IMG/VR virus record: IMGVR_UViG_3300041409_000170
Location: 1 to 26,139 of that record
DNA: 26,139 nucleotides
From: a virus
Reading direction: 5' to 3' (one strand)
The notes below the pieces were generated by a model. The model had not been told where the DNA came from. It saw nothing but the letters and a program-made list of their open reading frames with translations, and did not search any database. Below are positions 1-26,139 of this stretch, in pieces; positions within the stretch are counted from its first letter, which is position 1; each line of letters opens with the position of its first letter. The translations under genes were made by a program, and so were the position numbers.

Positions 1-20
1 CTTCCCCATCCGCGCCTGAC

Positions 21-100
21 TCCCCGCCCGCAGTTATCCTGAACGCACCCACTAGCTCAATCGTGCAGCTCAGCGGTCAGCCCTGTCTCGCGGGCGGGGA
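21..100. repeat. 11-bp perfect inverted repeat in the leader
   Basis: TCCCCGCCCGC at 21-31 is exactly the reverse complement of GCGGGCGGGGA at 90-100, with a 58-nt spacer. It lies just upstream of the first gene with a strong ribosome site (start at 120). The stretch 1-119 shows no other coding or RNA feature. The repeat could form a stem-loop in the late leader transcript or be a protein-binding site. The role is unknown, and in GC-rich DNA a chance origin cannot be excluded. Confidence 0.45.
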
Positions 101-119
101 ACTCAATTCGGAGGTGCCG

Positions 120-197
120 ATGCCTCGCTATGCTCCCCCACGTGCCGGCGGCTGGATCGAGGACGATCATTGCAGCAGCGCGTGGACGGCCGAATGA
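120..197 (+). CDS. Small hypothetical protein, 25 aa
   Basis: The ATG at 120 follows a good ribosome site (GGAGGTG, about 4 nt before it). The frame runs 25 codons and ends in a TGA that overlaps the next start as ATGA at 194-197. The product (starts MPRYAPPRAGGW, ends AWTAE) has no domain I recognise. The strong ribosome site plus the stop-start overlap suggest translational coupling to the membrane protein downstream, so it may serve mainly as a leader peptide. Its short length limits confidence. Confidence 0.4.
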   Translation: MPRYAPPRAGGWIEDDHCSSAWTAE

Positions 198-490
198 CCG
201 CGCTGGAGCGAGAGATTTCCGCTAAGCTGGACAACAAAGCCGGGCACGGTGCCCTGCTACTTCACACAGTAGCCATCGTGGGAATCATTCTGGCTGTTTT
301 GGCCTTTGGCGGTGAGCGTTTCAGCGGCGGTCAATCGTCAACTGGCGCGTTTTCGACTCAGATCGTCGAACGGGAGCGCCGTGAGGCTGATCTAAATGAT
401 AAGATTGATTCTCTAGCCCAGCAGATACAGGCCGCTACGCGGGCTCGCCCGGCGCAGGAGATTCAGGGAAATGCACAGCAATCCAGATGA
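194..490 (+). CDS. Small single-pass membrane protein with coiled coil
   Basis: A 98-residue protein read from the ATG at 194, which overlaps the stop of the preceding mini-gene. A TTG eight codons upstream (170) is the alternative start. Residues about 20-43 form one hydrophobic membrane segment (VAIVGIILAVLAF). The tail is charged and heptad-like (ERERREADLNDKIDSLAQQI), suggesting a short coiled coil. The family is not recognised. It is the first sizeable gene of the cluster before the terminase, and its 3' end overlaps the next small gene by 20 nt. The membrane call is from direct reading; the function is unknown. Confidence 0.6.
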   Translation: MTALEREISAKLDNKAGHGALLLHTVAIVGIILAVLAFGGERFSGGQSSTGAFSTQIVERERREADLNDKIDSLAQQIQAATRARPAQEIQGNAQQSR

Positions 491-584
491 ACGGTTTGAT
501 CGCCTCCTAAGCGCCATGGCCTCTGGCGAGCCCATCATGCGCCTGCCCAACCCGATCGGCTTCGGCCGCAATGAGGAATGGTAA
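471..584 (+). CDS. Small hypothetical protein, 37 aa
   Basis: The ATG at 471 is preceded by AGGAGATTCAGGGAA, one of the better ribosome sites in the region. It sits inside the 3' end of the previous gene in another frame. The 37-codon product begins MHSNPDERFDRLLSAM and ends FGRNEEW. The next gene starts 2 nt after its stop, so it fits the tight chain of small genes here. No domain or family is recognised. Confidence 0.5.
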   Translation: MHSNPDERFDRLLSAMASGEPIMRLPNPIGFGRNEEW

Positions 585-585
585 A

Positions 586-732
586 ATGGCCCTGAGCCTC
601 ATACTTCTCGGCATCGCCCTCGTGCTGTTCGTGATCGGCACGTTCGACCTGGCAGTCCGGTTCAACCCGGTGGCCGCCGGCCTCGCTTGCGTCGTGCTCG
701 CGATGATTGTCGCCGATGTCAGGGTGTGGTGA
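586..732 (+). CDS. Small two-pass membrane protein, 48 aa
   Basis: The ATG at 586 begins one base after the preceding stop, with GAGGAA about 7 nt upstream as ribosome site. The 48-residue product has two hydrophobic segments, about residues 3-20 (LSLILLGIALVLFVIGTF) and 28-43 (NPVAAGLACVVLAMIV), split by a short polar turn with one arginine. That is a helical hairpin. It is too short for any family I can name. Holin-like behaviour is conceivable, but a better holin candidate lies at 21907-22215, beside the endolysin. Confidence 0.55.
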   Translation: MALSLILLGIALVLFVIGTFDLAVRFNPVAAGLACVVLAMIVADVRVW

Positions 733-734
733 AG

Positions 735-884
735 ATGTTTCGGAATTGCGTTGCTACGCTGTGCCTCTGGCCGCGCATCCGTGACAAAATGCTTGAGCGC
801 GTACCGCTCGGACTGCCCGTGTCAGCGACGGGAATCCACATCGCGGCACTTGACCGTGCGCGGAAAGCCGCAGCTAGACTATGA
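735..884 (+). CDS. Small hypothetical protein, 49 aa
   Basis: A 49-residue basic protein from the ATG at 735, 2 nt after the previous stop; the ribosome site (GGTGAAG) is weak. The frame is open further upstream to 687, but that would overlap the membrane protein gene, so the internal ATG is preferred. Its TGA overlaps the terminase small subunit start as ATGA (881-884), supporting coupled translation. The C-terminus (AALDRARKAAARL) looks helical. No family is recognised. Confidence 0.45.
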   Translation: MFRNCVATLCLWPRIRDKMLERVPLGLPVSATGIHIAALDRARKAAARL

Positions 885-1285
885 CGGACCCGAAGCCACG
901 CGATGACGCTTTAATAAGCGCGGAAAAGCGCTCGGAGGATGGTCGCTTCATCGTCCCGCCGCTGAGTCCAGGCCGCCCCAAGGGCGCTCGCAACAAGCTC
1001 GGCGAGAAGTTCGTGGAGGACTTGCTCGCCGACTGGGAAGAGCATGGGGTCGCTGCCATCGCCGAGGTCCGCGCCGAGAAGCCGGATCAGTACCTCAAGG
1101 TGGTCGCTTCCGTGATCCCCAAGGAACTCAACGTCACGGTGCAGGACTATGACGACCTTAGCGACGACGAGCTCGCCGCCCGCTTCGCCGCCGCCGCGGC
1201 AAGACTTGTTGGAGGCCATGCGCTTGGCGGCCGAGGTCGAGCGAAGGGCGAGGGTGAGGGACGCACGGCACCGTTGCCGAACTGA
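881..1285 (+). CDS. Terminase small subunit (DUF5681-like)
   Basis: A 134-residue protein likely to be the DNA-recognition subunit of the packaging motor. Residues about 26-42 contain the GRPKGARNK signature seen in small terminase proteins of alphaproteobacterial phages (DUF5681-type). It is followed by a helical stretch with EKFVEDLLADWEEHG and a VASVIPKE motif typical of that group. The C-terminus is Ala/Gly-rich and probably disordered. The gene lies directly before the large subunit and overlaps it, the usual order. By analogy with P22 it should select the packaging start site, which in P22 lies within the small-subunit gene, so a pac site may be inside this gene. None can be read from sequence alone. 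Confidence 0.85.
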   Translation: MTDPKPRDDALISAEKRSEDGRFIVPPLSPGRPKGARNKLGEKFVEDLLADWEEHGVAAIAEVRAEKPDQYLKVVASVIPKELNVTVQDYDDLSDDELAARFAAAAARLVGGHALGGRGRAKGEGEGRTAPLPN

Positions 1286-2687
1286 CCTTCACTGGCTGCT
1301 GGTTCACGGACTGCGCCGGCCCGACTGCGACAACGATTGGGTCAAGGCCCGCTGCGAAGAGGTTCAGGCCAACCCTGACGGCCACCTCGATCTCTGGGCC
1401 CGCGAACATTACAAGTCCACGGTCATCACCTTCGCCAAGACGATCCAGGATATTCTGACGGACCCTGAGATGACGGTCGGCATCTTCAGCCACACGCGGC
1501 CGAGCGCCAAGGCGTTCCTCCGCCAGATCAAGCAGGAGTTCGAGACCAACGAGACGCTGAAGGCGTGGTTTCCCGATATCCTCTGGGCCAACCCGCACAA
1601 GGAAAGCCCGAAATGGTCCGAGGACGAGGGGATCGTGGTCAAGCGGTCCTCCAATCCCAAGGAGGCCACGGTAGAGGCCTGGGGCGTGGTGGACGGGCAG
1701 CCGACCGGCAAGCACTTCGCGCTGCTGATCTACGACGACATCGTGACCAAGGAATCGGTCTCGACGCCTGAGATGATGGTTAAGACGACGGACGCGCTGG
1801 CGCTGAGCTACAACCTCGGCTCGCACGGTGGCGCCCGGCGGTTCATCGGCACCCGCTACCACTATAACGACACGTACCGGACCATAATCGAGCGAGGCAC
1901 GGCCACCGCCCGCATCTACCCGGCGACCGCTGACGGCAAGGTGGAGGGCGAGCCGGTGTTCCTGACCCGCGACCAGCTGGCCAAGAAGCGCGCGGACATG
2001 GGGCCCTACGTGTTCGCCTGCCAGATGCTTCAGGATCCCAAGGCCGACGAGACGCAGGGCTTCAAGGAGGAATGGCTGCGCTACGCCTCTGTCCCGTGCA
2101 GGGGGCAGAACCTGGTCATCCTGGTCGATCCGGCCAATGCGAAGAAGAAGAGTTCGGACTACACCTCAGCATGGTGCCTAGGGCTGGGGGCGGACAGGAA
2201 CGTCTACGTCCACGACATGGTTCGCGATCGCCTCTCGCTGACCCAGCGGGCGGACTTGTTGATGAACTGGCACCGCAAGTGGCAGCCGATGGCGGTGGCC
2301 TACGAGCAGTACGGCATGATGGCCGACATCGAGCACATCAAAGACCGCCAGGACCGCGAGAACTACCGCTTCGACATCACGTCGGTCGGCGGGTCGATGC
2401 CCAAGGTGGACCGCATCCGCAGGCTGATCCCGTGGTTCGAGAAGGGCCGCATCTTCCTGATGCCGAAGCTGATGAAGACGAATTACGAGGGTGTCCCGGT
2501 CGATCTGACCAAGGCGTTCATCAACGAGGAATATCTCGCGTTCCCGGTGGCTGCGCATGACGACATGCTCGACGCGCTGGCGCGGTTTCTGGACGAGGAT
2601 TTGCCGATCGCATGGCCGGCTGCCTTCGCGGCCGATCCTGAGGACGAATACGAGGATCAGCGGCGTGATCCGGTGACCGGCTACTGA
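1218..2687 (+). CDS. Terminase large subunit (packaging ATPase and nuclease)
   Basis: The motor that pumps phage DNA into the prohead and cuts it. From the ATG at 1218 it is 489 residues; an ATG at 1149 would add 23 low-complexity residues, and a GTG at 1254 has the best ribosome site. The N-terminal ATPase domain shows a non-canonical Walker A, AREHYKST (about residues 61-68), and Walker B LLIYDD (about 169-174). The C-terminal nuclease domain carries VDPAN (about 303), AYEQYG (about 361) and HDDMLDA (about 447), giving the expected acidic residues. Length is normal for P22-type large subunits. The 3' part of the small-subunit gene overlaps its start in another frame. The family assignment is secure; the exact start is not. 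Confidence 0.93.
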   Translation: MRLAAEVERRARVRDARHRCRTDLHWLLVHGLRRPDCDNDWVKARCEEVQANPDGHLDLWAREHYKSTVITFAKTIQDILTDPEMTVGIFSHTRPSAKAFLRQIKQEFETNETLKAWFPDILWANPHKESPKWSEDEGIVVKRSSNPKEATVEAWGVVDGQPTGKHFALLIYDDIVTKESVSTPEMMVKTTDALALSYNLGSHGGARRFIGTRYHYNDTYRTIIERGTATARIYPATADGKVEGEPVFLTRDQLAKKRADMGPYVFACQMLQDPKADETQGFKEEWLRYASVPCRGQNLVILVDPANAKKKSSDYTSAWCLGLGADRNVYVHDMVRDRLSLTQRADLLMNWHRKWQPMAVAYEQYGMMADIEHIKDRQDRENYRFDITSVGGSMPKVDRIRRLIPWFEKGRIFLMPKLMKTNYEGVPVDLTKAFINEEYLAFPVAAHDDMLDALARFLDEDLPIAWPAAFAADPEDEYEDQRRDPVTGY

Positions 2688-2705
2688 GTTTCAGGCGGAG
2701 CGGGG

Positions 2706-2783
2706 ATGTTACGGGAATGCCGGTGGTGCCGTGTGCGCAGCGGGTTCGATCGCGGCTTCGGCCGCCTCCCCACCGGAACCTAG
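2706..2783 (+). CDS. Possible mini-gene, 25 aa with CxxC
   Basis: The gap between terminase and the next clear gene (2688-2912) contains a 25-codon frame starting at 2706 after a ribosome-like GGAGCGGGG. The product holds one CRWC pair and ends LPTGT. It is too short for recognition, and GC-rich DNA yields such frames easily. Nothing else coding is convincing in the gap. Confidence 0.2.
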   Translation: MLRECRWCRVRSGFDRGFGRLPTGT

Positions 2784-2800
2784 CCGCCGTTAGCCGCCGT
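2781..2800 (+). repeat. Perfect 10-bp tandem duplication
   Basis: TAGCCGCCGT occurs twice in direct succession at 2781-2790 and 2791-2800, in the 225-nt gap between terminase and the next small gene. It may be a slippage product. No regulatory role is evident. Confidence 0.6.
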
Positions 2801-2912
2801 GCCCGCGAGGCGCGGAGGGTGCCGCTCCTCGTTGGCTTTGCCCTGAGGATATCGCGGGAAAGGCTCACCGTATGGGGGCCGGCGGTCCCGCACCTATAAC
2901 AGGAGAGACGAC

Positions 2913-3131
2913 ATGGCCAAGACGCCCGCTAAATCGGCTTCCAAGTCCCGTACAGCGCGCAAGGCGCCTGTCCGCAGCAAAGCCCCCACCGAGGAGAAGG
3001 CGGCCCTGAAAGCGGCTACGGCGGGCTCTGACGAGGAGCGCAAGGCAGCGACCGCGGAGCAGTTCGCTGCGGCCGATGCGGCGGGCGATCCCGGTTTCAC
3101 GGCTTTCCGCGCGATCGGGATGGGGCTCTGA
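2913..3131 (+). CDS. Small Ala/Lys-rich hypothetical protein
   Basis: A 72-residue protein with a strong ribosome site (AGGAGAGACGAC before the ATG). The N-terminal half is very basic and rich in Lys, Ala, Ser and Arg (MAKTPAKSASKSRTARKAPV), like a disordered nucleic-acid-binding tail. The C-terminal half is Ala-rich and acidic, ending in FTAFRAIGMGL. It sits between terminase and portal. The family is not recognised. A DNA- or motor-associated role is conceivable from charge and position, but that is inference. Confidence 0.65.
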   Translation: MAKTPAKSASKSRTARKAPVRSKAPTEEKAALKAATAGSDEERKAATAEQFAAADAAGDPGFTAFRAIGMGL

Positions 3132-3159
3132 GCATGGGTGACGACGGGACGCAGGTCTG

Positions 3160-5208
3160 ATGGCGACCCTTCCCGACGTTGACGACGTGATGGAGCGCGT
3201 TGCCGAGGAGCTTGAGTTGTCCTCTCGCGACAAGCTGATGCGCCTCGCTGGCAAGACAGGCAACTTCGCCGACGCGATCACGGCCGAGCACCTGGCCAAG
3301 ATCGGGATCGAATGCGTCGAGGATTACGAGGCGGACAAGGCGGCCCGCAAGGACTGGGAAGACACGGTTACCGAGGCGCTTGAGGCAGCTGCGCAGATTA
3401 CGGACGGCGCACCCAAGGACTATCCGTTCAAGGGCGCGTCCAACGTCAAGTACCCGCTGCTGACGACTGCTGCCCTGCAGTTCAACGCCCGCATGTATCC
3501 CGCCGTGGTCAAGGGCGACGAGGCGGTCCTGTGCAAGGTCATCGGGCAGGACAATGGCCGGCCTCAGATGATCCAGGGGCAGGACGGGCAGATGGCGCCG
3601 ATGCCCGAGGCCGAGCCCGGCCCGGGCGGCCAGTTGGTCCCCGTGCTGGACGAGAACGGCGAGATGAAGCCCAAGCTGGTCGGAGCTGGACGGAAGGCGA
3701 AGCGGGCAAGGCGGGTCAGCGAATATCTCAACACGCTGCTGTTCTACCGCATGGAGGACTGGGAGAGCGACACCGACGCGCTGCTGATGCAGCTCCCGAT
3801 CGTCGGCTGCGCGTTCCGCAAGCAGTGGTGGGATGTTGGCAAGCATCTTCCCGCCGCCGCCATGGTCTCGGCGCTCAAGATCGTCGTGCCTCCCGGCGCC
3901 AAGTCCTGCGAGACGACGCCGCGCCTGACCGAGATGATCGAGGACGTGTTCCCGCACGAGATCAGCGAGCACATCCGCTCCGGCCATTATATCGAGGTCG
4001 ATCTGTTCCCGGTGAACGACAAGGGCGAGCGGGCGAAGGACGACGAGGGTCCGCGGCTGTTGCTCGAGCAGCACCGGCTGATGGATCTGGACGAGGACGG
4101 GTTCGAAGAGCCCTACATCGTCACCGTCGATCATATGACCCAGAAGGTGCTGCGGATCGAGGCGAATTTCGGGCCTGAGGACGTGAAGCTCAACGACGCC
4201 GGTGAGGTTGTGTCGATCCAGCGGGGCAAGTTCTACACCAAGTACGGGCTGTTCCCCGATCCCAAGGGCGGCTTCTACGATATCGGGCTGGGTCATCTGC
4301 TGAAGCAGCTCGGCTCGGTGATCAATTCCTCGATCAACCAGCTTCTCGACGCGGGTCATGCACAGACGGCGGGCGGCGGGTTCATCGGGTCGGGGGTGAG
4401 GCTTCAGGCGAGGGGCGGGGGGTCCGTCATCCGGATGCAGCCGGGCGAGTACCGGACGGTGGATGTCCCGGGCGACCAGCTTCGCAACGCGATCGTTGAG
4501 CGGACCTTGCCGAATGTGAGCCCGGTGACGTTCCAGGTGCTGGATCTCATTCTGGGCGCGGCAAGGGACATATCGGGGGCGAAGGACGTGATCACCGGGG
4601 AGGCCAGCAACAACGGCCAGGTGGGCACGACGCTGGCGCTGATCGAGCAGGGGCTTCAGGTCTTCAACGCGACGGCCAAGCGCACCTTCCGGTCCCTGAA
4701 GGACGAATACACGCTGCTGAAGGAGAACGTCCGCAAGTACGGCGGCGAGGTCCTGGCAAAGGACTATCTGGAGGTGTTGGACGATCCCGAGGCGGACTTC
4801 GAGGCGGACTTCAACTCGGCCGATATGGATATTCGCCCGGTGAGCGACCCGTCGAACGTCACGAAAATGCAAAAAATGGCCAGGGGGCAGTTCATCATGG
4901 GCACGGTCCCGCTGCTCGGTTCGGTGGGTGGCGACCCACGCGAGGCGCTGCGCCGGGTCTACGAGGCGGCCGACATCGAGGACATCGACAAGCTTCTCCC
5001 CGCTCCAAAGCCGCAGCCGGTCGATCCCGCCGCGCAGGCTGCGATGCAGGCCGAGATGCACGGCAAGATCGCGAAGGCCGCGAAGGACATGGCTGGAGCG
5101 CAGCAGACCGAGGTCAAGACGGGCGAGACGGTTCTGGATATCGAGCGCAAGAAGTTCGAGCTCGCGCGTGACGCCTTCGTGACCGGCGCGCAGATGGGGG
5201 CGGCCTGA
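3160..5208 (+). CDS. Portal protein (P22 gp1-like)
   Basis: A 682-residue protein forming the dodecameric ring at the DNA-entry vertex, through which the terminase packages DNA and to which the gp4-like adaptor should attach. Length is close to P22 gp1 (725). The N-terminal part contains the portal-like stretch with FKGASNVKYPLLTTAALQF (about residues 87-106). A central wing and stem region includes INSSINQLLDAGHAQTAGGG (about 390-410), a feature of this portal family. The C-terminus (from about 620) is a charged helical or coiled-coil barrel-like extension with QAEMHGKIAKAAKDMAGAQQ. It lies after the terminase genes as expected, and its stop overlaps the next start as TGATG. Confidence 0.9.
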   Translation: MATLPDVDDVMERVAEELELSSRDKLMRLAGKTGNFADAITAEHLAKIGIECVEDYEADKAARKDWEDTVTEALEAAAQITDGAPKDYPFKGASNVKYPLLTTAALQFNARMYPAVVKGDEAVLCKVIGQDNGRPQMIQGQDGQMAPMPEAEPGPGGQLVPVLDENGEMKPKLVGAGRKAKRARRVSEYLNTLLFYRMEDWESDTDALLMQLPIVGCAFRKQWWDVGKHLPAAAMVSALKIVVPPGAKSCETTPRLTEMIEDVFPHEISEHIRSGHYIEVDLFPVNDKGERAKDDEGPRLLLEQHRLMDLDEDGFEEPYIVTVDHMTQKVLRIEANFGPEDVKLNDAGEVVSIQRGKFYTKYGLFPDPKGGFYDIGLGHLLKQLGSVINSSINQLLDAGHAQTAGGGFIGSGVRLQARGGGSVIRMQPGEYRTVDVPGDQLRNAIVERTLPNVSPVTFQVLDLILGAARDISGAKDVITGEASNNGQVGTTLALIEQGLQVFNATAKRTFRSLKDEYTLLKENVRKYGGEVLAKDYLEVLDDPEADFEADFNSADMDIRPVSDPSNVTKMQKMARGQFIMGTVPLLGSVGGDPREALRRVYEAADIEDIDKLLPAPKPQPVDPAAQAAMQAEMHGKIAKAAKDMAGAQQTEVKTGETVLDIERKKFELARDAFVTGAQMGAA

Positions 5209-5459
5209 TGGCTCCCAGCGGCGAGGACTTCGCCCGCTGGCGCGACGATCGCGTCACCCGCTGGGTATTTGCCGCGCTTGAGAACGTCGCGGCCGAGAAC
5301 AAGGCCAATTGGGACCGGGCATCGTGGGAGATGGGGCAGTGCAACCCGCTGCTGCTGGCCGAGCTGCGGACCCGAGCCGATGCGTACAGGGCAATTGCCG
5401 AGGCCTCGTACGAGGGTCTTTGCGAAACGAATGGAGATGAAGGGATTTATGACCGATAA
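5208..5459 (+). CDS. Conserved small phage protein after portal
   Basis: An 83-residue helical protein whose ATG overlaps the portal stop (TGATG). The N-terminus reads GEDFARWRDDRVTRWVFAAL and the rest is amphipathic helix with an ELRTRADAYRAIAEASYEGL segment. I associate small proteins of this pattern with the portal gene in alphaproteobacterial podoviruses, but no function is known to me. It overlaps the GroES-like gene by 11 nt, so portal, this gene and the co-chaperonin look translationally coupled. Confidence 0.7.
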   Translation: MAPSGEDFARWRDDRVTRWVFAALENVAAENKANWDRASWEMGQCNPLLLAELRTRADAYRAIAEASYEGLCETNGDEGIYDR

Positions 5460-5784
5460 GCTCATCCCGCTCGAATATAACGTGTTTGTCGAACTCGATC
5501 CGACCGAGGAGACGACCAAGGGCGGAATCATCATCCCCGGCCAGAAGGTCGAGCGGAACCGGCTGGAAGAGACCGAGGGCACGCTTGTCGCGATGAGCCC
5601 GCTGGCCTTCAGCTACGACGAGTGGCCCGATGGCGCCTATCGCCCCCAGATCGGCAACCGCGTGCTGTTCGCGCGCTATGCCGGAGTTCTGACGGAACGC
5701 GACGGCAAGTGGCTCCGGATCGTGAAGGACAAGGATCTGATCGCGGTCGAGCCGTCGCAAACCAAGCTCGCCGCAGCGGCATAG
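5449..5784 (+). CDS. GroES-like co-chaperonin (Cpn10 family)
   Basis: A 111-residue protein that matches the Cpn10 fold pattern. The beginning LIPLEYNVFVELD corresponds to the GroES N-terminal strand. Then comes a mobile-loop-like segment, EETTKGGIIIPG (about residues 19-30), with the GGIIIP hydrophobic tripeptide that in GroES contacts GroEL. GNRVLFARYAG (about 70-80) and the ending IVKDKDLIAVEP correspond to the C-terminal strands. It would cap the host GroEL heptamer and help fold capsid or tail proteins, as T4 gp31 does for the T4 coat. The start at 5449 is chosen because AAGGGA precedes it and the domain begins there; the frame is open upstream to 5269 without coding sense. Placement inside the head operon supports a capsid-folding role (inferred). 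Confidence 0.85.
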   Translation: MTDKLIPLEYNVFVELDPTEETTKGGIIIPGQKVERNRLEETEGTLVAMSPLAFSYDEWPDGAYRPQIGNRVLFARYAGVLTERDGKWLRIVKDKDLIAVEPSQTKLAAAA

Positions 5785-5793
5785 GAGACGAGC

Positions 5794-6033
5794 ATGTACG
5801 ATACCAGTTCAGCCAGGAACGCGCTCGCGGTAACCACGCACGACACCACCGCGCTGGCCCCGATCGCGCGCGCTCTCTACGTCGGGACGACAGGCAGCGT
5901 CGTGCTACGGGCGGTTGGCAGCAGCGCGGACGTGACGTTCGTCGGCGTGCCTGCGGGCGCGATCATCCCGGTGTATGCCCAGTACGTCCGCGCAACCGGG
6001 ACCACGGCTTCGAATATCGTGGCCCTGTACTGA
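5794..6033 (+). CDS. Spike base protein, RCAP_Rcc01079 family
   Basis: A 79-residue beta-rich protein whose pattern fits the small spike base family named after the Rhodobacter capsulatus GTA protein Rcc01079. It has a DTTALAPIARALYVGTTGSV segment (about 17-36), then a VTFVGVPAGAIIPVYAQYVR segment (about 47-66), ending ATGTTASNIVALY. In the GTA, this protein seats head spikes on the capsid. Here it sits 9 nt after the GroES-like gene, and its stop overlaps the start of a LamG-like protein as TGATG, the same base-then-fibre order as rcc01079-rcc01080. That suggests a capsid-mounted fibre in addition to the tailspike (inferred). Confidence 0.75.
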   Translation: MYDTSSARNALAVTTHDTTALAPIARALYVGTTGSVVLRAVGSSADVTFVGVPAGAIIPVYAQYVRATGTTASNIVALY

Positions 6034-6833
6034 TGTTCATCGGGATCGGCTTGGGCGTGGCGATGCATAGGCCCTCAGCGGCAGCAGCACCCGCGTCCGA
6101 CGCGCTCGCGACGCTGCTCGCCGCGCAGGAGGCGTCTGGCAAGCTGTTCGCGGCCTGGTTCCTGCCCACGGCCGCGCCCGCCCAGCATCTCACCCTCGTG
6201 GGCGCCACCGTCACCGGCTGGGCGGCGGCCTATGGAACAGCCAAGATCGACTTCGCCGAGCTGACCAACCCGCCGGCCTGGGATGCGACCCTGTTCGGCG
6301 GCAAGGGCGGCGTGGTCTTCGACGGCACCAACGATTGCCTGACCGGCACGGTGGCGCCTTCAGCCTGGCCGGATGGCGCCACGGATTGCTGGATGATCGT
6401 CGCGGCGCGCAACGACACGGCGGGCGCGACCGCGGGAACCAAGGCGCTGATCGACTATGGCGACGGCGCCGCCAACCGCGCCCTCCGCCGGACCTCGGTG
6501 ACCAGCACCAACCGGGCGAGCGCGCGGGCGGGTGTCGGCATCCTTCCGGCGAGCACCGGCACGTTCGACGGCGCGCATACCGTCGGCGGGCATTTCGATT
6601 CAGTCGCGCCCAACCTTACCGCCACCGTCTATCTCGACGGCGTTCAGGACGGCACCGCGACTGCGGCGGAGCCCTCCCTGATCATGACCCGCGTCCGGCT
6701 TGGCGCGAGCTCGGCCGCGGCCGCCAGCGTGTTCTTCCAGGGCGCGATCGTCGCCGCCGCCGTGCTCGGCCCGACCGCCGTCCTCCAGGACATGCTCGAC
6801 CTCGAGGCCCTGATGCGGGCGAGGCTGAGCTAG
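6033..6833 (+). CDS. LamG/ConA-like putative head spike fibre
   Basis: A 266-residue protein. The start at 6033 overlaps the spike-base stop (TGATG); the frame is open upstream but non-coding there. After MFIGIGLGVAMHRP it has a helical stretch, then a concanavalin/laminin-G-like jelly roll. Visible signs are GGVVFDGTNDCLTG (about 92-105), a beta strand WMIVAARND (about 120-128), HTVGGHFDS and ATVYLDGVQDG (about 197-207), and VRLGASSAAAASVFFQGAIV near the end, the classic closing strand before a helix (PTAVLQDMLDLEALMRARL). Such domains bind carbohydrate in many phage fibres. Together with the spike base it probably forms capsid fibres that contact the cell surface. A tail or cement location is the alternative. 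Confidence 0.65.
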   Translation: MFIGIGLGVAMHRPSAAAAPASDALATLLAAQEASGKLFAAWFLPTAAPAQHLTLVGATVTGWAAAYGTAKIDFAELTNPPAWDATLFGGKGGVVFDGTNDCLTGTVAPSAWPDGATDCWMIVAARNDTAGATAGTKALIDYGDGAANRALRRTSVTSTNRASARAGVGILPASTGTFDGAHTVGGHFDSVAPNLTATVYLDGVQDGTATAAEPSLIMTRVRLGASSAAAASVFFQGAIVAAAVLGPTAVLQDMLDLEALMRARLS

Positions 6834-6837
6834 GGGG

Positions 6838-7107
6838 TCAATAATCATCGGCCGCGTAGGCTTCGGCCTGCTCTTGCGCGTAGACGATGCAGCCTTCGAT
6901 AAAGCTTTCACTGTTTCCGCCGCAGTCCTCGGGATCATCAATCCCCTGACTCTCTGCCCATTCATATCCAGCCTCATGGCCCGAACAATCATCGACGCAA
7001 TCATAGCCTGCAAAGGTAAGACGAGCATCTGTCCCGTAAGAGTCACCTTCTCCTAGGTCACAGGACCAGAGAAGAAGCGCGCAGAGCATGACGGTGAGTC
7101 GAGCCAT
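6838..7107 (-). CDS. Reverse-strand Cys-rich lipoprotein, moron candidate
   Basis: An 89-residue protein encoded against the surrounding late genes. The N-terminus MARLTVMLCALLLWSC is a short signal peptide with a lipobox-like LWSC, so Cys16 would be lipidated. The mature part has paired cysteines and a distinctive block with YDCVDDCSGHEAGYEWA (about 35-51), then DPEDCGGNSESFIEGC. I regard this as a domain of unknown function found in bacterial secreted proteins. GC is about 54% over 6841-7080, against about 70% in adjacent genes, suggesting separate acquisition. No clear promoter is readable, although an independent one is expected. It probably alters the lysogen surface (inferred). A longer start at 7182 is possible but lacks signal-peptide logic. 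Confidence 0.7.
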   Translation of the reverse strand: MARLTVMLCALLLWSCDLGEGDSYGTDARLTFAGYDCVDDCSGHEAGYEWAESQGIDDPEDCGGNSESFIEGCIVYAQEQAEAYAADDY

Positions 7108-7194
7108 TACGACAGCGTAACGCAGTTCCCCAAATTCCCCAACAGCGGGGATAAAGCCGCCCGGCTCATTCGGGCAATCCACAGGAGGCCTTTA

Positions 7195-8040
7195 GTGGCT
7201 GACGACGTACTCGACGCCCAGCAGGGCGCCGGGGCCGCTGGCGCACCCGTCGATGACGGCGCCCCACTGGACCCGAACCTTCCCGATCCCAATGCTCCGC
7301 CTCCGTCTGACGATGGTGGAGATCCACCGGCACCGGACCCGATCGAGAGCCTAGCGACAGAACTCGGATGGGCGCCCAAGGACCAGTTCCGCGGCAACCC
7401 CGACGACTGGAAGCCCGCCGACGAGTTCATCAAGGCCGGCCGGGACATTCAGCGCAGCGTCTCCCGCGAGCTGAAGGAGATGAAGCAAACGGTCGAAAAT
7501 ATGAGCCGCACATCGGCGACGATCGTCCAGCAGACCATCGAGCGCCAGAAAGCGGAACTCGAAGCCAGATATGCCGAAGCCGTCGAGCTTGGCGATGCCA
7601 ACGCGGCCCGTCAGATCGACCGCCAGATTGCGCAGATCGAGACCGCACGGCCGACCGCTCCGCCCTCATCCGAGGGACAGCGCTTCGCCGAGCGTCACGC
7701 CGCATGGTTCAACAAGGACAAGGAAGCGACGACCTACGCGGTATCGCGCGCCGAGCATTACGCGGGTCAGGGTCTCTCGCCCGCCCGTCAGCTCGCCGCA
7801 GTGGAAAAGGACATGCGGGATATCTTCCCGGACCTGTTCCCAGCGCCGGCAAAGGCCCCACCCAGCGTGGCTCCGCCACCTAGCCGGACCGCTTCGACGA
7901 CCGCACGCAAGAAGAGTTTCCACGACATGCCTGCAGCCGCCCAGGCGGCGGCCAAGGACATGGCCGATCGCGGCGTCATCCCGAACGTGGATGCCTACGT
8001 CACGAACTATTTTGCTGAAGTCGAAAGGAAGGTCGGATGA
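7195..8040 (+). CDS. Scaffolding protein candidate (gp8 slot)
   Basis: A 281-residue acidic, Pro/Asp-rich and helical protein beginning with GTG at 7195 behind a perfect AGGAGG. The N-terminal 55 residues are low-complexity with many Asp, Pro and Ala. An ELGWAPKDQFRGNPDDWKPA motif follows (about 59-78), common in phage head scaffold-type proteins. A long coiled coil spans about 90-150, and a C-terminal helical segment ends in VTNYFAEVERKVG. Position directly before the coat region, plus composition and coiled coil, fit a scaffold that templates prohead assembly and is later expelled. Function is inferred from family pattern and synteny with P22 gene 8. Confidence 0.8.
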   Translation: MADDVLDAQQGAGAAGAPVDDGAPLDPNLPDPNAPPPSDDGGDPPAPDPIESLATELGWAPKDQFRGNPDDWKPADEFIKAGRDIQRSVSRELKEMKQTVENMSRTSATIVQQTIERQKAELEARYAEAVELGDANAARQIDRQIAQIETARPTAPPSSEGQRFAERHAAWFNKDKEATTYAVSRAEHYAGQGLSPARQLAAVEKDMRDIFPDLFPAPAKAPPSVAPPPSRTASTTARKKSFHDMPAAAQAAAKDMADRGVIPNVDAYVTNYFAEVERKVG

Positions 8041-8495
8041 CCGATGTGAGGGGGCGCGAAACGCGCCAGGAGCAAGTGCGCGCAGAGCGCCGCCGTCGCG
8101 ATGACGCGACGATCGACGGGTCACAGGGACGCAAGCTCGCGATCCCGGCCAGCGTCGAGAAGAAATTAGCCGAGGAAGGACGGACGGCCCGCTGGATCAA
8201 CGATGTTGGTTCCCGGGTGCACGACCTCACTGTCCTCGATGACTGGGACAGGGTTGAAGGCGTCGAGCCTCGCGATGTGGTCATCGACCGCAAGCCGGTC
8301 ACCACCGCCAAAGCCTACCTCGTCAGCAAGCGCCAGGACTTCATCGCCGAGGACAGAGCGAAGAAGGAAGGCCTCCGCCGGGAGAAAGAGGCGGCCATGC
8401 TGAAGGGCGAGGTCCCGGGGACCAATTCGCAGCCCGACAATCTCTACGCCGACAAGGCGAACAAGATCGAACGGGGCAACCAAATCATCGAATAA
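8037..8495 (+). CDS. Conserved phage protein between scaffold and coat
   Basis: A 152-residue highly charged protein whose ATG overlaps the scaffold stop (ATGA). Residues 1-40 are rich in Arg and Glu, the middle holds RWINDVGSRVHDLTVLDDWD (about 57-76), and the tail is Lys/Glu-rich helix ending ANKIERGNQIIE. I do not recognise a named domain. Coupling to the scaffold and charge suggest a head-assembly helper or minor head protein (inferred). Confidence 0.65.
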   Translation: MTDVRGRETRQEQVRAERRRRDDATIDGSQGRKLAIPASVEKKLAEEGRTARWINDVGSRVHDLTVLDDWDRVEGVEPRDVVIDRKPVTTAKAYLVSKRQDFIAEDRAKKEGLRREKEAAMLKGEVPGTNSQPDNLYADKANKIERGNQIIE

Positions 8496-8507
8496 CGGAG
8501 GCCTATC

Positions 8508-9080
8508 ATGGCAAATAGCAACACCCCGAGGGGCTTCGTGCCGCTTCGGGACGCGGGCAGTCAGCCGCACAACGGCGGGGTGGAGATGTTCTACGTCCCC
8601 GCCTCGGATGCGTCGGCCCTCTATATCGGCGATCCCGTCATCAAGAACGGTTCCTCGGATGCAGCCGGCGTCGCCGGTGTGATCCTTGCGACCGCAGGCG
8701 GGGCCATCACGGGCGTTGTCCAGGGCTTCATGCCCGACGGCACGACCAACATGGCGGGTTACCGCGCTGCTTCCACGGCGGCCTATGTCCTGGTCAACAC
8801 CGACCCGGATACGCTGTACGAAATCCAGGAAGACGGCGTTGGCGGCCAGCTCGCCGCTGCTGACATCGGCCTCAACGCCGATTTCATCGTCGCTGCCGGA
8901 AACGCTTACACCAAGCGCTCCGGCGTCATGCTCGACACTTCGACCAAGGCAACCACCGCCACGCTCCCGCTGAAGATCGTGGGCCTCAGCCCGCGTCCCG
9001 GCAACGAGTTCGGCGCCTATGCCAAGGCTGCCGTGAAGATCAACAAGTCCACCGAGGCCAACGCCTCGGCCGGCATTTAA
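8508..9080 (+). CDS. Putative capsid decoration or minor head protein
   Basis: A 190-residue beta-rich protein after a good ribosome site (CGGAGGCCTATC). It begins MANSNTPRGFVPLRDAGSQP, continues with YVPASDASALYIGDPVIKNG (about 29-48), and repeats small hydrophobic and Gly strands, a pattern I associate with virion proteins encoded beside the coat gene in podoviruses. It lacks cysteines and has few charged clusters, as expected for a surface-exposed trimer. It lies 16 nt before the coat gene. The precise family is not certain; decoration or cement protein is the best inference. Confidence 0.6.
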   Translation: MANSNTPRGFVPLRDAGSQPHNGGVEMFYVPASDASALYIGDPVIKNGSSDAAGVAGVILATAGGAITGVVQGFMPDGTTNMAGYRAASTAAYVLVNTDPDTLYEIQEDGVGGQLAAADIGLNADFIVAAGNAYTKRSGVMLDTSTKATTATLPLKIVGLSPRPGNEFGAYAKAAVKINKSTEANASAGI

Positions 9081-9096
9081 GGAAGGGAGCTGAGTC

Positions 9097-9999
9097 ATGG
9101 CGCTCATCACTCGCGCAACCCACCCCGACCTTCTGTGGCCGGGAATTCAGGCTATCTTCGGCACGACCTACGAGAAGTTGCCGAAGGAATACACGCGGAT
9201 CTTCGACGTTCGGCGTTCCACCAAGGCTTACGAGAAGGTGGCGGAAGCTACCGGCCTCGGCCTCGCCGCGGTGAAGCCCGAAGGCTCGAGCATCGTCTAC
9301 GATGCGCCGGGTCAGGGTCCGACCAACGTGTTCACGCACGTCACCTATGGCCTCGGCTATATCATGACGCGTGAAGCCGAGGAGGACAACCAGTACCAGG
9401 AAGTGGCCGAGGCGAACGCCGCGGCTCTGCCCTGGTCGATGTGGACGACCAAGGAAATCGTCCATGCCAATGTCCTCAACCGGGCTTTCAACAGCTCCTA
9501 TGCGGGCGGCGACGGGCAACCGTTGGCGTCGGCCTCGCACCCCACCGCGAACGGAACGCAGAGCAATCTGCTGACCGCCGCGGACCTGAGCGAGGCTTCG
9601 CTGGAGGATGCCCTGACGATCGTTGCGACGGCAAAGAACAGCGCGGGTCTTCCGATCGCTCTTCGCGCCGTCCGCCTCATCGTCGGGCCCGGTCAGATCT
9701 TCAATGCAACGAGGCTCCTGGAAAGCGACGGCCGCAGCGGCACCGCCAACAACGACCTCAACGCGTTCAAGACGCTCGGCCTCGTGCCGGAGATCGTGGT
9801 CAACCACTACCTGGATGACGCCGACGCGTGGTTCATCCAGACCAACGCTCCGAACGGGCTCATCTCGTTCCAGCGTCGTGCCATTGCCCTCGAAAAGGAC
9901 AATGATTTCGACACTGAGAATCGCAAGCACAAGGCGACTGAGCGCTATTCGGCCGGCTGGGGCGACCCCCGGGCGATCTACGCCAACGCGGGCGTTTAA
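9097..9999 (+). CDS. Major capsid protein (HK97 fold, Mu gpT-like)
   Basis: A 300-residue protein with a strong ribosome site (AAGGAAGGGAG). The N-terminus MALITRATHPDLLWPGIQAI and the segment YEKLPKEYTRIFDVRRSTKAY resemble the Mu gpT-like group of HK97-fold coats. FTHVTYGLGYIMTREAEEDN (about 71-90) would lie on the spine helix or E-loop side. The A-domain region contains LRAVRLIVGPGQIFNATRLL (about 189-208) and VVNHYLDDADAWFIQTNAPN. The C-terminus ends TERYSAGWGDPRAIYANAGV, another gpT-like feature. Order scaffold, decoration, coat matches many podoviruses. Shorter than P22 gp5 (430), so no inserted telokin-like domain is evident. Confidence 0.85.
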   Translation: MALITRATHPDLLWPGIQAIFGTTYEKLPKEYTRIFDVRRSTKAYEKVAEATGLGLAAVKPEGSSIVYDAPGQGPTNVFTHVTYGLGYIMTREAEEDNQYQEVAEANAAALPWSMWTTKEIVHANVLNRAFNSSYAGGDGQPLASASHPTANGTQSNLLTAADLSEASLEDALTIVATAKNSAGLPIALRAVRLIVGPGQIFNATRLLESDGRSGTANNDLNAFKTLGLVPEIVVNHYLDDADAWFIQTNAPNGLISFQRRAIALEKDNDFDTENRKHKATERYSAGWGDPRAIYANAGV

Positions 10000-10013
10000 G
10001 AGACGCAGGGAAG

Positions 10014-10036
10014 GCCCGGCGCCCTAAAGGCCGGGC
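10014..10036 (+). terminator. GC hairpin after coat gene
   Basis: GCCCGGC (10014-10020) and GCCGGGC (10030-10036) form a perfect 7-bp stem with a 9-nt loop, 14 nt after the coat stop codon. No U-run follows, so it is more likely an attenuator or an mRNA-stabilising 3' structure for the heavily expressed coat message than a full terminator. Confidence 0.4.
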
Positions 10037-10065
10037 AACACCCTTTCAGAACGAGGACCCGGACC

Positions 10066-10575
10066 ATGGGCACTTCCAACTTTTCGACGCTGGAGTTCGA
10101 TGACCTCAGCGGAGGCGCGACGTTCGCCGAGCTCAACCGCGCTGCGGACGTGTCAACCCGTATCGTCAATGCGACCGCAGCGACCCTCACCGCCACCATC
10201 GCGACGCACGAGGGCAAGATCGTCACCCTGAACCGGGCTGGCGGCATCGCCGTGACCTTGCCGGCGGCAACCGGCTCCGGCGCGCGTCTGCGCTTCATCG
10301 TCGGAACCACCTTTACGTCCGCCGGGACGATCGCAGTGGTGGGCGACGATACGATGACCGGCCTAGCCCTCATCGCCCAGGACGGTGGCGACACGAGCGT
10401 CGTCTTCGAGACGGCGGCCGACAGCGACACGATTACGCTCAACGGCACCACCACGGGCGGCCTGAAGGGCGCGGACGTTGAGTTGATCGACATCGCGGCC
10501 GACCTCTGGTTCGTGAACGTCCGCAGCGCGGCGACCGGAACCGAAGCCACGCCATTCTCGGCGGCCGTCTCCTAA
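10066..10575 (+). CDS. Beta-rich virion structural protein
   Basis: A 169-residue protein rich in Thr, Ala and Gly. A central pattern with IVTLNRAGGIAVTLPAATGS (about 51-70), followed by RLRFIVGTTFTSAGTIAVVG, is a beta-sandwich module I associate with phage head and fibre accessory proteins. It ends ATGTEATPFSAAVS. It lies between coat and the gp4-like adaptor. A head-decoration or fibre-attachment role is inferred. The ribosome site (ACGAGGAC) is modest, but no better in-frame start exists. Confidence 0.6.
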   Translation: MGTSNFSTLEFDDLSGGATFAELNRAADVSTRIVNATAATLTATIATHEGKIVTLNRAGGIAVTLPAATGSGARLRFIVGTTFTSAGTIAVVGDDTMTGLALIAQDGGDTSVVFETAADSDTITLNGTTTGGLKGADVELIDIAADLWFVNVRSAATGTEATPFSAAVS

Positions 10576-10579
10576 GCGG

Positions 10580-10816
10580 ATGGCGGCGTTCGGCTCTCCG
10601 TGGGCAGAATGTCCGCGGTGCGGCTTCAGGGTGCGCGTCTCGGTGTTGCGGCGGGAATGGACGGGCTTGCGGGTCTGCAAGCCGTGTTGGGATCCTCGCC
10701 CGCCCGAGACGCGCGCGCCCCGGCTCAAGCCTGAGGGCCTGCCCGTGCCCGGCGCCTCTCCCGAAACGACGCCGATTTACCGGGCAGAGGGCGACAAGGG
10801 GGGCGATGACCTATGA
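10580..10816 (+). CDS. Small zinc-ribbon-like protein
   Basis: A 78-residue protein with two CxxC pairs, ECPRCGF (about 10-16) and VCKPCWD (about 32-38), spaced as in a treble-clef or zinc ribbon. A Pro-rich tail follows with WDPRPPETRAPRLKPEG. Proteins of this design recur between coat and gp4-like genes in P22-type phages of alphaproteobacteria, in my recollection; their function is unknown. Its stop overlaps the next start as ATGA. Confidence 0.7.
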   Translation: MAAFGSPWAECPRCGFRVRVSVLRREWTGLRVCKPCWDPRPPETRAPRLKPEGLPVPGASPETTPIYRAEGDKGGDDL

Positions 10817-11472
10817 CCACCTCCGGCGTCACCGCGTGGAGCATGACGGCGCGCGAGCATATCGTTGCCGCGCTTCGGGATGCGAGGGTCATCGGGTCGG
10901 GGGCCGAGCCCACGGCGGATGAGCTGGACGACAGCCTGGTCCGTTTCAACGGCCTGCTCAAGTCATGGTCGGCGAAGGCCAATCTGTTCCGCAACGCCGA
11001 GCTTAGCGTCACCACCATCGGCGGAACCGCATCGGTGACCCTGAACGCGGCCGTGCGGGATGTCTCTGCGGTCCGTCACGTCCTCTCCGCAACCAGTCAC
11101 CGGCCTTTGTCGCCATGGAATCGCACCGAGTATTTCTCGCTTCCCAACCGCACAACGGCTGGCAACCCGAGCGCTTATTATCTCGATCGCCAGAGGGATG
11201 CGGCGGTGCTGTATCTCTGGCCTGTCCCGGCAACCGCCCAGACGCTCAAGCTCGATTATTCGCGCAAGGCCGAGACGATCACCGACGCGAGCGAGACGGT
11301 CGACATCCCCGAGGAATGGCAGGAGGCGGTCTGGAAGAACCTGGCGGTGGAGTGCGCGGAGATGTTCGGCGCGACCCTTTCGCCGCGCTACCTCGCCAAG
11401 GCCGAGATGCTTTACCAGCAGTTCCTCGATAGCGACCGGCCCGACAGCTACTATTTCGAAGCCGCGGACTGA
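10813..11472 (+). CDS. Head-tail adaptor, P22 gp4-like
   Basis: A 219-residue protein matching the P22 gp4 tail accessory factor family: an N-terminal helical bundle (TAREHIVAALRDARVIGSGA, about 12-31; then a DELDDSLVRFNGLLKSWSAK segment, about 36-55), a central beta portion with SAYYLDRQRDAAVLYLWPVP (about 119-138), and a C-terminal helical part with PEEWQEAVWKNLAVECAEMF. In P22, gp4 binds below the portal, extends the channel and receives gp10. Length slightly exceeds P22 gp4 (166). The stop overlaps the gp10-like start. Both the neighbours and the pattern support this call. Confidence 0.85.
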   Translation: MTTSGVTAWSMTAREHIVAALRDARVIGSGAEPTADELDDSLVRFNGLLKSWSAKANLFRNAELSVTTIGGTASVTLNAAVRDVSAVRHVLSATSHRPLSPWNRTEYFSLPNRTTAGNPSAYYLDRQRDAAVLYLWPVPATAQTLKLDYSRKAETITDASETVDIPEEWQEAVWKNLAVECAEMFGATLSPRYLAKAEMLYQQFLDSDRPDSYYFEAAD

Positions 11473-12842
11473 TGCCGACCATCTATTGGGGCAAACAGGC
11501 CTACCGACGCCTTGCCGGTAGCCTGCCCGAGCTCAAGCTGATCAACATGTTCGTGGAGGCGGCGCCGACAGGGCCGGAAGGGGTAACGCTCCTTTCCCGC
11601 CCCGCGCTGCTTTCAAGCGCCACACGGGGCGCAGGGCCCGTCCAGGGCGTGTTCTCGATGGACGGGGTGTTCGACGGGGATGTCTTTACCCTCTCAGGCG
11701 GGACGCTCTATCGTGCCGGGACTTCGCTGGGGGCGGTTGCAGGGTCGGGGCCGGTTTCCTTCGCCGGGCGGTCGGGCGAGGTGCTGGTTACGGCCGGCGG
11801 GTCGCTCTACAGCTACAACGGCACCAACCTGGTCGCGGTCACCTTCCCCGACAGCGCCAATGTCACGGCGATCGCCTTTCACGACGGACTGTTCCTCGCG
11901 GCGAGGGCGGGGACGCATCGGTTCTACTGGTCGGCGGTGCTGGATGGGCGGACGTGGGGTGCCCTCGACTTCGCCTCGGCGGAATCGTCGCCGGACAACC
12001 TTCGCGATCTCAAGGTGCTCAACGACACGCTCTGGCTGTTCGGCGCCGAGACGATCGAGCCATGGGCCAACGCCGCCGATCCCGACCTGCCTTATGTGAG
12101 GATCGAGCAGCGCATATTCGGGAAGGGGGTGATCTCCACCGGCTGCGTGGTCGAAATGGACAATTCACTGCTTTTCCCCGGCCATGACGGCATCGTCTAC
12201 CGTCTCGCCGACGTGCCGCAGCGGATATCCGATCACGGCATAGAGGAGCGGATACAGGATTCCGCAACCATTTCTGCCTTTGGCTTCGTCCACGAGGGCC
12301 ACAGCTTCTATTGCCTCAGACTGGACGACGGGACGTTCGTCTACGACGTGGCGACCGGCCAATGGTGCGAGTTCGCCAGTTTCGGCCGCGCTAATTTCAG
12401 GGGCCGGTGCGCCTGGATGGTGGGCCAGACCGTCTATCTGGGCGACGACGAGAACGGCACGCTCTGGACCCTCTCGGGAAGCGAGGATGCCGGGGGAGCG
12501 TTCGAACGCAGGTTTACCGGGGCTTTCCCGATCAAGGGCGGGACGGTGACCGTCGATAACATCAATATCGAGGCCAACGTCGGACGGACGCCGCTGCTCA
12601 GCGGGCAGGGATCGGCGCCTACTATCGAAATGCGATCCTCCCGCGACAAGGGCGCGACCTGGACGGCTTGGCGAGCGGTAAGCCTTGGCTTGCAGGGGCA
12701 GTATGGCGTCGATGTCCAGTGGCGGCGCTGCGGCACCTTTGCCCGGCCTGGCGCGATGTTCGAGTGGCGGGTGACCGACCCGGTTGATTTCGGCGTCAGC
12801 GACGTGACGGTCAACGAGGAAGGCGGGGGGCGGTCGCGGTGA
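11472..12842 (+). CDS. Tail hub / packaged-DNA stabilisation protein, gp10-like
   Basis: A 456-residue protein, about the size of P22 gp10 (472). The N-terminus reads YRRLAGSLPELKLINMFVEA, a hallmark of the gp10 family, followed by LLSRPALLSSATRGAGPVQG. The middle is a propeller-like array of beta repeats (LYSYNGTNLVAVTFPDSANV, FGAETIEPWANAADPDLPYV). The C-terminal segment with IEMRSSRDKGATWTAWRAVS and FEWRVTDPVDFGVSDVTVNE is also typical. In P22 it closes the channel after packaging and carries the needle and tailspikes. The start overlaps the gp4-like stop. It shares a GTGA overlap with the next gene. Confidence 0.88.
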   Translation: MPTIYWGKQAYRRLAGSLPELKLINMFVEAAPTGPEGVTLLSRPALLSSATRGAGPVQGVFSMDGVFDGDVFTLSGGTLYRAGTSLGAVAGSGPVSFAGRSGEVLVTAGGSLYSYNGTNLVAVTFPDSANVTAIAFHDGLFLAARAGTHRFYWSAVLDGRTWGALDFASAESSPDNLRDLKVLNDTLWLFGAETIEPWANAADPDLPYVRIEQRIFGKGVISTGCVVEMDNSLLFPGHDGIVYRLADVPQRISDHGIEERIQDSATISAFGFVHEGHSFYCLRLDDGTFVYDVATGQWCEFASFGRANFRGRCAWMVGQTVYLGDDENGTLWTLSGSEDAGGAFERRFTGAFPIKGGTVTVDNINIEANVGRTPLLSGQGSAPTIEMRSSRDKGATWTAWRAVSLGLQGQYGVDVQWRRCGTFARPGAMFEWRVTDPVDFGVSDVTVNEEGGGRSR

Positions 12843-13444
12843 GTCGGCTCGGGCGGCTTTCGGCACAAGTTCCAATTGCGGACAAAAACGGGCTCCCGAC
12901 CCAGAAATTCCAGTGGGATTTGCAGCAGGCTTTCGAGCAGCTCGAGGGACAAGTTACGGCCCTCGCTTCGGCGGTCGCGGCGATCACGGCGGCGCAGGCC
13001 GCAGCTGACGCGGCGAATACGGCGGCGACTGCAGCTAACGCCGCGGCGACGACGGCGAACACGGCGGCCGTCGCGATCACGTCCGCCTCGGCCCTCGCCA
13101 ACAGCTTCGTCGCCAATTTCACGCCGCCGATGATCAGCGCGGCATCAACCGGCGTCGTGACCATCGCGGCCCACAACCGCACTTACGGGAATGGAACAAC
13201 GGTAGCGGTGAGCGGGGGGAGCGTGGCGACGGGGCAGGTGAACCCGACCGTCGTCTACATCTTCTACGACCAGGCTTCTCGCGCGGGTGGGGCGGTGACC
13301 TATCAATATTCGACGGACGAAGCCGATGTTGCGCAGATCGGCAACCGTCATTCGGTCGGCGCAGTGACCATTCCGGCGGCCGGGAGCGCCAGCGGCGGAT
13401 ATGCCAGGCCACCCGGCTACGGCGGGATCGAGCCGACTTACTGA
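12839..13444 (+). CDS. Coiled-coil virion protein in the tail-needle slot
   Basis: A 201-residue protein starting with GTG at 12839, overlapping the gp10-like stop (GTGA). Residues about 24-92 form a long Ala/Thr-rich heptad region (FQWDLQQAFEQLEGQVTALA, then ITAAQAAADAANTAATAANA and similar), predicting a trimeric rod. The C-terminal 100 residues look beta-rich (STGVVTIAAHNRTYGNGTTV, NPTVVYIFYDQASRAGGAVT) like a knob or fibre tip. It holds the position of P22 gp26, the needle that plugs the tail and penetrates the outer membrane. No clear sequence match to gp26 is visible, so a short fibre is the alternative. Confidence 0.55.
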   Translation: MSRLGRLSAQVPIADKNGLPTQKFQWDLQQAFEQLEGQVTALASAVAAITAAQAAADAANTAATAANAAATTANTAAVAITSASALANSFVANFTPPMISAASTGVVTIAAHNRTYGNGTTVAVSGGSVATGQVNPTVVYIFYDQASRAGGAVTYQYSTDEADVAQIGNRHSVGAVTIPAAGSASGGYARPPGYGGIEPTY

Positions 13445-13445
13445 T

Positions 13446-13814
13446 ATGGCTTCCGTGAGGAGAACGGTGGACGCCGCGTGGATCCGCGAAATGGCGGGCG
13501 GCGATCTTTCGGAAGCCATCGCCAACCCGCTCAACGTGTTTCTGACCGATGGGGCCAACCTCGCAATCTTCCCGTGGCGGGGGCCGCGAACCTACGAGAT
13601 CCATTTGGCTTTCGCGGCGCGCGGCAAGGAAGCGAAGGCGGTCTTTCGCCGGATGCTGGGCACGATGCGCTCGGAATACGGGGCGCGCTCATTCTGGGCG
13701 CTGATTCCAGTCGAAAGCCGTCACGTCCGCATGTTCGCCCGCCTCGTAGGCTTCAGGAGCGCGGGCATGCTCACCACCCAGCACGGCCCCAACGAGCTTT
13801 TTGTCGGAGACTAG
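13446..13814 (+). CDS. GNAT-like protein in the P22 gene 14 slot
   Basis: A 122-residue protein. The start at 13446 lies one base after the previous stop. The later part reads like an acetyltransferase-fold helix-strand pair: FAARGKEAKAVFRRMLGTMR (about 56-75), then FWALIPVESRHVRMFARLVG (about 83-102) with the GF.S closing strand. P22 gp14 and relatives (DUF2824-type) lie at the same place between needle and ejection genes and assist virion assembly. Catalytic acetyltransferase activity cannot be claimed: the usual acetyl-CoA loop Q/RxxGxG/A is only approximated by AARGKEA. Confidence 0.6.
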   Translation: MASVRRTVDAAWIREMAGGDLSEAIANPLNVFLTDGANLAIFPWRGPRTYEIHLAFAARGKEAKAVFRRMLGTMRSEYGARSFWALIPVESRHVRMFARLVGFRSAGMLTTQHGPNELFVGD

Positions 13815-13817
13815 AAT

Positions 13818-14633
13818 ATGCCGCCAGCACTTATCGCAGCCGGGATCGGCGCCGCGGCTTCGGTTGGCGGCGCCATACTGAGCAACAAGAGCGCCAACAA
13901 GGCCGCGAACACCGCCGCGAACGCGCAGACCCAGGTCGCCGGCCAGAACAACGCCCTCACTCGTGAGGTGTACGACCGCAACACGGCCAACATGAACCCG
14001 TTCATGCAGAGCGGCCAGCGCGCCGGCTCCGCGCTCGACGGGCTGCTCTACGGCACCACGGCCCCGACTCTGCCCCCTCCCGCGACCCCATATATGGAGG
14101 GCGGCGCGATTTACTCTCCGATGCACGCTGTCTCGGATGCGGGATCGTGGCGGGACATGCCGGACAGCTTCGGCCAACCGGGGCAAACTGGCGCGCCGCC
14201 GCCTTACATAAGCACGATGCCGAGCGCCTTTGGTACGGGGCAAAGCGCCTTCGACCAGTTCCGCGGCGGGACGAATTACCAGTTCCGGCTCACTGAGGGC
14301 CTGCGCGCGCTGAATCAGGGATATGCCGCCCGGGGGATGCTCGAATCCGGCGCGGCGATGAAGGGGATTACCAACTTCGGCCAGGATATGGCGTCCAACG
14401 AGCTCGGCAACTACATGAACCTGCTCCAGGGTCAGCAGAACCTTGGCATGGGCGCCGCCTCGGCCCTCTCCGGTGTCGGCCAGAACATGGTCGGCATGAC
14501 CACCCAGAACAACCAGAATGCTGCTGATGCCGTCTCGAACGCCGCCTTGCTTCGGGGGCAGGCGAGCCAACAGATGTACGGCGGAGTCGCGAGCGCCCTC
14601 GGCAACTTCGCCTCGAGCTACAAGAAATGGTAG
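13818..14633 (+). CDS. Ejection (DNA transfer) protein, gp7-like
   Basis: A 271-residue protein with a glycine/alanine-rich hydrophobic N-terminus (ALIAAGIGAAASVGGAILSN), then a QNNALTREVYDRNTANMNPF segment and a central Pro-rich linker. FRLTEGLRALNQGYAARGML (about 158-177) and LQGQQNLGMGAASALSGVGQ follow, near the C-terminus. This architecture fits P22-type gp7 ejection proteins, which leave the virion before DNA and help form a conduit across the envelope. The ribosome site is GGAGA. Its stop overlaps the next small gene by 7 nt. First of three ejection genes in P22 order. Confidence 0.78.
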   Translation: MPPALIAAGIGAAASVGGAILSNKSANKAANTAANAQTQVAGQNNALTREVYDRNTANMNPFMQSGQRAGSALDGLLYGTTAPTLPPPATPYMEGGAIYSPMHAVSDAGSWRDMPDSFGQPGQTGAPPPYISTMPSAFGTGQSAFDQFRGGTNYQFRLTEGLRALNQGYAARGMLESGAAMKGITNFGQDMASNELGNYMNLLQGQQNLGMGAASALSGVGQNMVGMTTQNNQNAADAVSNAALLRGQASQQMYGGVASALGNFASSYKKW

Positions 14634-14836
14634 CCCCGCTCGAGGAACTGCGGCGCAAGCTGGCGGCCCGCGAGGGCAAGCCCGGCATGTCCGCCAACGT
14701 AGCCGCGATCAAGGCGCTGATCGAGGAAGCGGAAGGCACTGGCTACACCTATCGCGACGCCGCGACCGGCCATTTCGTCGGCAAGGACTATGCCGAGGCG
14801 AATCCCGCAACAACCTATAGAACGGCGGTGCGCTGA
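14627..14836 (+). CDS. Small conserved phage protein (ATGHFVGKDYA type)
   Basis: A 69-residue protein. An N-terminal helix (PLEELRRKLAAREGK) and a KALIEEAEG segment are followed by YRDAATGHFVGKDYAEANPA. That tail is a short motif I have met in many tiny phage proteins as a variant of DxxTGRFVxKxYAxxNPxTT. The function is unknown to me; such entries are sometimes mislabelled as transporters. It overlaps the gp7-like stop and the gp20-like start (TGATG), so it is translated with the ejection genes. Confidence 0.65.
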   Translation: MVAPLEELRRKLAAREGKPGMSANVAAIKALIEEAEGTGYTYRDAATGHFVGKDYAEANPATTYRTAVR

Positions 14837-15627
14837 TGCCAGTGAACTGGTCCCTTTTTGGAGCCCCGGTCGATGTCGGGCAGCAGTTCCGCGACGGGAT
14901 GCAGCAGGGACAGCAGAACGCCCTGCGCGCGCGTCAGGTGGCGCTCCAGGAGGAGCAGTACCAGACTCAGCGGGGGCAGAGGAACGCGCTCGCCAAGGCC
15001 TATGACCCGGCAACCGGCGCGATCGATCCGGCGCGGGCCCGGGCGGCCTATGCCGGTGCCGGCGATATCGAAGGCGCCATGCAGTTCGACGCGCAGCAGA
15101 GGCAGCAGCGCCAAGCCGTCTCAGCACAGCAGCGGGCGGACGCCATAGCGGCGGCGAACATCATTCGTCAGGTCAACCCGACCGACGACGCGAGCTGGCA
15201 ACAGGTGCTGGGCATGGCGCGCCAGTACGGCATCGCCGTCCCGCCAGAGGTGCCGCAGACGTTCGACCCGAGGTTCGTTGAGCATTTCGTGGCCGGCGCG
15301 GAAGCGCTGCGCCCGCAGGAGGAATATACGCTAGGCGCGGGCGACGTTCGCTATCGGGGCAATCAGGTAATCGGTCGGGGAGCGCCACAGCGCCCGCGCT
15401 ACGTTCCCGTGCCGCCGGGCGGTCGCCTCATTCTCGATCCGAGCTACGGCACCCCTCCCGGCACACCGCCTCCCGCGCAGAGCCAAGTGGTCGCTCCGCC
15501 TGCAGTTGGCACGGTTGAGGACGGTCATCGCTTCCGTGGCGGAGATCCAGCCGATCCGGCCAACTGGGAGCCTGTGCAGGGAGGTGCGAGCCCGAACGGC
15601 TCGCGTACGTTTCCGGCGGGGCAATAG
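14836..15627 (+). CDS. Ejection protein, gp20-like (possibly frame-interrupted)
   Basis: A 263-residue protein beginning MPVNWSLFGAPVDVGQQFRD, then a long Gln/Arg-rich helical segment (QQGQQNALRARQVALQEEQY, about 24-43) and a DPATGAIDPARARAAYAGAG segment, the common start of gp20-type ejection proteins. From about 190 it is Pro-rich, ending with DGHRFRGGDPADP and an NWEPVQGG motif. The frame stops with TAG at 15625, right after GGGG at 15618-15621. The alternative frame continues smoothly into a peptidoglycan-hydrolase domain (next entry). The protein may therefore normally be longer, by frameshift or through a natural or sequencing indel. Confidence 0.72.
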   Translation: MPVNWSLFGAPVDVGQQFRDGMQQGQQNALRARQVALQEEQYQTQRGQRNALAKAYDPATGAIDPARARAAYAGAGDIEGAMQFDAQQRQQRQAVSAQQRADAIAAANIIRQVNPTDDASWQQVLGMARQYGIAVPPEVPQTFDPRFVEHFVAGAEALRPQEEYTLGAGDVRYRGNQVIGRGAPQRPRYVPVPPGGRLILDPSYGTPPGTPPPAQSQVVAPPAVGTVEDGHRFRGGDPADPANWEPVQGGASPNGSRTFPAGQ

Positions 15628-15961
15628 TGGCCTGACGATCGACCGGAACAACAACCCGGGCGCGCTTCGGGTGCCGGGGCGGATGGAGTTCCAGCGCTTC
15701 GCCTCGGTCGGCGATGGCGTCCGCGCACAGGAGCGCCAGCTTCGCCGCTATTTCGGCCGAGGTCTCGACACGATTTCCAACGTGATCGAGACCTACGCTC
15801 CACGTCAAAGCCGCGGTGGGGACAACACCGACGAGCAGGTCAACAACTACATCGCGCATGTTTCGCGGCGCCTCGGCATCCATCCGGGCCAGCGCCTTTC
15901 TCCGAACGACATCAGCCGACTTGGCGCTGCAATGCGCGAATTTGAAACCGGGAGGCGCTAG
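15584..15961 (+). CDS. Virion peptidoglycan hydrolase domain (transglycosylase-like)
   Basis: From residue about 14 the product reads NSGLTIDRNNNPGALRVPG, then FQRFASVGDGVRAQERQLRR, followed by TISNVIETYAPRQSRGGDN, VNNYIAHVSRRLGI and a PGQRLS end. This is a muramidase/transglycosylase-type module found in phage virion proteins, which opens the cell wall locally during DNA entry. No ATG start fits. GTG at 15584 is taken to limit overlap, with TTG at 15506 as alternative; both give an implausible Arg-rich lead-in. Removing one G at 15618-15621 would fuse the preceding protein in frame to give FPAGNSGLTI, so this may be the C-terminal half of one protein. The domain identity is fairly secure; the start is not. 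Confidence 0.65.
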   Translation: MRARTARVRFRRGNSGLTIDRNNNPGALRVPGRMEFQRFASVGDGVRAQERQLRRYFGRGLDTISNVIETYAPRQSRGGDNTDEQVNNYIAHVSRRLGIHPGQRLSPNDISRLGAAMREFETGRR

Positions 15962-18813
15962 TGCAGGGACGGCCTTGGGAACGGTATAGCGCGCCTGGAC
16001 AGGCTCAGCCGGGCTTGCCCCCTGTTATCGAGGGGCCGCCGCGCGAGCCGCCCGCTGGATACAGGCCTACGGAGCGCGGCTTCGAGCCGGTTCCCGGCGG
16101 CCCAGCTGATCCGAACGCTCCGCCTCGGCGTGAAATCCCCCCCGGGTATCAACTCGGAGAGGACGGTGTGGCGCGTGTCATCCCCGGCACCCCGCAAGCC
16201 GCAGAGGCAGAACGCGGGGGGCTCACTGCGCAGCAATATGCGCAGATTAGGGCACGCAACGACGCCCTCCCGGGGCTTGAGCGGAGAATCAACGAGATCG
16301 AGGCTCTTTACCGCCAGCATTTTGAGGGTGACCGCGGGGCAATTCTCGGCGTGGGCGGCGGCGTCAATCTTGCCGGGCGCATTTTGCCCAACGTGCTTCG
16401 TCCCGAGAACGAGCAGTTTTCGAGCGCGGCCGACAGCCTGATCGGCGACCTTGCCACGATGCAGGGGATGACCGGCGGCGAAATGAACAGCTTGGCCGAG
16501 CTTCGCGCCCGGTTCGGCCCCATGTTGCCGCAGCCCGGCGACAGCGACGTTACGATTGAGCAGAAGATCGCCAGCCTCCGCGCGATCGTCGCGGATCAGC
16601 GCCGCATCAATGCCGCACAGCTTGGTCTGCCAGCGCCGGAAGACAGGCGCCTTCCCGGCGGCCCCGCGCAGGGCGGTCTCGCCCGAGGCCAAGTTGCACC
16701 CTACGACCCGACCAACCCGGAACGCCCCTACGATCCCAACGTGATCGATCTCGGCCCTGTCGGTGAGGGCTATGATCCTCAGACCGGCCAGGCGCTTCCG
16801 TATCAGCCAGCAGTGGAAGGCCGCGGCCCCAACGCCGACCCGCGCGCCGCGATGCTCAGTGATGCCATCGCGAACGCAAGCCCGGTTACTTCGATCATTC
16901 ACAATGCGGGAAATCTCGTCGCCGGGCGCGACTCCACCTCTGCCTTCGAGCGCGGCATTGCCGACGTAGGCACCGTAGGCACCCTTGATGAGATTACTGC
17001 GGGTACGCAGTCGGCCCTCGGCCAAGGCTCCTATGCGGATAATGTTGCCAGAGAGCGCGCCATCAACGCCTATGATAACGAGAACCACTTCGCTGCCCGC
17101 CTCGGGGGCCAAATCCTTGGCGGGTTCGCCATGCCGCTGGGCCGCGCAAACTCGCTTCGGAGCATGTCGGCATTCGGCGCAGGAGTCGGTGGAGCCTACG
17201 GGTTTGGCTCAGGCGAGGGCGATGTACTTGAGCGCGCGCCGAACGCCCTTTTGGGCGCGACGATTGGCGCAGTGGCGCCCGTTGCCATTCGAGGCGTCGG
17301 GGCGGGAGTAAGGGCCGTAAGAGGGCAAGGGCGCCCGACCGTGACAGCGCAAGGCCGCGAGGTGGCGCAGGCCGCCCAGGAAGAAGGCATAACGATCAGC
17401 TCCCCGATTGCCGAGCCTGCGCTGCGTCCTCGCATGGGGAACCTGGAGGCGCAGGTCGGCTCCACGGGGCCCGTTCGCGAAAGCCTCAGCGCGACCGCAC
17501 GCGGCATCGAGGAGCGGGCAAGTCAGCTCGTCCCCGGCGGGAATGCAGCCGAGCGCGGTGTAATGGGCCAGCGCATTCAGGGCGCCGTTGACCGGGCACA
17601 CACGCGAAGCGGGACTGCGGCCGGGCGGGTGTATGACCGAGCCGCCGCAGCGGAAGCCGCAGCCGGAAGTCCCGGCATTCACGCTTCTGAGGCCGTTCGG
17701 GTGCTGGATGAGAATATCGCCCGCCTCGAGCGCAACCCTCGCAACAACGCGAGCATGATCGACTATCTGAGGACGGTTCGCAGCGACTTTGTCGATGACG
17801 CGGGCAATGTGATCCCGAAGTCAATCGCCGACATCCGGGATATCCGGACCAGCCTGAGCGGCGAGATCAACCGCCGCACCCTGAGCCACACGCCCGCAGA
17901 AAGGATCGTCAACGAGGCCATTACGGCGGCCAATGCGGACATCGCTCGCGATCTAGGCGCTGCGGCTCCCGAGGCTTTGCGGCTCTACAGCAGGGCTGAC
18001 CGCATGTGGAGGGCGCGGGCCGAGAATCGCCGGCAAGTGATCGAGCGACTGATCGGCCCCGACGACAACCGGATCAGCGGCGGGGATGTTCTGAACCGCG
18101 TGCAGGCGATGGGGCGTGCCGATGCGCCACGCCTCCGCCGCCTCTGGTCGATGTTGGACCCTCAGGAGCGATTGGACACGGCGGCCACGGTGGCCAGCGC
18201 CGCTGGGCGAAGGGCGCCGGACGAGGCCTTTTCGCCGGCTCAGTTCATCGCGTGGGCGCGGTCCATCCCTCCGAGATCCCGAGAGATCATGTTCGGCCCT
18301 GAGGGCGCTAGGTCGATCTCCAATCTCAACCGGCTGTCCCGTGAATTGATCGATACCCGCGCACTCTTGAACAACACCGGCTCGGGGCGAGTGATTAATT
18401 TCCGAGCGGCCATGCGCGACTTTTTCGGGGGCGGCATCCCTGGAGCCGCTGTGGGGTTGCTCAGCGGAACAGGGATGGCGGCGACAGGCGGGGCCGGTCT
18501 CGCCATCGGCGCTGCGGTGAGTTCCGCCGGGATGCTCATGCGAAACTGGTCGGCGCGGACATTGATGTCGCCGGACATGACCCGGTGGCTCGCGGCGGCG
18601 CCGACCGTCTCCACGTCTGCGGCCGTTCGATCGCATATCGCCAGGCTGACGACCGTAGCCGCCAGAGATCCCGCGGTGGCGCAGGATGCGCTTGGACTGC
18701 AGCGGGCATTGTTGAGCGCCATGAATGATAATGCCGCGAACGTCTCAACTCGCGCGGCGGCCTCAGGTCCCGCCGGGGGCAACAATCGTGAAGAACAAAA
18801 TCCACGCCGCTAG
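15961..18813 (+). CDS. Large ejection protein, gp16-like
   Basis: A 950-residue protein started by GTG at 15961 with a good ribosome site (GGGAGGCGCTA). The N-terminus is Pro-rich with two tandem copies of a GY.....G...PIPG-like motif (GYRPTERGFEPVPGGPADP and GYQLGEDGVARVIPG). A long helical region follows. Gly/Ala-rich hydrophobic patches at about 390-450 (GGQILGGFAMPLG, FGAGVGGAYGFGSGEG) and about 830-860 (GIPGAAVGLLSGTGMA) could insert into membrane. It is longer than P22 gp16 (609) but in the same position, last of the ejection trio, before the tailspike. Function by analogy: it enters the cell with or before DNA to form the transfer conduit. Confidence 0.78.
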   Translation: MQGRPWERYSAPGQAQPGLPPVIEGPPREPPAGYRPTERGFEPVPGGPADPNAPPRREIPPGYQLGEDGVARVIPGTPQAAEAERGGLTAQQYAQIRARNDALPGLERRINEIEALYRQHFEGDRGAILGVGGGVNLAGRILPNVLRPENEQFSSAADSLIGDLATMQGMTGGEMNSLAELRARFGPMLPQPGDSDVTIEQKIASLRAIVADQRRINAAQLGLPAPEDRRLPGGPAQGGLARGQVAPYDPTNPERPYDPNVIDLGPVGEGYDPQTGQALPYQPAVEGRGPNADPRAAMLSDAIANASPVTSIIHNAGNLVAGRDSTSAFERGIADVGTVGTLDEITAGTQSALGQGSYADNVARERAINAYDNENHFAARLGGQILGGFAMPLGRANSLRSMSAFGAGVGGAYGFGSGEGDVLERAPNALLGATIGAVAPVAIRGVGAGVRAVRGQGRPTVTAQGREVAQAAQEEGITISSPIAEPALRPRMGNLEAQVGSTGPVRESLSATARGIEERASQLVPGGNAAERGVMGQRIQGAVDRAHTRSGTAAGRVYDRAAAAEAAAGSPGIHASEAVRVLDENIARLERNPRNNASMIDYLRTVRSDFVDDAGNVIPKSIADIRDIRTSLSGEINRRTLSHTPAERIVNEAITAANADIARDLGAAAPEALRLYSRADRMWRARAENRRQVIERLIGPDDNRISGGDVLNRVQAMGRADAPRLRRLWSMLDPQERLDTAATVASAAGRRAPDEAFSPAQFIAWARSIPPRSREIMFGPEGARSISNLNRLSRELIDTRALLNNTGSGRVINFRAAMRDFFGGGIPGAAVGLLSGTGMAATGGAGLAIGAAVSSAGMLMRNWSARTLMSPDMTRWLAAAPTVSTSAAVRSHIARLTTVAARDPAVAQDALGLQRALLSAMNDNAANVSTRAAASGPAGGNNREEQNPRR

Positions 18814-18891
18814 GCCCACGATCCGCCAGAACCGCGTCGGCATAATCCAATAGATCAGCACTGCGATTAGCAGAACCTGCCAGACCTTCAC
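18763..18891 (-). CDS. Reverse-strand small membrane protein, 42 aa
   Basis: The reverse strand holds a 42-codon frame starting with GTG at 18891 (GGGG just upstream) and ending at 18763. The product is almost entirely membrane-like: VWQVLLIAVLIYWIMPTRF, then IVGLAAWILFFTIVAPGG, giving two hydrophobic segments around a basic turn. It overlaps the 3' end of the gp16-like gene and fills the only gap before the tailspike. A GATAAT lies about 9 nt before the start on the reverse strand and might be a -10 element. In P22 the immI region with sieA occupies this same place between genes 16 and 9. A superinfection-exclusion or lysogen-expressed role is inferred by position only. Confidence 0.5.
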   Translation of the reverse strand: MKVWQVLLIAVLIYWIMPTRFWRIVGLAAWILFFTIVAPGGT

Positions 18892-18943
18892 TGGCCCCGA
18901 TTATCCCAAATCCCCCCGCACATAAAGAACCTTCGGAGGCACG

Positions 18944-21022
18944 ATGAGCCAGCTCTTCTCGCTCCTGGGCAACCGCGCCTTCAATTCGAACGGCTATGTG
19001 GTGCCCGGCGCGCAACTGACCTTCTACGTGAGCGGCACCACGACTCCGGCGCCGATCTACACGAGCTCGGCCCTGACCACCGAGCACGCGAACCCGGTCG
19101 TGGCGAACGGGGCGGGGCGCTTCCCCTCGATCTACCTCGATCCAGCGGTGTCCTATCGCTACGTCCTCACCGACGAGGACGGAGCGAGCCTTGGCGAGGA
19201 CGTGGACCCCTACACCGTTCTCGCGGAGCTGGCGGCGCCTGTTGGCCTGTTCTCGCACATCGCGACGACCACCATTCCAGCCTACATCAACCGGCTGACC
19301 ACGGACGGCTACCGGACCGTTGGCAAGGGCGCAGCGACCTATTTCCGCTGGGCGGTTCCGATGGCAACGCTTCCTGCGGTCGGTGCTGGTGAGAACGCAT
19401 GGTGGGCGACCTCGGTGGACGGGGCGCGCTGGTATCCCGATCCGGTCAACCTCAACTTCCTCCAGTTCGGCGCCTATGGCGATTACGACCCGGCGACGGG
19501 GACCGGGAGCGACGATTATCCGGCCTTCCTCGCCTACCGCTCCCATAGCGTGTGGGGGCGCGACGACGACGGCTTCGCGGCCTTTTACAGGACGCTCCCC
19601 AGGCTGCGCATTCCCTGGTCGTCCGGCTATTATTCGAGCGACACGTTCGATTTCGACTTCGGCACCGTCCACTGGATCGGCGACGGCCTCGGCGCGCAGA
19701 ACGGCGGCAACCCGGTCAATTTCGCGTTCGCGCCCGGCAAGACCGGCTTTCGCACTCATTACGCCAACACCGAGGAGGAGACGACGCGCGCGTCCGGCGT
19801 TTCCGCGATCGGGAGCGTCTTCTGGAACATCCTAGCCAGCACCCGCGGCGCGGGGGCGAGCACGACGGCGGACGGCTGGCGGCTGCGCTGCCAGACCTCG
19901 CTGATCAACTGCTCGGCGACGGGCTTCATCCGCCACGGCTGCAACGTCACCGCCTCGGCGGGCGGCGGCGGCGCGGCAGAGGGCAACGCCAACCTGTTCT
20001 ACATCGAGGGCGGGAATTACACCCGCAACGGCCAGTGCGGGATTTTCGTGGATGGCGCCGACGCCAATGCCGGCAACATCAGGCGCGTCAATACCAGCTT
20101 CAACGGCACCTGGGGCATCCACGACAGCTCGTTCCTCGGCAACTATATCGTCGGCGTCCACGCCGACAGCAACGGCATCAAGGGCGCCGGCCCTTCCTAT
20201 GCGCCGAACGCCTGGGGCAATTTCTGCTCCTACGGCGGCAACCGCTACAGCGTCGTGCCCGGCCAGGCGACCGCGGCCTCGACCACTACGCCGGGCACCA
20301 ATTCCGCCATCTGGCGCTTTGTCGAGGCGGGCGCCGCGACTGCGGACTGCCCGACCTGGGTCACCGGCCAGGCCTGGACGGTGGGCGGTCCCTATTACAG
20401 CGACGACGCGAACTGCACGACCACCTTCGCTTCCTGCTATTCCGAGCAGATCGGCGGGCCCTCCTGGCTTTCCGCGGGGGCGAACGCGATCGGCGGAACC
20501 CACGCCGCACGCGTCGCTAGCGGCGCCCGGATGTCGGTCAACAACTATCGCTATACCGCCACCGCCATCGGGAGCTACGTCAGCAACAGCGCGGGCGACC
20601 TGTTCACGTTCGTCCTCGGCGGCGATCCCGAGACGAACGGGCAGATCGCCACCTTCGGCCGAAGCGCGGTCGGCACCGCTTCCTGGGCGATGAACCTCGA
20701 CGCGAACAACGCCCTGTTCCTGAACTTCAACGGCGGGGCGAACAGCAGCCCCTACAAATTCTACGGCAACGCCACCGCGACCCGCGTGTCCTTCTCGTTC
20801 GAGACGCCTCAGGGGGTCTACATCTCGTCCGCCGCAGGGTCGTACACGACCGCGGCGGCGGCCATGCCGGCGACCGGCACTTACACTCAGGGCGCGTTCG
20901 TCCGGAACACCGGCGGCACCGTCTCGGCCGGCAAGATCCTGCTCGGCTGGTATCGCCTGACGACGGGCTCCGCGCACGTCTCCGGGACCGACTGGTCGCC
21001 CTGCTACGTGACGAACAGCTAA
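18944..21022 (+). CDS. Tailspike with P22-like head-binding domain
   Basis: A 692-residue protein behind a strong ribosome site (TTCGGAGGCACG). Residues 1-about 90 resemble the fibre head-binding module that docks spikes to the tail hub: LLGNRAFNSNGYVVPGAQLT, a TFYVSGTTTPAPIYTS stretch, then GAGRFPSIYLDPAVSYRYVL. From about 165 (FLQFGAYGDYDPATGTGSDD) begins a pectate-lyase-like right-handed beta helix, visible as spaced Gly/Asn-rich strands through about 400 (NYTRNGQCGIFVDGADANAG, SSFLGNYIVGVHADSNGIKG). The last 200 residues are beta-rich and probably close the trimer. It likely binds, and perhaps cleaves, a surface polysaccharide. Catalytic residues cannot be assigned by eye. Confidence 0.85.
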   Translation: MSQLFSLLGNRAFNSNGYVVPGAQLTFYVSGTTTPAPIYTSSALTTEHANPVVANGAGRFPSIYLDPAVSYRYVLTDEDGASLGEDVDPYTVLAELAAPVGLFSHIATTTIPAYINRLTTDGYRTVGKGAATYFRWAVPMATLPAVGAGENAWWATSVDGARWYPDPVNLNFLQFGAYGDYDPATGTGSDDYPAFLAYRSHSVWGRDDDGFAAFYRTLPRLRIPWSSGYYSSDTFDFDFGTVHWIGDGLGAQNGGNPVNFAFAPGKTGFRTHYANTEEETTRASGVSAIGSVFWNILASTRGAGASTTADGWRLRCQTSLINCSATGFIRHGCNVTASAGGGGAAEGNANLFYIEGGNYTRNGQCGIFVDGADANAGNIRRVNTSFNGTWGIHDSSFLGNYIVGVHADSNGIKGAGPSYAPNAWGNFCSYGGNRYSVVPGQATAASTTTPGTNSAIWRFVEAGAATADCPTWVTGQAWTVGGPYYSDDANCTTTFASCYSEQIGGPSWLSAGANAIGGTHAARVASGARMSVNNYRYTATAIGSYVSNSAGDLFTFVLGGDPETNGQIATFGRSAVGTASWAMNLDANNALFLNFNGGANSSPYKFYGNATATRVSFSFETPQGVYISSAAGSYTTAAAAMPATGTYTQGAFVRNTGGTVSAGKILLGWYRLTTGSAHVSGTDWSPCYVTNS

Positions 21023-21062
21023 TGTTTGCCTCGCCCCCTTTTCCTCTCCCGGAGATGCGGTG

Positions 21063-21326
21063 ATGTCGCCGCGTCAGCCGGACGACACGCTGCTGATCCT
21101 CGGTGAAATCCGAGGCCAGCTTCGGGAGCTGATCCACAACAGCAACAACAATGCGGCCAAGCTCGACGCCCTCTCGATCCGCGTTGCCGCGCTGGAGGGA
21201 GAGAAGAACCGCCGGGAGGGCGCGAGCGGCTTGGTCCATCTCGTGCTGAAATCGCCCGCCATCGGCTGGCTGGTCGGTGCTGCGATCACAGCGTGGGCCG
21301 TCCTTACCGGAAAGGTGCAACTATGA
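21063..21326 (+). CDS. Tail-anchored coiled-coil protein before endolysin
   Basis: An 87-residue protein from the ATG at 21063 (ribosome site GGAGATGCGG); a GTG just before gives one extra residue. Residues about 9-50 form a coiled coil (LILGEIRGQLRELIHNSNNN, then AAKLDALSIRVAALEGEKNR), followed by a C-terminal membrane segment of about 20 residues (SPAIGWLVGAAITAWAVL). The layout resembles XhlA-type and other holin-associated proteins rather than an i-spanin, which has its membrane segment at the N-terminus. Its stop overlaps the endolysin start (ATGA), placing it in the lysis cassette. Confidence 0.65.
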   Translation: MSPRQPDDTLLILGEIRGQLRELIHNSNNNAAKLDALSIRVAALEGEKNRREGASGLVHLVLKSPAIGWLVGAAITAWAVLTGKVQL

Positions 21327-21910
21327 GTCCCGAAGTCGCAAAGAGCCTCCAGGCCCGCCTGGGCGTGGCAGCAGACGGCATATTCGGGCGGGGCTCCTAC
21401 GGCGCGCTGTTCCGCAAGCTTGGCGCCGCCCCCGAGCGCGCGGCTGAGCTCGCGCTTGGCGCCGTCGTCCATATCCCCGCCGCCGGGATCGACGCCAACC
21501 CGCTCCGCTTCGCCCATTTCTTCGCGCAGCTCGGCCATGAAAGCGGCGGCTTCCGCTACATGGAGGAGATCGCCAGCGGACAGGCTTATGAGGGCCGGGC
21601 GGATCTCGGCAACGTCCAGCCCGGCGATGGGCGACGCTACAAGGGTCGCGGCCCGATCCAGCTCACCGGGCGGGCGAACTACCGGGAATACGGCCGCCGG
21701 CTCGGCATCGACTTCGAAGCGCATCCCGAGATCGCGGCGCTGCCCTCGATCGGCATGATGACGGCCTGCACCTACTGGACGGTGAAGGGCCTGAACGCGC
21801 TCGCCGACGCCGACGACGTGGACGCGATCACGCGGCGGATCAACGGCGGCACCAACGGCCTCGATGATCGCAAGGCGCGGTTGCAGGCGATGAAGGCGCT
21901 GGTCGCGTGA
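21323..21910 (+). CDS. Endolysin, GH19 chitinase-like with PG-binding N-terminus
   Basis: A 195-residue lysis enzyme that cleaves the glycan of peptidoglycan. Residues 1-about 35 resemble one peptidoglycan-binding repeat (AKSLQARLGVAADGIFGRGS). The catalytic domain shows the GH19 signatures: FAQLGHESGGF (Glu73, general acid candidate), YKGRGPIQLTGRANYREYG (about 106-124) and RRINGGTNGL (171-180). No signal peptide or signal-anchor is visible, so release needs the holin encoded directly downstream. The ATG at 21323 overlaps the upstream stop as ATGA and is preferred over the upstream extension. Its stop overlaps the holin start (GTGA). Confidence 0.92.
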   Translation: MSPEVAKSLQARLGVAADGIFGRGSYGALFRKLGAAPERAAELALGAVVHIPAAGIDANPLRFAHFFAQLGHESGGFRYMEEIASGQAYEGRADLGNVQPGDGRRYKGRGPIQLTGRANYREYGRRLGIDFEAHPEIAALPSIGMMTACTYWTVKGLNALADADDVDAITRRINGGTNGLDDRKARLQAMKALVA

Positions 21911-22215
21911 GCGGCCGCAGGGACGAGCTGATTGTCCTGACGGTGATCGCCGGGGGGTTGATCACGATCACCTCCGCAATCGTCATCGGCCTGTTCGTGA
22001 CATCGCGCCCCGGCTTCTCCCTCCCGAACTGGGCGGAGAACGTGCTGGTCACGATCGCGACGGCGAGCGCTCTCAAGCTGGGCGACTGCATCGCCGCCCT
22101 GATTGCCCTCGCGACAGGCCGCCAGATCGAGAATTTCGGCAACAGTCTCGCCAACGCCCCGCCGGCAACTCCGCCGGCACCGGCAACGGCTCCCTCTGAA
22201 GGAGACGCACGATGA
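21907..22215 (+). CDS. Holin candidate, two membrane segments
   Basis: A 102-residue protein starting with GTG at 21907 inside the endolysin stop. It has a short polar N-terminus (SGRRDEL), then membrane segment 1 at about 8-30 (IVLTVIAGGLITITSAIVIG), a loop, and a weaker hydrophobic segment 2 at about 45-68 (ENVLVTIATASALKLGD and ALIALATG). The tail is Pro/Ala-rich and disordered. Size, topology and direct linkage to the endolysin fit a holin that forms the lethal membrane lesions and sets lysis timing. The exact holin family is not recognised. Confidence 0.75.
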   Translation: MSGRRDELIVLTVIAGGLITITSAIVIGLFVTSRPGFSLPNWAENVLVTIATASALKLGDCIAALIALATGRQIENFGNSLANAPPATPPAPATAPSEGDAR

Positions 22216-22589
22216 AGCACCTGATCCTCGCGCCCATGCTGGCGCTGGCGCTGTCCGGCTGCGGACCCATGCTCGGCGCCCTCGCCGGTGTCGGGTCCGC
22301 CCCGGCTCCGCTCGCCCGCACCACGATCGATGATCGCGCGCTCGAAACCGCGTGGAAGACCTTCGACGTGGCGCTCGACGCGATCAACCTTCTGACCGAC
22401 CGTGGCATCATCGTCCCCGGCACCCCGCGCGCCCGATCGATCGCCACCGCCATCCGCAAGGTCAACCGCTCGCTCGCCGCGGCTGAGCGCTTCGCCGCGG
22501 CGGGATCGGCAACCGAATACGGCTCGGCCCTGAACGAGGCGCTGGCCGGCGTCAGCGAGATCCGCACAGCCCTTGGGAGCGAAAGCTGA
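22212..22589 (+). CDS. Phage lipoprotein of the lysis region
   Basis: A 125-residue protein with a clear lipoprotein signal peptide, MKHLILAPMLALALSGC, lipobox LSGC, so Cys17 is the lipidation site. The mature part is helical (LETAWKTFDVALDAINLLTD, IATAIRKVNRSLAAAERFAA) and ends in EIRTALGSES without a C-terminal membrane anchor, so it is not a unimolecular spanin by layout. The ribosome site GAAGGAGACGCACG is strong, and the ATG overlaps the holin stop. It follows holin and endolysin, so an outer-membrane role at lysis is plausible; I associate similar proteins with this locus in sphingomonad phages. The role is unproven. Confidence 0.75.
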   Translation: MKHLILAPMLALALSGCGPMLGALAGVGSAPAPLARTTIDDRALETAWKTFDVALDAINLLTDRGIIVPGTPRARSIATAIRKVNRSLAAAERFAAAGSATEYGSALNEALAGVSEIRTALGSES

Positions 22590-22629
22590 CTCCCGAGCCA
22601 CCAAACAACCCCGCGCAAGGAGAAATGAA

Positions 22630-22842
22630 ATGACCATCAGCATCAGCATCAGCGTGAACGGCAATTACAAGTGCCCGATCAGCTACAAGCAGGGCGACCG
22701 TGAGGAAAATCACGTCGTCTCTGGACGCGGCATGGACCGCCCGAACGTGCTTCACATTCCTTTCTACCACAGCGCGGACATCATGACTCTGAGCGTCGGC
22801 CCAGAGGAGCGCGATGACGGCGAGCAAGCCGGGAGCGAATGA
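22630..22842 (+). CDS. Small hypothetical protein, beta-rich
   Basis: A 70-residue protein from the ATG at 22630 with a strong ribosome site (CAAGGAGAAATGAA). It starts with alternating Ile/Ser strands (MTISISISVNGNYKCPISYK), then VSGRGMDRPNVLHIPFYHS, ending with a charged EERDDGEQAG tail. This looks like a small beta sandwich. No family is recognised. It sits in the train of small genes after the lysis cassette. Confidence 0.6.
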   Translation: MTISISISVNGNYKCPISYKQGDREENHVVSGRGMDRPNVLHIPFYHSADIMTLSVGPEERDDGEQAGSE

Positions 22843-22843
22843 C

Positions 22844-23089
22844 ATGGATATCGGAAACCTCATCGGCGACGTTCTGAAAGCCGCCCGCACCGCCACCGCG
22901 ATCATCCCCGGCATGCAGGGCGCCAGCGCCATCATCTCGGTCGGGGAGCAGCTTGTCGGCATCATCGACGGCCTTTCGCCCCATGCGCCCGATACGCGCA
23001 CCCAGGCGGAGATGCAGGCCATCCGTGCGGCCCTGGCAGCTCGGGTGAGCAAGAAGGCCGAGGACACGGCCAACCGGCTGGACGGCTGA
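22844..23089 (+). CDS. Small conserved phage protein (MDIGNLIGDVL type)
   Basis: An 81-residue protein. The ATG at 22844 follows the previous stop by one base with GGGAG upstream; the ATG at 22814 (AGGAG before it) is an alternative adding ten residues. A hydrophobic N-terminal helix (MDIGNLIGDVLKAARTATAI) with IIPGMQGASAIISVGEQLVG is followed by a charged helical tail (TQAEMQAIRAALAARVSKKA). The N-terminal segments are moderately hydrophobic and might be membrane-associated. The pattern recurs in phage late regions in my recollection; its function is unknown. Confidence 0.6.
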   Translation: MDIGNLIGDVLKAARTATAIIPGMQGASAIISVGEQLVGIIDGLSPHAPDTRTQAEMQAIRAALAARVSKKAEDTANRLDG

Positions 23090-23124
23090 TGCTGATTCGA
23101 GCGCAAACAGGAGTAGGAAAGATC

Positions 23125-23334
23125 ATGACCCCAGAACAGTTCTGCTATTGGCTTCAGGGCCGGGCCGAGCTCCAGCCGGAGAACCCGCCCTCCGCCGAGG
23201 AATGGCAGTCGATCCGCGAGCATCTGCAGGCGGTATTCACGAAGGTGACGCCTCAGCTTCTTTCGCCGCGTCCAGCGCAGCGCTGGGAGACAGCCGCCAA
23301 CCCGCCGCACTCAACGTGCGTCGCGATCTGCTGA
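23125..23334 (+). CDS. Small conserved phage protein (MTPEQFCYWLQG type)
   Basis: A 69-residue protein. The start at 23125 is chosen because AGGAGTAGGAAAG lies just before it and the family-like opening MTPEQFCYWLQGRAEL follows; the frame itself is open from an ATG at 23089. The core SAEEWQSIREHLQAVFTKVT is helical. I recognise the MTPEQFxxWLxG opening and KVTP ending from many small phage proteins of unknown function. Its stop overlaps the next ATG (TGATG). Confidence 0.7.
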   Translation: MTPEQFCYWLQGRAELQPENPPSAEEWQSIREHLQAVFTKVTPQLLSPRPAQRWETAANPPHSTCVAIC

Positions 23335-23486
23335 TGCCCCACGCTCCCACCAACGGCAATCTCGGCTCGGGACCGCCGACATGGTTCCGCGCCTGTCGCC
23401 GCTGCGGCACGGCGATGAGCGATGCCGAGGCGAAAGCCTGGATCGCCGCCAACCCGCACGAGCACGAAACCGGAGAAGCGCCATGA
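23334..23486 (+). CDS. Small zinc-finger-like protein, 50 aa
   Basis: A 50-residue protein from the ATG at 23334, overlapping the preceding stop. It contains WFRACRRCGTAM and, 17 residues on, HEHET. The one CxxC pair plus two histidines could coordinate a single zinc ion. No ribosome site is clear, so translation is probably by coupling. No known family is recognised. Confidence 0.5.
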   Translation: MPHAPTNGNLGSGPPTWFRACRRCGTAMSDAEAKAWIAANPHEHETGEAP

Positions 23487-23635
23487 AGAAGCTCGCCCTC
23501 GTCGTCTCGCTGCTTTGCCTCGTGATCCTCGCCGCGCTGCTCGCCGGGTGCGTCACACCCCGAGACGAGTTCTTCTGCGACGAAGATCATCGGTGCGCCA
23601 CTCGGGCGACACTCCAGCCCCATATCCAGTGCTAA
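23483..23635 (+). CDS. Small lipoprotein, 50 aa
   Basis: A 50-residue protein whose ATG overlaps the previous stop (ATGA). MKKLALVVSLLCLVILAALLAGC is a lipoprotein signal peptide with lipobox LAGC (Cys23). The mature peptide is only 28 residues with three more cysteines (FFCDEDHRCATRATLQPHIQ then C). Rz1-type outer-membrane spanins are equally small but usually Pro-rich and paired with an i-spanin, which I do not see. It is the last gene of the forward late unit. Confidence 0.6.
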   Translation: MKKLALVVSLLCLVILAALLAGCVTPRDEFFCDEDHRCATRATLQPHIQC

Positions 23636-23679
23636 CGTCAGCCATCCTCATCCTCCTTCACGGTTTTCACTTCCTCTCC

Positions 23680-23696
23680 CTCTCCGATAGGGGGAG
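23680..23696 (+). terminator. Weak stem-loop between convergent units
   Basis: CTCTCC (23680-23685) can pair with GGGGAG (23691-23696), one G-U pair, 5-nt loop. A TTTT lies about 10 nt downstream (in CATAGTTTTCC). It sits 44 nt after the last forward late gene, facing the reverse-strand J-domain gene that ends at 23777, where a terminator is expected. The stem is short, so the call is tentative. The rest of 23636-23776 shows no gene. Confidence 0.35.
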
Positions 23697-23776
23697 CTGC
23701 CATAGTTTTCCCCGGAACAAAGACGGACACCGCAGGAAACCGCCATTCGGGTGGAACATGCGATTAATTTGCAGGG

Positions 23777-24361
23777 TCATGCGGCGGCGGCCGTTTTCGC
23801 CTGATCATAGGCGGCGCGGAGTTGGTCCCATTCCTCGCGCGAGCCGCCCGCGTCGGGATGGGCCGATTTAGCCTTCGCGCGGTAGGCTCGCTCAACGTCG
23901 AGCTCGGATGCGCCTGGCTCCAGGTCGAGAATCTGCCAGCATGAGAGCGTAACCACTTGGTCTGGCGCAGGAAGGGCTTCGAACGCCGAGAAGGCGCGCT
24001 CCATCATATCCGATGCGCCCCACCGCTCTACGCCCCTAAGCGCCTCTATCGTCTTGCCGATCGCTCGCACATTGTCGCGGACCCGATCCCAGCGGTCGCA
24101 AGCGAAGGTCATCTGTTTGCCCTGCCACATAAAGTAGACGGCGATTCCCGGGTCATGGGGCTCAGGCTGGTTGGCGTAGGGGAGGCCGTCGCGCCGGAGC
24201 GGAACGTTGGAGCTGAGCACGGGATAGCGAGCGCCCATAAGCCGAAGCTGATTGAGCAATTCATCTCGCGCGTTGGCGAAAGACATGTTGAATGCAGCAC
24301 GGGTCTTTCGCTTGGCCCGGGGCCAGCCTGCGGGCCATGCCAACGGAAATGCTTCAGCCAT
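23777..24361 (-). CDS. J-domain (DnaJ-like) phage protein
   Basis: A 194-residue reverse-strand protein. Residues about 137-190 form a J-domain: LSCWQILDLEPGASELDVER, AYRAKAKSAHPDAGGS with the essential HPD at 168-170, then a terminal helix LRAAYDQAKTA. Residues 1-about 130 are a separate domain beginning FPLAWPAGWPRAKRKTRAAF, with PLRRDGLPYANQPEPHDPGI and VYFMWQGKQMTFACDRWDRV, a combination I know from alphaproteobacterial prophages and plasmids. J-domains stimulate Hsp70 (DnaK) ATPase; the N-terminal domain probably chooses the client. The start at 24361 is backed by GGAGGAAGCTGAGC on the reverse strand. It lies beyond the attachment site from the integrase, on the same strand. Confidence 0.82.
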   Translation of the reverse strand: MAEAFPLAWPAGWPRAKRKTRAAFNMSFANARDELLNQLRLMGARYPVLSSNVPLRRDGLPYANQPEPHDPGIAVYFMWQGKQMTFACDRWDRVRDNVRAIGKTIEALRGVERWGASDMMERAFSAFEALPAPDQVVTLSCWQILDLEPGASELDVERAYRAKAKSAHPDAGGSREEWDQLRAAYDQAKTAAAA

Positions 24362-24377
24362 GCTCAGCTTCCTCCAC

Positions 24378-24417
24378 TGTGCCCAAAATTGTGCCCGCGG
24401 TGTGCCCCGCTGTGCCC
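24378..24417 (+). repeat. Four direct TGTGCCC repeats, candidate integrase arm sites
   Basis: TGTGCCC occurs at 24378-24384, 24390-24396, 24401-24407 and 24411-24417, with centre spacings of 12, 11 and 10 bp, about one helical turn each. They lie 66-105 bp left of the tRNA-like core and immediately upstream of the J-domain gene. Two further copies lie on the other side of the core. This layout fits arm-type sites for the N-terminal domain of a tyrosine integrase. Confidence 0.55.
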
Positions 24418-24482
24418 GATGGCTCCGTTCTGTTCCGCTGGACGGGAGGGGCGGACGCCGATAAACGGCGGAAATCCAAGGC

Positions 24483-24524
24483 GGCCCCGTAGCTCAGCAG
24501 GATAGAGCAACTGATTCCTAATCA
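24483..24524 (+). other. attP core: 5' half of tRNA-Arg(CCU)
   Basis: The 42 bp read as the 5' half of a tRNA: a 7-nt acceptor strand GGCCCCG, T8, a D-arm with GCTC and GAGC paired around AGCAGGATA, anticodon stem ACTGA, loop TTCCTAA with anticodon CCT, and the first three bases (TCA) of the returning stem. The match then stops; the next bases TA do not complete TCAGT, and no 3' half follows. The integrase stop codon begins 2 bp later. Integration in a tRNA anticodon loop is well known for tyrosine integrases. It is not a functional tRNA by itself. Confidence 0.8.
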
Positions 24525-24526
24525 TA

Positions 24527-25591
24527 TCACTTTTCCCGGTTTTCCGCCACTTTTTCGGTCATTGTGCCCTGAATTGTGCCGATGAGCGTCGCGGAAACCT
24601 GATCGAAGGTGGTTCTGACTTCATCCGGCGAGACGTTCGCATAGCGCATCGTCATGCTGATGTCGGAGTGGTTCAGCGCCTCTTTCAGCGTCGGCAAATC
24701 GGCCCCAGCCTTGCGCGCCCATGACGCGAACGTGTGGCGCAGATCGTGGAAGCGGAAGTTCTCCAGCCCCGCCGCCTTGACCGCCGCCTCCCACTTGCGC
24801 CGGAAGTTCGTCGCGTCGAATACGCGCCCCTTACGCTTCTGCTTGGTCGAAAGGATCGCCATGAGCGCCGGTGGGATGGAGACGATGTGCTCCTTCTTCC
24901 CCTTGGCGGTGACGGCGATGATCCTTTCGGCGAGGTTCACCTGACTCCAGTCGAGCCGAATGACGTTGCTTTGCCGCAGGCCGGTGACGATCGCGCAGAT
25001 GACGATTTCGCGCGCGCCGCCCGGAAGCGCGGCGAGGAAGGCCGGCGCCTCGTTTTCTCGAGCGAGGAAGCGGCGGCGCCAGGTCGGCTCCTTCGCCTTC
25101 AGATGCTTCCAGTCGATATCGGGCATGGGCTGGCGGTGATGCCGGCGACAGTGATTGTAGGCGGCGTATAGGTAGGCGAACTCCCGGTTGATGCTGTACG
25201 CCTTCGGGGGGCCGCGCTTGACCGCCTCTCCGTCCTTCCTGAAGCGTTGCTCGCCGCGGCGCTTCGCCCGATAGTCCATCAGGTCGCCGCTGGTCAGCTC
25301 CGACGTTCTCTTGCGCTTGCCGACGATGCGCTGGAGGTTCGCGAACGCCGCCTCGATATCGTTGGCGCTGTCCGTGCCCTTGGCGTGCCCGGTCCAATAG
25401 GTGCTCAGCACGGTCTGGAGATCCCAGTCCTGGAGGGGCGTGAGGTTCTTTTTGGCGAGCTGATACTGGTCACGCTCTACCTCTTTGGCCTTCGATTTAT
25501 CCGTGTGGCCCGTGCTGCCACGAAATCGACAACCCCTGACGGAGAATGAGTACTGGTAGAACGGGGAGCCTTCACGCTTTCGGACAGGCAT
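24527..25591 (-). CDS. int: Tyrosine integrase
   Basis: A 354-residue site-specific recombinase. The N-terminal 60 residues (FYQYSFSVRGCRFRGSTGHT) fit an arm-binding domain, about 55-160 a core-binding helical domain, and about 165-340 the catalytic domain. Catalytic residues are readable: Arg206 (TGLRQSN), Lys near 230, His282 and Arg285 (FHDLRHTF), His308 (LNHS) and the nucleophile Tyr317 (MTMRYANV). The stop lies 2 bp from the tRNA-like core, and the last codons contain two TGTGCCC-type repeats, so the gene end is part of the attachment region. It is preceded by, and overlaps by 115 nt, the Xis-like gene on the same strand, suggesting co-transcription. It should integrate into tRNA-Arg(CCU) (inferred). 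Confidence 0.93.
   Translation of the reverse strand: MPVRKREGSPFYQYSFSVRGCRFRGSTGHTDKSKAKEVERDQYQLAKKNLTPLQDWDLQTVLSTYWTGHAKGTDSANDIEAAFANLQRIVGKRKRTSELTSGDLMDYRAKRRGEQRFRKDGEAVKRGPPKAYSINREFAYLYAAYNHCRRHHRQPMPDIDWKHLKAKEPTWRRRFLARENEAPAFLAALPGGAREIVICAIVTGLRQSNVIRLDWSQVNLAERIIAVTAKGKKEHIVSIPPALMAILSTKQKRKGRVFDATNFRRKWEAAVKAAGLENFRFHDLRHTFASWARKAGADLPTLKEALNHSDISMTMRYANVSPDEVRTTFDQVSATLIGTIQGTMTEKVAENREK
24563..24581 (+). repeat. Two TGTGCC(C) repeats on the integrase side
   Basis: ATTGTGCCC (TGTGCCC at 24563-24569) and AATTGTGCC (TGTGCCG at 24575-24581) are 12 bp apart, in the same direction as the four copies left of the core, and lie within the integrase C-terminal codons. They complete a two-sided arrangement around the tRNA-like core, as expected of arm-type binding sites. 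Confidence 0.45.
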
Positions 25592-25764
25592 AAGCGGGCC
25601 TTTTCGACATAGGATTCGAGATCGGCGGGGGTATATCTAACACACCGCCCGATCAGGATGTAGGGGAGGCGTCCGGCCTGGCGCTCCTTCCGAAGCGTGC
25701 GCTCGCACACCCGCAGGCGCTCGGCGGCCTCGGCTTCGGTAAGAAGGGCGGCGGGGTTAGACAT
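25477..25764 (-). CDS. AlpA/Xis-like excisionase (MerR-type HTH)
   Basis: A 95-residue protein from the ATG at 25764, chosen because AGGGTG precedes it and the domain starts at once; the frame is open ten codons further. Residues about 6-55 form a winged HTH of the excisionase/MerR type: LLTEAEAAERLRVCERTLRK, then GRLPYILIGRCVRYTPADLE with the typical wing and YVEKAR helix. A polar tail of about 35 residues runs through the overlap with the integrase gene. Such small proteins direct excision or repress the int promoter. Being directly upstream of int on the same strand supports the role. Repressor rather than excisionase function remains possible. Confidence 0.78.
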   Translation of the reverse strand: MSNPAALLTEAEAAERLRVCERTLRKERQAGRLPYILIGRCVRYTPADLESYVEKARLCLSESVKAPRSTSTHSPSGVVDFVAARATRINRRPKR

Positions 25765-25860
25765 TGGCACCCTGCGCCCGCGACAAGTCAACATAGGCCG
25801 CGGCGTTCTGCCTGGTCAGCATCCGGGGCCAGAAGGGGAGTGCTCGACTAGCCACGGGCC

Positions 25861-25886
25861 ACCCGCGCGCCATCCCTATCGCGGGT
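25861..25886 (-). terminator. Hairpin after reverse-strand partial gene
   Basis: ACCCGCG (25861-25867) and CGCGGGT (25880-25886) form a perfect 7-bp stem with a 12-nt loop, touching the stop codon of the reverse-strand gene at 25886. No U-run follows on that strand. It may be a weak terminator or an operator ahead of the Xis-int pair. The gap 25765-25885 shows no other feature. Confidence 0.3.
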
Positions 25887-26139
25887 CATGGCGCGTCCTC
25901 ACTCGCCGCCCAATAGGACCCGGGCAGCGCTGCTATCGGAAAGCACTCATTGGCCTCCCTGACTGAGTGCGCGATGCACTCTTCGTATGTCCTGTGAACG
26001 CTGGTCCCAAGGCTCTCCGAAAACTTGCCGGTCGAAATGCCGATGTTAACCCAATTGAGAGCCGAATCGCGCTGACGCACCTCCTCTATCTGACGTTCGC
26101 GGGCGATCTGGGCGTTAAGTTCGGCTTGAGCAGCATTGG
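25886..26139 (-). CDS. Partial coiled-coil hypothetical protein (start outside window)
   Basis: A reverse-strand frame is open from the window edge to a TGA at 25886-25888, giving at least 84 residues. The visible start is charged helix (AELNAQIARERQIEEVRQRD), consistent with a coiled coil. It is followed by a segment with NWVNIGISTGKFSESLG and then RTYEECIAHSVREANECFPI, ending ALPGSYWAASEDAP. A GTG at 26080 could be an internal start, but the coiled-coil pattern upstream argues for a truncated 5' end. The family is not recognised. It probably belongs to the early or lysogeny genes upstream of xis and int. Confidence 0.5.
   Translation of the reverse strand, partial: NAAQAELNAQIARERQIEEVRQRDSALNWVNIGISTGKFSESLGTSVHRTYEECIAHSVREANECFPIAALPGSYWAASEDAP

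Follow-up and report, generated by a model that had tools for sequence, protein, structure and literature searches.

The window analyzed here, a 26,139-nucleotide stretch of viral DNA, carries at 5449–5784 on the plus strand a GroES/Cpn10 co-chaperonin gene whose product (111 aa, 12.4 kDa) is a true member of the Cpn10/GroES family according to Pfam, PHROG and its predicted fold. By analogy with characterized co-chaperonins, the phage probably supplies this protein as a lid for the host GroEL in the service of its head proteins, most probably the coat. The basis of this reading is the protein family, the predicted fold, the loop motif, the conserved place of the gene, its co-inheritance with the coat gene and the lack of a GroEL gene in whole relatives.

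The ORF starts with ATG, directly preceded by a Shine–Dalgarno-like GAAGGG, and ends with TAG. Its product matched Pfam PF00166 (Cpn10) over profile positions 1–92 of 93 with an E-value of 3.5e-11 and a score of 43.4 bits, exceeding the curated cut-off of 21.1 bits, and it was also matched by PHROG 3188 (“co-chaperonin GroES”, E-value 6.2e-13) and, at the sequence level, by solved Cpn10 chains. The AlphaFold2 model, built on 33 aligned sequences, had a mean pLDDT of 85 and a pTM of 0.77. Its best PDB matches were the M. tuberculosis, human mitochondrial, Thermus and E. coli Cpn10/GroES (probability 1.00), with T4 gp31 further down the list, and the TM scores of 0.5–0.7 against solved Cpn10/GroES indicated that the core agrees while the loops deviate. 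In addition, nearly all named matches in a viral model library were viral GroES. These results confirmed the proposal of an earlier note on this DNA that the 111-aa product is GroES-like, and the structure prediction for which that note had asked returned the Cpn10 fold.

Alignments and column counts placed the mobile-loop segment at 5515–5550 (plus strand), corresponding to residues 23–34 (T-K-G-G-I-I-I-P-G-Q-K-V). The sequence TTKGGIIIP (residues 22–30) contains the Gly-Gly-hydrophobic motif of the GroEL-binding mobile loop and is very close to the alphaproteobacterial TAGGIIIP/TKGGIIIP; its GGIIIP segment, described earlier as mobile-loop-like, falls on the mobile loop in the alignment to bacterial GroES. 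The loop motif [GS]G[IVL] was kept in 44 of the 52 relatives aligned and altered in 8, which still keep the gene. The loop variants include L097, L098, L020, L023, L013 and L043, and a recognizable mobile-loop motif was not found in L010 and L021 among these 52 relatives. The GroES genes of the latter two (L010:3531–3872 and L021:7731–8075) lie at the conserved place, lack the GGI motif and still score as Cpn10.

The roof region and the following strand were assigned by alignment to 5596–5688 (plus strand), residues 50–80 (SPLAFSYDEWPDGAYRPQIGNRVLFARYAGV), with the roof region itself between residues 50 and 70. A second alignment was used for the roof comparison because MAFFT put the roof of bacterial GroES in the wrong place. 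The phage group typically shows the roof pattern [GS]PLA[YF]..[DY]...[FW]P.G.W(C)K.GD.V.F.[RK]YAG. Tyr77 of the window protein occupies the alignment column of the bacterial GroES Tyr/Trp, and the Tyr following the roof strand is kept in 47/52 relatives. Moreover, relative to bacterial GroES, the phage proteins are longer by about four residues just behind the loop, where a helix is predicted (residues 31–40).

The gene lies in the head module, between the portal gene and the scaffold-like ORF, as had been noted earlier, and 5′ of the coat gene. On the plus strand, the large terminase subunit gene (TerL; 1149–2687; phrog_38, 3.4e-59) is followed by the portal gene (3160–5208; 682 aa, 74.4 kDa; phrog_1216), an 83-aa ORF (5208–5459) with similar ORFs in the relatives L001 and L003, GroES, an insertion (5794–7194), a scaffold-like ORF of 281 aa with a GTG start (7195–8040), a 152-aa ORF, a 190-aa ORF (8508–9080) and the gene for the major coat protein (9097–9999; 300 aa, 32.4 kDa), which profile matches assign to the Phage_capsid_4/Mu gpT-like type. 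The scaffold-like ORF was recognized by its position and by a low-identity alignment to the gene that follows GroES in relatives, and the 190-aa head ORF is a candidate cement/decoration gene by its match to phrog_37556 and its position just 5′ of the coat gene. A sigma-70 promoter scan of 5000–8600 found none. Outside the module, a 137-aa ORF at 13401–13814, between the neck and DNA-ejection-like genes, had no Pfam or PHROGs family match.

It had also been claimed that GroES is coupled by overlaps to both portal and scaffold. This holds on the portal side, where the 83-aa ORF shares 1 nt with the end of the portal gene and 11 nt with GroES, but not on the scaffold side, where a 9-nt gap separates the GroES stop from the next ORF and a 1.4-kb insertion precedes the scaffold-like ORF; tight co-translation with the scaffold is thus not needed. 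The insertion contains three ORFs: a fibre-like 79-aa ORF (5794–6033, plus strand; phrog_12296), a 266-aa ORF (6033–6833, plus strand) with a weak Laminin_G_3/lectin-like hint, and a small ORF on the opposite strand (6838–7107) with a signal-peptide/lipobox-like start. The GroES-to-coat distance is 3.3 kb in the window, compared with 1.9–2.4 kb in the surveyed relatives. Since this site is occupied by different small genes in the closest relatives, L001 and L002, the stretch 5794–7194 looks like a variable cassette within the head module.

The distribution of the gene was surveyed with the coat alignment rather than GroES as bait against viral contigs, which avoids a bias towards GroES carriers, and bacterial genomes were scanned as well. 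A locus was counted whenever at least 4 kb of sequence lay 5′ of the coat gene (37 viral contigs and two genome contigs). A same-strand GroES was found 1.9–2.4 kb 5′ of the coat gene at all 39 of these loci among the best 80 coat matches listed, a sample in which nearer relatives are over-represented because the best 80 matches were taken. Furthermore, Cpn10 was present in 15 of 15 whole relatives’ records searched for it, and Cpn60 (GroEL) in none of the 14 searched. GroES was also present in every annotated phage examined that has a related portal or coat gene, the carriers being HTVC023P, HTVC027P, CRP-901, CRP-902, DSL-LC04, 023Pt_psg01, QDWS535, Pag-Yong1, RW and several Manatee Spring genomes. 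Of these, RW is a Caulobacter phage, and the Alcaligenes phage QDWS535 has a GroES with no loop motif. MW202675 was considered as a portal relative without GroES and rejected, as it does carry the gene, next to the scaffold-position gene and some 9 kb away.

One related prophage, L097, resides in a contig of Sphingomonas sp. MA1305, and there GroES (7666–8004) overlaps the scaffold start at 8001. The genome hosting it has its own GroES adjoining GroEL. The loop reads HGSVFIP in the prophage GroES and AGGIIIP in that of the host.

Pairwise GroES and coat distances were correlated with r = 0.89, a value inflated by kinship among the 52 loci, and the best of 2000 permutations reached 0.34; judged from these sequence distances, the correlation is what common inheritance predicts. 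A tree was then built from the 52 phage GroES and 28 bacterial GroES, T4 gp31 being too divergent to place. The bacterial proteins formed one group (support 99/99), and 49 of the 52 phage proteins formed another (support 97/94), apart from bacterial GroES. The loop-altered L010, L021 and L023, which have long branches, were put outside this phage group of 49 with weak support, and their placement is unreliable. Comparison of the window gene with that of L001 gave a pN of 0.21 and a pS of 0.68, with synonymous sites near saturation, a pattern of purifying selection.

The head module of the window corresponds to that of HTVC023P, CRP-901, Pag-Yong1 and RW, with a Phage_capsid_4/gpT-like coat and a same-strand GroES 5′ of the scaffold. 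The pelagiphages HTVC023P and HTVC027P and the roseophages CRP-901 and CRP-902 likewise encode Cpn10 and a coat of the same family and have no GroEL gene. In contrast to the window, their GroES lies immediately 5′ of the scaffold-position gene with no insertion between the two, carries a longer N-terminal extension and is farther from the portal gene. The closest annotated relative is the Manatee Spring podovirus MW202785 (GroES about 47% and coat 53% identical), which has the same local order, although its GroES overlaps the scaffold gene directly. Bacterial GroES, such as those of E. coli and Sphingomonas, share the Cpn10 fold, the mobile-loop motif and the Tyr/Trp after the roof strand with the window protein, whereas the latter has no LHDR motif at its start, a different roof sequence and a place in a separate tree group.

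The earlier comparison with P22 stands for the gene order (TerL–portal–scaffold–coat) and the neck proteins only, which resemble the P22 gp4/gp10 type (phage stabilisation PF11134, head closure Hc3 and DNA ejection). The coat is Phage_capsid_4/Mu gpT-like rather than of the P22 family, and Cpn10, looked for in P22 and Mu, was found in neither, which places the window outside the P22 group (Lederbergvirus). Nor can a GroES be called less usual in such a phage, as the earlier note had it: it was present in all coat-gene relatives examined and belongs to the 13-gene core of HTVC023P-type phages (PMC9599517). T4 gp31 is also a phage-encoded Cpn10 and is known as the GroEL partner for coat folding (PMC6318259). 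However, it shares only 13% identity with the window protein in the structure match, its gene lies outside the head operon and it serves a larger coat, gp23, of about 56 kDa (PMC6318259). Moreover, gp31 is without roof loops (PMC6318259), whereas the window protein has a roof region.

We propose that the phage GroES would form a heptameric ring, which would cap the host GroEL through the mobile loop, and that the phage-type roof would close the folding chamber. The location of the gene in the head module and its shared inheritance with the coat gene point to head proteins of the phage as the likely clients, the abundant coat (32 kDa) being the most probable one; if the genes are co-expressed, the phage may in this way provide a lid while the coat is being made. 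Analogy with GroES and T4 gp31 makes the heptamer, the docking on GroEL and the proposed client plausible. A 32-kDa coat should fit the ordinary GroEL–GroES cage without a bigger one, and the argument from the oversized gp23 of T4 is therefore not transferable. Accordingly, a phage GroES would more likely be explained by supply, timing or roof surface chemistry than by cage size. Besides the small coat, the insertion between GroES and the scaffold-like ORF counts against the lid reading, as do the altered loops in 8 of 52 relatives, two of which (L010 and L021) are without the motif.

The close resemblance of the window loop to that of host GroES would also suit a general takeover, in which the phage protein competes with host GroES for GroEL, favouring phage proteins overall or freeing folding capacity. 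There would then be no dedicated coat client, and the place in the head module would reflect late timing only. Any phage protein could be a client, and the portal, at 74 kDa, exceeds the coat in size. However, the gene keeps a fixed place by the scaffold and is closely co-inherited with the coat; both observations point towards a connection with the head and away from a mobile gene for host takeover, and we regard this explanation as possible but rather unlikely. The same loop resemblance might suggest a passenger, a GroES gene lately acquired from a host and lacking any specific role, which we consider extremely improbable, because the window protein groups with phage rather than bacterial GroES, and the gene is found in all relatives surveyed, co-inherited with the coat and under purifying selection. 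Recent capture from a host was thus rejected by the tree.

That GroES adjoins the scaffold in nearly all relatives, and that L010 and L021 retain a Cpn10-scoring gene with no recognizable loop motif, would fit a Cpn10 fold co-opted as a head-assembly factor, for instance a partner of scaffold or portal, and now independent of GroEL in some or all members of the lineage. This is improbable, since the GGI-type loop is kept in the window and in 44/52 relatives, and its persistence would be hard to explain if it did not bind GroEL. A bolder reading, to which we give little credence, is that GroES has become indispensable to the whole head module and co-evolves with it, its roof and loop tuned to one coat family, and would act as a GroEL-independent head-assembly factor in those members without a GroEL-binding motif.

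GroES appears from the survey to be a constant feature of a widespread head module and of an abundant coat lineage infecting several bacterial groups, including HTVC023P-type pelagiphages, CRP-901-type roseophages and phages of Planktothrix, Caulobacter and Alcaligenes. Virioplankton chaperonins have reportedly been treated by Marine et al. in 2017. The window gene is of an already catalogued kind, since GroES in this head module has been annotated and reported as core in HTVC023P-type phages (PMC9599517) and appears on the genome maps of CRP-901-type phages (PMC10149686). New here are the coat-baited conservation count, the measure of GroES/coat co-inheritance and the list of loop-altered members. 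They raise the question of why a 32-kDa coat that fits an ordinary cage always travels with its own lid, and the natural loop variants offer material for separating GroEL binding from other roles.

A positional exception was seen in vir526 (L133, BK063670), in which GroES precedes TerL and the coat is distant (27%). Its GroES (L133:1027–1383) resembles bacterial GroES more than the phage group of the window, and the record is assigned to Methanomicrobiales. If this archaeal host assignment is right, the gene is possibly an independent gain.
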